DNA from: Shewanella sp. HN-41
Lineage (GTDB): Bacteria; Pseudomonadota; Gammaproteobacteria; Enterobacterales; Shewanellaceae
Length of the DNA: 64,000 nt
Assembly (NCBI RefSeq): GCF_000217915.1
Contig: NZ_AFOZ01000022.1
Location: 1 to 64,000, forward strand
Reading direction: 5' to 3'
The stretch's first letter is position 1. Each line of letters opens with the position of its first letter. The position numbers and the translations under genes were made by a program. The notes beneath the pieces were generated by a model. The model had not been told where the DNA came from, searched no databases, and was given only the letters and a program-made list of their open reading frames with translations. Of the stretch, positions 1-64,000 are shown in pieces.

Positions 1-26
1 GGCATTTTTATTGCTAGTGTAAAGTA

Positions 27-959
27 TTAGACTTCATAGACATTGACAATATTGATACGTTTAGCCGCATCTAAATCAATATGACCGTTGTTGGTAACAT
101 CGAGAAAATCGAAGGCGGGTAAATCTGCCTCTGCGACATCCCCTTTCATCGGTGCATTAGGGTCCCGTTTGAGTGAGATAAAATCAAATTGCTCACGGTC
201 AACTCCCTGGGATGGTGCCGTATTCTGCATGGCAGTGAAAATGGTTTCAATACGACCTGGATATTGTCTATCCCATTGGTTAAGCATGTCTTTAACGGCT
301 TGGCGTTTTAAGTTTTCCTGTGAGCCACATAGGTTACAGGGAATGATTGGGAACTGCTTTAGCTCGGCATATTCCTCTAAATCTTTTTCGCGGCAGTAGG
401 CTAAAGGACGGATCACCACATTGGCTCCATCATCCGACAGCAGTTTAGGTGGCATGGCTTTCATCTTGCCACCGAAGAACATGTTTAAGAACAAGGTCTC
501 GATAATATCGTCCCTGTGGTGGCCTAGGGCAATTTTTGTCGCGCCGATGCGCTGAGCAAAACCGTAAAGCGTACCGCGGCGTAGGCGAGAGCACAGAGAG
601 CAGGTGGTTTTCCCCTCAGGGACTTTGTCCTTTACAATCGAGTAAGTGTCTTTCTCGAGAATATGATAGGGAATGTTCAATTTATCCAGATAAGCGGGCA
701 GTACATCCTCGGGAAAACCGGGTTGCTTCTGATCTAAATTCACCGCAATAATTTCAAACTGAACGGGCGCACGTTGCTGCAGATTCATTAGAATATCGAG
801 CATGGCATAGCTGTCTTTACCACCACTGAGGCAGCACATGACACGATCACCTTCTTCGATCATATTGTAATCGGCGATGGCGCTACCCACTTCACGACGC
901 AGACGCTTTTGCAATTTATTCAGACGGGTAGTTTGTTTTTTTGATAATTCTTCAGACAT
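27..959 (-). CDS. ttcA: tRNA 2-thiocytidine biosynthesis protein TtcA
   Basis: TtcA is the ATP-dependent sulfurtransferase that makes 2-thiocytidine at position 32 of some tRNAs in the cytoplasm. From the chosen start the protein has 310 residues. It shows the PP-loop SGGKDS at residues 45-50, a CSLC pair (C120/C123) and a downstream PCNLC (C208/C211), matching the cysteines that hold the family's Fe-S cluster. An upstream in-frame start at 1016 is possible, but it would run through the uspE terminator hairpin at 1003-1029, so the ATG at 959 opening MSEELSKK is preferred. The gene follows uspE and etrA in the same direction, a conserved arrangement near fnr in gamma-proteobacteria. Confidence 0.95.
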
Positions 960-994
960 TTGACTCGCCATAACTTCAGACATAGCTTCCAACA

Positions 995-1029
995 TAAAAA
1001 AAGCGCCCAGTAACACAGTTTCAGGGCGC
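995..1029 (-). terminator. Rho-independent terminator after uspE
   Basis: GCGCCC (1003-1008) pairs with GGGCGC (1024-1029). Read on the minus strand, the hairpin is followed by a run of T (A run at 995-1002 on the plus strand). It lies just downstream of uspE and would end that transcript before ttcA. Confidence 0.8.
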
Positions 1030-1072
1030 GTATTATTCCAGCTATCTTAGGCGGGGTAAAGAGCGGAGTGCT

Positions 1073-2005
1073 TTAAGCCTCTTCTAAGGGGGATTTATAG
1101 CCATCAGGTTTAATCGCTAATAAATCGCAATTAATACTATCGATCACGTGCTCAGCTGTATTGCCAATTAATGCGGCGGAGAACCCAGTGCGGCCAACTG
1201 TTCCTAGGATCACAAGCTCTGCATCTAATTGCTCAGCAAGTTCAGGGATGACATCCTCTGGTAAACCTTCTTTTACATGACAACGGTTTACATCGATACC
1301 ATAGGCATTCGCAAGGTAATTGACACGTTGTTCATGTTGCATACGAATAGTGTCATTGTAGGTTTGTGCATCAAAATCGGGTAACTCAATCGCCAAGTTA
1401 ATCGGTGTTCCCGGATAACCATTCACGAGATGGACTTCGGCTGCAAATTTTAGCGCCAAATCCTTTGCATACTCGATAATTTTGCCGTTAAGCATTTGAT
1501 GGTCGGTATCTTCGGTGGCAACATTGACAGCACAGAGAATTTTGCCCGCGGCTGGCCAAGCATGGTCCTTGACCATTAATACTGGTACTGGTGCTTTACG
1601 CATCAAATGCCAGTCGGTCGGTGTGAAGATCACAGCCTTAAGTTTGTCATGGGTGTGGGTGCCCTTAACAATCAAATCATATTGACCTGCAATCGCATGA
1701 TTGATAATGCTTTCGAAGGGACGATTATGCCAAATTACTTGGGTGTCGATACTGAGTTGTAAATGACTATAAGCCGCAAGTAAGTCTTGGATCCATGCCA
1801 ATCGTTGATCGATAACCCCTTGACGCATGGCTTCACGTTCCTGATTAGACAGAATCGAGGTCATTTCATAGGAGAAATCAAAAATAGAAAGAAACACAGT
1901 TACATGGGCATTACATTTGCTCGCTAAAGTAACAGCACGAGCGAGGGCAACCTGATTTTCAGTCGTGGGGTCTACTACAACCAGTATTTTTTGATAATCC
2001 TTCAT
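1073..2005 (-). CDS. uspE: Tandem universal stress protein UspE
   Basis: A cytoplasmic protein of 310 residues made of two universal stress protein domains, about residues 1-145 and 155-305, the usual UspE architecture. The first opens with KILVVVDPT. The second carries the nucleotide-loop pattern GTVGRTG followed by GNTAEHV near the C-terminus; the first has a less regular loop. E. coli UspE is linked to stress survival and cell aggregation, but the biochemical activity is not settled. It sits directly downstream of etrA, as uspE does beside fnr in E. coli. A near-consensus FNR site 60 bp upstream suggests oxygen-responsive expression. Confidence 0.93.
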   Translation of the reverse strand: MKDYQKILVVVDPTTENQVALARAVTLASKCNAHVTVFLSIFDFSYEMTSILSNQEREAMRQGVIDQRLAWIQDLLAAYSHLQLSIDTQVIWHNRPFESIINHAIAGQYDLIVKGTHTHDKLKAVIFTPTDWHLMRKAPVPVLMVKDHAWPAAGKILCAVNVATEDTDHQMLNGKIIEYAKDLALKFAAEVHLVNGYPGTPINLAIELPDFDAQTYNDTIRMQHEQRVNYLANAYGIDVNRCHVKEGLPEDVIPELAEQLDAELVILGTVGRTGFSAALIGNTAEHVIDSINCDLLAIKPDGYKSPLEEA

Positions 2006-2064
2006 AGCATGTTCCTTTAGTCATAGGCTCACCTTTATCATGAGCCTTTGGCAGTTAGCTGTAT

Positions 2065-2078
2065 TTGTTCTAGATCAA
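2065..2078. promoter_or_regulatory. Near-consensus FNR/EtrA site upstream of uspE
   Basis: TTGTTCTAGATCAA matches the FNR consensus TTGAT-N4-ATCAA at 9 of 10 fixed positions. It lies between etrA and uspE, about 60 bp before the uspE start, and has the same CTAG centre as the perfect site before ccoN. No obvious -10 was confirmed. Confidence 0.6.
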
Positions 2079-2192
2079 AACTCATTTAAAAAACAGTATC
2101 TAACGTTTGGACAGTATAGATATCAACACAACAAGTGTTTTGCCGCAACGTTTTGAATATACATCATTAAGGGATTGATTATCTGCAGTTAG

Positions 2193-2945
2193 CTATCTAG
2201 CGATTCTGGCATTTCCGGCTAGTAAGTTTAGCTCTTGGTGATCGACTATGATGATATATTTGCCTTTTACTTCAATTAAGCCTGATTTTTGGAAACGGCC
2301 GAGTAGGCGGCTGATGGTTTCAACGGTCAGTCCAAGGTAGTTACCTATATCACCGCGAGTCATCGTTAAGCGGAATTCTTTGGGTGAAAACCCACGGTTA
2401 CCGAAACGATTTGCAAGATTGCTAATAAATGCGGCGAGGCGCTCCTCGGCATTTTTTTTGCTGAGCAAGAGGATCATTTCTTGATCGCTCATGATTTCAT
2501 TGCTCATTAGACGCATAATTTGTTGACGCAACTTAGGCATAGTGCCCGAGAGTTCATCGAGGATAGTGAAGGGAATTTCACATACCATGGAGGTTTCGAG
2601 TGCTTGGGCAAAACTTTGATGCAGCTGCGCGTGAATACCATCGAAACCGATCACATCACCCGCTAAATGAAAACCGGTAATTTGTTCATCACCTTGTTCG
2701 GTAATGGTATAGCTTTTGATGGTGCCAGAGCGGATCGCAAACAGGGATTTTAGGGGATCGCCAGACTTAAAAATCTGCTCGCCCTTCTGAATGGGTTTTT
2801 TGCGCTCAATAATATCATCGAGTTGATCAAGTTCATTGGCATTAAGGGTAAAAGGGATGCAAAGGGTACCCATACTGCAGTCGTGACAATGGATTGTGCA
2901 TCCGCTAGCAGCGGGGCGACGATTTTTATTCTGTTCGATTGTCAT
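2193..2945 (-). CDS. etrA: FNR-family anaerobic regulator EtrA
   Basis: The oxygen-sensing global regulator of the CRP/FNR family, a cytoplasmic DNA-binding dimer. From the ATG at 2945 the protein has 250 residues. Cysteines at 16, 20, 23 and 29 and a further one near 122 (MVCEIPF) match the [4Fe-4S] ligands of FNR. A cyclic-nucleotide-binding fold follows, then a C-terminal helix-turn-helix with [11 protein letters not shown], whose E, S and R are the residues that read the TTGAT half-site in FNR. A start four codons upstream (2957) is possible, but MTIEQNKN matches the remembered Shewanella EtrA. It is flanked by uspE and the cbb3 assembly genes, its likely regulon. Confidence 0.96.
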
Positions 2946-3000
2946 GTTGATTCTCAAGTTTATCCACTGTAGCCATGTTAAACCAATTCATTCACTTGGG

Positions 3001-3693
3001 CTAGTTTAGCTGCGCCAGGGCGATATATAAAGTTTGCCCACCGAAGGCAACTAACAGTAAGCCACTCAATAGTCTAACGGTTTTCTTTTGCACCCAAGTT
3101 GCAAGTCGTTTAGCCGCAACGCCGGCACTTAATAGGGCGGGTAAGGTGCCCAAACCAAAGGCAAGCATGATCAGAGCGCCTTGAGTTGCAGAGCCAGAAG
3201 CCACAGACCAAGTCAGGGTACTATAAACGAGACCACAGGGGAGCCAGCCCCAAATAAAACCAGCCATAACCGCTTGGCTCGGATTTTTGATAGGAACAAG
3301 CTGTTGCGCTATGGGTTTTAAATATTGCCATAACCATTGGCCGATGCGTTCAATCTGCACTATTCCAACCCAAATTTTGGCAATATACAGTCCAGTTGCG
3401 ATCATCATCATCCCGGCAATCATACGCAGCACAATCAGATACGTATCCAGTTCAAATAAATGACCAAGACCCGCCGCCGATGCGCCCACTAAACCACCCG
3501 TTAAGGTGTAACTCAAAATACGACCAAGATTGTAACTCAGTAAATACTTGAGCTGATGTGCCAGAAAATTACCAGTTTTAGGATTAGGTATTTGGGCAGA
3601 AAACGCGCCCACTAAACCGCCACACATGCCAAAGCAATGGGCTGCACCCATTAACCCCACCAGAAAAGCCCCAGTGACATTGTACTCAATCAC
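3001..3693 (-). CDS. DsbD_2 / TauE-SafE-like membrane protein of the cbb3 assembly cluster
   Basis: An integral membrane protein of 230 residues with about six hydrophobic segments. It carries HCFGMCGGLVG near residue 20 and GWLPCGLVYS near residue 150, the paired Cys motifs of the DsbD_2 family (often auto-named sulfite exporter TauE/SafE). Members beside ccoS/ccoI are thought to help copper handling or cytochrome c oxidase maturation; that role is inference from context. Its start overlaps the ccoS stop by 4 bp (ATGA), showing translational coupling. It is the last gene of the ccoNOQP-ccoH-ccoI-ccoS stretch. Confidence 0.85.
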   Translation of the reverse strand: MIEYNVTGAFLVGLMGAAHCFGMCGGLVGAFSAQIPNPKTGNFLAHQLKYLLSYNLGRILSYTLTGGLVGASAAGLGHLFELDTYLIVLRMIAGMMMIATGLYIAKIWVGIVQIERIGQWLWQYLKPIAQQLVPIKNPSQAVMAGFIWGWLPCGLVYSTLTWSVASGSATQGALIMLAFGLGTLPALLSAGVAAKRLATWVQKKTVRLLSGLLLVAFGGQTLYIALAQLN

Positions 3694-3905
3694 AGAGGCA
3701 TGCCTTTTTCTTGTGCTGCATCGGCTTGCTTTTTCTCAGGCACCGGATGGCTGTTTGGTTTAACAGTGTCTTCGTCGAATAATATCGACACACTTTGGCG
3801 GTCTAAATCGTCAAATTGTTCTGATTTCACGGCCCAAAAAAATACTATTACAGCGATGGCAACAAAGATCATGGCAATTGGGATAAGCACATAAATAATT
3901 TCCAT
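3690..3905 (-). CDS. ccoS: cbb3 oxidase maturation protein CcoS
   Basis: A small 71-residue protein with one N-terminal membrane helix (about residues 5-26) followed by a charged tail with SEQFDDLDRQS and ILFDED, the hallmark of CcoS. CcoS is needed to load heme and copper cofactors into cbb3 oxidase. It lies between ccoI and the DsbD_2-like gene and overlaps the latter by 4 bp. Confidence 0.92.
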   Translation of the reverse strand: MEIIYVLIPIAMIFVAIAVIVFFWAVKSEQFDDLDRQSVSILFDEDTVKPNSHPVPEKKQADAAQEKGMPL

Positions 3906-3944
3906 AATGACCCCTTATTATTCTGGTTAAACTTTTAATGATGT

Positions 3945-6344
3945 TTACACTTTAACCCGCAATAATCTCAGGCTATTACCAACCACTATCAAAGAACTTG
4001 CCGACATGCCAATCGCCGCGATATAAGGTGCCACATGGCCCGTGACGGCTAAAGGCAAGATAAGGGCGTTATAACCCAGCGCCCATGCTAAATTTTGTCT
4101 GATAATCTGTGTTGTCAGTTTAGCGACAGCAACTGCTTGCGTGAAGCGAGAAAGATGATCCCCAAGTAAAATCAGATCGGCACTGTTTTTCGCGATAGCA
4201 CTGCCGCTACCCATGGCAACCGACAAATCGGCCCCGGCAAGCACTGGTGCATCATTGATGCCATCACCAAACATGGCAACGCGAGTATGCTGTTGTAATT
4301 GCGTCACGAGTGCAAGTTTATCCGCAGGCGTTAATCCACTGTGTACATCTTCAATTCCCAGCTCTTTGGCTAGTTGATGTACGTGTCCGGAGCTATCGCC
4401 GCTGGCAATACTGACAAGGCAACCCTGCTGTTTTAAGGTTTCCACGGTCACTTTACTGTCTACACGAATATTGTCTTGAATATCGAAGCGGGCCATTAGC
4501 ACGGGGGTTTCATCGCTTAAACGAGCCAGCCAAATTTGCTGTTGAGTCAGGTTATTATTTACCTTTGCGCCTGTAAAATGAGCGTTGCCGATTCGATACT
4601 CAATACCCTCGATTATGCCTTTGATCCCAAAACCCACTTCGTGGTGAACTTGCTCGGCAATATAGCGGCTATTCGCATAGGAAGCGAACGCATTGGCAAT
4701 GGGATGGCGAGAGCCGCTTTCAAGTGCTGCGGCAATAGCGAGAGCGTTATCCTTTACCGTATCACCATAGCTCTCTATTTGACCAATGGAGAGCGTGCCA
4801 CAGGTGAGTGTGCCCGTTTTATCAAAAACAACGTGTTTGATCTGCGGCAGTTTTTCAAAGACACCGGCCTTGCGGGTAATGATCCCAAGGCGAGTAAAAA
4901 TGGCGGTGGCGCAAGTGACGGCAGTGGGTGTAGCCAGCGCTAGGGCGCAGGGGCAGGTTGCCACTAAGACCGATAAAGTGACCCAAAAGGCATCCTCGGG
5001 TGAAATTTGATGCCAAACCAAATAGGTTATCGTCGCTATAGTCAGGATCGTACCCGAGAAATAGCGGGATAATTTATCGGCTAATAACGCAATCGCAGGT
5101 TTAGTATTGGATGCGAGCTCCTGCAGTCGAATAATCTCGGCGACCAGTTGATCTTGCCCCAGCGCAGTCACCTTGACTTTGATCGGTTGCTCAACGTTGA
5201 TGGTGCCTGCGTAAACTTGGCTATCAACAGTTTTATCAATCGGCATTTGCTCGCCGGTGAGCATAGCTTCATTGATGCTAGTATGGCCTTCAATTACCAC
5301 ACCATCGGCGGCCACCATTTCCCCCGGTTTCACAAGGATTGCATCATCAAGGCGTAACTTTTTAGCGGGAATTTCTACCAGACCACTGTCGTTCACTAAG
5401 TGCGCCGTAAGTGGTACCAACTTATGTAAATTACTGGAGCTGATCGAGGCCTTCTGTCTAGCCTTTTGCTCGAAGTAGCGCCCCAATAACAGGAAGAAGG
5501 TAAACATGGACACGGATTCAAAATACACTTCGCCAGTGCCGTTGACGGTAGCAAAACAGCTAGCGACGTATGCGCCGCCAATGGCGATGGAGACAGACAC
5601 ATCCATATTGAGTTTGCCGCTGAGCAGGGTACGAATAGCGCTGAAATAGAAGGGCTGCGCTGAATAAAGCACCACAGGGGTGGCAAAAATCATGCTGACC
5701 CAACGGAAATAATCCCGATACTGCACATCTAAATCGGTGAAGTAGCCAGTATAAAGGGCGAGGGCGAACATCATAACTTGCATGGTCGCAAAGCCAGCTA
5801 AGCCTAAGCGCAATAAAAACTTACGGCTATTGAGTTTGTTGTTGAGCTCTTGCTCATCGACTTGATAGGGCGCAGCTTGATAGCCAATACGGCTAATTTG
5901 CCCAAGAATGTCGCTAAGTTTTACCGCGCGTTTATCCCAACTGATCATCGCCCTTTGGGTAGTTGAGTTAACGAGCACTTGTATGATGCCGTTAAGCTGT
6001 TTCACTTTGTGTTCAATAAGCCAAGCACAGGCTGCGCAGGTAATACCATCGATAGAGAGTGACACTGACTCAATATTGTCCACTGAGTGCACAAAATCCT
6101 GTTGCACTTCGGGCAAGTCATAGGCACTAAACTGCGTTAGGGCTTCGGGGACAAGGGCGGTTTGCTTACTACCGGGCTCAGTGCGGAACTTGTAATAGTT
6201 GAGTAATCCCGCGTCCACAATCGCCTGAGAAACCGCCTGACAACCTGGGCAGCACATGAGTTCATCACGATCATTAATGCGAGTCACAAACTGCTGGCCC
6301 GTCAGCACGGGCTCATTACAGTGAAAACAACTTGGATGTGTCAT
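3945..6344 (-). CDS. ccoI: Copper-transporting P1B-ATPase CcoI/FixI for cbb3 oxidase assembly
   Basis: An inner-membrane P-type ATPase of 799 residues that exports Cu(I) to the periplasm for oxidase assembly. The N-terminus has a Cys-rich segment (SCFHC, CCPGC within residues 1-35) typical of CcoI/FixI, then a heavy-metal-associated domain with CAAC at about 103-106. The intramembrane CPCALALATP, the TGE loop (MLTGEQ), the phosphorylation site DKTGTLTCG and GDGINDAP are all present, so the pump looks intact. It sits between ccoH and ccoS. The detox-type Cu ATPase of this window (48003-50303) lacks the CCPGC segment. Confidence 0.95.
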   Translation of the reverse strand: MTHPSCFHCNEPVLTGQQFVTRINDRDELMCCPGCQAVSQAIVDAGLLNYYKFRTEPGSKQTALVPEALTQFSAYDLPEVQQDFVHSVDNIESVSLSIDGITCAACAWLIEHKVKQLNGIIQVLVNSTTQRAMISWDKRAVKLSDILGQISRIGYQAAPYQVDEQELNNKLNSRKFLLRLGLAGFATMQVMMFALALYTGYFTDLDVQYRDYFRWVSMIFATPVVLYSAQPFYFSAIRTLLSGKLNMDVSVSIAIGGAYVASCFATVNGTGEVYFESVSMFTFFLLLGRYFEQKARQKASISSSNLHKLVPLTAHLVNDSGLVEIPAKKLRLDDAILVKPGEMVAADGVVIEGHTSINEAMLTGEQMPIDKTVDSQVYAGTINVEQPIKVKVTALGQDQLVAEIIRLQELASNTKPAIALLADKLSRYFSGTILTIATITYLVWHQISPEDAFWVTLSVLVATCPCALALATPTAVTCATAIFTRLGIITRKAGVFEKLPQIKHVVFDKTGTLTCGTLSIGQIESYGDTVKDNALAIAAALESGSRHPIANAFASYANSRYIAEQVHHEVGFGIKGIIEGIEYRIGNAHFTGAKVNNNLTQQQIWLARLSDETPVLMARFDIQDNIRVDSKVTVETLKQQGCLVSIASGDSSGHVHQLAKELGIEDVHSGLTPADKLALVTQLQQHTRVAMFGDGINDAPVLAGADLSVAMGSGSAIAKNSADLILLGDHLSRFTQAVAVAKLTTQIIRQNLAWALGYNALILPLAVTGHVAPYIAAIGMSASSLIVVGNSLRLLRVKV

Positions 6345-6366
6345 AGTACTACTTATTCAACCACAA

Positions 6367-6846
6367 TCAGTTTAGCCAAAGTTGGACATGATCTTTTAAT
6401 TCAACGCGTTGGTGAATACGCCATTTGCCATCGTAACTTTCTAGGCGAACTTCCCATGGGCCAGTCAGCGTGGCAGGCAAGGTAATGCGATACACATTAC
6501 TGGCATCGGCAGTGGCGGTGAGCTTGATGTCTCTGTCGGCAATCGTTGGATGGTAGAACTCGACTTTTAGGGCAGCTTGAGAAGCGGGACCACCTTGCTG
6601 AGTCAGTAGAATTTCATTACTGGCTTGTTCGAGTAAAAAGTTCATGCCGATTTGTTTGGCATACTTCACTTTACTCAAGTCCATATTAATAGCTTTGCCT
6701 TCTTTATAGTAATCCTCGGCGGCTAACGAGTCCGAGTTTGATAGGGCAATTTTCAGTGTGGTAAAACTTGCGATGACAGCACATAAAGGCAGAATAATTA
6801 AAAACCAAGGCCAGAACTGCTTATACCAGGCTTGTTGTTCGTTCAT
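6367..6846 (-). CDS. ccoH: FixH/CcoH family cbb3 assembly protein
   Basis: A membrane-anchored protein of 159 residues with one N-terminal transmembrane helix (WFLIILPLCAVIASFTTL, about 14-31) and a periplasmic beta-rich domain. DYYKEGKAIN after the helix and the C-terminal GPWEVRL are characteristic of FixH. CcoH/FixH associates with the assembling cbb3 complex and CcoI. The gene lies 22 bp upstream of ccoI in the same direction, after the ccoP terminator. Confidence 0.88.
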   Translation of the reverse strand: MNEQQAWYKQFWPWFLIILPLCAVIASFTTLKIALSNSDSLAAEDYYKEGKAINMDLSKVKYAKQIGMNFLLEQASNEILLTQQGGPASQAALKVEFYHPTIADRDIKLTATADASNVYRITLPATLTGPWEVRLESYDGKWRIHQRVELKDHVQLWLN

Positions 6847-6908
6847 GACAGATACCCATTCAAAAAATTTACGCCATTTTACCGTTAAAAGGTGGTTTTA
6901 GCACTTTA

Positions 6909-6938
6909 AAAAAAAGGCCTCGAAGTCTTCGAGGCCTT
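6909..6938 (-). terminator. Strong hairpin terminator after ccoP
   Basis: AAGGCCTCGAA (6914-6924) pairs with TTCGAGGCCTT (6928-6938) around a 3-nt loop. On the minus strand it is followed by T residues (A run from 6908). It separates ccoNOQP from the assembly genes ccoHIS, so some read-through or a separate promoter is needed for the latter. Confidence 0.85.
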
Positions 6939-6956
6939 AGCGTTACTCATATCTAA

Positions 6957-7925
6957 TTACTTGTTTGACAAGCTATAAACATAAGCTGCGATCACGTGAA
7001 CTTTCTCTTCACCGAGAACGTCTTTCCATGCTGGCATCACACCTGCACGACCATGTTTAATGGTTTCTTCGATCACGCCACGGCTACCGCCATATAACCA
7101 AACATCGTCAGTTAAATTAGGAGCACCCATGAACTTGTTGCCTTTAGCGTCCATACCGTGACACGCGAAACAACCTTTCATGAATGAGCCTTGACCAAGA
7201 GCGGCGAGTTTTTCATCGTGCTCGCGACCAGACAATTTAACAACGTATTCAGCTAAACCCGCAATTTCGCTGTCGTCGATTGGTAAACCACCTTTGGGTG
7301 GCATCATGCCATGACGACCACCCATGATAGTGGTCTTAATCGTGGCTAAGTCGCCACCATATAACCAGTCACCATCGGTGAGATTAGGGAAGCCTTTGCT
7401 ACCTCGTGCGTCAGAGCCATGGCACTGTGCACAGTTTTGTAGGAACAAACGGCCGCCCACTTTCAATGCTTCTTGGTTTTTCACTAACTCTTCTAGTGGT
7501 GTCGCCAAGTAAGCCGCGAAGATTGGGCCATATTTTTCATTAGCGTGCTTTACTTCTTGATCATACTGAACATAACGGCCTTCTTCTGCTGCTAGTGCAA
7601 TCGCTGCGGCAGAGTCGGCCTTAATACCTTGTTCAGTACCAATGCTTTGGTTAGAACTCGTCCAGCCTAAAAGGCCTTTGTAGTTACCTAAACCAGGAAA
7701 TAAGGCTAGATAGATCAAGCCAAACACGATAGTGATATAGAACATATAACTCCACCATTTTGGCAGTGGGTTATTGAGTTCCTCAATACCGTCGAAACTG
7801 TGACCCATAGATTCGCCTTCTTTCACATCAGTGGTGTTCTTAGAACACACACGTAGTAATAGAAAACAACCCGCGATCACGACTAACGAGAGTACGCTAA
7901 TCCAAACACTCCAGAAGCTACTCAT
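6957..7925 (-). CDS. ccoP: cbb3 cytochrome oxidase di-heme subunit CcoP
   Basis: The di-heme c-type cytochrome subunit that passes electrons to CcoO/CcoN. It has 322 residues. There are N-terminal membrane segments (about 4-24 and 55-78), then two periplasmic cytochrome c domains with heme sites CAQCH (about 165) and CFACH (about 255), each followed by a ligand Met loop (HGMMPPKGG, AGVMPAWKD). The ATG at 7925 shares its A with the ccoQ stop (TGATG), which fixes the start and shows coupling. An alternative GTG lies one codon upstream. Confidence 0.96.
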   Translation of the reverse strand: MSSFWSVWISVLSLVVIAGCFLLLRVCSKNTTDVKEGESMGHSFDGIEELNNPLPKWWSYMFYITIVFGLIYLALFPGLGNYKGLLGWTSSNQSIGTEQGIKADSAAAIALAAEEGRYVQYDQEVKHANEKYGPIFAAYLATPLEELVKNQEALKVGGRLFLQNCAQCHGSDARGSKGFPNLTDGDWLYGGDLATIKTTIMGGRHGMMPPKGGLPIDDSEIAGLAEYVVKLSGREHDEKLAALGQGSFMKGCFACHGMDAKGNKFMGAPNLTDDVWLYGGSRGVIEETIKHGRAGVMPAWKDVLGEEKVHVIAAYVYSLSNK

Positions 7926-8101
7926 CACTTATTCTCTCCTGAGTCCTTCGATACCTTGCCGACTTCCTCATCGGAAAACACAAGGTTAGCTGCTTCATCA
8001 AAGGATTTTTGACGATGCGAGCTATATGCCCAAGCAAATATACCGACGAAGGTCAGCATCACAATGATGGTTAAAATACCTTGTAATGTGCCGTAATCCA
8101 T
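7925..8101 (-). CDS. ccoQ: cbb3 cytochrome oxidase small subunit CcoQ
   Basis: A 58-residue protein. It has one membrane helix (about residues 8-26, with TIIVMLTFVGIFAWAY), then SSHRQKSFDEAANLVFSDEE, the typical CcoQ/FixQ pattern. CcoQ stabilises the CcoNOP complex. A strong AAGGAGG lies about 6 nt before the ATG at 8101, and the stop overlaps the ccoP start by one base. It sits exactly where ccoQ belongs, between ccoO and ccoP. Confidence 0.93.
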   Translation of the reverse strand: MDYGTLQGILTIIVMLTFVGIFAWAYSSHRQKSFDEAANLVFSDEEVGKVSKDSGENK

Positions 8102-8112
8102 ATATCGCCTCC

Positions 8113-8739
8113 TTATTTGAGTGCGTGACCCAAAGACTGAAGATATGCAATCAAGGCTTCCAACTCTGTCTTACCTGCAACAGCTTGCTGTGCGCCTGCG
8201 ATTTCTTCATCGGTATAAAGATCATTCCCTTTGTAACCGCCTTTATGCAGGTTACGTAGGATAATCATCTTATCGCCCGTCAGTTCGCCGTCTAACTTGT
8301 TTTCGGCTAACCATGGGAAGGCTGGCATATTCGATTGAGGAACTACAGCACGAGGATCGATTAAGTGAACTTCATGCCATTTATCGCTGTAACGACCACC
8401 AACACGGGCAAGATCAGGACCAGTACGCTTAGAGCCCCATTGGAATGGATGATCCCAAACCGATTCACCGGCAACAGAGTAGTGACCATAACGTTCAGTT
8501 TCTGCACGTAAAGGACGGATCATCTGGCTGTGACAATTATAACAACCTTCACGAACATAGATGTCACGGCCTTCAATTTGCAGGGCAGTGTATGGCTTTA
8601 AACCTACCACTGGCTCAGTGGTATCTTTTTGAAAAATCAACGGTGTGATTTCAACGAGACTACCGAAGCTGATAGCGATAACGGTGAAGATCGCTAACAA
8701 ACCGATGTTTTTTTCAACTATCTCATGATTAAATTTCAT
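8113..8739 (-). CDS. ccoO: cbb3 cytochrome oxidase mono-heme subunit CcoO
   Basis: The mono-heme membrane cytochrome c subunit, 208 residues. It has an N-terminal membrane anchor ([19 protein letters not shown], about 13-31), a heme site [11 protein letters not shown] at about residue 67, and an axial Met region (SNMPAFPWL). It lies between ccoN (13 bp upstream) and ccoQ. The length and motifs fit the family fully. Confidence 0.97.
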
Positions 8740-8752
8740 CGAGTTTGCTCCT

Positions 8753-10189
8753 TTAAGCCGCTGTTGGTTCAGCCAATGCTGGCAATGAATCTTTAGAGGC
8801 TTTCACAGTACGGATCACGTTGTATGCCATGATCAGCATACCGGTCAGGAAGAAACAACCGCCAAGGAAACGTACAAAGTAGAAAGGATATGAAGCTTCA
8901 AGACTTTCAACAAAGCTATAAGTCAAAGTACCGTCAGCATTCACTGCGCGCCACATTAGACCTTGCATTACACCCGAAATCCACATAGAGACGATGTAAA
9001 GCACGGTACCAATAGTCGCTAACCAGAAATGGACGTTGACTAACTTGATGCTGTACATACGGCCATGGCCGAACAGTACTGGGATCAAGTGATACAGAGA
9101 ACCTATCGACACCATTGCAACCCAGCCTAGCGCGCCGGAGTGAACGTGACCTACAGTCCAATCTGTATAGTGAGATAAAGCGTTAACTGTCTTAATAGCC
9201 ATCATCGGGCCTTCAAAGGTAGACATACCGTAGAAAGACAGAGAAACAACCAAGAAACGCAATACAGGGTCAGTACGCAGTTTATGCCAAGCACCAGACA
9301 AGGTCATGATACCGTTGATCATACCACCCCAAGAAGGAGCGAACAGGATCAGTGACATCACCATACCTAAAGACTGAGTCCAGTCAGGCAGGGCAGTGTA
9401 ATGTAAGTGGTGAGGACCTGCCCAAATGTACAGTGCGATCAGTGCCCAGAAGTGCACAATCGACAGACGATATGAGTAAACAGGACGACCCGCTTGCTTA
9501 GGTACGAAGTAATACATCATCCCCAAGAAACCTGCGGTTAATAAGAAACCTACAGCGTTGTGACCATACCACCACTGCACAGTCGCATCGACAGCGCCGC
9601 TATACAGAGAGTATGACTTGAACAGGCTAACGGGGACTGCCATAGAGTTAACTATGTGTAGTACTGCTACGGTAATAATAAAGGCACCAAAGAACCAGTT
9701 CGCCACGTAAATATGCGAAGTCGTTCGTTTGATAATAGTACCGAAGAACACAATAGCGTAGGACACCCAAACGATAGCGATTGCGAGATCGATAGGCCAT
9801 TCTAATTCAGCGTATTCTTTACCTTGGGTGAAACCCATGGGCAGAGAGATGGCTGCTGACAGAATGATGGCTTGCCATCCCCAAAACGTAAATGCGGCTA
9901 ACTTAGGTGCAAATAGTCGGGTTTGACAGGTGCGTTGTACGACATAATAGGATGTTGCAAAGAGGGCTGATGTTCCGAACGCGAAAATCACCGCATTGGT
10001 GTGTAATGGTCGCAAGCGACTATACGTTAACCAAGGTGTTTCAAAGTTCAGTTGAGGCCAGATTAACTGAGCCGCAATTAATACACCGACTGACATACCA
10101 ACAATGCCCCACAAAACTGTGGTTAAGGCAAATTGGCGGACAATGGTGTAATTGTAATCAGCGCCTGTTGGCTGGGAATGGTTCATCAT
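8753..10189 (-). CDS. ccoN: cbb3 cytochrome oxidase catalytic subunit CcoN
   Basis: The catalytic heme-copper subunit of the high-affinity cbb3 oxidase, an integral membrane protein of about 478 residues with roughly twelve helices. Conserved His-containing segments are visible: [14 protein letters not shown] (low-spin heme), [11 protein letters not shown] and [12 protein letters not shown] (CuB region), and [11 protein letters not shown] (heme ligands). The start is placed at the ATG pair 10184-10189, preceded by GGAAG at a proper distance; an in-frame extension to 10225 would add a charged leader not expected in CcoN. First gene of ccoNOQP. The divergent promoter region holds a perfect FNR site, so microaerobic control by EtrA is likely. 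Confidence 0.96.
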
Positions 10190-10342
10190 AATGCTTCCAC
10201 TGCTTATTACTTTTACTTTTAGCAAAGACGAGCTTTACCTGTTATAAATGACACAAAACTCGCTTCCCTATTAGGGTTGTCGAGCCATGTCAATGCGTTA
10301 CCCTGCACATTTGTGCTCAAATATGAGGTTTCGCAATGATAC

Positions 10343-10356
10343 TTGAGCTATGTCAA
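10343..10356. promoter_or_regulatory. Second, imperfect FNR-like site upstream of ccoN
   Basis: TTGAGCTATGTCAA keeps the outer TTGA/TCAA arms of an FNR site. It lies 43 bp, about four helical turns, on the ccoN side of the perfect site. It may be a secondary EtrA site; sequence match alone is weak. Confidence 0.4.
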
Positions 10357-10385
10357 AAAAGATACCAAAGAAGGGGGGTAGAAAG

Positions 10386-10399
10386 TTGATCTAGATCAA
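10386..10399. promoter_or_regulatory. Perfect FNR/EtrA palindrome in the ccoN divergent promoter region
   Basis: TTGATCTAGATCAA is a full match to TTGAT-N4-ATCAA and a perfect 14-bp palindrome. It lies between leftward ccoN and the rightward lipoprotein gene. If it acts as a class II site (centre at -41.5), the ccoN transcript would start near 10351, leaving a leader of about 160 nt. Confidence 0.85.
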
Positions 10400-10412
10400 C
10401 CTACACAATAGA

Positions 10413-10898
10413 ATGTTAACACATTGCATCACAAGGTTAATTTTTGTGCTTATTCGTCAATCCCTCCCTTTATTTATAATCGCATTAGTGCTCAATCTCA
10501 GTGCTTGCAATGAAAAGGTTGAGCAAGCCGCTGAAAAAAAAGTGCTAGATCCCTCCCTGTGTGTTTTTTCTCGGGGCGAATGTATAAAAAAAGTGGCTGG
10601 TATCGAGCTTAAATTCACGCTTTCACCTAGCCACGCACCAAGCGAAAAACCATTAACATTGAAGCTATTATCCTCATCCGCAATCAGTGATGTACAGATC
10701 CGTCTTGAGGGAAGAGATATGTTTATGGGTGTTATTCCCGTAAATATTCGTGAACTGAGTGAAAAGGCTTATGAAGGGCAAATGATTTATGGCTCTTGCA
10801 GCAGTGGATATATGGTCTGGCGAGGATTTGTCAATTTCACCCTCAATGGAGAGTCTAAGGCGGTCACATTCGATTTCCTTGCCGATAATAACGCTTAA
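10413..10898 (+). CDS. Putative lipoprotein, unknown function
   Basis: A protein of up to 161 residues that I do not recognise as a named family. It has a hydrophobic segment ending in a lipobox LSAC, so it is probably lipidated and exported, with a small beta-rich periplasmic domain containing two further cysteine-bearing stretches (SLCVFSRGECIKK and YGSCSSGY). The ATG at 10413 lies only 14 bp after the FNR palindrome. An in-frame GTG at 10446, preceded by AAGG, would give a cleaner signal peptide (LIRQSLPLFIIALVLNLSAC) and may be the real start. It is divergent from ccoN and might share the EtrA control region. Confidence 0.7.
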   Translation: MLTHCITRLIFVLIRQSLPLFIIALVLNLSACNEKVEQAAEKKVLDPSLCVFSRGECIKKVAGIELKFTLSPSHAPSEKPLTLKLLSSSAISDVQIRLEGRDMFMGVIPVNIRELSEKAYEGQMIYGSCSSGYMVWRGFVNFTLNGESKAVTFDFLADNNA

Positions 10899-10992
10899 TT
10901 TAAGGTTGATTCGATCGTTCAGATTCTAGGCTGTGAAGCGATGGATTCCACGGTGATATTAATCATCCTTCTAAAGGACATAAGATAGAGGA

Positions 10993-12572
10993 TCATTCAT
11001 CATGATCCCTCCAATTGTCTTTTACATGAACAAAGACATCAATGTTTTCAATAAAGAGTTCCAATAACTCGGGATCAAAATGTTTACCCGCGCCTTTACG
11101 CATCTCAGTTAGCACCTCTTCCAGTGGCCATGCCGATTTGTAACATCTGGCATGTGAAAGGGCATCAAACACATCTGCAATGGCCACAATCCGCGCGAAA
11201 ATGTGAATTTCATCTTGTTTTAAATTGGCAGGATAACCAGAACCATCATATTTTTCATGGTGTTGTAATGCAATGGTCGACGCAGCTTTTAAAATAGGGC
11301 GCTCGGAGTTCTCCAAAATTTGATGCCCTATGATTGGATGTTGGCGCATGACTTTCCACTCATCCTCATCGAGCTTTCCAGGTTTCAGTAATACTGCATC
11401 AGGAATAGCAATTTTACCTATGTCATGCATGGGGGATGCGCGGCGTAATAGATCGGCTTCACTTTCACTTAAACCTGCAAGTAACGCCAGTTGAGAACAA
11501 TATTCAGCCATGCGTTTAACATGATTGGCAGCTTCTTTAGAGCGACTTTCAACCACATCCCCCAAACGTAAAATCAGTTCTGATTGGGTATCCTCGACCT
11601 CTTGATTCAAGAGCAGATTCTCAAAGGCGACCCCGACATTTATCGCAAAAATATCGACAAGCTTTTTGTCTAAATCATCTATTTTATCAATACCATCCAT
11701 ATAGAGCAGGTTAATCAGCCCCCCCTTAGTCGGGAAATAACCAATAAAACAATTATCCTCATAGAGACAGCGCTTTTGAATTAATGCGCTACGCAATAGT
11801 TTATCAATATGCTCTGGGAGCACTCTGTGCGAAGGGCTGTTTGCAAATTGCCCCGTGCCCGCTAGGATCTCAATTTCTGCCGAGTCGATATGACCACTGA
11901 TCGCATCCATCGCGTTACAGGTTAAGAGTAAGGTTTCTGAGTCTAGATTAAGCAGTGTTGCGACTTGGGTAAGGAGTCCATCGGCAAACTTATGTAAGGT
12001 TCTTAACTCAAATAACCCTGATGTTGCCTCAAGAACACGTTCGAGCCCCATTCGATGGTTAAATTGAGCACGTCTTGCTTGCTCTATTTCCATAATATCG
12101 CGATAGGACCGCAGGGAAGAGTAAACACTGGTCATCAATTTGCGGGAATCAAGTTCAGATTTTGCTTTATAATCATTGATATCATAATTAACGATGACAT
12201 CTTCTTCCGGCGCTTGGCCGGGTTGACCAGTACGTAAGATAAGACGAATAGTCTTGTTGCGAAGTTCTTCACGGATCCATTTAACGAGCTCTAATCCCGC
12301 ATGATCACTTTCCATCACGACATCAATAAATGCAATTGCAACATCTTCCTCTTGACTCAATAAGGCCTTGGCTTGTTCTGCACTGTAGGCATTGATGAAG
12401 GTGAGGGCCCGTCCATCTAATCTAAAACGGGATAGGGCAAGTTTAGTGACGGTGTGAACATCGGGCTCATCATCAACAACCAGTATCTTCCAAGGGCTTC
12501 CAACCTCGGTTGTTTCATGGTTTTTTTTGACCGGAAAAAAAGAGGCTTTTTCTTTGTAAGATCAATCGACAT
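10993..12572 (-). CDS. REC-DUF3369-HD-GYP response regulator, apparent frameshift near the N-terminus
   Basis: A predicted two-component response regulator and cyclic-di-GMP phosphodiesterase. The uninterrupted frame covers 10993-12360. The N-terminal receiver domain continues upstream in that frame (KILVVDDEPDVHTVTKLALS at about 12415-12474) but has no start codon there. The natural start is the ATG at 12572 (MSIDLTKKKPLFF, preceded by GAGG), which is one frame off. Reading one extra T in the T7 run (A7 at 12535-12541 on the plus strand) joins both into a 526-residue protein. Order: receiver, DUF3369-like middle, then HD-GYP with HDIGK and HHEKYDGSGYP intact. Either a sequencing or real mutation, or a -1 frameshift on the slippery T TTT TTC. 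Confidence 0.8.
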
Positions 12573-12686
12573 CCGATACCTCAGTAAAGTAGAAATCCAG
12601 CGCACTTTATGAGTGTAGTTCAAGCCTTTTAAAGCAGTAGAAAAAATTAATAAAGAAAATGGGAGATAGGACTCACACCACTCATT

Positions 12687-12701
12687 TGATAATAATTATC
12701 A
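12687..12701. promoter_or_regulatory. Perfect Fur box (7-1-7 palindrome)
   Basis: TGATAAT-A-ATTATCA is a perfect 15-bp inverted repeat identical to the 7-1-7 Fur consensus. It lies about 40 bp before the start of the Cys-rich gene at 12741 and is oriented to control it. Regulation by Fur is inferred from the site. Confidence 0.8.
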
Positions 12702-12740
12702 TTTGTGTATGCTGTCATTTCACCATAACGAGGAGGGGAC

Positions 12741-12959
12741 ATGGCTGAACGTATTAATTTATCCATGCCGGAGCAAAAACTTGCACAATTAATCCGAGAT
12801 GGTCATTTGTGTGCTGCTGACTTTAGTTGCCTTGATAGTGTCTCGAAGAGAAAAGTCTGGCAACTCTGCTTGATCTGCTGCCAAAAGCGCCTGTTTTGTC
12901 GCCAATGTACCTATGCAGATTGCGCACAAATTAACATCCACATTGATGCCGATAAATAA
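12741..12959 (+). CDS. Fur-controlled small Cys-rich protein, unknown function
   Basis: A 72-residue, soluble-looking protein that I do not recognise. It has eight cysteines grouped as CAADFSC, CLICC, CRQC and a last C in YADC, so a bound metal or Fe-S cluster is likely. The start has a good ribosome site (GAGGAGGGG, 8 nt before the ATG). It is monocistronic, sits behind a perfect Fur box, and is followed by a lone integrase. A role in iron sensing or iron-limited metabolism is inference from the Fur box and cysteines only. Confidence 0.75.
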   Translation: MAERINLSMPEQKLAQLIRDGHLCAADFSCLDSVSKRKVWQLCLICCQKRLFCRQCTYADCAQINIHIDADK

Positions 12960-13020
12960 CGTTATCGGCATTTGCGTTTAAGTATTATCATATAAAAAAT
13001 CTTTATAATTCAAATTGTCT

Positions 13021-14319
13021 ATGCAACATCAAGCCGTTATTCCTTTATTTGATTCAGTTGAATTCATACAAGAGGGAAATTGTATCGTTAATCAGTACAT
13101 CACCCAGATTAGTCTAATGAAAGTTGTCGATGCGGGCCTAGTGATGGAACATGCAACTGATTGGTTATTCGAACAAAAACACAGTGAAAATAACTATAAA
13201 GCTTACCGTAGTGAACTCACCACATTCCTACATTGGTGCTTTGATGTAGCCTCTCTGTCACCAACAGAAGTGATGCGAAAAGACATGAGCCGCTACGTAG
13301 ATTACTGTCTTAATCCGCCAATGGAATTGATAGGCTACTTTAATGTCCCACAGTTCAAATTCGACAAATATCTTGGAGAACGGATACCAAATCCATTATG
13401 GAAACCCTTTGTAGGGAAGAAATATTTAGGACAAATTCAACCGTATAGACTGAGTGATAATGCATTAAAGACCAAAATTGCAATTTTATCTTCCTTTTAT
13501 TCCTACCTAATGGGTGAAGAATATTGTGAACGAAATCCCGCACAAGTTTGGCTAAATCACAGCCGTTTTACGCTGACACGACGGTATCAAAGCCGAATCG
13601 ATGAAGAGGAAAATAGCTTTGCATTCACAGAGCTACAGTGGTCATACATTATGACGACCGTGACAATATTAGCAGAAGCATCACCCGAGTTGCATCAGCG
13701 AAGCTTATTTTTGATATCGTTAATTTATTCATGCTATCTGCGTATTTCGGATGTCTCTGCACGTGCAGGATATTCACCCGTCATGGGTCAATTTAGGCAG
13801 AATCATCAAACCGGCATATGGAGTTTTCACATTCCGTTGAGCAAAGGGGGTAAAAAGCGCAACGTAGCCATTTCTAAAGCCTTGCTTGACGCATTAGTGA
13901 CGTATCGTCAGTATTTAGGCTTAACTGACTATCCGCACCCAAATGAAAGCCATCCGCTATTTGTCAGACACAGAGCCGCAGGCCGTGGCCGTGATGTTGG
14001 TTTACTGAACGCTAACTTAGGGATCCGACAAATTCGTGATGAAATTCAATACATTATCAAGCTTGCCGCCGATAATGCGCAAACAGATGGATTCATCCAC
14101 GATGCACAGCAAATGCGTAAGCTAACGGCACATAATATTCGTCACACCGGCATTACGCATGATATCAATATCAACCGCAGACCATTGTCACACGTACAGG
14201 CTGATGCGGGCCATGAAAGTATCGACACAACATCACAGTATTTACATACCACTCAAACGGAAAGGCACGAAAGTGCATTCAACAAGCCATTAGATCACTT
14301 GCATGGCATCAATGAATAA
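13021..14319 (+). CDS. Tyrosine recombinase / phage-type site-specific integrase
   Basis: A 432-residue recombinase. The N-terminus has a SAM-like core-binding domain (YKAYRSELTTFLHWC near residues 60-74). The catalytic domain shows R241 (YLRISD), a probable catalytic Lys in SKGGKKR, the HxxR box HNIRH (H371, R374), H398 (GHES) and nucleophile Y407 (SQYLH), so it looks active. The ATG at 13021 is chosen; a TTG two codons earlier is also open. No phage, transposon or cassette genes adjoin it, so it is either a solitary remnant or a domesticated recombinase. The spacing of the motifs suggests neither XerC/D nor an integron IntI. Confidence 0.85.
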   Translation: MQHQAVIPLFDSVEFIQEGNCIVNQYITQISLMKVVDAGLVMEHATDWLFEQKHSENNYKAYRSELTTFLHWCFDVASLSPTEVMRKDMSRYVDYCLNPPMELIGYFNVPQFKFDKYLGERIPNPLWKPFVGKKYLGQIQPYRLSDNALKTKIAILSSFYSYLMGEEYCERNPAQVWLNHSRFTLTRRYQSRIDEEENSFAFTELQWSYIMTTVTILAEASPELHQRSLFLISLIYSCYLRISDVSARAGYSPVMGQFRQNHQTGIWSFHIPLSKGGKKRNVAISKALLDALVTYRQYLGLTDYPHPNESHPLFVRHRAAGRGRDVGLLNANLGIRQIRDEIQYIIKLAADNAQTDGFIHDAQQMRKLTAHNIRHTGITHDININRRPLSHVQADAGHESIDTTSQYLHTTQTERHESAFNKPLDHLHGINE

Positions 14320-14923
14320 GCTCCAAGGAAGCATCAAACCCTCCCACACAAAACTGCGCACAATGTATATTATGTTAAATTGAATATCTTAAAGGATAGC
14401 TGGATTGATCTTGGTAATTCTTAGTGAGAACTAGGATTGCTGCTCTATTCTGATGTAGGCCTCTTGTTTTGTGCTCTATGAGAATTTTGAGTGATCATTT
14501 TTTTCTCTATATAAGCCTCACGTTTTCCAGGCCGTGCTCTGGTTCGTGTTATTCGTGAATTTACAGACAGCCTCTCATGCTAATAAACGCTAGTGATGAG
14601 CAAACTTTTATTGTTATCTAGTAAGTGCGTCACTACGTGGATGTTTCCTAAGACGACTCTTATGACCCAGCCTTTTATGAATATTCAAACCTTACTTGTA
14701 ACCAACGGTAAGAGAAACACTAGCAATCACTCAGCTAAATTAAGTGGTTAACTTGACTGAAAACGAAAGAAGTCGAATAATGGCGTCAGGTTGCAGAGAC
14801 GCCTATCCGCAGAAGATGACATCACTCTGACTCATATCTCGATGTGACACATCAAATGTATGACACAACAATTGATTAGGTTTGGCTTAGCGGAGATGCC
14901 AATAAAACTTAGGAGAATTGTTT
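14320..14923 (+). other. Gene-poor 604-bp tract after the integrase
   Basis: No open frame above about 30 codons has a convincing ribosome site here. I see no tRNA, no clear long repeat and no strong terminator. It is AT-rich and ends with the promoter and AGGAG site of the gene at 14924. It may hold an old attachment site for the integrase, but no direct repeat was found by eye. Confidence 0.5.
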
Positions 14924-15454
14924 GTGATACAACATATTACCTCAGCACCAAGTGCCTTAACCGAAATTAAAATCCTCGCTAAAAAGCAACTTAAAGCCTG
15001 CCAGGCTGGTGATACGCTTGCGCTACAAAAGTTCGCATCACTGATGGATAAACAAGGGTTTGATCAAAACAACATCCAGCTCAAGCATTGTCAATGCATA
15101 TTGGCCCGTGAGCTAGGGTTTACTGATTTTAATCACTGCCAACGTGTGTTATCGGGTCAAGCACAAATAGGTGAAGACTTAGGCGCCCTATTCCATAACA
15201 GACGCTGCGATACCCTGCTCAATCATTGGTTTAGCCGCTTTGATGAGGCACAAGCTTTTTTAAAGCAAACGCCTAATATGGTGTTACTTCCCTTTAAGAA
15301 ACAGTTCTTTGCGGTGAATGGACCTGACTATATTGAAGCACTGGGATTAACCTTAAGCGATCCAGAGTGTATTTACACCTGTTGGGTTGGCGCTGAAGAT
15401 AATGCGGCTTTTGAGCTATTTGCGCTTGCACTTATCAAATATAAGTTAATGTAA
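14924..15454 (+). CDS. Hypothetical protein with a GTG start
   Basis: A 176-residue cytoplasmic protein, not recognised as a named family. Residues 15-75 include LKHCQCILARELGFTDFNH, resembling the short helical module (ARELGF-type) found at the N-terminus of some ankyrin and glyoxalase-superfamily proteins. The remainder holds two Cys-containing stretches and no transmembrane segment. The GTG at 14924 is preferred because AGGAG lies 8 nt upstream; the in-frame TTG at 14918 is too close to it. It stands alone between the gene-poor tract and tRNA-Ser. Confidence 0.7.
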   Translation: MIQHITSAPSALTEIKILAKKQLKACQAGDTLALQKFASLMDKQGFDQNNIQLKHCQCILARELGFTDFNHCQRVLSGQAQIGEDLGALFHNRRCDTLLNHWFSRFDEAQAFLKQTPNMVLLPFKKQFFAVNGPDYIEALGLTLSDPECIYTCWVGAEDNAAFELFALALIKYKLM

Positions 15455-15569
15455 ATATTTAGAAAATCAAGAAAACAGCAATAATGATGGACTTCTACTA
15501 AGGCAATGAGTGAAAAACTGCGCTTTGGTTTTGAATTAGTCCTCTAAAAGATTCAAAAGTCTTAAATGC

Positions 15570-15602
15570 AAAAGGCCACTAAATGATATTAGCGGCCTTT
15601 TT
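15570..15602 (+). terminator. Bidirectional hairpin terminator after the gene at 14924
   Basis: AAAAGGCC pairs with GGCCTTTT, with an inner CTAA/TTAG pairing, and is flanked by A and T runs so it can act on both strands. It lies 115 bp past the stop of the upstream gene. Confidence 0.75.
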
Positions 15603-15643
15603 GACTAAACATGGAGGAGCTTTACTTAGAATCAGGTACCGTG

Positions 15644-15670
15644 GTGCAAACTGTGCAAACTGTGCAAACA
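15644..15670. repeat. Three tandem 9-bp repeats GTGCAAACT
   Basis: GTGCAAACT is repeated at 15644, 15653 and 15662, the last copy ending in A. The repeats abut the tRNA-Ser terminator. No function is evident. Confidence 0.7.
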
Positions 15671-15701
15671 AAAAAGGCCATCATTGCTGATGGCCTTTTT
15701 T
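15670..15701 (-). terminator. Terminator of tRNA-Ser
   Basis: A perfect 14-bp stem (AAAAAAGGCCATCA with TGATGGCCTTTTTT) around a TTGC loop, 9 bp beyond the tRNA 3' end. On the minus strand it ends in a T run, as expected for the tRNA transcript. Confidence 0.85.
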
Positions 15702-15709
15702 GTAAAATA

Positions 15710-15800
15710 TGGCGGAGGAGCAGGGATTTGAACCCTGGGTGGGCTATAAACCCACGCCGGTTTTCAAGACCGGTGCATTAAACCACTCTGCCACCCCTCC
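15710..15800 (-). tRNA. serT: tRNA-Ser (anticodon TGA)
   Basis: A 91-nt class II tRNA including an encoded CCA. The acceptor stem GGAGGGG pairs with CTCCTCC (one G-U), and the anticodon loop CTTGAAA gives TGA. A long variable arm (CGTGGGTTTATAGCCCAC) and the T arm GGTTCAAATCC are present. It reads UCA/UCG-type serine codons. A strong terminator follows. Confidence 0.96.
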
Positions 15801-15880
15801 GAACGAGGCGCATAATATAAGTAAGTTTGCTGGCTGTAAAGCACTAACTGATAAATATGCGTTAACTGCTCGTATTACAT

Positions 15881-17152
15881 TCAATCTGTTTGATTTTGCT
15901 TCCCATGAGTTGCAATCCCAATACGGGCGGGATCCGGTGCAGTAAAATAATGACCAAAATCACCCCACTGCTGCTGGCTTTTTAGGATGTAGCCCAATAC
16001 CACGACAATGGCACAGCCCAGTATGCCCCAACCTATCACCACTTCTCCTAAACTTGCCCATATTGCGACTAAACTTGATGCACCAAATGCAATAGTGATC
16101 TGCAAAAAGTTTTGTAAACCCGCCGCCTTAGCCGCATTTTGACTAAATTGCTGCAATGCATTATTGACGACTATTGGGTAAATGGCGCCATTTGCTGCGG
16201 CTAAAATCGAGAATGATATCAACAGCGGGAAAATACTTTGCGCTGGATAAATCAAGGTAAATCCTGTTATCGATAACACGCAAATGACAAAAATGCCCAA
16301 GAGAATATTCAATGTTTGATTTGTGCCGATGCGTTTGATCAGTAACTTGCTGGCATAACTACCGACAATAAACATGATGGTTTGAGGGATGAAACTTAAT
16401 CCGATTTCAGTCGCTTGATATCCATGCAGTTCCATCACTATCGGCCATACGGTTAAATAGGCAAAAAACGCACCTGAACAAGCGCCAAAGATCACAACAT
16501 TACCTAAATAGCGGGTGTTTTTCAGAATTTGCCCATAAGATATCAAGGGATGCGTGCTGTGTTTATGTTGCACTTTGCCTGGAACAAAATAGAGCGTCAT
16601 CAATATCAGTAAAAAAGCAATAACACACAAAGAGATAAAGATGGCGCGCCAGCCTAACGCATTGAGAATATAGGCGCCAATAATGGGGGCTAATGCCGGA
16701 GAAAGTGCAACGAGCGGCATGATATTACTAAATATACTCTGGGCCTTATCTGCATCATATTGTTCAACAACAATGGCTTGCCAGATAACGCCAGCACTGC
16801 AAGCTCCAATGGCTTGGAAGAATCGGGCGATATTAAGCATTAGGATTGAGTCGCTATTGGCGATGGATACGCTGGCGATGGCAAATACTACAAGGCCAAA
16901 AATCAACGCCCAACGTTTGCCGATTTTGTTCACTAATGGACCGTATAGCAGTTGTCCAAGGGCAAGACCCGCGAGAAAACAAGTCAGCGACATAGCCACC
17001 TGTGACTGAGTACTTTCAAATGAGCCTTCAATTGCTTTGAAAGCTGGCAAGTACATATCCGTGGCAATAAAGCCGAGCATGCTGAGCAACGCTAAATAGA
17101 ATAAAAATACAAAGAACTTCATACTTACAAAGATATTACTAGACGATTTCAT
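15881..17152 (-). CDS. punC: Bcr/CflA-family MFS transporter, probable purine nucleoside exporter PunC
   Basis: A 423-residue major facilitator protein with about twelve membrane helices, of the Bcr/CflA drug-export subfamily: ATDMYLPAF in the first helix region, GPLVNKIGKRWAL in the loop after helix 2. E. coli PunC (YdhC) opens with the same LGFLATDMYLPAF pattern. The divergent LysR gene next door closely resembles PunR (YdhB), the PunC activator, which supports this call over a generic multidrug exporter. A later in-frame Met (about 17122) could also be the start. Substrate is inferred from E. coli. Confidence 0.8.
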   Translation of the reverse strand: MKSSSNIFVSMKFFVFLFYLALLSMLGFIATDMYLPAFKAIEGSFESTQSQVAMSLTCFLAGLALGQLLYGPLVNKIGKRWALIFGLVVFAIASVSIANSDSILMLNIARFFQAIGACSAGVIWQAIVVEQYDADKAQSIFSNIMPLVALSPALAPIIGAYILNALGWRAIFISLCVIAFLLILMTLYFVPGKVQHKHSTHPLISYGQILKNTRYLGNVVIFGACSGAFFAYLTVWPIVMELHGYQATEIGLSFIPQTIMFIVGSYASKLLIKRIGTNQTLNILLGIFVICVLSITGFTLIYPAQSIFPLLISFSILAAANGAIYPIVVNNALQQFSQNAAKAAGLQNFLQITIAFGASSLVAIWASLGEVVIGWGILGCAIVVVLGYILKSQQQWGDFGHYFTAPDPARIGIATHGKQNQTD

Positions 17153-17209
17153 AAAATAAGTTTGCCAAATGAACGAAGGCCCGCAGTCTAAAGACTTGTT
17201 AATTTTATT

Positions 17210-17220
17210 GGAAACGTTTA
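17210..17220. promoter_or_regulatory. PurR-like core site between punC and punR
   Basis: GGAAACGTTTA contains the AAACGTTT core of PurR operators (consensus close to ACGCAAACGTTTGCGT); the outer arms match poorly. It lies in the punC-punR divergent region, and in E. coli purR is itself adjacent to punR/punC, so purine control is plausible. Confidence 0.35.
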
Positions 17221-17258
17221 TTTTTGACTTATGTTATCAATAATTTTCATATGAATGG

Positions 17259-18170
17259 ATGTCAGCTATGCTCTCGGAACAAGCGTTAGAACTCATTGAT
17301 ATTGTGGCTCGTGTTGGGAGTTTTACGGCGGCAGCACATCGGCTTCACAAAGTTCCCTCCGCTGTCAGCTATGCGGTAAAACAAATAGAGGAAGAGTTAG
17401 GTGTTATCCTGTTTGAGCGGCATCATCGAAGCGTTACCTTAACTCCTGCCGGAGAACACTTTGTTAAGCAGGCGAGAAACCTACTCACGCAGATGGATGA
17501 AATGAAGCGGGGTACTCAACGGGTTGCAAATGGTTGGCAGCCCACCCTATCGATCGCGTTAGATAATATAGTACGTGCCGATAGGATAAGTGTGCTGATC
17601 GCTGATTTTTACCGTCATTTCCATGATATTGAGCTCATCATCCGTATCGAAGTGTTCAACGGGGTGTGGGAAGCGCTGGCAACGGGTCGCAGTGATATTG
17701 CTATTGGTGCTACCACCGCCATTCCTGTTGGCGGAGTCTACCAATATAAAGATATGGGCGATATTGAATGGGCATTTTTAGTGAGTAAAAATCACCCCTT
17801 AGCCAATGTTGATCGCCCATTAACCGACGATGAGCTGCGCCCTTTCCCCTCAATTTGTTTAGAAGATACTTCACGGGAAATTCCCAAACGTATGACTTGG
17901 CTTCTTGAAAATCAGCGCCGATTAGTAGTGCCAGATTGGATCAGGGCAATCAATTGTTTCCGTGAAGGTTTAGGTGTGGGTTATATGCCTGTTCATTTAG
18001 CTAGTGTGTTTATTAAAGCGGGTGCCTTAGTGCAGAAACAGCTTGAAAATCCAAAACAAACAAGCCCTTGTTGCCTCGCTTGGAATGCCGATAAAATGTC
18101 ACCTGCCCTTGTCTGGGTGCTGGATTACCTTGGTGATACTGAAAAACTTCACCGGGAATGGCTAGCTTGA
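17259..18170 (+). CDS. punR: LysR-family regulator PunR
   Basis: A 303-residue LysR-type regulator: N-terminal winged helix-turn-helix (TAAAHRLHKVPSAVSYAVKQ at about 25-44) and a C-terminal ligand-binding domain. Long stretches match what I recall of E. coli PunR (YdhB): DFYRHF, EVFNGVWEAL, GATTAIPVGG, EDTSR and the end LDYLGDTEKLHREWL. PunR activates the adjacent divergent punC. The ATG at 17259 gives MSAMLSEQ; an ATG three codons later is equally possible, and neither has a strong ribosome site. Confidence 0.82.
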   Translation: MSAMLSEQALELIDIVARVGSFTAAAHRLHKVPSAVSYAVKQIEEELGVILFERHHRSVTLTPAGEHFVKQARNLLTQMDEMKRGTQRVANGWQPTLSIALDNIVRADRISVLIADFYRHFHDIELIIRIEVFNGVWEALATGRSDIAIGATTAIPVGGVYQYKDMGDIEWAFLVSKNHPLANVDRPLTDDELRPFPSICLEDTSREIPKRMTWLLENQRRLVVPDWIRAINCFREGLGVGYMPVHLASVFIKAGALVQKQLENPKQTSPCCLAWNADKMSPALVWVLDYLGDTEKLHREWLA

Positions 18171-18444
18171 CGCTATCGCGGTTAAGGTTGAATTAACGTC
18201 ATTATGATGTGCTTGCAAAGAGTGGCGTGCATTAAATTCACTCTTTTTATACCTATGGTAAAACTTTACATAAAAATCAATATTAACAATTTGTTATTCA
18301 AAGATTGAAGACTTTTACCCATACTGCAACTAGCGTATCATCGATAAAGCGCCATCGTTTGTTTTTTGTGGAAACGGTTCGGGAACTAAAGTTACCGTGA
18401 AAAATCAAAATGATCAGTTTAGAAATGTGTCAATGGAGAACAAC

Positions 18445-19105
18445 ATGACTCAACAAACCTTGTACTCAACGAGTACCTCAACACTGGAAGTGAACAAACT
18501 TCTCAAAAATACCTATTTATTATTAGCCATGACCTTAGCGTTCTCTGCGCTTTGTGCAGGCTTAGCCATGGCGTTCAATATCAGCCCATTAATGTCCCTA
18601 GGCTTATCCATTGGTGGCTTAGTGCTCTTATTCGTCACCCTGCGTAAGGCAGATTCTGCGGCGGGGATCTTCTGGGTGTTTGCCTTTACGGGTATGGAAG
18701 GCGCATCCCTTGGCTATATGCTCAACCATTACGCTGGCATGACCAATGGCTCAGAACTTATTATGCAAGCCCTTGGTTTAACATCGGTTATCTTTATTGC
18801 CCTGTCAGCCTATGCAGTCACAACGAAAAAAGATTTCTCTTTCATGCGTGGCTTCTTATTTGCAGGTTTAATTGTGGTAATCGCCGCAGCAGTCATTAAT
18901 ATTTTCGTCGGTAATAGTGTTGCCTTTATGGCCATTAACGCAGGCCTTGCGCTGCTTATGACTGGCTTTATCCTGTTCGATACCAGTCGTATCGTTAATG
19001 GCGGAGAAACCAATTATATCCGTGCAACCATTGCGCTATATCTGGACTTTTTTAAACCTCTTTATTGCCATTTTGCATTTGCTGGGTGTAGGTAACGATG
19101 ACTGA
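18445..19105 (+). CDS. Bax inhibitor-1/YccA family membrane protein, frameshifted near the C-terminus
   Basis: A TMBIM-family inner-membrane protein with seven hydrophobic segments, for example KKDFSFMRGFLFAGL and NAGLALLMTGFILFDTSRIV, followed by the family signature GGETNYIRATIALYLD. Just after this, a six-T run at 19048-19053 shifts the frame and gives an aberrant end at 19095. With five T the frame continues as DFLNLFIAILHLLGVGNDD to a TGA at 19103-19105, the normal C-terminus of this family. The ATG at 18445 is preceded by GGAG; an upstream in-frame ATG at 18397 is less likely. In E. coli YccA relatives modulate FtsH proteolysis. Confidence 0.85.
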
Positions 19106-19131
19106 TCCCTTTTTGGGACAACTTACGCTAG

Positions 19132-19158
19132 AATGGCCCTACTTTTAGGGCCATTTTT
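19132..19158 (+). terminator. Terminator after the YccA-family gene
   Basis: AATGGCCCT (19132-19140) pairs with AGGGCCATT (19147-19155) and is followed by T residues. It ends only 4 bp before the tusD start, so tusD may have a leader that is co-transcribed through it or a promoter inside the hairpin region. Confidence 0.75.
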
Positions 19159-19161
19159 ATT

Positions 19162-19554
19162 ATGATGAGCAAATTTATTATTCAAGTGAACGGGCCTGCC
19201 TATGGCTCGTCGGCAAGTGTGAATGCCCTACGTTTCACCCAAGCGGCGCTTTTGAGCGGCCATCAAGTGATATGTGTATTTTTTTACCAAGATGGGGTTT
19301 ATAACTCCACGGAGCTTAATTTACCCGCATCCGATGAATATGATGTAGTGCAACAATGGAAAATATTAGCGGCAAAGTACCAAGTTCCGCTGGTTAATTG
19401 TGTGTCCGCCGCCCTACGCCGCGGAATTATTGCACAGCAAGATGCGCAGGAAAATGGCCTATCCCATTGGAATGTCGGGCAGCCTTTTATTATGGGTGGC
19501 CTAGGTGAACTTGTGACGGGTATCGAATCTGCTGATCGTTTGATCTGTTTTTAA
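19162..19554 (+). CDS. tusD: Sulfurtransferase complex subunit TusD
   Basis: A 130-residue cytoplasmic DsrE-family protein, the sulfur-accepting subunit of TusBCD in the sulfur relay for 2-thiouridine at tRNA wobble position 34. NCVSAALRRGI at about 77-87 contains the catalytic Cys that takes persulfide sulfur from TusA. The N-terminus (QVNGPAYGSSASVNALRF) is typical. Two adjacent ATGs (19162, 19165) are possible. First gene of tusDCBE. Confidence 0.95.
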   Translation: MMSKFIIQVNGPAYGSSASVNALRFTQAALLSGHQVICVFFYQDGVYNSTELNLPASDEYDVVQQWKILAAKYQVPLVNCVSAALRRGIIAQQDAQENGLSHWNVGQPFIMGGLGELVTGIESADRLICF

Positions 19555-19568
19555 CCTTCGGAAATCCT

Positions 19569-19925
19569 ATGAAAAAAATCTGTATTCTGTTCCGAAGTGC
19601 ACCCCACGGAACAACGAAAGGTCGTGAGGGGTTAGATTTGGCACTGCTTAGTGCCAGTTTCGAACAGGAAGTGAGCCTAGTGTTTGTCGATGAAGGTGTA
19701 CTGCATCTTCTTAAAGATCAGCAACCTGAACTAATTGGTGGTAAAGATTATCTGGCCACATTTAAGGCACTTCCTCTTTATGATATTGAGTCTGTGTTGG
19801 TCTGCAAACAATCCCTCGGCGATTATGGTTTAAGCCATGGTTTGCTCGCCATCCCAGTCACAATTGTGAACGATGAAGCGATTGCTGCCCATTTAAAATC
19901 GGTAGATGAGGTCTTAGTATTCTAA
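19569..19925 (+). CDS. tusC: Sulfurtransferase complex subunit TusC
   Basis: A 118-residue DsrF-like subunit of the TusBCD hexamer. FRSAPHGTTKGREGLDLAL in the N-terminus is the family signature. Its TAA stop shares a base with the tusB ATG, which indicates translational coupling. No catalytic role is known; it is a structural subunit. Confidence 0.94.
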   Translation: MKKICILFRSAPHGTTKGREGLDLALLSASFEQEVSLVFVDEGVLHLLKDQQPELIGGKDYLATFKALPLYDIESVLVCKQSLGDYGLSHGLLAIPVTIVNDEAIAAHLKSVDEVLVF

Positions 19926-20206
19926 TGATTTTGCATCATATTCAAACATCTCCTAACCGAGATAATGCCCTTAAACTTTGCTTACGTTACGCCTGTAAGG
20001 AAGATGCCATTCTACTCTCCAGCGATGGTGTTAATGCACTACTGCTACGTCAATGGGCGATGGCATTATCACCATTCAAACTTATGGTGCTGAGGGATGA
20101 TGTGATTGCTCGCGGCTTAACGGAGCGATTAGCGAATGTCTGTCAGATTGATTACAACGAGTTTGTCGCTCAAACGCTAGTGCATGATAAGGTGATAACG
20201 TGGTAA
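19925..20206 (+). CDS. tusB: Sulfurtransferase complex subunit TusB
   Basis: A 93-residue DsrH-like subunit of TusBCD ([10 protein letters not shown] start, C-terminal DKVITW). It overlaps tusC by one base and tusE by 7 bp. The order tusD-tusC-tusB matches E. coli. Confidence 0.93.
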
Positions 20207-20538
20207 ATCCGCTGCAATTTAATGGTGTCGATATTGAGCGCGACCATCAGGGATATTTAAAAAATATCACGGATTGGCACCCAGATCTGGCACCACTTTT
20301 GGCCCAAGAGGAACAAATTGAACTCACACCAGCCCACTGGGAAGTGATCCATTTTGTCAGGGATTTTTATCTGGAATATAAAACCAGCCCGGCTATCCGC
20401 GTGCTCGTCAAGGCCATAGGTCAAACACTGGGGCCAGATAAAGGTAACTCTAAATATCTTTATACCCTATTCCCTATTGGTCCCGCGAAGCAAGCAACAA
20501 AGATTGCTGGCTTACCAAAACCAGCTAAATGCATTTAA
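20200..20538 (+). CDS. tusE: Sulfurtransferase TusE (DsrC family)
   Basis: A 112-residue DsrC/TusE-family protein that takes sulfur from TusD and hands it to MnmA. The C-terminal arm GLPKPAKCI ends with the conserved penultimate Cys that carries the persulfide. [16 protein letters not shown] near residue 25 is also typical. It starts at GTG (20200), inside the end of tusB. In E. coli tusE lies apart from tusBCD, so the fused operon here differs. Confidence 0.94.
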
Positions 20539-20597
20539 TCTCAATAATTTGATTTTTATATGTTTGTGCTAGTGAGCTAAAAAACACCATTTAACAT

Positions 20598-20631
20598 AAA
20601 AGGCATGTTCCTTCGGGAGACATGCCTTTTT
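20598..20631 (+). terminator. Terminator after tusE, active on both strands
   Basis: AAAAGGCATGT pairs with ACATGCCTTTT around an arm containing a TTCG tetraloop; flanking A and T runs allow use by the tusE transcript and by the leftward serS-20652 transcript. Confidence 0.85.
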
Positions 20632-20651
20632 ATTGCACAACATGAGTCGTA

Positions 20652-20774
20652 TTAATTCACGTTTTCTAACACAACCCAAACGGCTTTGCCTAGGGTCGCC
20701 AACATGACCGCACCAAAGACGGCAATAATGGCGGTATAGGAAAGCCAACGAAGATAACGTTGACCTTTATCCAT
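20652..20774 (-). CDS. 40-residue single-helix membrane protein downstream of serS
   Basis: A very short frame of 40 residues opening MDKGQRYLRWLSYTA. Residues 11-36 form one hydrophobic helix (AIIAVFGAVMLATLGKAVWVV), with positive charges before it, so the N-terminus probably stays in the cytoplasm. It begins 21 bp after the serS stop in the same direction and ends before a bidirectional terminator, so it would be the last gene of the operon. No strong ribosome site is seen. Function unknown; the call rests on the clean helix and the operon fit. Confidence 0.55.
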   Translation of the reverse strand: MDKGQRYLRWLSYTAIIAVFGAVMLATLGKAVWVVLENVN

Positions 20775-20795
20775 AACGTTTTGCGCAGTATTCCA

Positions 20796-22100
<1,305 letters not shown>

Positions 22101-22475
22101 TTAAATGCGAGAAAACACCAGTTGCTGACCTAAATAAACCACAAATAAACATAAACTTAGGTTCAGCACCACATTCAAAATCGCCTTCAGCCAATTCCCT
22201 TCTTGCATCAGCAATAAGGTTTCATTGGAGAAAGTCGAAAACGTTGTCAAAGCACCCAATAGGCCAACACCTATTAAAGCCTTGAGTTCGGGGCTGATAT
22301 GACTCATTTGCCCCAGTGCGTAAATAACGCCCATAAAAAATGAACCAATAACATTGACCAACAGTGTACCAAAAGGAAAACTGCTACCAAATACTTGGAT
22401 CATGAATATTGAAATAAGATAGCGAAAAACCGCACCAATTGAACCTCCGAGCGCAACGAGTAAGAGATTAGTCAT
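22101..22475 (-). CDS. crcB: Fluoride channel/exporter CrcB (Fluc)
   Basis: A small inner-membrane fluoride channel of 124 residues with four helices. [11 protein letters not shown] at the N-terminus, [10 protein letters not shown] in the middle and [13 protein letters not shown] (the Phe-box and central Na site region) are family signatures. The ATG at 22475 overlaps the end of rarA by 8 bp, so it is translationally coupled. A start five codons upstream exists but lies deeper in rarA. No fluoride riboswitch is seen. Confidence 0.94.
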
Positions 22476-23799
22476 ATCTTTTAATCTCACTGGCCTGATC
22501 TAATTGGGCTAATTGCGCCAATTTGTCCTTAATTCGCTTCTCAAATCCCCGTTCGGTCGGGAAATAGAATCGCGACTCTTTTAAGGATTCGGGGAAATAA
22601 TTCTCGCCACTGGCATAGGCATTGGGTTCATCGTGGGCATAGCGATACTCTGCACCAAAACCCATTTCCGCCATGAGTTTGGTCGGTGCATTACGCAGAT
22701 GATAAGGCACGGCCTCTTGGCCAGTTTCACTTGCCAGCGCCCTCGCCGCTTTAAAGGCGGTGTACACTGCATTACTCTTAGGTGCACTGGCTAAATACAC
22801 AATCGCCTGCGCAATCGCCCGTTCACCCTCGGCTGGCCCGACGCGGTGGAAACAATCCCAGGCATTGAGTGCTATGGTCATGGCCGCAGGATCGGCATTA
22901 CCCACATCTTCCGAGGCTATAGCTAATAAGCGTCTGGCGACATAGAGCGGATCGCCACCGCCTTCTAAAATGCGGCAGAACCAATACAGCGCGGCGTCCG
23001 GCGCCGAGCCGCGAATCGATTTGTGTACCGCCGATATTAAATCGTAAAACTGATCGCCATTTTTATCGAACCCCGCCACTTGATGACCAGCAACTTGTAC
23101 CAGCATCTCTGTGGTAAAACTGCCACCATCGGCCACCATATCGCTCATCAACTCAAGCAGGTTCAGCGCCTTGCGTGCATCGCCGTCACATAACTGCGCC
23201 AGCTTCTTGAGCACATCACTCGGCATGACTAACTGACGTTGACCTAAACCTCGCTCAGTATCCGTTAAAGCTTGGGTGATGATATGCACTATCTCATCTT
23301 GGCTTAAGCGCTTGATAAGATAGACACGTGCCCGTGAGAGTAAGGCATTATTGATTTCGAAGGATGGATTCTCCGTCGTCGCACCGATAAAAATAACCGT
23401 TCCGTCTTCAATAAAGGGCAGAAAGGCATCCTGTTGGCTCTTATTGAATCGATGCACTTCATCGACAAATAATAAGGTGCGTTGTCCCCGGGACTGAGCA
23501 ACCGCTTTGGCTTGCTCAATGGCGGCACGGATATCTTTCACCCCAGAAGTGACCGCCGAAATGCGTTCAACATGGGCATTTGAATAATGGGCGATCAGTT
23601 CGGCTAAGGTTGTTTTACCTGTACCTGGTGGTCCCCATAACATCATCGAATGGGCACGCCCGGCTTCCAATGCTTTGCGTAGCGGTTGGCCTTCACCCAA
23701 CAAATGAGCTTGACCTATATATTCAGCGATCGACCTAGGCCGCATACGCGCGGCTAGCGGACGAAAATCGGGGGCGAAATCAAAGGATAAACTGCTCAC
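22468..23799 (-). CDS. rarA: Replication-associated recombination protein A (RarA/MgsA)
   Basis: An AAA+ ATPase of 443 residues acting at stalled replication forks. Walker [14 protein letters not shown] at about 55, Walker [11 protein letters not shown] at about 110, sensor 1 [10 protein letters not shown]. The C-terminus has the MgsA tetramerisation region with ENYFPE. It lies 8 bp downstream of lolA. Confidence 0.96.
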
Positions 23800-23807
23800 G
23801 CTCTGGC

Positions 23808-24431
23808 CTAGTGCGGTGTGTTAAGACGCTGATCATCAACATCGACATTATCAGGCAACACAAACTTAAACAGAGACCTATCGTCTGTGCTAATGGCTTG
23901 TTGATTGCTCAAATCAAATTGGCTCAGATTACCTTTATCGTCAAGCACATTGAACTTAGCCAGCTTCGAATCTTTGAAACACACATTGACAGTCACTATA
24001 CCCGCATCGATAGCCTTAGGTTTTATCCCATAGCAGTCTTGTTTTTTAGTGACTGAATATTGTGACCAAGTGGCATCATCACGGTGCACTAATAGCGCAA
24101 TGGGAGAAGCATTAATCGCTTCTGCAAAATCCATAATGACCACTTCTTCGGCAAATGGATTGTAGATCCATAAATCTTTACCATCTGCGACGATTTGAGA
24201 CTCATCGGGTGCGGTTAGATGCCAATAAAACTGGTTAGGATGGGCAAGCGCGAATATGCCAGCTCCCGTTTGGATGACCTTATTATTGACATCGGTAACG
24301 GTTTGCTTGAAATCTGCCTTGAGGGATTCTGTGCCGTTTAAGGTCTCGCGTAATTGCTTAGCATCATCGGCCAACACTGCATTGCTGTATAACAATGGTG
24401 ATAACAACACAGCACACAACAGTTTTTTCAT
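23808..24431 (-). CDS. lolA: Outer-membrane lipoprotein carrier protein LolA
   Basis: A periplasmic chaperone that moves lipoproteins from LolCDE to LolB. It has 207 residues with a Sec signal peptide ([20 protein letters not shown], cleavage near residue 21) and the family segments [24 protein letters not shown] and [11 protein letters not shown]. It lies 70 bp after ftsK in the usual ftsK-lolA-rarA order. Confidence 0.96.
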
Positions 24432-24500
24432 AGGTATCCTTTGGACTAAAACCTGAACTCACCGCATTATGGCGAGCTCAAACTGACATTTAGCTTAACA

Positions 24501-27206
24501 TTAATAGTGTTTAGGTGCCGGAGGTGCCAGCACTTCGCGGTTACCATTATGACCTTGAGCCGAGACGACCCCCTGCATTTCCATTTGTTCGATAATACGC
24601 GCCGCACGGTTGTAACCAATCTTAAACTTGCGCTGCACGCTAGAAATCGAGCCGCGGCGCGTTTCGGTTACAAAGGCTACGGCCTCATCGTAAAGTGGAT
24701 CGTAATCTTCATCGGATTCAGCGGTCTCACCCGGCAATAACACTTGCTCGCCTTCACTGACACCATTAAGAATTTCATCAATATACTGGGGCTTGCCGCG
24801 AGCACACCAATCAGCCACCACACGGTGAACTTCATGATCGTCAATAAAGGCACCATGGACCCGATTTGGCACCGCTGTGCCGGGGGGGAGGAATAACATG
24901 TCTCCCATACCTAACAGGGTCTCTGCTCCCTGTTGATCTAAAATAGTGCGCGAATCAATACGCGATGACACTTGGAATGCCATCCGTGTCGGAATGTTCG
25001 CCTTGATCAAACCCGTGATCACATCCACCGATGGGCGTTGGGTCGCTAAAATTAAATGGATACCAGCCGCACGAGCCTTCTGGGCAATACGAGCAATAAG
25101 CTCTTCTACTTTCTTACCGACAATCATCATCATATCGGCAAATTCGTCGACCACGACGACAATGGAAGGTAACTTATCTAATGCGGGGGCTTCGGGTTCC
25201 ATGCTGTCCGATGACTTCCACATAGGATCTAAAATCACTTCACCGTTGGCTTTCGCCTCGGCAATTTTCGCGTTATAGCCCTTAATATTGCGAACACCCA
25301 TCATGGACATTAATTTATAGCGACGCTCCATCTCGCCCACACACCAACGCAGTGCATTGGCGGCTTCTTTCATATCGGTCACGACTTCACATAGCAAATG
25401 CGGAATGCCTTCATAGACTGACAGTTCCAACATTTTGGGGTCGATCATGATAAAGCGCACATCCTCGGGGCCAGACTTGTAAAGCAGGCTCGTGATCATC
25501 ACGTTAACCCCCACAGACTTACCCGAGCCTGTGGTACCAGCAACCAATAAATGCGGCATTTTACCTAAGTCAACCACCACAGGCTCACCCGCAATATCTT
25601 GACCAAGTACCATAGTGAGGTTCGACTTGCTCTCAGTGAACGCAGTGCAATCGAGCACATCTCGCATAAATACGGTTTCACGGAATTTATTCGGTAGCTC
25701 CAGTCCTACATAGGCCTTACCGGGGATAACCTCAACGACACGCACGCTTTCCGCCAGTAATGAGCGAGCTAAATCCTTGGATAAATTAGAAATTTTAGAC
25801 GCTTTCACGCCGGGAGCTAACTCTAACTCAAAGCGAGTGATCACCGGCCCTGGATACACACCGACAACATTGGCAATAATATTAAAGTCCGCCAATTTAA
25901 CTTCCACTAGGCGAGCAACTTGTTCAAGTTCCTCGGGGCTTATGGGATTCTTTTTACGATCGGGGACATCCAACAGGCTAATACTTGGTAATGAGTCCAT
26001 AGGTTTGGCTGGTACAGGCTTATCTGCTTGACCAGGCAATACCACGATACCATCGACGATTTTTGCCTTTTGATCTTGCTTCCTGCGTTGGGCGGTGACG
26101 GCACCCGTCGATGCTTTGGTATCAAAATCGATAACATCCTCATCGCTAAAATCTAAAGTGACGTCATCATCGTCATCCGTAAATGCCTCACGGCCAAACA
26201 CAGGTTCATCTTCTTCAGCGTCAAAGGTGTGGAAGCCTGCATCATACTCAACGTCATCGATATGGCTGGGCTTTGCCACCCAAGGCGGCGCCTCAAAATG
26301 ACCGTGTTCAGCAATAGCTTCCTGTTTATCGATCTGTGGTTCAACCCGCTGATTAACAGTGTTTTTAGCACTGCTTAAGCTCAAAATTTTAGCAAGAGGC
26401 GAACGTTTTTTCTGCGCGGGTTCCTGGTTTTGGGTGTCCTCTGTGCTTATGTCATCTACTTTTTGGGGCACAATCACCTTGGTAGGCACACGTTCATGTA
26501 CTCTGGACGTGTCAATGGCATGCTGGGAATCACGACGTTGCTTAAACTTCTCAACAACCGACATAAAACCACGGGTATCTTCGGTCTCATGTTCACGTTT
26601 CATGGCCTGAGGCAGACGCTTGAGTTGGTTATATAGCCAAATGGAAGCAAAGCCGAGTTTTTCAACCACAGTCAACCAGCTAATCCCCGTGAGCAAGGTA
26701 AAGCCAGAACCTAAAAAACACAGCAATAACAGAGTCGTACCGAGTTTATTAAAATACGGTAGCATGGCTTGACCTATTACGTCCCCCGCAACACCGCCAG
26801 CAGAAAACTCATAGATGTTATTGGCATTCATGCTAGCTAAAGCGGAAAAACCAAGGATAAGTAATAAGAAACCTATGATACGTAATGCGACTGAAAAATA
26901 ATCAATTTCGAGCAGATCATGGGCGCGTTTAAACAATAACCAACCCGTTGATGCCACAATAATCGGCATGATATAAGCGGTAACACCAAAAAAATATAAC
27001 AGTATGTCGGCAATCCAAGCACCAACAGCACCAGTCCAATTTCTGATCTCACCTTGAAAATGCGACTGACTCCAACCCGGATCCGATGGGTTAAAGCTGG
27101 TCAGCGCGAGAAGAATATAAGTGGCGAGAACACAACATATAATCAGTCCACCTTCGAGTAGACGTTGCAGCCCTGTGAGCGTGCGTACACTATTTCCTTG
27201 AGACAA
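24501..27206 (-). CDS. ftsK: DNA translocase FtsK
   Basis: The septal DNA pump that coordinates chromosome segregation and dimer resolution with division. It has 901 residues: four N-terminal membrane helices (about 20-200), a shorter acidic linker than in E. coli, then the RecA-like motor with Walker [13 protein letters not shown] and Walker [13 protein letters not shown], and the C-terminal gamma winged helix ([19 protein letters not shown]) that reads KOPS and activates XerD. Complete and typical. Confidence 0.97.
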
Positions 27207-27529
27207 ACGACATAATCCATAAAAAATGAAAACAGGTGAGCTAACGATACCAGAATCCCACTAAATGTGGAGCACATTAGCCTGTTTTTCTCCTGAGATT
27301 TGTCCGCAGGAGACAAAAAATAACCGTTCCTCAACATAAAGGAACATATTTAGCATTAACCAATTAGAACACAGAGACTTTCTGCTTGTAACTTGTACAC
27401 AAACAACCTAAAAAAATGCCCCTAAGCTGGCTACTTAAGGGCGTTGCAAGGTCGAGTGTGCGTTGGCAAGAGAGCGTCAATAAATAAGGGGCCTTGGCCC
27501 CTTATGTAAAACCAAACAATCAGGGTAAT
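27207..27529 (-). other. lrp-ftsK intergenic region (323 bp)
   Basis: Holds the lrp terminator (27410-27442), a GGGGCC/GGCCCC inverted repeat at 27486-27503 just past lrp, and the presumed ftsK promoter nearer 27207. No further gene is supported. Confidence 0.6.
27410..27442 (-). terminator. Terminator of lrp
   Basis: GCCCCTAAG (27418-27426) pairs with CTTAAGGGC (27434-27442) with one mismatch. On the minus strand a seven-T run follows. It lies about 90 bp past the lrp stop. Confidence 0.7.
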
Positions 27530-28036
27530 TTAGATATCTGAGAGTAGATGATTTATCGCTACACGACTGGTGTGTTTTACTTCTTCCATCACAACGTATG
27601 TACGAGTATCTGAAACGGAAGGTAATTTTAGCAATGTCTCACCTAATAGACGGCGATACGCCGACATATCAGAAACACGCGTTTTTAATAAGTAATCAAA
27701 GTCGCCCGAAACGAGATGGCATTCTTGAATATCATCCAGTAATTGCACTGCGCGATTAAACTTATCAAACACTTCGGGCGTATCACGGCTTAAAGTGATT
27801 TCCACGAATACCAGTAGGGATGCACCCAGGAAATGGGGATTAACCAGCGCGGTATAGCCGTTGATATATCCTTGCTTTTCGAGTCGTTTCACTCTTTCTA
27901 AACACGGAGTTGGACTTAATCCAACTCTTTTTGATAACTCCACATTAGAAATGCGGCCATCAATTTGTAATTCATTAAGAATGTTGCGATCGATGCGATC
28001 CAAGTCTTTTACAGGACTCTTTTTATTATATGCCAT
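27530..28036 (-). CDS. lrp: Leucine-responsive regulatory protein Lrp
   Basis: A 168-residue AsnC/Lrp-family regulator: N-terminal helix-turn-helix (LDRIDRNILNELQIDGRISN, then ELSKRVGLSPTPCLERVKRLE) and a C-terminal RAM ligand domain. The order lrp-ftsK-lolA-rarA-serS is conserved with E. coli, so this is the true Lrp rather than a paralogue. It is divergent from ald, a common Lrp/AsnC target, sharing a 179-bp control region. Confidence 0.95.
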   Translation of the reverse strand: MAYNKKSPVKDLDRIDRNILNELQIDGRISNVELSKRVGLSPTPCLERVKRLEKQGYINGYTALVNPHFLGASLLVFVEITLSRDTPEVFDKFNRAVQLLDDIQECHLVSGDFDYLLKTRVSDMSAYRRLLGETLLKLPSVSDTRTYVVMEEVKHTSRVAINHLLSDI

Positions 28037-28215
28037 TTATTTAACCTTGCTTTATCACTAAAACAACATTTTATTCTACGTATGTCCAAAGTTCAGCAGC
28101 ATAAACTGCGTCGCCGATACTATACTAGATATCCCTGAATTAATCACGTTCAGGTCACGATAAAATAACAATTATGCCCATTAAAAGTGGGTTATCAGGC
28201 AATTGAGGCTCAAAG

Positions 28216-29331
28216 ATGATTATTGGTGTTCCAAAGGAAATTAAAAACCACGAGTATCGTGTCGGTATGGTTCCTTCAAGTGTTCGTGAGTTAGCAATAA
28301 AAGGTCACGAAGTATTTGTTGAAACAAATGCTGGTACAGGTATTGGTTTCTCAGATCAAGATTATATTGATGCTGGCGCCACAATTTTAGTGACTGCTGC
28401 TGAAGTTTTCGCTAAAGCAGAGATGATTGTAAAAGTAAAAGAGCCTCAAGCAGTTGAACGCGCTATGCTACGTCACGATCAGATTTTATTCACTTATCTG
28501 CATTTAGCGCCAGATTTACCACAAACAGAAGATTTAGTTAAAAGTGGTGCAGTTTGTATTGCCTACGAAACTGTGACGGACGACCGTGGTGGCCTGCCCT
28601 TACTTGCCCCAATGTCAGAAGTTGCTGGCCGTATGTCAATCCAAGCTGGCGCTATGGCATTAGAGAAATCTTCTGGTGGTCGCGGTATGTTACTGGGCGG
28701 CGTACCCGGTGTTGAACCTGCTAAAGTTGTCATCATTGGCGGCGGTATGGTCGGAACTAACGCCGCACAAATGGCTGTTGGTATGGGTGCCGATGTGGTT
28801 GTACTCGATCGCAGTATCGATGCACTACGTCGCTTAAATGTGCAATTCGGCTCTGCCGTAAAAGCTATTTACTCTACTGCCGATGCGATTGAACGTCATG
28901 TTATTGAAGCTGATCTTGTGATCGGTGGCGTATTGATCCCAGGTGCAGCAGCACCAAAATTGGTGACTCGCAGCATGATTTCCCGCATGAAGCCTGGTAG
29001 CGCCATTGTTGACGTTGCAATCGACCAAGGTGGTTGTGTTGAAACTTCACACGCAACCACTCACCAAGATCCTACTTATATCGTTGATGATGTTGTGCAT
29101 TACTGCGTGGCGAACATGCCAGGTGCGGTTGCTCGCACCTCCACGTTTGCACTTAACAATGCAACACTACCCTACATTCTTAAATTAGCTAACTTAGGCT
29201 ATAAAGAAGCACTGTTACAGGATAAACACCTACTGAACGGTCTGAACGTAATGCATGGTAAAGTCGTCTGTAAAGAAGTGGCTCATGCGTTAGACCTAGA
29301 GTACACAGCACCAACAACCTTATTGGTATAA
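28216..29331 (+). CDS. ald: Alanine dehydrogenase
   Basis: NAD-dependent interconversion of L-alanine and pyruvate plus ammonia, in the cytoplasm. The 371-residue protein opens MIIGVPKEIKNHEYRVGM (substrate Arg), has catalytic Lys and His in VKVKEPQ and YLHLAPD, and the NAD fold VVIIGGGMVGTNAAQMA at about 170-187. SD AGGCTC is weak but the start is conserved. It is divergent from lrp and followed by its own terminator. Confidence 0.97.
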   Translation: MIIGVPKEIKNHEYRVGMVPSSVRELAIKGHEVFVETNAGTGIGFSDQDYIDAGATILVTAAEVFAKAEMIVKVKEPQAVERAMLRHDQILFTYLHLAPDLPQTEDLVKSGAVCIAYETVTDDRGGLPLLAPMSEVAGRMSIQAGAMALEKSSGGRGMLLGGVPGVEPAKVVIIGGGMVGTNAAQMAVGMGADVVVLDRSIDALRRLNVQFGSAVKAIYSTADAIERHVIEADLVIGGVLIPGAAAPKLVTRSMISRMKPGSAIVDVAIDQGGCVETSHATTHQDPTYIVDDVVHYCVANMPGAVARTSTFALNNATLPYILKLANLGYKEALLQDKHLLNGLNVMHGKVVCKEVAHALDLEYTAPTTLLV

Positions 29332-29384
29332 CTCACCGAACATATTTAGCGCCGTAGGCATAAATATTGAGTGAAGTTCATTCA

Positions 29385-29415
29385 TCGGCCCCAACTCTGT
29401 TGGGGCCGATTTTTT
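29385..29415 (+). terminator. Terminator of ald
   Basis: TCGGCCCCAA pairs with TTGGGGCCGA around a CTCTG loop and is followed by six T, 54 bp past the ald stop. Confidence 0.9.
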
Positions 29416-29502
29416 ACGTCTTGGAAGAGTTAATCCTAGGATAAGGTACTCTCATCCCCTATGGGTAAACTTATACTGACAATACCGCTATCTCTCGATT
29501 AG

Positions 29503-30546
<1,044 letters not shown>

Positions 30547-30566
30547 CAAGGCTCGATTTTTCAACA

Positions 30567-30594
30567 AATAGCAGGTCTAGCCTGCTATTTTTTT
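30567..30594 (+). terminator. Terminator of trxB
   Basis: AATAGCAGG pairs with CCTGCTATT around TCTAG and is followed by a T run, 20 bp past the stop. Confidence 0.88.
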
Positions 30595-30724
30595 AGCTGA
30601 AATTTATCGCCAAAATTAGCCAACGATACTGCCCCGCTACTCGCTCTCCAGCCGTTAACAAATAGTCTTACCCTAACCCGTTAATACCTTACCTTTGAGT
30701 CATTAATATACAAAAATGACGCAC

Positions 30725-30747
30725 AAAAAAAGGGACCAGATGGTCCC
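30725..30747 (-). terminator. Terminator of the thrS-infC-rpmI-rplT operon
   Basis: GGGACCA pairs with TGGTCCC; on the minus strand a seven-T run follows (A run 30725-30731). It lies 25 bp past the rplT stop. Confidence 0.88.
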
Positions 30748-30772
30748 TTCTCTACAGCAACAAACTAATTTC

Positions 30773-31129
30773 TTAGTTTAATGCTTCTTTTGCTTTTTCA
30801 ACTAAAGTTGCGAATACAACTTTATCGAATACAGCGATGTCAGCCAAAATCTTACGATCGATTTCGATAGACGCCTTTTTCAGACCGTTGATGAAACGGC
30901 TGTAAGACAGACCATTTTGACGAGCCGCAGCATTGATACGTGCAATCCACAGTTGACGGAATTGACGTTTTTTCTGACGACGGTCACGGTAAGCATATTG
31001 ACCAGCTTTAGTTACTGCTTGTACAGCAACACGGTAAGTACGGCTACGAGCGCCATAATAACCTTTAGCTAATTTTAAAACTTTCTTGTGACGAGCACGA
31101 GCGGTTACACCACGCTTAACTCTTGGCAT
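30773..31129 (-). CDS. rplT: 50S ribosomal protein L20
   Basis: A basic 118-residue 23S rRNA-binding protein needed early in 50S assembly ([22 protein letters not shown] start; [17 protein letters not shown] in the C-terminal domain). In E. coli L20 represses its own operon; the same may apply. Last gene of the operon. Confidence 0.98.
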
Positions 31130-31145
31130 TTTCTAATCTCCTAAA

Positions 31146-31340
31146 TTAAGCGTAAGGTAATTGACGCGCGATTGCTGGAACATCACACTTAGCAACTAAA
31201 CATTTTGCACGTAAGTGACGCTTACGCTTAGTGCTCTTCTTGGTCAAAATGTGACGTAAATGTGCTTGCTTACGCTTGAAACCATTGGCGGTTTTCTTAA
31301 AACGCTTCGCTACACCTCTGTCGGTTTTCATTTTAGGCAT
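31146..31340 (-). CDS. rpmI: 50S ribosomal protein L35
   Basis: A 64-residue basic protein ([20 protein letters not shown]). The ATG at 31340 is chosen because the longer in-frame extension is hydrophobic and unlike L35; GGAG lies 10 nt upstream. It lies 16 bp before rplT. Confidence 0.97.
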
Positions 31341-31423
31341 TACTAAAACTCCGCATTGGGATGTTAAATAAAAAGCAAGGCGAGCAAAGGCCATAGACCT
31401 TTGCTACTTTCGGGTTGCCCTAC

Positions 31424-31966
31424 TTATTTCTTTTTAGGCGCTAGCACCATGATGGCTTGTCGACCTTCCATTTTCGGGAAAGATTCAACAACCGCATACT
31501 CATCCAAGTCAGCCTTAATACGGTTCAATAGATCCATACCAAGATTTTGGTGGGCCATTTCGCGACCTCGGAAACGCAGCGTAATCTTCGCTTTGTCCCC
31601 GTCTTCCAGAAAACGTATCAGGTTGCGTAGTTTTACCTGATAGTCGTTTTCGTCAGTTCCAGGACGGAATTTAATTTCCTTAACCTGAACCTGCTTTTGC
31701 TTCTTCTTTTGTTCCTTGGCTGACTTAGCCTTATCAAAAAGGAACTTACCGTAGTCCATAATGCGACATACTGGAGGTTCAGCGTTTGGACTAATTTCAA
31801 CTAGGTCTACACCCGCTTCATCTGCCAAATTCTGAGCATCTCTGATGCTTACCACACCAATAGCTTCACCATCAATGCCTGTTAAACGTACTTCTGGTAC
31901 GCCTGTGATTTCTTCATTGATTCTATTAGGGGCCGGCTGACGCCCTGCTGTTTTTTTGATCTTTAT
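31424..31966 (-). CDS. infC: Translation initiation factor IF-3, AUA start codon
   Basis: IF-3 binds the 30S subunit and checks the start codon and initiator tRNA. The first ATG/GTG-type start (31855) would delete the N-terminal domain. The frame continues upstream through [19 protein letters not shown], the conserved IF-3 N-terminus, to ATA at 31964-31966, 8 nt after GGAGG and 4 nt past the thrS stop, giving 180 residues as in E. coli. No ATG, GTG or TTG exists there. E. coli infC starts at AUU and is autoregulated through it, so an AUA start with the same control is likely. An AUC two codons on is the alternative. Confidence 0.93.
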
Positions 31967-31969
31967 GAC

Positions 31970-33898
31970 CTATTCCTCCAACAATTTGAGACTACGGAGC
32001 GAAATTTGTTGATGGATTTTAGCGGCGAAATCTTCGATTCGCATCTTACCTAAATCAATACCATCACGGGTACGCACCGCTACTTCCTTATTTTCCATTT
32101 CTTGATCGCCAACGACCAACAAATAAGGAACACGCCTTAAGGTGTGCTCGCGTATTTTAAAGCCTATTTTCTCATTCCTCAAGTCAAAAGACGCTCGAAT
32201 ACCTTGTTCTTTGAAGAATTTGACGACTTCTTCAACATAATCAGCCTGTTTGTCGGTGATATTCATCACGACAACTTGCATTGGGGCCAACCAAGTTGGG
32301 AAACGACCTGCATATTCTTCTATCAAGATACCCAAGAATCGTTCCAAAGAGCCTAAAATAGCACGATGGATCATCACGGGAGTTTGACGGCTGTTATCTT
32401 CGGCGACATAAGTCGCACCTAAACGGTTTGGCAACGCATAATCGAGCTGCACAGTACCACATTGCCACGCACGGTCCAAACAATCGTGTAAAGTAAATTC
32501 GATTTTTGGTCCGTAGAAGGCGCCTTCACCCGGTAAAATGGTGAATTCAATGTTATTTGAGCGTAGCGCTTGCTTGAGTGCTTCTTCTGCTCTATCCCAC
32601 ATCGCATCGTCGCCGATACGTTTTTCGGGGCGAGTCGACAGTTTTACGACAATGTTTTCAAAACCAAAGGTTGAATAAGTGTCGTAAACCATCTGGATAC
32701 AAGAGCTTACTTCCGCTTGCACTTGATCTTCAGTACAGAAAATATGGGCATCGTCTTGGGTAAAACCGCGTACGCGCATCAAACCGTGGAGCGAACCTGA
32801 AGGTTCATTACGGTGACAGCAACCAAACTCTGCCATACGCAGCGGCAAGTCGCGGTAAGATTTCAAACCTTGGTTGAAGATCTGTACGTGGCCTGGGCAG
32901 TTCATCGGCTTGATAGCATATTCGCGATTTTCGCTGCTGGTCGTGAACATGGCTTCTGCGTATTTATCCCAGTGGCCTGAACGTTCCCATAGCACGCGGT
33001 CCATCATTAATGGGCCTTTCACTTCTTGGTAAGTGTATTGGTTTAACTTACGGCGAATGAATCTTTCTAGTTCGAGGAAGATGCTCCAACCGTCGTTATG
33101 CCAGAACACCATACCCGGTGCTTCTTCTTGCATGTGATACAAGTCGAGTTGCTTACCGATTTTACGGTGATCACGCTTAGCCGCTTCTTCAAGACGGGTT
33201 AAGTGTGTGCTCAGCGCTTTTTTGTCGGCCCAAGCGGTACCATAGATGCGTTGCAACATCTTGTTTTCTGAGTTGCCGCGCCAGTAAGCGCCGGCGATGC
33301 TCATTAACTTAAAATGTTGGCAGAAACGCATATTAGGCACATGCGGTCCACGACACATGTCGGTATATTCTTCGTGATGATACAGCGCAGGCGTCGCGTC
33401 TTTGCTGATGTTCTCATCCAGAATGGCAATCTTATAATCTTCACCACGCGCCGCGAATGTATCGCGGGCTTCTTGCCAGCTCACCACGCGTTTTACTACG
33501 TCATAGTTGGTTTTTGCCAGTTGAAGCATGCGCTTTTCTAAGGCGTCGATGTCGTCTTGAGTCAGCTTGTGCTCAAGGTCGATATCGTAATAAAAGCCGT
33601 TATCGATAACAGGACCAATCGCCATCTTGGTTTCTGGCCACATTTGCTTAATCGCGTGACCTAATAAATGCGCGCAAGAATGGCGAAGAATTTCAACACC
33701 TTCTTCGTCTTTGGCGGTAATGATTGATAGCTCAGCATCGGTTTCAATGAGATCGCAAGCATCTTTTAATTCGCCATTAACGCGGCCAGCGATACAGGCT
33801 TTCGCTAGACCAGGGCCAATATCGGCGGCAACATCGAGAGTCGATACAGCATGAGCAAACTCGCGTTTGCTACCATCGGGAAGTGTAATTACAGGCAT
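31970..33898 (-). CDS. thrS: Threonyl-tRNA synthetase
   Basis: Charges tRNA-Thr and edits mischarged serine. The protein has 642 residues from the ATG at 33898 (GGAAAGGA upstream): TGS domain (1-62), editing domain with [10 protein letters not shown] and the later CRGPHV, class II core with MNCPGH and [15 protein letters not shown], and C-terminal anticodon-binding domain ([11 protein letters not shown] onward). The in-frame extension to 33937 is not family-like. In E. coli the thrS mRNA leader mimics tRNA-Thr and is autoregulated; I could not confirm such folds here. Confidence 0.97.
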
Positions 33899-34190
33899 GA
33901 AATGTCCTTTCCAGTGGTGACCCACACGTAGGGCCACTTGGTTTTAGTTAATGTAAGAGAAATGCTCGCTAGGTTAAGACAGTACAGGAGTCTTAGCCGC
34001 CTTGCGTAGCAGGGCGTTTATTCTACGGGATTGTAGCTAAAAGGCGCAAGCATATTGGCCAGAATTGGGATTGAAAGCAAAAAGCAAATTCATGATTTTG
34101 CAGTGTCTTGGTAACTTGCCAGTCATCAAACATCCCTATTCTGGCTCCCGTTGATTGTACAGCACTCAAAAACATCGAAAGGAAGTTGAT

Positions 34191-34424
34191 ATGTTGAACT
34201 GTATCCTATTTGCGGTCGCGTTAACCCAAGCATCGACCGTTTTACCTGAGACTCAAAACGCAAGTACCATAAATATTCAAATTGATACCCAAATGCTGAT
34301 TGTTGATATCCAAGATGAGCTTGAACAACAAATGCAGCAATTAACCCGTTCAATCGTTCAACATGCCCGCGATGGCGTTTTGCAAAGTGATGAAATTGAG
34401 GGACTAATAACGGTAAAAGATTAG
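34191..34424 (+). CDS. Small hypothetical protein with a possible signal peptide
   Basis: 77 residues from the ATG at 34191, with AAGGAAG at good distance. MLNCILFAVALTQAST looks like a short signal peptide. The rest is an acidic, Gln-rich helix-forming domain (DIQDELEQQMQQLTRSIVQHA). Not recognised. Lies alone between thrS (divergent) and the CPXCG gene. Confidence 0.6.
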   Translation: MLNCILFAVALTQASTVLPETQNASTINIQIDTQMLIVDIQDELEQQMQQLTRSIVQHARDGVLQSDEIEGLITVKD

Positions 34425-34586
34425 CGTTTAAGGCTTGTGCGCAACTCACCTATTCACTTGGATCGCCATATCGCAGCTATACCATATCGCAACTATACTT
34501 AGTAAGCCCTATGGGAGGGGTTCATTTACTGCATAGGGTTAAGGGCCATATATTCTTTCATCCGATTTGAAAGAAGGAGTAACGCT

Positions 34587-34787
34587 ATGAGGATCATGAA
34601 TAAGGTTATCGCCTGTCCCCACTGCGGGCATCATCAACATATCAGTATCGATGCCAGCTGTGGTGATCAAGATTATTACGATGATTGCCGAGTTTGCTGT
34701 AATCCCATCCACTTGCGTCTGCACGTAGATGATTCTCGGCGAACCGTTGAATTGTATGTTGACTCAGATGATGAGCAAATTTATTAA
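34587..34787 (+). CDS. CPXCG-motif cysteine-rich protein
   Basis: A 66-residue zinc-ribbon-like protein of the Cys_rich_CPXG family. CPHCG near residue 10 and CRVC plus a third Cys near residue 34 form the two metal-ligand knuckles; the C-terminus is acidic. AAGGAG precedes the ATG at 34587, and a second ATG three codons later is also possible. The family's role is unknown. It ends 14 bp from the convergent riboflavin synthase gene. Confidence 0.85.
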   Translation: MRIMNKVIACPHCGHHQHISIDASCGDQDYYDDCRVCCNPIHLRLHVDDSRRTVELYVDSDDEQIY

Positions 34788-34800
34788 GTGATAGGCCATA

Positions 34801-35433
34801 TCAGCCATTCTTCTGCGCTTGTTCCTTAAAGCGTCTGGCTAGCACGCGCTCAACGGTATCAACGATCACTTGTGTTTGGCTATCGATCTCAATATTGAGT
34901 TCATCACCGACTTGGCACTGACTTAAGTTTGTGAGCTTGAGCGTTTCTGGAATTAAGTGCAGCATAAAGCTCGAATCCCTCACCTCGCCAACGGTTAGAC
35001 TGCAGCCGTTGACCCCAATAAAACCCTTATAAAAAATGTAATCCATCCATTTAGGCTCAACCACTAGCGTTAGATCGTAATGTTGTTCTGTATGACTGAT
35101 ATCGACAACTTTAGCCTTAGTATGGATATGACCAGACAAAATATGACCACCGATTTCACTGCCGAAGGTTAAAGAGCGTTCAATATTAACCCTGTGACCT
35201 ACGGCTAAGCAGGCAAGGTTGGTTAACCGTAACGTCTCTTCCACTACATCAAAAAATACCCTATCATCAACCACCTGAGTCACGGTAAGACATACCCCGT
35301 TATTTGCCACACTTGCTCCAATCGCAAGTCCCTCATGCAAATCAGGTTTCAACGCTACCTCAAGGGTATTTAGGCCATCTTTCTTATGTATTGCAACCAC
35401 CTCACAGGTGGCTTGAACTATACCTGTAAACAT
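34801..35433 (-). CDS. ribE: Riboflavin synthase, alpha subunit
   Basis: Dismutates two 6,7-dimethyl-8-ribityllumazine to riboflavin (called ribC or ribE in different species). The 210-residue protein has two lumazine-binding beta-barrel repeats: MFTGIVQATCEV near residue 1, then SGHIHTKAKVVDI near 98, with NGVCLTV and NGCSLTV as the equivalent loops. No FMN riboswitch is upstream. Its 5' end is 32 bp from the divergent MATE gene. Confidence 0.95.
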   Translation of the reverse strand: MFTGIVQATCEVVAIHKKDGLNTLEVALKPDLHEGLAIGASVANNGVCLTVTQVVDDRVFFDVVEETLRLTNLACLAVGHRVNIERSLTFGSEIGGHILSGHIHTKAKVVDISHTEQHYDLTLVVEPKWMDYIFYKGFIGVNGCSLTVGEVRDSSFMLHLIPETLKLTNLSQCQVGDELNIEIDSQTQVIVDTVERVLARRFKEQAQKNG

Positions 35434-35465
35434 TTTTTCTCGCTCATTCGTTAAAGGCTGTATTT

Positions 35466-36845
35466 ATGAATCATTCAGGCTTCCAAGCCAAACGTCTTAT
35501 CCAACTTGCACTGCCTGTGCTCATCGCCCAAGTCACGCAGACCATGATGGGCTTTATCGATACCGTCATGGCGGGCCGCGTCAGTGCAGTCGATATGGCC
35601 GCAGTCGCGGTCGGCACTAGCCTATGGTTGCCTGCTATCCTGTTTGTTCAGGGCTTGCTCATGGCCTTCACGCCCTTATTTGCCCACTATAATGGGGCTA
35701 ATAACCAAAAAGCGATCCAACCCTTAGCATTCCAAGCCGCCTATCTGGCACTTATCGGAGGAATTGGTGTGATGGCGTTTCTTGCATCAGCGCCTTTTGT
35801 GCTCGGCCATATGAATTTAGAACCCGAATTGTACCGCTTAACCATAGGTTATATCGATGGTATTTTATGGGGCGCCCCCGCATTTGTGCTCTATCAAGTG
35901 TTACGAGGCTGCAGTGAAGGTATTTCCTATACATTGCCGACTATGGTGATCGGTTTTGTGGGTTTAGCGGTCAATATCCCTGCTAACTATATTTTTATCT
36001 ATGGACACTTTGGCGTCCCCGCCATGGGTGGCGCTGGGTGTGGTGTCGCTACTGCCCTTGTTTTTTGGGCAATGCTAATAGCCATGACCCTATATATGCA
36101 GCTACATAGGAAATTTGCCGCCTTGGCACCCTTTAGCCAATTTCATCGCCCCGATTTTAAAACGATGAAAAAAATGACCAAACTCGGCATGCCGATCGCC
36201 ATGGCACTGTTTTTTGAGGTAAGCCTATTTGCGATCATCGCCCTCTTATTGGCACCTTTGGGTGCTACTGTGGTTGCAAGCCATCAGATTGCGCTGAACT
36301 TTTCAGCTATTGTATTTATGTTGCCGCTCTCCATTGGAATCGCGGTATCGATTCGGATTGGTTACTACTTAGGCCGAGATCGGGCTGATATTTCTGCCGT
36401 TGTCACCAAAGTCGGTCTATGGCTGGCACTGTCATTAGCGCTATCGACAGCCATATTGACTGTACTGTTTAGGTTCCAAATTGCTGAACTCTATAACAGT
36501 GATCCTGAAGTCGTTGTTTTAGCAGGAAGTTTGATGTTAATGGCGGCGCTATACCAATTATCGGATTCAGTTCAAGTGGTTGCAGCAGGAGCCCTTCGTG
36601 GCTATAAAGATACACGCAGTGCTTTCTATATTACGCTGTTTTCCTACTGGGGGATTGGTATGACATTAGGCTATACCTTGGCTTATACAGATTATATCGT
36701 GCCAGCTATGGGGGCTCACGGATTTTGGACTGGACTTATCGCCGGGCTCACCTCTGCAGCACTGCTATTCTTTATCCGCCTACGTTATATTCAAAAATAT
36801 GGCGTGCATCTAAGCTTGATTGAAGGCGACAGTGTGCATCATTAA
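35466..36845 (+). CDS. norM: MATE-family multidrug efflux protein (NorM type)
   Basis: A 459-residue inner-membrane antiporter with twelve helices in two related halves, of the NorM subfamily. LIAQVTQTMMGFIDTVMAGR, GILWGAPAF and the second-half motif GIAVSIRIGYYLGR are typical. It exports cationic drugs in exchange for Na+ or H+. Divergent from the riboflavin synthase gene, as is often seen next to norM in gamma-proteobacteria. Confidence 0.88.
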   Translation: MNHSGFQAKRLIQLALPVLIAQVTQTMMGFIDTVMAGRVSAVDMAAVAVGTSLWLPAILFVQGLLMAFTPLFAHYNGANNQKAIQPLAFQAAYLALIGGIGVMAFLASAPFVLGHMNLEPELYRLTIGYIDGILWGAPAFVLYQVLRGCSEGISYTLPTMVIGFVGLAVNIPANYIFIYGHFGVPAMGGAGCGVATALVFWAMLIAMTLYMQLHRKFAALAPFSQFHRPDFKTMKKMTKLGMPIAMALFFEVSLFAIIALLLAPLGATVVASHQIALNFSAIVFMLPLSIGIAVSIRIGYYLGRDRADISAVVTKVGLWLALSLALSTAILTVLFRFQIAELYNSDPEVVVLAGSLMLMAALYQLSDSVQVVAAGALRGYKDTRSAFYITLFSYWGIGMTLGYTLAYTDYIVPAMGAHGFWTGLIAGLTSAALLFFIRLRYIQKYGVHLSLIEGDSVHH

Positions 36846-36868
36846 CGACAGGTAATCTTCATTAGATC

Positions 36869-36897
36869 AACGGCGAGCATAAGTCTCGCCGTTTTGT
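36869..36897 (+). terminator. Terminator of norM
   Basis: AACGGCGAG pairs with CTCGCCGTT around CATAAGT and is followed by a T-rich tail, 24 bp past the stop. Confidence 0.82.
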
Positions 36898-37092
36898 TTA
36901 TCCACTGACCATTTTTCACTCATTAGAGTCTAACTTGCCGTTTTATCAGTAACTTTGCTGAAACACTGGGCAAGTTGCACAGCAATTCACCATTTGGCAA
37001 TAAATTTCGTTTTTTTGCTTGCCAGCCTTTCGCTATCACCCTAATATAGCGCTCGTTCCAAAGCGCAACGCTTTAGACACCAGTAATGCAAT

Positions 37093-37169
37093 GCACCCGT
37101 AGCTCAGTTGGTTAGAGCACTACCTTGACATGGTAGGGGTCGGTGGTTCGAGTCCACTCGGGTGTACCA
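37093..37169 (+). tRNA. valV: tRNA-Val (anticodon GAC), copy 1
   Basis: 77 nt including CCA. Acceptor stem GCACCCG pairs with CGGGTGT (first pair G-U), D arm GTAGCTCAGTTGGTTAGAGC, anticodon loop TTGACAT giving GAC, T arm GGTTCGAGTCC. Very close to E. coli tRNA-Val(GAC). Confidence 0.97.
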
Positions 37170-37218
37170 CTCTCTTCACAGAGTATAAAATGTGACTTCT
37201 TATTAAAAAGTAAACAGT

Positions 37219-37295
37219 GCACCCGTAGCTCAGTTGGTTAGAGCACTACCTTGACATGGTAGGGGTCGGTGGTTCGAGTCCACTCGGGTGTACCA
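37219..37295 (+). tRNA. valW: tRNA-Val (anticodon GAC), copy 2
   Basis: Identical over all 77 nt to copy 1 and 49 bp downstream, so the two probably share one transcript. Its 3' end marks the border with the accessory copper region. Confidence 0.97.
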
Positions 37296-37705
37296 TTTCT
37301 TGCTTTAACTCCCTATAAAATCTTAATTTAATATAATCTTCCATCAAGATACTTAATTTTTATTTGTGCCTAAGATAAAATTTTCGAGCCTAAACTAGTT
37401 TTTTCAGAAGCATTCAAACGTGCCCTCCCCCTCGACTCTGCCTGATTTTGCCTCGATTGCTTAACCTACATCTACCATTGTTACCCCTAAACTCGCCGTT
37501 TTTCTAAATTTGTGCCCATTTCGTGCCAAACCTGTTGGCACACAAAAGCAGATTAAAATTCAAATCTGCTTGAAACTATTGAAAGAATTATCTGCAAAAT
37601 GGATAAAGTTTTTATTTACCAAAACGTTTGGGGATTAAAGTACGTTAAAAATAGGATTGTAGTGGCCAAATTCAGCGTGCCACTACAGTTCAGCAGATAA
37701 CGATG
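37296..37705. other. 410-bp gene-free junction between tRNA-Val and the copper island
   Basis: No supported gene. It contains a 9-bp inverted repeat AAGCAGATT/AATCTGCTT at 37546-37571 and another at 37658-37687. I found no copy of the tRNA 3' end that would mark an integrated element. Confidence 0.5.
37658..37687 (-). terminator. Possible terminator of the leftward copper operon
   Basis: TGTAGTGGC pairs perfectly with GCCACTACA (9 bp, 12-nt loop), 18 bp beyond the last copper-operon gene. On the minus strand the T run (TATTTTT) follows only after several bases, so the call is tentative. Confidence 0.5.
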
Positions 37706-38197
37706 TTATGACCAATGGATATGAATAATCTTCCAACTACCATCATGCTGTTTAGACAGCACTATGGTTTCCATTGCCGTCGAATCAATCTGCTTACCTT
37801 TATACTCGCCGGTGGCATGGCTAATCGCAGTCGAAATAGCGATATCCCCCACCACTTTCACTTGTTGTTCCTTAAGTGTAATGGTGAGATTTTTTAAATA
37901 TGCCATGTCAGCCCCCATGTGGTGGCTGGCATAATCGGCGAGTGAACGCTCGGCGTTACCCCCTTCATAAATCAGCACATCCTCAGTTAAGAGTTGCTTC
38001 ACTATGGCTTCATCACCCGCCTTCAATGCTTGATGAAATTGCTGGACTCGTTTTGCAGGAGCCGTCTCCATACCAATAAACGCTGTAGGTTCGGTTGTAT
38101 GTTTTTCATCACCATGCGCGAATAGTAACGAGCTTTGACCTGCTGAAAACAACAAGCTTAGTCCGGTTAACAAGGTCACTATTTTTCTTGGTTTCAA
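37706..38197 (-). CDS. Secreted NTF2-like (SnoaL/DUF4440-type) protein of the copper operon
   Basis: 163 residues with a Sec signal peptide (VTLLTGLSLLFSAGQSSLLFA, cleavage near 27). The rest is an NTF2-like fold: FHQALKAGDEAIVKQLLTEDVLIYEGG and the end DGSWKIIHIHWS. NTF2-like proteins are versatile, and no catalytic role can be assigned. It is the distal gene of the leftward cop operon, so a periplasmic copper-linked role is likely. Confidence 0.75.
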   Translation of the reverse strand: MKPRKIVTLLTGLSLLFSAGQSSLLFAHGDEKHTTEPTAFIGMETAPAKRVQQFHQALKAGDEAIVKQLLTEDVLIYEGGNAERSLADYASHHMGADMAYLKNLTITLKEQQVKVVGDIAISTAISHATGEYKGKQIDSTAMETIVLSKQHDGSWKIIHIHWS

Positions 38198-38235
38198 TGT
38201 GTACTCCTCTTAATGTATTGATTAGTTTTTAGTAT

Positions 38236-39132
38236 TTAACTGAGACTCTCTGGCCCGAAAACACTGGAAAGCACAGCGGTTATGGTCAAGATGAATAGCG
38301 CAACTAAGCCTTCGATGGCAATTGAGAGCTTGAGTTTGCGTAGTGCTATTTGCGTATTTTCAATCTTTAACCTAGGGACGAGGATAAATTTATGTAACGC
38401 CGCGATAAGTAAAATAATGCTGAAAAAACTCAGCTTAAGACTTATGGCAAGGCCGTAGTTACTGTTGAAAAACTCTGCGGGTTTATCAAATAATTGCCAC
38501 AGTAAGGCTCCGCCGGAAACCGATACAAGAATGACGATGCCAATACCCAACTGGCCAAACTTATCCATCACATGGCGTATCAAGGTGAGATCGGCATGCG
38601 CACATAAACGCCATAATGGATAAAATGATCCTACCCAAGAGCCAATTGCCAAAACATGTAACAACAACATGCCTTGGCCGAATCGATTAAGCTCAGCGCT
38701 GTGGCCTAGTAGGCTAAAGGATGTCGCTAATATCAATCCGCCAACTAAGAGCCCGATCCAAGCGACACGCCTTAAGGCATTAACTGGACCAAGTACACTC
38801 CCGCATGCAATCAGCACAATGCTAAATCCGATAATGCGCCAAGTAACCGATTCGCCGATGGGGCTAGACCATAAAAACTGTCGCATTTGAGTATCAAACA
38901 TGCCAGCAAAACCACTCTCGGCGAACGCTCCCACTTGCGCAAAGAAATTGATTACAACAGCAATGACACCTAAGCACGTTCCAATAGCAATATAGCGCCG
39001 TATGGCAACGACTTCGCTATGCTGTTCTCTCAGAAGGCCAAGCATAAATGTGCCGCCAACCAGGCTGGCGAAACTCACATAAATAGCCCATTTGGAGATC
39101 AGTGCCATTAAGTCAAATTCGGTTAATATCAT
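38236..39132 (-). CDS. copD: Copper resistance inner-membrane protein CopD
   Basis: A 298-residue polytopic membrane protein with about eight hydrophobic helices and the CopD domain in the C-terminal half (GQGMLLLHVLAIGSWVGSFYPL with its conserved His). In Pseudomonas, CopC and CopD together mediate copper movement across the inner membrane. It lies 16 bp downstream of copC. A Met nine residues into the frame is an alternative start. Confidence 0.88.
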   Translation of the reverse strand: MILTEFDLMALISKWAIYVSFASLVGGTFMLGLLREQHSEVVAIRRYIAIGTCLGVIAVVINFFAQVGAFAESGFAGMFDTQMRQFLWSSPIGESVTWRIIGFSIVLIACGSVLGPVNALRRVAWIGLLVGGLILATSFSLLGHSAELNRFGQGMLLLHVLAIGSWVGSFYPLWRLCAHADLTLIRHVMDKFGQLGIGIVILVSVSGGALLWQLFDKPAEFFNSNYGLAISLKLSFFSIILLIAALHKFILVPRLKIENTQIALRKLKLSIAIEGLVALFILTITAVLSSVFGPESLS

Positions 39133-39148
39133 GACTTAATTACCCAAA

Positions 39149-39556
39149 TTAATGACGATTCATCTGCACTACTGGCATATCTTGCATGACCTCACTCATA
39201 GCTGTGCTACCGTGGACCATAAATTCAAATTGACCTTTCATTTTATGGCCATCATCACCCATTGCTACCCAGCTGACAGTGTAGTTAGATGCAGCTAATA
39301 CAGGTAAATCCAACGAATACTGTGCCTGACTTTGTGTCGATGACGGTAGCATTAAGGCTATTTCTTGGTTACTCGCATCCTTTAACGAGAGCTTAACTAA
39401 GCGAATGGGGGCCGAAAATGCCAGTTCAAGCTTACTCGGGGGAGCCATTAACATGGCGCCTTTTGCCGGTGTTGAGTTGCTTAATCCAACATGCGCCAAT
39501 ACAGAGCCGCTTAATGTTAAGCCTGTTATTAATAACACTGTGTTGATTAGTTTCAT
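39149..39556 (-). CDS. copC: Periplasmic copper-binding protein CopC
   Basis: A 135-residue periplasmic cupredoxin-like beta-barrel. A signal peptide (MKLINTVLLITGLTLSGSVLA) leads to mature HVGLSNSTPAKG, whose N-terminal His is a Cu(II) ligand; DDGHKMKG supplies the conserved Asp/His. The C-terminal tail is Met/His bearing. Between copB and copD. Confidence 0.92.
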   Translation of the reverse strand: MKLINTVLLITGLTLSGSVLAHVGLSNSTPAKGAMLMAPPSKLELAFSAPIRLVKLSLKDASNQEIALMLPSSTQSQAQYSLDLPVLAASNYTVSWVAMGDDGHKMKGQFEFMVHGSTAMSEVMQDMPVVQMNRH

Positions 39557-39610
39557 TTTATGAACCTCTTTATTTTGTATAGTTAAATGAATGACTTGCT
39601 TTATTTATCG

Positions 39611-40324
39611 TTAAAACCAGGCTTTTACGCCGACAACGAATTGTGTTTCCTGGCTGTCTTCGCCTTCATCACGCGCAAAATCAGCCGTATTACCAAATTT
39701 TTTACTCCATTCAATGCCAACATAGGGGGCAAACTCTCGAATGAATTCATACCGCAGTCTTAAACCAGTACTGATATCCGATAAGCCCGCACCGATAGCG
39801 ACCTCGGCATCATTTTTGCCATAAAGGTTCATTTCAACTTCAGGGGTTAAGATTAACTTCTGGGTAATGAGCAGTTCATATTCAGCACTCAAGCGCATGG
39901 CAGTGCGCCCTGTTTCACCAATGAATAATGCGGCATCCACCTCAAAAAAATAGGGTGATAAACCTTGTATACCCAGCACTGCCCAGTTACGCGACGGCGA
40001 AGGTTTAATATCTGTTTTTAATCCCATTTGTAGATCCCAATAAGGCGCTATGGCGCGGCTGTAGAGCGCTTGTAGTTCTACACCTTGTTTATCGCTATTT
40101 TGATATTCACCTTCTGTTTTCAGCCACAGCTTATTCAGATCATGTCCAATCCAAGCTTGTCCACTGAAGCGAGTTGGATCCGCAGAATCGAGACCACGCT
40201 CAAGCTCATCAATCATGACTTTTGTTAGCAGTGGGTCATCTTCGCCGCCAGCCATAGCGAGTCCACTCATCAGAGGAAGAGTTATCGCAATCAGACGGAG
40301 TACCAATCGATTAGTATTCTTCAT
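39611..40324 (-). CDS. copB: Outer-membrane copper resistance protein CopB, short N-terminus
   Basis: A 237-residue beta-barrel of the CopB family. From the ATG at 40324, a signal peptide (ending GLAMAG) is followed by FSGQAWIGHDLNKLWLKTEGEYQ and repeated amphipathic strands to the terminal aromatic residue (VGVKAWF), as for outer-membrane insertion. The Met/His-rich segment usual before the barrel in Pseudomonas CopB is absent. The in-frame extension to 40414 overlaps copA and is not family-like. Follows copA by 10 bp. Confidence 0.88.
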   Translation of the reverse strand: MKNTNRLVLRLIAITLPLMSGLAMAGGEDDPLLTKVMIDELERGLDSADPTRFSGQAWIGHDLNKLWLKTEGEYQNSDKQGVELQALYSRAIAPYWDLQMGLKTDIKPSPSRNWAVLGIQGLSPYFFEVDAALFIGETGRTAMRLSAEYELLITQKLILTPEVEMNLYGKNDAEVAIGAGLSDISTGLRLRYEFIREFAPYVGIEWSKKFGNTADFARDEGEDSQETQFVVGVKAWF

Positions 40325-40334
40325 ATTTTCCCCC

Positions 40335-42338
40335 TTATTTGACCACGACTTTGCGGAACATGCCTGGCATGTGGAACAGTAAGTGACAGTGATACGCCCA
40401 TTGACCGATGGCATCAGCCGTGACTAAGTAACTGATTTTTGAACCTGGTTGCACCAATACTGTGTGTTTGCGTGGAATAAAATCGGGGTCGCCAGTTTCA
40501 AGCTCGCTCCACATTCCATGCAGATGCATCGGATGAGTCATCATAGTGTCATTAACTAGCGTGATACGCAGTCGCTCGCCGTATTCAAAAACCAAGGGCT
40601 CCGCATCCATGAATTTCACGCCGTTCATCGACCACATATAGCGATTCATGTTACCCGTCAGGTGTAATTGGATTTCTCGGCTGGGTTGTCGTTTGTCATA
40701 GGTAGGATGTAGGCCTTTAATATCCGCATAAGTGAGCACTTTTCGATTAAATTTCTCTTTATGCTCTCTCAAGCCAATACCAGGATCGTGCAATCCGCTT
40801 TTGGGGGCATCCGCTCGCATGTCAACCTGTGGGCCGAACTCGGTATCTAAATGCTTAATCTCATTATTACTACCAAAGCCTGCTAAGCCTAAAGCGGATT
40901 TGCTCACCTGCATTTTACTGTGGTCCATGCCCTGTATCTCACCGGCACTCACCTGCATTTTACTGTGATCCATGCCTTGCATATCACCGGTACTCATATC
41001 CATTTGGCTATGATCCATGCCCTGCATATCACTGGCACTCATATCCATTTGGCTATGATCCATGCCTTGCATATCATCGGCGCTCATGTCCATTTTGCTG
41101 TGAGCCATGCCCTGCATATCACCAGCACTCATGTCCATTTTGCTATGATCCATAGCACCATGATCCATACCTTCCATGCTCATTCCCATATCACTATGGC
41201 CAAGCAAAGGTACGGGATCCATTTTGGGCACTTCTGCATGTAAATGAGGATCAGAGGTGAGATTACCTACAGTGAAACCCGTTCTATCGATACTTTGTGC
41301 AAAAATGCAGTAGGCATTCCCCATCTCTGGCTCAACAATAACGTCATAGGTTTCTGCAACGCCAATGCGGAACTCATCAACGGCGACGGGCTGAATGTTC
41401 TGGCCATCACTTGCCACGACTGTCATCTTTAGACCTGGAATACGCACATCAAATATGGTCATGGCGGCGCTGTTAATAAAGCGCAAGCGAATCTTTTCAC
41501 CTTGTTTGAATATGGCTTGCCAGCCCTGAGCTGGCGGATTGCCATTCATTAAATAGGTATACGTCGCCCCTGTGACATCGGAGATATCGCGATCGCTCAT
41601 CCGAGCGTTGTTCCACATAGCGCGAGCATTCCATGTATTGGCTAAGCCGTTATTGGCAATATCAGAAAAAAGATCTGATACGGTACGCTCCCGGAAATTG
41701 TAATAATCGGCCTGTTTCTTCAATTTGGCGTAAATGGTTTCAGGGGCTGAATCTGACCAATCCGACAGCATCACCACATATTCTCGGTCGAATATCACAG
41801 GATCGGCCTCTGCAGGGTCGATAACGATGGCACCAAATAGGCCTGTCTGTTCTTGATAACCCGAATGACTGTGGTACCAATAGGTTCCGCTTTGTTGCAG
41901 TTTGAATTGATACTCAAAGGTTTCGCCGGGTTTAATTCCATTAAAACTGAAACCAGGCACACCATCCATGTTGGTGGGTAAAATAATCCCATGCCAGTGA
42001 ATGGAGCTGTCATGGTCGAGGTTATTTTTTACCCTTAGCGTGACAATTTCACCTTCCTTCCAGCGCAATAACGGCGCAGGCAGTCGTTGATTGACAACCG
42101 TAGCGCGTGCCAGCGTACCTGTGAAATTGACCATCATATAATCAATGCTGAGATCAAATACCTTACCCGACAATTGAGTCAAAGACAGGCTCTGCGCATT
42201 GGCGAACACATTTTTGGGAAAAGGAATACTCGCCATTGCTAACATCGCAGAAGCCCCAAATACAAATTGACGGCGACCGTTGTTATCTAACTCTGTTGGG
42301 ATCTGTTGCATCCGAGTGGTTAACTTAGGGATTTTCAT
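40335..42338 (-). CDS. copA: Multicopper oxidase CopA with a Met-rich repeat array
   Basis: A periplasmic multicopper oxidase of 667 residues that oxidises Cu(I) and binds copper. It has a Tat-type signal (NGRRQFVFGASAMLAM, about 19-34). Copper-site motifs are intact: SIHWHGIILP, YWYHSHSGYQ, HPMHLHGMWSE and the T1/T3 motif YHCHLLFHMPGM. Inserted before the third domain are six 15-residue repeats of the MDHSKMDMSAGDMQG type (about 396-485), giving many Met and His ligands. The start overlaps the DUF411 stop by 4 bp. Confidence 0.95.
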   Translation of the reverse strand: MKIPKLTTRMQQIPTELDNNGRRQFVFGASAMLAMASIPFPKNVFANAQSLSLTQLSGKVFDLSIDYMMVNFTGTLARATVVNQRLPAPLLRWKEGEIVTLRVKNNLDHDSSIHWHGIILPTNMDGVPGFSFNGIKPGETFEYQFKLQQSGTYWYHSHSGYQEQTGLFGAIVIDPAEADPVIFDREYVVMLSDWSDSAPETIYAKLKKQADYYNFRERTVSDLFSDIANNGLANTWNARAMWNNARMSDRDISDVTGATYTYLMNGNPPAQGWQAIFKQGEKIRLRFINSAAMTIFDVRIPGLKMTVVASDGQNIQPVAVDEFRIGVAETYDVIVEPEMGNAYCIFAQSIDRTGFTVGNLTSDPHLHAEVPKMDPVPLLGHSDMGMSMEGMDHGAMDHSKMDMSAGDMQGMAHSKMDMSADDMQGMDHSQMDMSASDMQGMDHSQMDMSTGDMQGMDHSKMQVSAGEIQGMDHSKMQVSKSALGLAGFGSNNEIKHLDTEFGPQVDMRADAPKSGLHDPGIGLREHKEKFNRKVLTYADIKGLHPTYDKRQPSREIQLHLTGNMNRYMWSMNGVKFMDAEPLVFEYGERLRITLVNDTMMTHPMHLHGMWSELETGDPDFIPRKHTVLVQPGSKISYLVTADAIGQWAYHCHLLFHMPGMFRKVVVK
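40884..41153. repeat. Six 45-bp in-frame repeats in copA
   Basis: Six consecutive units of 45 bp encode variants of MDHSKMDMSAGDMQG; the last two replace DM with QV. The units are diverged at the DNA level but align without gaps, so copy number could vary between strains. Confidence 0.85.
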
Positions 42339-42847
42339 CGTAATGACTCCTCAAGGCTATTCACTTGGGCGAAGACTTCTGTGGTGCCATCAACTTTTAG
42401 CAACAGCACTTGGTATGGACGAAACTTGTCTTGATATTCCATCCCCGGACTACCGACGGGCATGGCCGGAACAGAGAGACCAACAGCGTTTGGAGGACGT
42501 TTTGTGAGAAATTCTTGTATGTATTTAGCCGGAACATGACCTTCAAATACATAGCCCTCGCTGGAAATGACGGTATGGCAAGATTGATATGCAGTTGGAA
42601 TACCTTTTTCCTGTTTTAGTGAAAACAGGTTTTCGACATTATGGCTACGGGTGATAAAGCCTCGTTGATTGATATATGTCAGCCATTTTTCACAACAGCC
42701 ACAGTTAGGATCTTTATAAACATCAAAGATTACGGGTGCTTGTGCCGCGTTGGCAAAGGCGTGTGGACTATTGCCCAAAATAGCTAAGACAAATATGACG
42801 GCTATTTTTAGCTGTTTAGGCAAATAAGAGTGTTTAATAAAGGGCAT
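42335..42847 (-). CDS. DUF411 metal-binding protein
   Basis: A 170-residue exported protein (signal peptide ending PHAFANA). The DUF411 motif YKDPNCGCCEKW is at about 44-55, with GIPTAYQSCHT and VFEGHVPA downstream. Family members are periplasmic and common in copper and silver islands; the CGCC probably binds Cu(I), which is inference. Overlaps copA by 4 bp. Confidence 0.88.
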   Translation of the reverse strand: MPFIKHSYLPKQLKIAVIFVLAILGNSPHAFANAAQAPVIFDVYKDPNCGCCEKWLTYINQRGFITRSHNVENLFSLKQEKGIPTAYQSCHTVISSEGYVFEGHVPAKYIQEFLTKRPPNAVGLSVPAMPVGSPGMEYQDKFRPYQVLLLKVDGTTEVFAQVNSLEESLR

Positions 42848-42968
42848 ACTGCCTCCAAATCAAAATAAATAAATCAATGACCTAAAGCAAAATTGATTAA
42901 TTTATAAAAGTAAAAATGATTTGATTGTTTAGGACAGTCGCCAAAAAATAGGCGTAACTGTGCCTAAA

Positions 42969-43409
42969 TTAGGCGTATATGGGAGGGCGGTACAGGGAAG
43001 ATTTATATTGTGGTAACACGCTCACCACTAGGATTTGAGTAAATTCTGTGGCTTGAATGTTTCCTTCCAACTCAAGTTGTTTCATCGTTAATGCGACAGA
43101 CAAGCAGGATCCCATGGGGCAATTACACTGACTATCACAACAGTCCGAATGACTCTTGTCAGTCACATCCTTTCCCATGTCCTTGTTTGTAATAGGAGAA
43201 TGATGGCAAGTATTTTTCTGCTGTGAAGTCTCTGATGTTTTTGCGCCATCAAGGGTTTGCATGGCTTTCATCTCCATTGGGCACGGCAAAATCACAGACG
43301 CAAATGCCTGACCAACAAACGTCAGTAGCACACACACTATGATTAATTGTCTGATACTCAATGTAGAACTCCAACCTAACCTGTCAGTAAAGCTTAACCT
43401 AAATGACAA
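42969..43409 (-). CDS. Cys/His-rich exported protein, first gene of the cop operon
   Basis: 146 residues. A hydrophobic segment (LIIVCVLLTFVGQAFA, about 22-37) suggests export, followed by clusters that look metal-binding: CPMEMKAMQ, CHHSP, HSDCCDSQCNCPMGSC. The tail ends RPPIYA. It resembles the small CopL/DUF2946-like proteins found at the head of cop operons, but I cannot confirm the family. It could be a copper sensor-sequesterer or a leader for copper regulation. Confidence 0.7.
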   Translation of the reverse strand: MSFRLSFTDRLGWSSTLSIRQLIIVCVLLTFVGQAFASVILPCPMEMKAMQTLDGAKTSETSQQKNTCHHSPITNKDMGKDVTDKSHSDCCDSQCNCPMGSCLSVALTMKQLELEGNIQATEFTQILVVSVLPQYKSSLYRPPIYA

Positions 43410-43755
43410 TTTTTTCTAAATACTTTTATAGCAATCACATATGGTTCAGAATAACCAAATAAATGTAAAACATATAACGTGTTGATATAACAAAATAAAT
43501 TTATTGAATTTTACTAAAAATCCAGCATTCGCATGTTTTTTACAATCGGCTCACGCTAAGTTAGTTTTTAGCTGTTATGTGAGTTTCAGATTAAATATTT
43601 ATTTAAGCCTAACAACGAGTACAGCTTTGGGGTGGTGAAGTCCAGCGGAAAACGGTTCTGTGTGTTTGGGCTTGTGATGACTCGATATCTGGGTCGCAAC
43701 AAATTAATTCCTAGGTTTGCTCTGAAAACCCGCGAGCAAACCTAGGCATACGAAC
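43410..43755 (-). other. 346-bp region with the TonB-receptor terminator and probable cop promoter
   Basis: The end near 43746 holds the hairpin for the upstream receptor gene; the AT-rich part near 43420-43500 probably carries the promoter of the cop operon. No copper box that I can name was recognised, and no gene is supported. Confidence 0.45.
43710..43746 (-). terminator. Hairpin terminator after the TonB-dependent receptor
   Basis: CCTAGGTTTGCTC (43710-43722) pairs perfectly with GAGCAAACCTAGG (43734-43746) around an 11-nt loop, 10 bp past the receptor stop. The following minus-strand sequence is AT-rich with few consecutive T. Confidence 0.65.
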
Positions 43756-45813
43756 TTACCCAAATTTGATCCGGACTCCTGCATTAGCAATAAACCCATC
43801 ATTTCGAGACCAGATATCGGTGGTCCATTGTCCTGCGGGACTCCTTTCTGGCAATAGCAATGGATGGGTATCGCTCTGTTTGATATCCAACAAATTCTCC
43901 AGATTGATAAACCAACTGTAGCGGCCAAATGTCATTTCTCCCATCAGGCCTAAGTGCCAGTAAGGCTCAGATTCGGATAGATAAGGATTGTCATTTAGAC
44001 GCTGAATACCTGTGTAATAGGCCTCAAACCCTGCCCTAAAGTTTTCGTGTTGCTCCCACATAGCGACAAATCCTGCAGAATGTTTTGGCGTTAACGCAAT
44101 CGCTCGACGTGTCGTGTTATCTTGACTGGATTCAGTGGCGTCAAGATAGAGATAACTTGCAGTCAGCTTAAGATCGCCAAGGTAGTATCGCAATAGCATT
44201 TCAGAGCCGCGGATCCGGCTCTCCCCCTCGGCATTGACTAAGCGGACTCGGTTAGGAGTCTCATTATTTCCCACGGTGAATTCTTCAAGTTCGGTCACAT
44301 TGCTAATATCCGAACCGAACAGGGTTAAGCTCGTTTCTAAATCTTCGAAGCGGTAAGTAAAATCCAGTGAAGCTGTTTTGGCGGTTTCTGCTTTGAGTTC
44401 CCCAAGTGGTTCGAGTCGTGATAAACCAGCTGCTTCGATTTCTTCCACAAATGGGGTGGGTGCATAATAACCTCGGCCATATGAGCCACGCACGGTGAAG
44501 TCATCGGCTCGATATAAGAGCGAGAATCGGGGGCTCAGCTCACTACCGTACTGGCTATGGTCATCCATACGCGCACTGACAGAGGCGATTAAGTCTTCGG
44601 TCAAGTTATAGTCAACAAGGGCAAAGAGCCCTGGCACATTAAAGGAATAATCAAATTCAGCATAATTATCTGAACTGTAGGTTTCAGATTGATATGCTGC
44701 GCCAATGACCCAATCCAAATTATCACGGTAGCCAGATAGACTCGCTTCCATCAGGTAATTGCCATGTCTGTCATTGTCGTTATCAACGCCATAAGCGTGG
44801 AAATGTTCTTGCACCATGGCGGAAGCACGGGTACTGAAGGTCAAGGTATCGGTCACTGGTCGATTGTAGACTATTCCACCATCCACACGCTCGGAATTCT
44901 GAGTTTCAACAAAGGGATTGCCGTCCGCAACAGTATGCCCATTTAGTGTCCCGCCTCGGCGGTTTTCTGTCATGTAGCCGGCGGTAACATAAAGATTGTC
45001 GCCGTTTTCGCCCTCGAGGAACAATCTTGGTCTTAAGGTATAACGTTCATATTCGGGCAGATCTGCCCAGCCATCGTCATCTACATCTTCGATACTCTGA
45101 TAATGGACTCCCGTGGTAATTGAGCCTTTGATATTCTCACTGAGTGGAGATTCGGCGTAACCGGTAAAGTCTTGGCCACTTTTAGATGTCAGGTTTATAA
45201 GCGTCTCGCCAGCAAATTCGTCACCAGGCCGTCTAGAGACCAAATTAATAACCCCACCCAAGGCCGAGCCACCATAGAGGGAGGAAGCCGAGCCCTTAAT
45301 CACCTCAACTTGGCCTAAATCCGTAGGAGGTATTTGAAGTAAACCGAGTGATGAAGCTTGACTACCATAAAGAGGTAAGCCATCAGCCAATAGTTGAGTA
45401 TAACGTCCATACAGCCCCTGTAACCTCACATTGGCACTGCCAAGGGCTGGTGATGTCGTTTGCACCCTAACTCCGCCGGTTTCAGCCAATAACATAGAAA
45501 TATTACCAGGACGCATAGCGGCTTTTTCTTCAATTTCCTCACTAGTGACGACTTCAACCCTTATTGGCTGGTCGTCGACAATCCTTCCAAGACGAGTAGA
45601 TTGAACCAAAATTCGCTCCATGCTTTCATCATGTTCATCTGTGTGTTCATCGTTCTGTGGCTCATGTGTATCATCATGTTCATGCAGATTAGTTGTCTCA
45701 GCTTCGGTTTGAGAGACGTCTGTGAGCTGGTTGCTTGTATTGGCCTGTGCTCCATAGGCTGCTGTGACGCCTATGGATAATATCAGCAGGGCTAAAGGCG
45801 ATAAGGGATGCAT
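43756..45813 (-). CDS. TonB-dependent receptor with a His/Asp-rich N-terminus, likely metal-related
   Basis: A 685-residue outer-membrane receptor: signal peptide (LALLILSIGVTAAYGAQA), a short stretch rich in His, Asp and Glu (about 44-66, HEHDDTHEPQNDEHTDEHDE), the plug domain (RVEVVTSEEIEEKAAMRPGN, VEVIKGSASSLYGGSALGGV) and a 22-strand barrel ending NAGVRIKFG. It is divergent from a MerR regulator over a shared operator, and the His-rich stretch suggests binding of a divalent metal; copper or zinc uptake or sensing is inference. Confidence 0.85.
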   Translation of the reverse strand: MHPLSPLALLILSIGVTAAYGAQANTSNQLTDVSQTEAETTNLHEHDDTHEPQNDEHTDEHDESMERILVQSTRLGRIVDDQPIRVEVVTSEEIEEKAAMRPGNISMLLAETGGVRVQTTSPALGSANVRLQGLYGRYTQLLADGLPLYGSQASSLGLLQIPPTDLGQVEVIKGSASSLYGGSALGGVINLVSRRPGDEFAGETLINLTSKSGQDFTGYAESPLSENIKGSITTGVHYQSIEDVDDDGWADLPEYERYTLRPRLFLEGENGDNLYVTAGYMTENRRGGTLNGHTVADGNPFVETQNSERVDGGIVYNRPVTDTLTFSTRASAMVQEHFHAYGVDNDNDRHGNYLMEASLSGYRDNLDWVIGAAYQSETYSSDNYAEFDYSFNVPGLFALVDYNLTEDLIASVSARMDDHSQYGSELSPRFSLLYRADDFTVRGSYGRGYYAPTPFVEEIEAAGLSRLEPLGELKAETAKTASLDFTYRFEDLETSLTLFGSDISNVTELEEFTVGNNETPNRVRLVNAEGESRIRGSEMLLRYYLGDLKLTASYLYLDATESSQDNTTRRAIALTPKHSAGFVAMWEQHENFRAGFEAYYTGIQRLNDNPYLSESEPYWHLGLMGEMTFGRYSWFINLENLLDIKQSDTHPLLLPERSPAGQWTTDIWSRNDGFIANAGVRIKFG

Positions 45814-45858
45814 TGGTCAATCCTATAGCGTTGAATAATGAGTAAGTGTTACGATGCA

Positions 45859-45889
45859 AGGCTAAAGGTTACAGTAACTGGAAGGTCAA
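45859..45889 (-). promoter_or_regulatory. MerR-type promoter of the TonB receptor, 19-bp spacer
   Basis: On the minus strand, -35 TTGACC (45889-45884) and -10 TAGCCT (45864-45859) are separated by 19 bp, longer than the usual 17. The spacer holds GTTAC-T-GTAAC and begins TTCC, resembling the CueR-controlled copA promoter of E. coli (TTGACCTTCC start). MerR proteins activate by untwisting such promoters. The divergent merR TTG start lies at 45891. Confidence 0.75.
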
Positions 45890-45890
45890 G

Positions 45891-46292
45891 TTGAAAATCA
45901 GTGAACTGGCATTAGCTTCACAAGTCCCAGTAAAAACAATTCGCTTTTATGAGCAGGAAGGATTACTACCCTCCCCTAAGAGGATGGCAAATGGTTACCG
46001 CTACTACTCTCAGAGTGATGTAGAGACACTGATTTTTATCCGTCGCTGCCGCGCGCTAAATATTGCTCTGAGTGATATTCGTCGCTTGGTTGAAGTCCAA
46101 CAATATCCACATCATTCCTGCGCCGTGGTCGATGACATCATTGCCGAGCAACTCGAGCATATTCGTCAAACTCAACGGGAGTTAGCAAAGCTTGAGACAT
46201 CACTCTCATCCTTAGTCTCCTGCGATAATCACCAAGTTAGCGACTGTTGCATCCTAAAACGACTCAAAGATGAAGACTGTCTCGCTAATTAA
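45891..46292 (+). CDS. MerR-family metal-responsive regulator
   Basis: 133 residues from the TTG at 45891, which has GGAAGG upstream; no ATG in frame is closer. The N-terminal winged helix reads KISELALASQVPVKTIRFYEQEGLLP. Cys residues lie at HHSC (near 78) and at SCDNHQVSDCC (near 115-123). The three-site pattern is closer to Cd/Pb/Zn-type MerR proteins than to CueR, yet the operator looks CueR-like and the island is copper-centred, so the effector is uncertain. It is the only regulator gene of the island. Confidence 0.85.
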   Translation: MKISELALASQVPVKTIRFYEQEGLLPSPKRMANGYRYYSQSDVETLIFIRRCRALNIALSDIRRLVEVQQYPHHSCAVVDDIIAEQLEHIRQTQRELAKLETSLSSLVSCDNHQVSDCCILKRLKDEDCLAN

Positions 46293-46302
46293 ACCTTCAG
46301 TA

Positions 46303-46745
46303 TTATCCTTTCAGGCGAGACAGTTCCTTTGGTAGATAGGAGCTAAAGGCGGCTCCATCTTGATCTTCTGATTTACTATGGGTATGGCTAAAAAATAGAT
46401 CCCAACCCTCTGTTGGTTTACCGTTTAGCTCAACTTCATAACCTTGGTTACTGGTCCCATCGATGCCGCGCAGTGGGTAGCGGCCATCGGGCAAGGGCGT
46501 GGGATAATTTAGAGCGTTCTGCTACATTTTCTTTTTTCACTTTAAATACAGCGATACTGGCGGTCAGTTACTCATCTAAGAAATCCCCTTTAGCTCCCAG
46601 TTCAATATTATTACCCGTCATTGGATCTAAGCGCTTTGGGTTCGTATCTTCTGCATCCTATGGCTAGAGTATTTCGGTATAACTGCTGTAAATAGAGATA
46701 CTATCGTTCAGGTTGAATATAAGGCCAGCATACCTAGTCGTTAAC
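46303..46745 (-). pseudogene. Decayed TonB-dependent siderophore receptor (C-terminal remnant)
   Basis: The minus strand reads, in pieces, TRYAGLIFNLNDSISIYSSY, then after stops DAEDTNPKRLDPMTGNNIEL and LTASIAVFKVKKENVAER, then in another frame GIDGTSNQGYEVELNGKP and GWDLFFSHTHSKSEDQ. This is the barrel region of a FecA/FpvA-type siderophore receptor, with at least three in-frame stops and one frameshift, and both ends missing. It lies directly after merR. Confidence 0.85.
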
Positions 46746-46947
46746 CTCAAGCGCACTTAGCTAAAGAAGCATTTAAGAAACTATTTTAATAAATTTAATC
46801 TCATGGATAATCGTAAGCCGCTTAGATTGGTAAGATCAGGACCGCTGTATTTTTCATCTAATCCAATGCTAAGTGACTGCTTATGGCTTTGAAAGCCTCA
46901 TGCAATTTTGCTACTGTTAGCACCCTCCCACATTCCGAATACGACCT

Positions 46948-47706
46948 ATGCCCTCTTCATGGTTTTTCTTTGATGTTATCCCCGCGGATATGTTTGCCCT
47001 GTTAACCCTTAGCGCTGCTTTTACCTCTTTTTTTACGGCTTGTTTTGGCATTGGTGGTGGCGTCATGTTATTAGGTGTGATGGCACAAGCGTTACCGCCG
47101 CAACTGATTATTCCAATGCATGGCGTGGTGCAATTGGGCTCGAACGTTGGCCGTGCGGCTCTGGACTGGCGCCAGATTGAATGGAAACTCATAGGTGCAT
47201 TTTTCCCCGGTGCGATTTTAGGGGCATTATTGGGGAGTGTTGTGTTGGTGGCGCTGCCGCCATCAGTCATGTATCTCACCATTGCCGCATTTATTCTGTA
47301 TTCCTGTTGGGGGCCAAAACTGCCCAAAATGGTGCTTGGCACCTTAGGAACACTGGCTGCTGGTGCTATCACCACCTTTATTTCACTATTTGCGGGGGCA
47401 ACTGGGCCATTAGTTGCGGCGTTTATTAAACAATTGGAAGTTGACCGTTTTCGCACCGTCACCACCTTTGCCATGGCGATGTCGTTGCAGCACGGCGTTA
47501 AAATTGTGGTGTTTGAAGGTATCGGCGTATCGCTTGCAGATTGGTGGCCGCTGTTGTTCTATATGATCTTAAGTGGCGCCTTAGGCACCTGGATTGGATT
47601 TAAAATGCTAAAACGGGTTGCCGATAAACATTTTCAAACCACTTTTAGCATTGTGCTTACGCTGCTAGCTATTCGATTGATTTGGCAGGCGATCAGCCAA
47701 TGGTAG
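46948..47706 (+). CDS. TauE/SafE (DUF81) family membrane permease
   Basis: A 252-residue inner-membrane protein with about eight helices. Two related repeats are visible (FFTACFGIGGGVMLLGVMAQ and LGTLAAGAITTFISLFAGATGPL), as in TauE/SafE anion permeases. Members move sulfite, sulfoacetate or related anions; the substrate here is unknown. It is upstream of the Cu ATPase but 296 bp away, so operon membership is doubtful. Confidence 0.82.
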   Translation: MPSSWFFFDVIPADMFALLTLSAAFTSFFTACFGIGGGVMLLGVMAQALPPQLIIPMHGVVQLGSNVGRAALDWRQIEWKLIGAFFPGAILGALLGSVVLVALPPSVMYLTIAAFILYSCWGPKLPKMVLGTLGTLAAGAITTFISLFAGATGPLVAAFIKQLEVDRFRTVTTFAMAMSLQHGVKIVVFEGIGVSLADWWPLLFYMILSGALGTWIGFKMLKRVADKHFQTTFSIVLTLLAIRLIWQAISQW

Positions 47707-48002
47707 AGGTCAAGAAGCAGTAACTGAACACCATTATTGCTTAGGCAAGTGCTTAACTTGATTGAGTGTATGATAATCCCCGAATAATCCGTACCAACAC
47801 TTATGGGCACCTTACTAACTGAGTAAAACCACTTAACGAGGTGAATATGTTCACAAAAATAGTAAGTGTCAAAATCAGCCATAAAGAGGTCTAGCGACAG
47901 CATCCGTAGTGACCAAGAAACTGGGCACCATTAATCATACTGAGCCATGCTTAAACAAGAGATGTAAATATTCTGCAACTAACACGTTGAGGAGTCTCAG
48001 TG

Positions 48003-50303
48003 ATGAAACTAAAAACACAAGACTCGACTTCACCTAAGCATGGCAAACACCAGCAGAGCCAATTAAACCCAACGCCCTCCTTGGAATTGATTATCCAAGG
48101 GGCGGGCTGCGCCAGTTGCGTTAGCAAGATCGAGGCCGCACTGCAGCAGGTACCAGGGGTAACGAGTGCCCAAATGTATTTTGCCGAACGTACGGTCCAA
48201 GTGACGGGAACCGCACCGGTGGCAAATCTACTGAAAGCAGTTGAAGTGGCAGGCTACAAAGCCATAGCCGCTCAGAGTGAAACCGGAAGCGATACGCTGG
48301 ATGAAAAGGAGAAAGCGGATCTCGTCTACTATAGGCGACTGATACGGGAGATGACTCTGGCCCTGTCCTTGGGGGTGCCGCTGATGCTCTATAGCCTAGT
48401 CGTCGGGGAGATGACGGTCAGCAGCACAACGGAACGTATCGTCTGGCTCATAGTCGGCCTGCTTACCCTAGGTGTCATGATATTTTCGGGCAAACATTTC
48501 TATATCGGCGCCTGGAAATCCTTACAGAACCATTCGGCCAATATGGACACTCTGATAGCCCTCGGAACAGGCACGGCCTGGGTCTATTCCATGTTGGTAG
48601 TATTGGTTCCCCATCTACTGCCTGAAATGGCACGCCACGTGTATTTCGAGGCGACAGCGATGATCATAGGCTTGATCGATCTGGGGCTGGCACTGGAGCT
48701 CAAGGCCCGCGGCCGCACCTCGGAAGCGATCAAACGCCTGATAGGTCTACAGCCGAAGACGGCACGGGTGATCCGCGGCATGCAGGAGATGGATATCGCC
48801 ATCGAACAGGTCCTTATCGACGACCAGATACGGGTCCGGCCCGGCGAGAAAATTCCGGTCGATGGTGACGTCATCGAAGGCCATACCTCGGTCGATGAAT
48901 CCATGCTGACCGGTGAGCCCATGCCTGTAGAAAAGAAACCCGGCGATAACTTGGCCGCCGGTACCATCAACAAGACTGGCTCCCTCATCTTCAAAGCCAC
49001 CCGTGTAGGCAAAGACACTGCACTGGCACAAATCATTAATATGGTCAAACGGGCACAAAATTCGAAGCCACCTATCGGTCGGCTGGCGGATGTGATCTCG
49101 GCGTATTTTGTTCCCGTCGTGATGATAGTCGCCATCGTCAGTGCCCTGACATGGTTGAATTTTGGCCCCGAGCCCGCGGTAGCCTTCGCCATGGTATCGG
49201 CAACAACAGTACTCATCATCGCCTGCCCCTGTGCCCTAGGTTTGGCCACCCCCATGTCCGTTATGGTTGGAGTCGGTAAGGCGGCAGAGGCTGGCGTGCT
49301 GATCCGCAATGGTGAGGCGCTGCAAACCGCATCGAAAATCACCGCCATGATCCTAGATAAGACTGGCACTATCACCTTGGGCGCGCCCAAGGTGACCGAT
49401 ATCGTCCTAGCGGGCTCCATTGGCGAAGCGCGGGTATTGCAACTGGCCGCCAGTCTCGAATCGGGTTCGGAACACCCGTTAGCACAGGCGATCGTCGAGA
49501 CGGCGCAAGAACGGGGCATTGAGCTTCTAAAAGTCAGTCAATTCAATGCCATTGCTGGCCATGGGGTCGAGGCCCAAGTCGACGGCCAGATGTTACTCTT
49601 TGGCAATGAAAAACTAATGAATGATCGCAATATCGCCCTAGGCTCTTTGGTCGACAAAGCACAACAATTAGCCCTAGATGCAAAGACTCCTATGTATTTC
49701 ACCGTGGATGGCAATTTTGCGGCCATCATAGCCGTGGCAGATCCCATAAAAGATGATTCCATCGCCGCAATTAAGCGGCTGCAAAAAAACGGCATCCGGG
49801 TAGTGATGTTAACCGGTGACAACCGCGACACCGCCAGAGCCGTTGCGGCCAAGTCCGGCATCACAGAATTTTTTGCCGAAGTGTTGCCACAGGAGAAATC
49901 CCAAAAAGTACAGCAGTTGCAAATGCAGGGGGAGATAGTGGGTATGACAGGAGATGGCATCAATGACGCGCCCGCACTGGCGATGGCAAATGTCGGCTTT
50001 GCGATAGGCACAGGGACAGATGTGGCCATCGAAAGCGCCGATATCACCCTGATGCGCGGCTCCCTGCATGGGTTGGCTGACGCGATTGCGATCAGCAAGG
50101 CCACCCTTCGAAATATTAAACAAAACCTGTTCGGCGCCTTTGTCTACAACGTAGCGGGAGTGCCGTTTGCTGCCGGAGTGTTGTACCCATTTTTTGGCCT
50201 ATTGCTAAGCCCAGTGATCGCCGGTGCGGCGATGGCCTTTTCATCCTTGACCGTAGTGACCAATGCCAACCGTCTGCGCCTGTTTAAAGCCCAGGAACAT
50301 TGA
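48003..50303 (+). CDS. copA2: Cu(I)-exporting P1B-type ATPase (CopA type)
   Basis: A 766-residue P-type ATPase exporting Cu(I) to the periplasm. One N-terminal HMA domain has GAGCASC (about 36-42). [10 protein letters not shown] is the intramembrane site, TGEPMPVEK the actuator, DKTGTITLG the phosphorylation site, [13 protein letters not shown] the hinge, and SEHPLAQAI the nucleotide-binding HP motif, so it is intact. The ATG at 48003 follows GAGGAGT; a GTG lies one codon upstream. It heads the rightward copper arm. Its codon use, with many GGC, CGG and CTG, looks richer in GC than the surrounding genes, which suggests transfer. Confidence 0.94.
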
Positions 50304-50319
50304 GCGTGAGGAGAGCATT

Positions 50320-50673
50320 ATGTTAATAATAAATATCGTCGGTATTTTGTTGATTGCACTGATCATCTGGTGGTTCTGGCTGTATCGGCCCAAGGAAGCC
50401 GTGTTTGAACAAGACAAGATGACCATTCTGGTAGAAAACGGCATCTACCAGCCCTCACGGATTAAAATACACGTCAACCAAGCCACCCGTTTGCAGTTTA
50501 TCCGTAAAGACGCTTCGCCCTGCGCCGAAACCTTGGTGTTTCCCGAACTGGAGATCAGCGAGACCCTGCCCTTGAATAGACCCAAGTCGATTGCATTACC
50601 GGCATTGCCAGCGGGTGTCTATCACTTCCATTGCCAGATGCAAATGTACTGTGGCGAATTGCATGTCGAGTGA
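50320..50673 (+). CDS. Membrane-anchored cupredoxin-domain protein
   Basis: 117 residues from the ATG at 50320 (GAGGAG 6 nt upstream). One N-terminal helix (LIINIVGILLIALIIWWFWLY) is followed by a beta-rich domain ending YHFHCQMQMYCGELHV; the His, Cys and Met there are likely type 1 copper ligands. It would take or pass copper at the periplasmic face of the adjacent ATPase. 16 bp after the ATPase gene. Confidence 0.82.
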   Translation: MLIINIVGILLIALIIWWFWLYRPKEAVFEQDKMTILVENGIYQPSRIKIHVNQATRLQFIRKDASPCAETLVFPELEISETLPLNRPKSIALPALPAGVYHFHCQMQMYCGELHVE

Positions 50674-50765
50674 AGCGAACTATGATCTAAAGATGCCATG
50701 GGCTAATAATGAACAAGTGATAGAGAGTGTCCGGCGATAACGAGTTAATTTTTATGAGGTGAGTT

Positions 50766-51032
50766 ATGGCTAAGCAACGGCGTTCATTTTGGTTCACGCC
50801 ACAGGGTTGGGCCGCCATAGGAATGATAGCCGCAGTAAGTTACTTCCTCTTTATGGAGCATAGACAACATTTATTTGAGTTCCTGCCCTTGCTGATTTTA
50901 TTGGCCTGCCCCTTGATGCACGTTTTCATGCACCATGGGCATAGACACCATAACGACGATCCCCATAGAGCAGATAAAGATGGAAGCAGCTTAAATCCCA
51001 AGGGTAATAGGGAGAATGATGATGCACGATGA
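50766..51032 (+). CDS. DUF2933 small membrane protein
   Basis: 88 residues with two hydrophobic helices (WAAIGMIAAVSYFLFMEH and FLPLLILLACPLMHVF) and a His-rich stretch MHHGHRHHNDDPHR typical of DUF2933. The family clusters with copper and silver resistance genes, and the His-rich tail could bind metal. It overlaps the next gene by about 11 bp. Confidence 0.85.
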   Translation: MAKQRRSFWFTPQGWAAIGMIAAVSYFLFMEHRQHLFEFLPLLILLACPLMHVFMHHGHRHHNDDPHRADKDGSSLNPKGNRENDDAR

Positions 51033-51696
51033 ATCTGCCTATGGTTTGTGGTCACTGGTGATCTTGAATTCTGCCATCTTTATCTTTTTCGCCTTCAGTT
51101 TTGTCAAACCTAGGACAATATCGGACTGGCGCAGCCTCGGTGCCTTTTCAGCATTTATCGTCGCACTCTTTACCGAGATGTATGGCTTCCCATTGAGTAT
51201 CTATTTCCTCTCCGGTTGGCTTACCAAGTACTATCCCGACGTGGATTTCTTTGCCCATGACAACGGTCACCTGCTGCATACCCTGCTCGGCTTCGAAGGC
51301 AACCCCCATTGGGATCCGTTACATATCGTCAGCAACCTGCTCATTGTCATGGGCTTCATTTTACTGTCCTCCGCTTGGAGTGTGTTGCATAAGGCGCAAC
51401 AAACTCGAACCTTAGCCTGTACAGGTTGGTACGCCCGCTGTCGGCATCCGCAATACCTCGCATTTATCCTGATCATGTTTGGCTTTCTGCTTCAATGGCC
51501 AACTATCCCCACCCTAGTGCTGTTCCCTATATTGGTGTTGGTTTATGTGCGCCTAGCGAAGCGAGAGGAACAGCAGGCATTGGCAGAGTTTGGTGATGCC
51601 TATCGTGCCTATATGCACCGAACACCAGCATGGTTCCCAAAAATAAAACTCCATAGTGCTGAAACAAAACCTGAAAAAACTGAGGAAAAACCATGA
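51022..51696 (+). CDS. Isoprenylcysteine carboxyl methyltransferase (ICMT)-like membrane protein
   Basis: 224 residues from the ATG at 51022, one of three consecutive ATGs (51016, 51019, 51022); GGAGA at 51011 fits 51022 best. About five helices, with the ICMT/PEMT-like C-terminal half: RCRHPQYLAFILIMFG, then KREEQQALAEFGDAYRAYM, which form the SAM pocket in the family. No prenylated protein is expected in bacteria, so the substrate is unknown. Such genes recur beside DUF2933 and Cu ATPases. It overlaps the next gene by 4 bp. Confidence 0.82.
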   Translation: MHDESAYGLWSLVILNSAIFIFFAFSFVKPRTISDWRSLGAFSAFIVALFTEMYGFPLSIYFLSGWLTKYYPDVDFFAHDNGHLLHTLLGFEGNPHWDPLHIVSNLLIVMGFILLSSAWSVLHKAQQTRTLACTGWYARCRHPQYLAFILIMFGFLLQWPTIPTLVLFPILVLVYVRLAKREEQQALAEFGDAYRAYMHRTPAWFPKIKLHSAETKPEKTEEKP

Positions 51697-52145
51697 AAAC
51701 ACTCATTAACACTCTCGCCATCTCATCCCTACTAGCATCATCAGCTGTGTTAGCTGTCGTAGAACAGCCACAGGGCCGCTCGCAAAATGGCGGCATGATG
51801 ATGGGAATGATGAACCAGGATCAGATGATGACAATGCAGGATCAGATGATGACAATGCAGGATCAGATGATGACAATGCAGTCTTTGATGAACAATATCA
51901 AACAGGAAAAGAACCCGGAAAAACATCGGGAATTGATGCAACAGCATTGGGAGGCCATGCAAAAAGGGATGCACATGATGAACGGCAGTATGATGGGAGA
52001 ACAATCAGGAAATCAACAAGGTGCAGAGAAGGATATGCCCGGGATGGACATGGGTGAACGCATGGGCATGATGGAGCAGCACATGGGCATGATCCAGATG
52101 ATGATGGAGCAAATGATGGAACATGATGCGCAGGAGCATCAATAG
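51693..52145 (+). CDS. Met-rich secreted protein
   Basis: 150 residues: signal peptide (MKTLINTLAISSLLASSAVLA) and a mature part with dozens of Met in runs such as GGMMMGMMNQDQMM and DMGERMGMMEQHMGM. Three identical QDQMMTM units come from a 21-bp tandem repeat. Met thioethers bind Cu(I) and Ag(I), so a periplasmic copper sponge is likely. The overlap with the ICMT-like gene (ATGA) points to co-translation. Confidence 0.8.
   Translation: MKTLINTLAISSLLASSAVLAVVEQPQGRSQNGGMMMGMMNQDQMMTMQDQMMTMQDQMMTMQSLMNNIKQEKNPEKHRELMQQHWEAMQKGMHMMNGSMMGEQSGNQQGAEKDMPGMDMGERMGMMEQHMGMIQMMMEQMMEHDAQEHQ
51819..51881 (+). repeat. Three perfect 21-bp tandem repeats in the Met-rich gene
   Basis: GATCAGATGATGACAATGCA plus G is repeated at 51819, 51840 and 51861 without a mismatch, in frame (7 residues each). 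Perfect identity suggests recent expansion. Confidence 0.93.
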
Positions 52146-52291
52146 TGACCCTCAATGAAAACTTATCGTGAGACTCCTAAAGTGGATAAAACATGATGGG
52201 CCCAGTCTTTGACACACCTCTATTTGTGTCTTCCAGCCACCAGCGCATGTCATATCTTTTTGGGAGTCTCAGACAATTTAAGGAGATATCG

Positions 52292-52564
52292 ATGAAAATC
52301 AATGCAACCAAATTTGGCCTAGCAGCCGCCCTCACCTTTGCCATACTCTGGCTCGTTTGTAGCCTGCTGGTATGGCTGTTGCCTTCATTGATGATGGATA
52401 TGACGGGTCATATGATCCATGGCAACTGGTCACAAATGGGTTGGCAGCTATCTGTAAGCGGTATTTTTATGGGGTTGATAAGTTGGTCTGTACTGGCTGG
52501 CGTATATGGCTGGTTACTGGCGACTATCTACAACAAATTATGCAGTAGTGCTGTCATACACTGA
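52292..52564 (+). CDS. DUF5676 membrane protein
   Basis: 90 residues from the ATG at 52292, with AAGGAGAT at good distance. MKINATKFGLAAALTFAILW and the second helix GIFMGLISWSVLAGVYGWLL are typical of DUF5676, a two-helix membrane family common in copper and heavy-metal clusters. Function unknown. An upstream in-frame extension to 52193 lacks a ribosome site. Confidence 0.8.
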   Translation: MKINATKFGLAAALTFAILWLVCSLLVWLLPSLMMDMTGHMIHGNWSQMGWQLSVSGIFMGLISWSVLAGVYGWLLATIYNKLCSSAVIH

Positions 52565-52882
52565 ATCAAATGAGTAAAAATGCCCAGCCTTAGGGAGACC
52601 ACAGTATTCAAGTTACTGAGCAACAAGCTGTAGTAACTGGCGCAGTCATGTTCCATTGAAATGCATGGCCGATGTTGAACCAATGGCTAGCAATTTCATA
52701 TAAAACTCAAGTGCTCATTATTTTTAAATCAAATCAGTATATTATTTTCATTGGTCATTTTTTATAATTGACACAAAAGTGTTAACCCTTTTTAAGTTCA
52801 CATCCGTTTATAGGAACAGAAACGCGATAAGGGGCAGGATTACCACCCCATTACCAAATAGTTGGATCGCCAAGGAGAAAAT
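52565..52882 (+). other. 318-bp gap at the right end of the copper island
   Basis: AT-rich with no supported gene. The right part presumably holds the ecotin promoter (GGAG ribosome site just before 52883). No direct repeat matching the tRNA-Val 3' end was found here. Confidence 0.5.
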
Positions 52883-53434
52883 ATGAAACTGACTCATTTA
52901 TTTACAGCTGTGGCCTTACCCTTAACCTTTGCCTTATTGTCTTTTAACGCTACCGCTGTGAGCCCACCACATCCTACAGGATTAAATTCGCCAATGATCA
53001 GTGTTTCCAGCTTCAACTCAGTGAACTATGTCGAACAGGAAGTCACTAAAATGTTCCCCGCACCTAAGCTAGGAATGGTTCAACATATCCTAACTTTACC
53101 GCCCCTAGAGAACGAAGACGATTATCTACTTGAGATCCAAATTGGTCAGACCCAGTTAGTTGACTGCAACAAGCATGGGCTAAGCGGTGAGCTAAAAGAG
53201 TTGACCGTAAAGGGTTGGGGATATAATTACTACCAAGTCGATGAGATTTCCCAAGGGCCAAGCACTATGATGGCATGCTTTGAAATGGCGAAGAAAGAAG
53301 CCTTTGTGCGGATCCCTAGTGAGTTAAAAATGCGCTACGACAGCCGTTTACCTAAAGTGTTTTACCTGCCAAAAGGCACAGAATTACGTTTTAGAACCTG
53401 GAAAGTCGACTCCACATACCAGTATGCTAAATAA
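52883..53434 (+). CDS. eco: Ecotin, periplasmic serine protease inhibitor
   Basis: A 183-residue homologue of ecotin, which forms a dimer that traps trypsin-fold proteases such as elastase. It has a signal peptide ([20 protein letters not shown]), then a Shewanella-specific extension, the fold core [16 protein letters not shown] and [10 protein letters not shown], the reactive loop STMMACFEM with Met at P1, and the exosite strand [10 protein letters not shown]. The disulfide pair DCNKHG/MMAC is present. From the ATG at 52883 with AAGGAG. It lies outside the copper genes. Confidence 0.93.
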
Positions 53435-53465
53435 GCTGTTTACGGCTTAGGCTTAGTTCAAATCC

Positions 53466-53507
53466 CCTTCGGATCGTCACTGACATTAAACAGCAACGAT
53501 CCGAAGG
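53466..53507. repeat. 12-bp perfect inverted repeat between convergent genes
   Basis: CCTTCGGATCGT and ACGATCCGAAGG are separated by 18 nt, between the ecotin stop and the convergent gene at 53515. Without a T run on either side it is only a possible terminator for both. Confidence 0.7.
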
Positions 53508-53514
53508 ACATCAC

Positions 53515-53789
53515 TTAGAATCGTTTAATTCTAACCACTTGCATAATTTCGATTTCGAAACCCGCCACCATTTCAGTATCAGGGTAATACACTAGGCTCA
53601 CCTTCTGCCCCTGTAAATCCTTGTATTTTTTACCCGTCGAAACTTAAAGGGCACATCACAATCATCAACCATTATGGTATGTTGTATCCACTCGCCCTTC
53701 TCTCTTTGGGTGTGGGAAAGTACAGTTACACCTTCCGAATGAACTAATCGCTCATGCTTGGCGAGCATCTTTTTTACAGCCTTACTCAT
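53515..53789 (-). CDS. Conserved small hypothetical protein, apparent frameshift
   Basis: The open frame covers 53598-53789 and gives 63 residues with an aberrant end (NTRIYRGRR). Adding one A to the A6 run (T6 at 53626-53631 on the plus strand) continues as KKYKDLQGQKVSLVYYPDTE and on to IEIMQVVRIKRF at a TAA (53515-53517), a balanced 91-residue basic protein. Not recognised as a named family. It is the third homopolymer frameshift of the window. 19 bp upstream of the helicase stop in the same direction. Confidence 0.7.
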
Positions 53790-53807
53790 GTTCGATCCTT
53801 TGCTATC

Positions 53808-55841
53808 TTAGCTCGTCACAAGCGACGACACTTTCTGTTTTATCTCCGCATATCTTAATTTTTCACAACGACCAAAGCCCTCGAGTTTACGGAGCTGAAA
53901 TCGGCTAAACAGGGGAACGACCATCCCCGCGAGGAAACGGCATTGGGTATCAAGGGACAAAGGTACTTCGCCCTTCACTTGCACTTGATGCTGTAACTTC
54001 TGTAGATCCGCGAGTATCTGACTGTCCAGTGGCCAAACGGGCGTCACCGAAAAAGCCAACTTCACCACTTGTCCACGACAAACACTGCAATGGCCACAGT
54101 GCTTGGGTGATGCATTATCATCAAAATAGCGTGATAAATTGTAACTTAAACAAGTCTCCAACTCGAAAAAACGCACTAACTGAGCAATTCGTTGAATTTC
54201 TTTGTGTTCTTTTTCAACGAAATAAACATAAAGCTCATCCACTAACGATGAATTCGCTAAGGCAACCGCATCAACCTGGTACACATCCGTAATGCGCTTA
54301 GTTTCAAGCTCAATCAGTTGCAGATCTGCGAGATATTCTAGCGCCGTCAGGACGCGGCTACGCTCACTTCCTGTGGCCTGATAAAGCGCATTAAAATCTA
54401 ATATGCCCCAGATCCGCTTCATTTGTGTGTAGGTAAATATTTGCGATAAAAATGTTTGTCGCTCAGGATTAAACTTTTTCAAAATCTCTGACGGCTCAAC
54501 AATAAAGCGATAGCTGACATCGGCATAGTAGGCATAAAGTGGTTTTATCACGCCATAGATTTCTAGCTGAACCAACAGGGTTTTAAGCGGTAGCTGGCGA
54601 ATATTGCTCGCATTGGACAAAGCGTTTAATTGTAACTCCCAGCGAGCATCATGCTGCTCTTGCTTAATATTTTCAATCAGATACTCAATGGATTCACGTT
54701 CAGGCGTATCACCATAAACAAAATTTTCAACCGTATTCATCCCATCAAGATTTGCCAGAGTCACACAGTGAGAAGGTAAGCCATCACGACCTGCTCTACC
54801 AATTTCTTGGCTGTAATTCTCAATAGATTTAGGTAAGTCATAGTGGATAACAAAGCGAATATTGCTTTTATCAATCCCCATACCGAAGGCTATCGTCGCG
54901 ACGACAACCTGTATTCGATCCTGCATAAAATCGTTTTGGATCTGTTGACGCTTAATATCCTCAAACCCTGCATGGTATGCACTTGCAACTACCCCTTTAC
55001 TGCACAGGGCCTTTGCCACCTCTTCGGCGGTAGATTGCAAGGTAACATAAACAATCCCAGCACCGGAAAAGCGACTTACCTCTTGGTGAAGCCGTGTGAC
55101 CTTATCTTGGCTGGTGACTGGGAGCACGTTTAAATCGAGATTAGCGCGGTAAAACCCCGTTTGAACAATGTGCTCAGGTGCAATATCAAATCGCATCGCC
55201 ATATCTAGTTTTACTTTTCGGGTAGCCGTTGCGGTTAACAGCAAGACTAAGGGAATATTTAACTCACGGCGATAATCGGGCAACTTTAAGTAATCTGGCC
55301 GAAAATTATGCCCCCATTCTGAAATACAGTGTGCCTCGTCGACAACCAGCATTGAAATGGCAACCGACTGGATAAACTGTCGAAAGCGTTCATTTTTAAA
55401 GCGCTCAACTGACACCATTAAAATTTTTAAACGGCCCGCTCGCGCATCCATCATCACCTGTTTGCTCTGCTCGGCATTTAAGGTCGAATCAATACTGGCC
55501 GCGGCAATGCCCTTGGAGCGTAAAAACTCGAGCTGATCTTTCATCAGTGCAAGTAGCGGAGAAATGACTAAGGTTAGCTGGGGTAACTGTAGCGCCGTAA
55601 ACTGGTAACAAAGGGATTTTCCTGAACCTGTCGGGAAAATCGCTAGGCTGGAGTGGCCCGCCAACAATTGAGAAATCGTTTCGAGTTGTCCACCACGGAA
55701 TGCCGTAAAACCAAATTGCCGCTGCAATAATGGGGCATAGTGAGCACTATCAGCAGTATGGGCCTGAAGAGTTTGGGCGGAATGAACCATGGACAATCCC
55801 TTTGCTCTATTGGGCTCAATCACCAAGGGACGACTAGCCAT
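53808..55841 (-). CDS. RecQ-family ATP-dependent DNA helicase
   Basis: A superfamily 2 helicase, 3'-5', of up to 677 residues. Walker A GSGKSLCYQ, DEAH box VVDEAHCISEWGHNFRPDY, motif VI IGRAGRDG, and the RecQ zinc-binding cysteines CLSYN...HCGHCSVC near residue 580 are present. An HRDC domain is not evident; the C-terminus is a short RKLEGFGRCEKLRY-type tail. It therefore resembles a RecQ paralogue more than RecQ itself. The start at 55841 is kept; an ATG at 55790 (MVHSAQ) is also plausible. Confidence 0.85.
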   Translation of the reverse strand: MASRPLVIEPNRAKGLSMVHSAQTLQAHTADSAHYAPLLQRQFGFTAFRGGQLETISQLLAGHSSLAIFPTGSGKSLCYQFTALQLPQLTLVISPLLALMKDQLEFLRSKGIAAASIDSTLNAEQSKQVMMDARAGRLKILMVSVERFKNERFRQFIQSVAISMLVVDEAHCISEWGHNFRPDYLKLPDYRRELNIPLVLLLTATATRKVKLDMAMRFDIAPEHIVQTGFYRANLDLNVLPVTSQDKVTRLHQEVSRFSGAGIVYVTLQSTAEEVAKALCSKGVVASAYHAGFEDIKRQQIQNDFMQDRIQVVVATIAFGMGIDKSNIRFVIHYDLPKSIENYSQEIGRAGRDGLPSHCVTLANLDGMNTVENFVYGDTPERESIEYLIENIKQEQHDARWELQLNALSNASNIRQLPLKTLLVQLEIYGVIKPLYAYYADVSYRFIVEPSEILKKFNPERQTFLSQIFTYTQMKRIWGILDFNALYQATGSERSRVLTALEYLADLQLIELETKRITDVYQVDAVALANSSLVDELYVYFVEKEHKEIQRIAQLVRFFELETCLSYNLSRYFDDNASPKHCGHCSVCRGQVVKLAFSVTPVWPLDSQILADLQKLQHQVQVKGEVPLSLDTQCRFLAGMVVPLFSRFQLRKLEGFGRCEKLRYAEIKQKVSSLVTS

Positions 55842-56078
55842 GATAAAGCCAAAAACGAGCTAACATTGAAATCTATGGGCTAGTCTACCAAATTATGCTC
55901 GACTTTACGGGCTTAATTGCACCCCATTGCCGATAGCGAATGCCTGATGTGATGTTATTTATGATGTTCTAGCCGATATTCGAACCATAAACGGTTTGCG
56001 GTACACTAGACATAATCCAATAATATCAGCACATTACAGCTTTAATGACGTCAATAATCGTTAGCTAAGATGAATGTT

Positions 56079-56402
56079 CTACTTTCTAGCAAGGTAAAGA
56101 TTGATGAGTGAAGTTAACTTATCTTGAAAACGCTCTTCAAATGCGTCTATATCCCGGCCGATTAAGGTGAAATATTGAGTAGCCTGAGCATGTGAGAGTA
56201 ACTTATTTGCAACGCTGTACTGCATTTCCTCTAAGGTTTTATCGTACCTTGGCGTAAGGATCCAGGTAGCAACATCCACATCAAAATATTGCATTGCCCT
56301 CTGTGCCAAGGCACAAAAAGCCTCTATATGATCGCTGCCATCGGGTCCAAGACAACCGGGCTCCACCCGGCATAAGACGGCAATTTTCCTCTCAACCGAC
56401 AT
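56079..56402 (-). CDS. Hypothetical protein, unknown function
   Basis: 107 residues, soluble, opening MSVERKIAVLCRVEPGCLGPDGSDHIEAFC. It has no signal peptide or helix-rich membrane part. The first half, with its VEPGCLGPDGSDH patch, resembles a ligand-binding loop, but I cannot place it. AGGGAGAGA precedes the start. It stands alone. Confidence 0.65.
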   Translation of the reverse strand: MSVERKIAVLCRVEPGCLGPDGSDHIEAFCALAQRAMQYFDVDVATWILTPRYDKTLEEMQYSVANKLLSHAQATQYFTLIGRDIDAFEERFQDKLTSLINLYLARK

Positions 56403-56553
56403 AATCTCTCCCTAAATTAATAGCATTGCGATCATTACAGTCTAAAGAGTTTACGTGAGAGATAAAATAAGTCACGTTTAACCTTAATATCGGTGAAATT
56501 TAAGATTATTTTTAGCCATTTGCATGATTAATATTAAAAAAATAGAGCAACCT

Positions 56554-56593
56554 TTGTCGTTTTTCTGTCATGCAAACTCTGCTTTATTGTCAT
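56554..56593 (+). promoter_or_regulatory. Pho box upstream of phoX: four half-sites at 11-nt period
   Basis: Four 7-nt elements at exactly 11-nt spacing: TTGTCGT (56554), CTGTCAT (56565), ACTCTGC (56576) and TTGTCAT (56587). Three match the PhoB half-site CTGTCAT closely and one poorly. They lie 58 bp before the phoX start, as expected for PhoB control under phosphate limitation. Confidence 0.75.
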
Positions 56594-56650
56594 ATTGTGA
56601 TGGCAGGCTAAGGCTCGATATTTAATCCTACCATTCAACTGGAGTGCAAT

Positions 56651-58708
56651 ATGAGCAAGGCCACCTTTGACCCGACACTTTATAATAAAAGCAATAATGA
56701 ATCCTTTAGCCAAGTGTTGGATAAACATTTATCCCGTCGTAACTTTGTAAAAGGTGGGCTCGGCATTAGCGCTATGACCGCCTTTGCAGGTATAGGTTTA
56801 ACGGGCTGTGGCTCTGATGGTACTTCGACTCCTAACCCCATCGATCCTGTTGTGCCAGTCCCCCCTACCCAAAGTAGTGTAAAACTGAATTTCGCCTCAG
56901 TCGCTGGGTCGCGCTTAGATGCGGTAGTGGTCCCAGAAGGTTATAGCGCTCAAGTGCTTGCGCCTTGGGGAACACCATTAAATTCAAAAGCTGCACCTTG
57001 GAAAGCCGATGGCAGTAATACCGCCGATGACCAAGCAAACGCTGTTGGTATGCACCACGATGGTATGCACTTCTTTCCCCTGAATGAGGCTGGTGATGAC
57101 GGTTTATTGTGTATCAACCATGAATATATCGATGAAATGGCCCTGCATCCCAATGGCCCAACGGTAGATGCGACCACGGGTTTACGCACTATTGTCGATG
57201 AGGTCCGTAAGGAAATTAATGCCCATGGTGTGTCTGTCGTAAGAATTAAACTGATTAATAATCAATGGGAAGTTATCTATAACGACAGTCATAACCGCCG
57301 CTTTACTGGTGCGACAGTGATGGATGTCAGTGGACCGCTGGCCTATTCTTCACTGCTCGAAACCCGTTACTCCCCCGATGGCAGTCAGGCTCGTGGCACA
57401 CTCAATAACTGTGGCAATGGCTATACCCCCTGGGGCACTTATTTAACCTGTGAAGAAAACTGGCCGGGTTACTTTGCTAATCGTGGCACCTTAACTGCCG
57501 AACAAGCCCGCATCGGGATCAGCAAGACCAGCACTCGCTACGGCTGGGATGATCTTGCAGGCCACGGTGAAGAACGGCTCGATGAATTTGCCCGTTTTGA
57601 TGTGACGCCAACGGGGGCCAGTGCACAGGATGACTATCGCAACGAGGCGAATGGCCACGGCTATATCGTTGAGATTGACCCCTATAATCCAAACTCGCGT
57701 GCCATTAAACGTACCGCACTCGGTCGCTTCCGCCATGAAGGCTGTACCTTTGGTAAACTGACTGAAGGAAAACCCGTAGTGTTTTACTCTGGCCACGACT
57801 CTCAGTTCGAATACTTATATAAATTTGTGTCGAATGCCGTGTGGGATCCACAGGACGCAACCAGCTCTAATCGCCTGCAAATGGGTGATAAGTACATGAA
57901 TGAAGGCACATTATATGCTGCTAAATTTAACGAGAATGGCGGCGGTGTATGGTTACCTCTCACCTTAGATAGTCAAACCACGGACGGCAAAACCTTAGGC
58001 AATAGCTTTGCGAGTCTGGCCGATATTATCTTAAATACCGCGGGCGCGGCGGATTTAGTCGGCGCGACGCCTATGGATCGCCCAGAGTGGTGCGCGGTCG
58101 ATCCATTCACAGGTTCTGCCTATTTGACGCTGACCAACAACTCTAAACGTACCGAAGCCAACCCCGCAAATCCAAGACTTAAAAACACCTTTGGACATAT
58201 TATTCGTTGGGATGAAGGCGATAAAGACACTGAATTTGCATGGGATATTTTTGTATTCGGATCGCCCAGCGATGGTAATGCTGAGACGAACCTTTCGGGC
58301 TTAACAGATCTGAACCAATTTGCGAGCCCTGATGGCCTAGCCTTTGATAAACGAGGTATTTTATGGGTTCAAACCGATAATGGTGCCAAGGAAGTCACTG
58401 AAGAGACCAACGATCAAATGCTGGCGATTGTCCCTTCTACACTGCTCGACAGCGCCAACAAACAGGCAAGTGTGACGGCCGATAACCAAATGGAATTAAA
58501 GCGTTTCTTCGTCGGTCCAAATGATTGTGAAGTCACAGGTTTTGCCATTAGCCCTGACTATACCTCAGTGTTTGCCAATATCCAGCATCCAGGTAACTGG
58601 CCCTACTCGTCCAATGCGGCGCAAGTAACGCCAGCGGGTACGACATTACGCCCTCGCGCTGCCACTGTCGTTATCCGTAAGTTAGATGGCAAGGAAGTCG
58701 CCATATAA
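56651..58708 (+). CDS. phoX: PhoX-type alkaline phosphatase (DUF839)
   Basis: A 685-residue PhoX phosphatase that releases phosphate from organic esters outside the cytoplasm using Ca/Fe cofactors. It has a Tat signal SRRNFVKGGLGISAMTAF (about 30-47) ending near a Cys (LTGCG), so it may be lipidated. Family motifs: CGNGYTPWGTYLTCEENWPGYF (about 255), LGRFRHEGC, and SPDGLAFDKRGILWVQTDN. GGAG precedes the ATG at 56651 and a Pho box lies upstream. Monocistronic. Confidence 0.93.
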   Translation: MSKATFDPTLYNKSNNESFSQVLDKHLSRRNFVKGGLGISAMTAFAGIGLTGCGSDGTSTPNPIDPVVPVPPTQSSVKLNFASVAGSRLDAVVVPEGYSAQVLAPWGTPLNSKAAPWKADGSNTADDQANAVGMHHDGMHFFPLNEAGDDGLLCINHEYIDEMALHPNGPTVDATTGLRTIVDEVRKEINAHGVSVVRIKLINNQWEVIYNDSHNRRFTGATVMDVSGPLAYSSLLETRYSPDGSQARGTLNNCGNGYTPWGTYLTCEENWPGYFANRGTLTAEQARIGISKTSTRYGWDDLAGHGEERLDEFARFDVTPTGASAQDDYRNEANGHGYIVEIDPYNPNSRAIKRTALGRFRHEGCTFGKLTEGKPVVFYSGHDSQFEYLYKFVSNAVWDPQDATSSNRLQMGDKYMNEGTLYAAKFNENGGGVWLPLTLDSQTTDGKTLGNSFASLADIILNTAGAADLVGATPMDRPEWCAVDPFTGSAYLTLTNNSKRTEANPANPRLKNTFGHIIRWDEGDKDTEFAWDIFVFGSPSDGNAETNLSGLTDLNQFASPDGLAFDKRGILWVQTDNGAKEVTEETNDQMLAIVPSTLLDSANKQASVTADNQMELKRFFVGPNDCEVTGFAISPDYTSVFANIQHPGNWPYSSNAAQVTPAGTTLRPRAATVVIRKLDGKEVAI

Positions 58709-58771
58709 CGGACTTAAGGAACAAGGGTATTTTGGGTCCAAGTGCTGTCCCGTGAACCGACGGAATGAATT

Positions 58772-58798
58772 AAAAATCCCCTGTTTAAGGGGATTTTT
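58772..58798. terminator. Bidirectional terminator between phoX and the efflux operon
   Basis: AAAAATCCCC (58772-58781) pairs with GGGGATTTTT (58789-58798) around TGTTTAA. It serves the convergent phoX and efflux transcripts. Confidence 0.88.
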
Positions 58799-58823
58799 AT
58801 TGTCTTTTGTGCGGCTAAACGAC

Positions 58824-60284
58824 TTAAATCTGCCCGCCTCCGAGTGCTCGATATAAAGCCACTTTCGCTAATTGTTTATCCCGCAAAATTTCACTATAGG
58901 CTAATTGCGCACTAAACAACTGTCGCTGTGCATCCATTAAGTCTAAGGATGTCGCAACACCATTTTGATACCTCAATCTAGCAAGACGTGCATATTCCTT
59001 TGAAGACGCAACTAACTCCTGCTGCGCACCGCTCGCAAGCTCGGCACGTTTCAGATTATTTAAGGCATCGTTAACATCGAAATACGCATTCAATACGACC
59101 TGACGATAATTCAGCATGGCTTGTTTAGACGCTTCAGAGGCGATATCAAACTGTGCGGAGATTTTACCGCTGTTAAAAATTGGCGCAGTAATGCCACCTA
59201 GTAATGACCAAGTCACCCCATTGGCGTCGAAAATGTCCGCTAGATGGTCATTTTCACGGCCGTACATACCCGAAATAATAAACTTGGGGAAAAATGCTGC
59301 CCTAGCAACCCCCACATCGGCATTCGCGGCGATCATCGCTTGCTCGGCTATTTTGACATCGGGTCGCATACTTAATAACTGCGATGGGACGCCCGCATTT
59401 AGCTCGTTGGGTAATCCTCTTATATCAGGCAGATTTTGGCGTTCTGGCAATGGGTAGTCATACTCACCAAGCAAAATATATAGCTGATTTATTTTATATT
59501 TTCGTTCATAATTCAACTTTGGCAAAGTCACTTTTGTGCTCTGCAATTCGACTTCAGCCTGGCGCACATCTAGCCCTGAAATCATCCCATTTACATGGCG
59601 TAATTGGGCTATCTTCAACTCTTTCTGCCTTAGTGCGACAGTCTCACTCGATACTCGATAACGCTGCTCCACATCCAGCCATTCATAGTAGCGATTAGCG
59701 ATATCACTGATAAGACTCACATAGGTTAAACGAAGCGACTCAACCTCGGATAGGTACATCGCCTCGGTTGCTTCACTCGTATGTCGATTCGCCCCCCATA
59801 GATCTAACTCCCAAGAGACTGTACCTTGAAGATCTAAGGTCGATTCCGGGCTGGGTGAATCATTGGTTGCAGCGCTATCGAGCGTGCGCTCAAACCCCGC
59901 CGATAAGACAACATCCGGCCAGAGTGCACTGTTGGATACAGTCATCTTCGAACGGGCGGCGATTAGACGGGACTGGGCAATTTGCAGATTGAGATTGTTT
60001 GCTAATGCATGTTCAATCAACTGTAAAAGTGCGGGATCTTGATAAAAATGGCGCCACGATAATGCCGCGCTACTGCTTTGGCGGAGGAAATCTTCGCTAG
60101 TGGTGTCTTGTATTTGATACTGTTCGGGTAAGTTCAGCTCTGGCCGTTGATAATCAGGCCCAACGGAACAGGCGCCAACACTGAGCGCGACCAAAAACCC
60201 TAAGAAAATGGGGTTGAATTGCAATCGCCCCATTGAAGCCCGGTGCTGACCCGTCACAGGGGAAGAATACGGGTGATTAGCCAC
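58824..60284 (-). CDS. Outer-membrane efflux channel (OprM/NodT family lipoprotein)
   Basis: The outer-membrane channel of a tripartite RND pump, 486 residues or 469 from the internal ATG at 60233, which gives a cleaner lipoprotein signal (GFLVALSVGACSVGPDYQRP, lipobox VGAC). Two outer-membrane-efflux repeats follow, with LRYQNGVATSLDLMDAQRQL in the second. The first ATG at 60284 overlaps the RND gene by 8 bp. Last gene of the mfp-rnd-omf operon. Confidence 0.9.
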   Translation of the reverse strand: MANHPYSSPVTGQHRASMGRLQFNPIFLGFLVALSVGACSVGPDYQRPELNLPEQYQIQDTTSEDFLRQSSSAALSWRHFYQDPALLQLIEHALANNLNLQIAQSRLIAARSKMTVSNSALWPDVVLSAGFERTLDSAATNDSPSPESTLDLQGTVSWELDLWGANRHTSEATEAMYLSEVESLRLTYVSLISDIANRYYEWLDVEQRYRVSSETVALRQKELKIAQLRHVNGMISGLDVRQAEVELQSTKVTLPKLNYERKYKINQLYILLGEYDYPLPERQNLPDIRGLPNELNAGVPSQLLSMRPDVKIAEQAMIAANADVGVARAAFFPKFIISGMYGRENDHLADIFDANGVTWSLLGGITAPIFNSGKISAQFDIASEASKQAMLNYRQVVLNAYFDVNDALNNLKRAELASGAQQELVASSKEYARLARLRYQNGVATSLDLMDAQRQLFSAQLAYSEILRDKQLAKVALYRALGGGQI

Positions 60285-63200
60285 GGCTCACCTCCTCTGT
60301 CACGTCTTGATCTAGGAGCGGCACCTCTTTGGTCTCAATGGATTGCTTTGCTTGTGTCTTTTTCACCCAACCCGCGGTGGTGACAAAAAATAACGGAACA
60401 AAAACGATCCCTATGGTGGTCGCCAATACCATTCCGCCTAAAATAGGCAGTGAAATGGATTGGCGGCTTACAGCCCCAGGACCCGCGGATAAAACCAAAG
60501 GTAATACGCCAAGGATGAAAGCCATAGAGGTCATGAGTATCGGTCTAAAGCGCATCGTTGCCGCCTCCAAGGCCGCCTCCAAACAGGATTTTCCCTGTTG
60601 GTGAAGTTGGTTAGCAAATTCCACAATCAGAATGGCATTCTTCGCCGCCATACCAATGAGTGCGATAAAAGCTACTTGGAAAAACAAATTACTCTCCATG
60701 CCGCTGATAAAGGTCGTGATTGCCGCACCGAGTAGCGCAATCGGCGCAATAAGTAACACGGCCACAGGTATGCTCCAGCTTTCGTACAGAGCCGCTAAAA
60801 ATAGAAACACAAATAGCAGCGCTAAGCCAATAGCAACGCCCGTTTGATTAGCCGATTGCACCTCTTGGTAGGTAATTCCAGTCCACTCATATTTAAATTC
60901 ATCGGGCAATATCGGTTTTGCAACTCGCGCTATCGCCTCGATAACATCCCCGGTTGCATAGCCCGCGGCAGGCGTCACATTGATGGAAGCACTGGAAAAT
61001 AGGTTGTAGTGGGTCACCGATGAGGGACCCACAGTGTACTCGTATTTAGCTAACACCCCAATCGGTACCATAGCGCCGCTCGCTGAACGCACATAATAGT
61101 CTTTGACTTGGTGTGGAAATTGTCGATAGCGTTCTTCCGCTTGAATCTTAACTCTATAGACTCGGCCAAACAGATTGAAATCATTGACCGTCGACGAATC
61201 AGTTAATGTTTTGATTGTACTGTAAATATCACCAACATTTACCCCGATAGCCATGGCTTTTGCTTCGTCCACTGACAAATGCAATTGCGGAATCGCACTT
61301 TGCAATGACACACTGGCACTGGCGACCTCGGGTTGAAGTTTTAAGATTTCGACCAACTCATTAGCGGTTTCAACCAAGCCTTGAAAGTGAGTCCCAGAGG
61401 TATCTTGCAATTGCATTTCAACGCCAGAACCGCTCCCCAATCCCGGCACCGCTGAGGGTAAATATAGGTTAAACTCAGCTTCTAATACCTGTTCTAACTC
61501 CTTATCAATGGCTTCCATTACGGTTTCAACGGTGGCATTGGTGGCTTCGCGCTCAGCCCAAGGCTTAAGTACCACTTCAAACTGCCCATTGGCCTGATTG
61601 GCACCCGAACGGCGATTTTCACCCGCAAGGGTAAAGGAATAAGCTACGGCGGGATGGGCACGAACATATAGCTCGGCCTTCTTCAATACCGTCTCAGTAC
61701 GATTGACCGTTGAACCATCGGGTAAGGTCATGTCGATAAAGAACCTTCCTTGATCTTCATCGGGCATAAAACTGCTCGGGATATGCGACATGATCAAATA
61801 CACCCCGCCCAACATGATCCCAAAGGCTAAATAGCTGCGTTTGGCGTATTTATTGGTTAGGGCGACAAGGGCAACATATTGGCTGGTACCTAAATCGAGT
61901 TTTGTATTAAGCCAGTAGAAAAAGCCCTTCTGCGGCGATTTACCCGGCGCGAGCAGTAAGGCGCACAATGCAGGACTCAGAGTCAAGGCGACCAAGGTTG
62001 AAATTAATACGGCGACCGTAATCGCTACCGCAAATTCACGGTACATAATCCCTGTGATCCCCGCTAAAAATGACACGGGCACAAATACGGCGCAGAGCAC
62101 TAAACTGGTTGCGACTAGGGCACCTGAAAGCTCTTTCATCGCGCCACGTGTTGCATCCACTGCCGACATTCCCTTCTCGTGGATCAGCCGTTCAACGTTC
62201 TCCACCACCACAATGGCGTCGTCAACCACAATCCCAATGGCGAGTACTAACGCCAACAAACTCACCGTATTAATCGTAAAACCAAAGGCAAGCATGGCGG
62301 CCAGCGTGCCAATTAATGACACGGGCACGGCGATCGCGGGGATCAAAGTCGCGCGGGCATTTTGTAAAAATAAATACACGACAAAAACCACCAGCACTAA
62401 GGCCTCGATCAAGGTGTGGATCACTTCATCGATGGACTCTTGAATAAAAATAGAGGCATCGTAAAACACTTGCCATTTAATCCCCTGAGGAAACTTTTGG
62501 GCCAGCTCTGCCATGGTCTGTTTGACCTTTTGAGTCACCTCTAGGGCATTGGCCCCCGGTAGCAAATATACCTGCAAGATAGTGGCATTTTGCCCATTAA
62601 GCTGGGATTGTAAGGTGTAGGCAGAGGAACCTAATTCAACGCCAGCAATATCCCGCAGGCGAATAAGCGAACCATCGGGGTTCGCGCGCACAATGATTTC
62701 ATTAAACGCCTGAACTGAGCTCAATCGTCCCGCAACACTGATAGGCAGTGTCAGACTAATATCATCGCTGTTAGGTTGAGCCCCAATGGTGCCCGCGGGA
62801 GATTCCTTATTTTGGGCTTTAATCGCATTGATCACATCTGTGGTGGTTAAGCTGTACCCAGCCATGGCATCGGGTTTAAGCCAGATACGCATCGCGTAAC
62901 TACGTGAGCCAGTATTTCGAGTGCGCCCCACCCCCGGAATACGCCTAAGTGCCGATTCGATATTGATAGTGGCATAGTTACTTAGGTAAATTTCATCGAA
63001 ACGCTCATCATCTGAGGTCAGGGCGAGCTTTAATAATTCAACTGAGGCATCTTTAGAGACTGTCACACCTTCGGTTTGCACATCTATGGGTAAACCGCCG
63101 GCAGCCTGTTGGGCCGAGTTTTGCACATCGACTGCCGCTAAATCCGCATTTGTCCCCACATCAAAGGTGATCGTTACGCTCGTGCTACCAGAGTTAGTAC

Positions 63201-63444
63201 TCTTTGAACTCATGTAGATCATATTGGGTACGCCATTGACTTCTTGCTCAAGTGGCGTCGCCACTGACTCGGCGGCCGTGGTCGAACTTGCCCCAGGGTA
63301 GGATGCCGAAATTGTGACTTGGGGAGGCGTGATATAGGGATATTGATCGACGGGTAACTTGAACATCGCAATGGTGCCAAGCAGCACAATAACAATCGAA
63401 ATTACACTCGCAAAAATGGGCCTATTGATAAAAAACTGCGCCAT
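60277..63444 (-). CDS. RND efflux pump inner-membrane subunit (HAE1/AcrB family)
   Basis: A 1055-residue proton-driven exporter with twelve helices and two large periplasmic loops. The N-terminus FFINRPIFASVISIVIVLLG, proton-relay Asp pair in GIVVDDAIVVVENVERL (helix 4) and the Lys in GMAAKNAILIVEFA (helix 10) are all intact. This places it in the hydrophobe/amphiphile (HAE1) subfamily, exporting drugs, dyes or detergents rather than metals. 11 bp after the mfp gene. Confidence 0.95.
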   Translation of the reverse strand: MAQFFINRPIFASVISIVIVLLGTIAMFKLPVDQYPYITPPQVTISASYPGASSTTAAESVATPLEQEVNGVPNMIYMSSKSTNSGSTSVTITFDVGTNADLAAVDVQNSAQQAAGGLPIDVQTEGVTVSKDASVELLKLALTSDDERFDEIYLSNYATINIESALRRIPGVGRTRNTGSRSYAMRIWLKPDAMAGYSLTTTDVINAIKAQNKESPAGTIGAQPNSDDISLTLPISVAGRLSSVQAFNEIIVRANPDGSLIRLRDIAGVELGSSAYTLQSQLNGQNATILQVYLLPGANALEVTQKVKQTMAELAQKFPQGIKWQVFYDASIFIQESIDEVIHTLIEALVLVVFVVYLFLQNARATLIPAIAVPVSLIGTLAAMLAFGFTINTVSLLALVLAIGIVVDDAIVVVENVERLIHEKGMSAVDATRGAMKELSGALVATSLVLCAVFVPVSFLAGITGIMYREFAVAITVAVLISTLVALTLSPALCALLLAPGKSPQKGFFYWLNTKLDLGTSQYVALVALTNKYAKRSYLAFGIMLGGVYLIMSHIPSSFMPDEDQGRFFIDMTLPDGSTVNRTETVLKKAELYVRAHPAVAYSFTLAGENRRSGANQANGQFEVVLKPWAEREATNATVETVMEAIDKELEQVLEAEFNLYLPSAVPGLGSGSGVEMQLQDTSGTHFQGLVETANELVEILKLQPEVASASVSLQSAIPQLHLSVDEAKAMAIGVNVGDIYSTIKTLTDSSTVNDFNLFGRVYRVKIQAEERYRQFPHQVKDYYVRSASGAMVPIGVLAKYEYTVGPSSVTHYNLFSSASINVTPAAGYATGDVIEAIARVAKPILPDEFKYEWTGITYQEVQSANQTGVAIGLALLFVFLFLAALYESWSIPVAVLLIAPIALLGAAITTFISGMESNLFFQVAFIALIGMAAKNAILIVEFANQLHQQGKSCLEAALEAATMRFRPILMTSMAFILGVLPLVLSAGPGAVSRQSISLPILGGMVLATTIGIVFVPLFFVTTAGWVKKTQAKQSIETKEVPLLDQDVTEEVSRG

Positions 63445-63455
63445 TATTGTTGCTC

Positions 63456-64000
63456 CTATTTTTGCGGTTCGAGCGCCTGATGTTTTAGTGCACCAGCCTT
63501 TGCCATCTCATCTTCCTTTGCCGCATATTCCTTGGCACTTAATGGCTCAGCAAGCTGGCCGTGGCGAACTCGGTGCATGCCTTCTGTTATCACCATCTCA
63601 CCCGCTTTTAAGCCACTCTTAACCATGACACCTTCGATTCCTTGATGATCGATCACAATAAAGCGCCGCTCGACTATGTTACTGGGCAGCACCACCATCA
63701 CATAGACGCCACCTTGGTCTACTTGGGTGGCTTTCTGGGGGATCACCACAGCATTGGGCGTTTCCGAAAGTTTAATGCGCACATTGGTGTATTGACCCGG
63801 TAGCAGCTCTTTTTCGGGGTTGGGTAAAATGGCTCTAACTTCGAAGGTACCTGTATTGGGATTCACCTGGGGATCGGTAAAACTGACATCCCCTAAATAA
63901 CAGTATTCACTGTTATCTGGCAAGGTAATACGGACAAATCCAGCCAGTGCTTTACCCTCCGTCTCCGCTTCTTTCTTAGCGGAATAACTGGTTAAGCGTC
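63456..64000 (-). CDS. RND periplasmic adaptor (membrane fusion protein), cut by the window edge
   Basis: The C-terminal 181 residues of an AcrA/MexA-type adaptor; the 5' end lies beyond position 64000. The visible part has the beta-barrel and membrane-proximal segments: PNTGTFEVRAILPNPEKELLPGQYTNVRI and VVIPQKATQVDQGGVYVMVV, then a charged tail (KEYAAKEDEMAKAGALKHQ). The frame stays open to the edge (LTSYSAKKEAETEGKALAGF). It links the RND and OMF proteins. Confidence 0.92.
   Translation of the reverse strand, partial: RLTSYSAKKEAETEGKALAGFVRITLPDNSEYCYLGDVSFTDPQVNPNTGTFEVRAILPNPEKELLPGQYTNVRIKLSETPNAVVIPQKATQVDQGGVYVMVVLPSNIVERRFIVIDHQGIEGVMVKSGLKAGEMVITEGMHRVRHGQLAEPLSAKEYAAKEDEMAKAGALKHQALEPQK

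Follow-up and report, generated by a model that had tools for sequence, protein, structure and literature searches.

A probable copper-tolerance operon of a known kind in Shewanella sp. HN-41, in which a DUF2933 protein and an ICMT-fold enzyme may form a membrane pair

An ICMT-like gene of Shewanella sp. HN-41 lies among copper genes. We conclude that the module at positions 48003..52145 of the window (the whole 64,000-nucleotide stretch analysed, from contig NZ_AFOZ01000022.1) is probably a horizontally spread copper-tolerance operon of known kind, in which a DUF2933 protein and an ICMT-fold enzyme would act as a membrane pair. The original prediction had placed five copper-module genes here, with overlaps at 51022-51032 and 51693-51696; open reading frames and family matches locate all five at these coordinates, and both overlaps are present. 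The features are as follows.

48003..50303, + strand: CopA, a P1B-type ATPase for Cu(I) carrying a single HMA domain at its N terminus (TIGR01511, NF007952, PF00122, PF00702, PF00403)
50320..50673, + strand: protein with a cupredoxin domain, anchored by a hydrophobic N terminus (PF13473, 83.8 bits)
50766..51032, + strand: small membrane protein of the DUF2933 family, its tail rich in His (PF11666, 78.4 bits)
50907..50951, + strand: DUF2933 motif CPLMHxFMHxGHxxH (residues 48-62), a proposed Cu(I) site that may bind metal
51022..51696 (alternative start 51016), + strand: ICMT-fold membrane enzyme (PF04140, fold matches)
51256..51324, + strand: span of four histidines, H79, H83, H96 and H101, on the predicted periplasmic side (conservation in the family)
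51442..51456, + strand: RHPQY (residues 141-145), first half of the ICMT-type SAM-site signature (conservation in the family)
51565..51570, + strand: EE (residues 182-183), which completes the SAM-site signature (conservation in the family)
51693..52145, + strand: secreted protein rich in methionine (24% Met), with a hydrophobic N-terminal segment; its gene contains a 21-bp tandem repeat
52295..52564, + strand: DUF5676 small membrane protein, a downstream companion gene (PF18926, 90.8 bits)

The CopA reading frame scored 620.8 bits against TIGR01511 (cut-off 397) and 925.7 bits against NF007952, under its cut-off of 1316, and has an additional GTG 3 bases upstream of 48003. Its sequence carries CPC and MxxSS motifs, in keeping with a Cu(I)-type P1B ATPase. 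The hydrophobic segment of the cupredoxin spans residues 1-19, and the Met-rich protein matched no Pfam family. The DUF5676 gene at 52295-52564 was absent from the module as first described. A promoter and terminator scan of the region gave site numbers about equal to those in shuffled sequences.

A cluster of merR, copA, cupredoxin, DUF2933 and ICMT genes was published in 2021 for Alteromonas macleodii CUKW/KCC02 and other genera, and is tabulated for Alteromonas and at least 9 other genera (PMC8478169). The same source describes the cluster as patchy in distribution and often located on islands or plasmids, and reports that copA and merR are copper-induced in A. macleodii; its expression section covers merR, copA, copC and copD but does not mention the ICMT gene. 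The window has the same order of copA, cupredoxin, DUF2933 and ICMT genes. The published cluster has merR directly before copA, whereas the nearest MerR gene in the window (45846-46292) lies 1.7 kb upstream of copA with a TauE gene in between, and its product scores best with CadR/PbrR, under the cut-off. Because the tables of PMC8478169 also include clusters without merR, the missing adjacent merR does not exclude membership. The window further differs in its extra Met-rich and DUF5676 genes downstream. The module had been put forward as a candidate for an undescribed system, a status that the tabulated merR-copA-cupredoxin-DUF2933-ICMT cluster in that publication rules out.

CzcN, NccN and the window gene belong to the ICMT-like genes that have been on record in the metal clusters of bacteria for years, and in Pseudomonas putida an ICMT "czcN homolog" is listed directly after cusCBAF (PMC3056050). 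In the open-access literature, which most subscription journals lie outside, we found no published function for the ICMT-like gene of the cluster and no substrate for CzcN, NccN or the window protein. What appears to be new here, judging from sequence comparison, is a discrete subfamily tied to a DUF2933 partner and to copper, with four conserved histidines that can be named and are predicted to be periplasmic. The partner, the copper link and the four histidines together yield a short set of testable statements.

To place the ICMT-like protein, we compared it with family models and with known structures. It scored 26.4 bits against PF04140 (28.2 in another run; cut-off 24), which places it in the family. 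NF040696, the equivalog for protein-S-isoprenylcysteine O-methyltransferase, gave 50.5 bits over residues 116-210 only, below its cut-off of 160, and ERG4_ERG24, PEMT, DUF1295 and NnrU also scored under their cut-offs. From the family models alone the ICMT assignment would be weak, as PF04140 barely exceeds its threshold. A profile search of the PDB returned Ma-ICMT (4a2n) as the top match (E 3.4e-10, profile positions 115-208), with the EE...FG...Y...P segment aligning residue for residue, and returned no sterol reductase chain up to E 1. The predicted model (pLDDT 83.2) has five long helices, and ICMT structures were among its best fold matches in a VIA-align comparison that covered the 85 chains forwarded by Foldseek; its overall fold, as modelled, resembles Ma-ICMT (4a2n) and eukaryotic ICMT (5vg9, 5v7p). 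The sequence likeness to Ma-ICMT lies in the C-terminal SAM-site region. Because outside profile positions 115-208 only a non-significant stretch (9-62) aligned with 4a2n, the His-quartet region is not comparable with that structure. Unlike for ICMT, prenylated protein substrates are unlikely for the window protein.

The RHPxY and EE...FG signature is present in the ICMT-like protein at residues 141-145, 182-183 and 190-191, in agreement with the original reading. In ICMT enzymes this signature marks the SAM site. Conservation was assessed in two samples. The pattern-based set comprises at least 80 loci found with the patterns FI[FI]FAFSF and ALFTEMYG, and because of this selection and of the listing, conservation in it is biased at the pattern columns and its counts lean to close relatives. 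From its 85 enzyme ORFs, 77 were combined with the window protein into 78 sequences and 8 were set aside: four lacked the searched start motif, L116 is a long fusion, and the rest were L111 and one piece each from L075 and L052. The unbiased set is a separate sample of 25 loci with 26 family members. Among the matches listed, RHPQY, EE and each of H79, H83, H96 and H101 are kept in 78/78 pattern-based sequences; in the unbiased set RHPQY is kept in 26/26, EE in 25/26 (L180 has KE), and all four histidines in 22/26. Of the four unbiased copies without the quartet, the second copy of L185 and L191 keep H79 and H83, not H96 and H101. The SAM-site signature is predicted to lie on the cytosolic side and the His quartet on the periplasmic side. 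The family is full-length and discrete, occurs in 24 of 398 phylum genomes and stands sharply apart from ordinary ICMT-domain proteins.

Copper genes lie near 19 of the 25 unbiased loci and near 1 of 20 control loci of other ICMT-family genes, hand-picked from a list. This survey of neighbourhoods rules out random co-occurrence and bears out the claim that the ICMT-like gene is part of a copper module, its linkage to copper genes and to DUF2933 being beyond chance. In the pattern-based scan, a DUF2933 gene lies immediately upstream of 77/85 enzyme ORFs (among the matches listed), and in the unbiased sample the same holds for 20/22 His-quartet copies. The count of 77 takes in L111, a short piece in L052, and the second copies in L075 and L103, each of which shares a single DUF2933 with the first copy; the 8 ORFs without a preceding DUF2933 are L068 (at a contig edge), a fragment in L075, L072, L083, L086, L095, L110 and L116. 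An apparent DUF2933-ICMT fusion in L111 was rejected, since the joining stretch is a run of N.

Among the other companions, DUF5676 occurs in 17/80 related loci (among the matches listed) and 4/25 unbiased loci, and Met-rich profile matches in 33/80 loci (among the matches listed; 19 of the matched ORFs built the profile), 6/25 unbiased, 5/19 DUF2933-only and 0/20 control loci. DUF2933 is the neighbour most strongly indicated, over the cupredoxin or the Met-rich protein. Its motif Cys is present in 96% of 102 matches at ICMT-linked loci and in 17/17 matches at loci without the enzyme (17 of the 19 DUF2933-only loci yielded a match; in the genomes of two of the 19 loci, L209 and L210, the enzyme is encoded elsewhere). 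Because the Cys is kept at enzyme-free loci, its candidacy as an ICMT-specific target is weakened.

We infer the following scheme for the gene products. CopA would export Cu(I) across the inner membrane, and copper binding at the membrane or beyond would fall to three proteins: the cupredoxin with its anchor, the Met-rich protein and DUF2933. The ICMT-fold enzyme would sit in the inner membrane with its SAM site facing the cytosol and its His quartet facing the periplasm, and DUF2933, with its EHxxH and CPLMHxFMH motifs, would be a membrane Cu(I)-binding subunit paired with it. Using SAM, the enzyme may modify either DUF2933 or a lipid or thiol that this protein holds, such that copper is bound or passed on harmlessly. 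The enzyme may thus modify a neighbour protein; that the substrate is DUF2933 itself is a tentative guess. A more ambitious version, which we regard as doubtful, is a two-component copper device found in several phyla, in which the His quartet senses or binds periplasmic copper and the enzyme methylates DUF2933 or its ligand with SAM from the cytosol. If it were true, methylation chemistry would be part of how bacteria handle copper, in efflux as well as in low-oxygen cuproenzyme contexts. A methylation step is not known to be part of the current Cue, Cus and Pco models, and if it does belong to copper handling it would be new to them.

The enzyme could instead act on something other than its neighbours. 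Methylation of a small thiol or another low-molecular-weight compound, as by the methanethiol S-methyltransferase MddA, would remove a copper-reactive thiol and reduce the DUF2933 link to co-inheritance. The C-terminal part does match the NCBIfam MddA model weakly, but the score of 20.7 bits is far under the cut-off of 270, and co-inheritance alone does not demand that a DUF2933 gene adjoin the enzyme gene, often overlapping it, across proteobacterial, cyanobacterial and other loci; we consider this explanation unlikely. We assign a similarly low probability to methylation of a membrane lipid that alters the membrane near the copper pump, in the manner of LmtA and phospholipid methyltransferases. 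The integral membrane position of the enzyme fits this, as do the LmtA (32.6 bits) and PEMT (23.2 bits) scores, both under cut-off, but lipid methylation accounts neither for the histidines on the periplasmic side nor for the pairing with DUF2933. That the protein is not a methyltransferase at all, and that an ICMT/sterol-reductase fold holds another cofactor, for example as an electron donor reducing Cu(II) or quinone, is very improbable given the Ma-ICMT match and residue-for-residue alignment described above and the lack of sterol reductases in that search.

A different role for the pair is suggested by Bradyrhizobium, where bsl7992 (DUF2933) and bll7991 (ICMT) were 23.0-fold and 22.8-fold down, respectively, upon fixK2 deletion in microoxia (PMC9104804), and where both appear in a blr7984 mutant's expression table together with fixG, fixH, fixI and fixQ (PMC5017801). 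The pair might accordingly serve assembly of a cuproenzyme (cbb3 oxidase) at low oxygen, with copper tolerance secondary. Against this, the neighbours in the window and in most related loci are copper-efflux genes, and there is little chance, in our estimate, that this is the primary role.

Two further groups of relatives were compared with the window protein. CzcN of Cupriavidus metallidurans is likewise a membrane protein with an ICMT domain, encoded in a cluster for metal resistance. BLASTP gave 31% identity over 134 residues in the C-terminal part; on the window protein the alignment runs from residue 93 to 216, and it leaves H96 and H101 unmatched. The neighbours of CzcN are cobalt-zinc-cadmium RND efflux genes, whereas the window protein has a copA context, and the gene table for the stretch with CzcN, itself incomplete, lists no DUF2933. 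Orthology with CzcN was rejected, as both full-length similarity and a czc context are lacking. A sister clade (L126-L128), from Pseudomonas aeruginosa pNK546b, Alteromonas stellipolaris pASTE61-200 and Haloprofundus pMHR1-1, shows 28-39% full-length similarity. It has no annotated adjacent DUF2933, and in no member is the His quartet complete; the copy from P. aeruginosa keeps H83 alone. Like the window protein, its members keep EMYGFPL and RHPQY, and 2 of the 3 adjoin copper genes.

The five genes of the copper module run in one direction and are tightly coupled, with gene overlaps exactly as the original prediction stated, and the ICMT-like gene is the sole match to PF04140 in this genome at E ≤ 0.001. 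The operon and its surroundings are arranged as follows:

45846-46292: MerR regulator, upstream; top score to the CadR/PbrR model, under that model's cut-off
46948-47706: TauE, upstream of copA
48003-50303: CopA, first gene of the one-direction run
50320-50673: cupredoxin with a hydrophobic anchor, same direction as CopA
50766-51032: DUF2933, same direction as CopA
51022-51696: ICMT-like membrane protein, same direction as CopA
51693-52145: Met-rich secreted protein, same direction as CopA
52295-52564: DUF5676 gene, after the Met-rich gene
opposite strand: TonB receptor, upstream of the operon

The original prediction had called for a survey of neighborhoods, and in ours the co-occurrence with copper genes was non-random. 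Scoring CopA, CusA, multicopper oxidase, or CopB within a stretch of 8-20 kb, we found a copper gene at 19 of 25 unbiased loci (family members from a profile search of 398 phylum genomes) versus 1 of 20 control loci, which are C-terminal-only ICMT-family genes hand-picked from the same search (p = 2e-6). P1B ATPases occurred in 66 of 80 named loci, among the matches listed from searches with the patterns FI[FI]FAFSF and ALFTEMYG, a set whose conservation is biased at those columns. DUF2933 loci lacking the enzyme lay beside one of the four scored genes in 18 of 19 cases. Exceptions included a Pseudarthrobacter locus (phosphoketolase and GAPDH genes), a Sphingobium locus (MBL-fold hydrolase and thymidine phosphorylase), and a Bradyrhizobium locus. 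We consider the assignment of the ICMT-like gene to the copper module strong. Thymidine phosphorylase, ribose-phosphate diphosphokinase, and MBL-fold hydrolase form a second recurring neighborhood, each found in 10-12 of the 80 named loci (among the matches listed), 3-4 of 25 unbiased loci, and 0 of 20 control loci; at least one lies near DUF2933-ICMT in L046, L049, L138, L178, L182, L184, and L186. In the Bradyrhizobium exception, according to the available text of PMC9104804, bsl7992-bll7991-bll7990 depends on FixK2 (−23.0-fold for bsl7992 and −22.8-fold for bll7991 upon fixK2 deletion in microoxia), and a methionine adenosyltransferase gene is listed beside it.

The enzyme and DUF2933 likely act together. 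Among the matches listed for the 80 named loci, DUF2933 lay on the same strand no more than 1.5 kb upstream for 77 of 85 ICMT ORFs (a count that takes in L111, the L052 piece, and second copies in L075 and L103 sharing the first copy's DUF2933), with a 4-base overlap in 20 of those 77 by the starts used. Across the 398 phylum genomes, 19 had both genes, 5 the enzyme alone, 13 DUF2933 alone, and 361 neither (p = 9e-20); across 197 order genomes the counts were 11, 0, 8, and 178 (p = 2e-13), both p values being uncorrected for ancestry. Of the five enzyme-alone genomes, G418 has an adjacent DUF2933 detected by our own DUF2933 profile, the enzyme copy of G427 lies at a contig end (starting at base 83), and no DUF2933 was found in G214, G283, or G298. 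Of 16 unbiased loci, 9 have CopA upstream and 7 have it downstream; thus, DUF2933-ICMT behaves as a unit set beside varied copper genes.

Four histidines (H79, H83, H96, and H101), which we have not seen described before, were invariant across 78 sequences of the pattern-based set, among the matches listed, and complete in 22 of 26 unbiased family members. DUF2933 was adjacent to 20 of 22 full-quartet copies versus 1 of 4 others (p = 0.014, from few events), and one of the two full-quartet exceptions begins at a contig edge. The four copies without the full quartet all adjoin CopA, three of them without DUF2933. The sister sequences of P. aeruginosa, A. stellipolaris, and Haloprofundus have neither the full quartet nor an annotated DUF2933 next to them. 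The loop ahead of the third long helix (residues 71-98) contains no K/R and five D/E, with H101 then at the helix start; this charge distribution predicts a periplasmic location for the histidine loop and a cytosolic one for the SAM site. Two natural fusions agree with this topology: in L185 the enzyme carries an N-terminal domain whose start looks signal-like by eye, and L116 adds a C-terminal hydrophobic stretch and then a Met-rich-like domain (E = 1.9e-7 against a profile from which L116 was excluded). A family without a Pfam match (L097 7244-7708), upstream in 9 of 80 named loci among the matches listed, resembles by eye the N-terminal domain of the L185 fusion (5552-6700).

The ICMT-like enzyme likely uses SAM. 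Naming DUF2933 as the substrate is a guess; the CPLMH Cys is kept in 17 of 17 DUF2933 matches at loci without the enzyme, and therefore the motif does not need it. A small thiol or a lipid may instead be the substrate, or the protein may be a non-methyltransferase.

The "undescribed system" of the original prediction did not hold up, since the available text of PMC8478169 describes merR-copA-cupredoxin-hypothetical/DUF2933-ICMT from Alteromonas macleodii, tabulates it for Alteromonas and other genera with genomic islands or plasmids as frequent carriers, and reports induction of copA and merR by copper; that text puts forward no role for the ICMT-like protein. In the portions available, PMC3056050 has an ICMT "czcN homolog" listed for P. 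putida behind cusCBAF, and a Psychrobacter figure legend in PMC4754876 names one alongside a laccase-like gene, copB, and a copper ATPase.

By sequence, the protein belongs to a discrete family. In 398 phylum genomes, a profile from eight members hit 27 full-length places (E < 1e-70), spread over 24 genomes with this one counted; the best match beyond was a fragment (9e-34), and the remainder (E ≥ 7e-18) covered mainly the C-terminal ICMT domain. The family occurs at ≥60% identity in 11 of 197 order genomes and in 2 of 13 listed genomes of the genus, including this one. Matches were found in 259 plasmid records (at least 80% of the query covered in 235), from Acinetobacter and Sphingobium through Streptomyces and cyanobacteria; a haloarchaeon carries a remote relative. 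The G+C content of CopA is 54-57% versus 38-48% around the operon. This scatter, plasmid carriage, and G+C contrast point to horizontal spread of the copper operon. One of the two same-genus carriers has an internal stop codon in its ICMT-like gene: in L037, the only other carrier found in the genus, the gene (6521-7144, minus strand) is interrupted in frame and adjoined by DUF2933, Met-rich, and DUF5676 genes; a tblastn search of the 14-kb stretch gave no CopA homologue.

Several smaller features accompany the operon. A short minus-strand ORF (46303-46494) between MerR and TauE resembles, in a translation read by eye, a remnant of a second TonB-type receptor. GGAGTCTCAG lies immediately 5' of copA (47991-48000) and recurs ahead of DUF5676 (52261-52270), with a partial inverted copy, GAGACTCC, at about 52170 (52170-52177); this recurrence could be chance. 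In the cupredoxin (50320-50400), YRPK directly follows the N-terminal hydrophobic segment, so by the positive-inside rule the domain would be cytosolic, contrary to expectation. Within the Met-rich gene (51813-51885), a 21-bp unit coding for DQMMTMQ is repeated head to tail, suggesting recent expansion.
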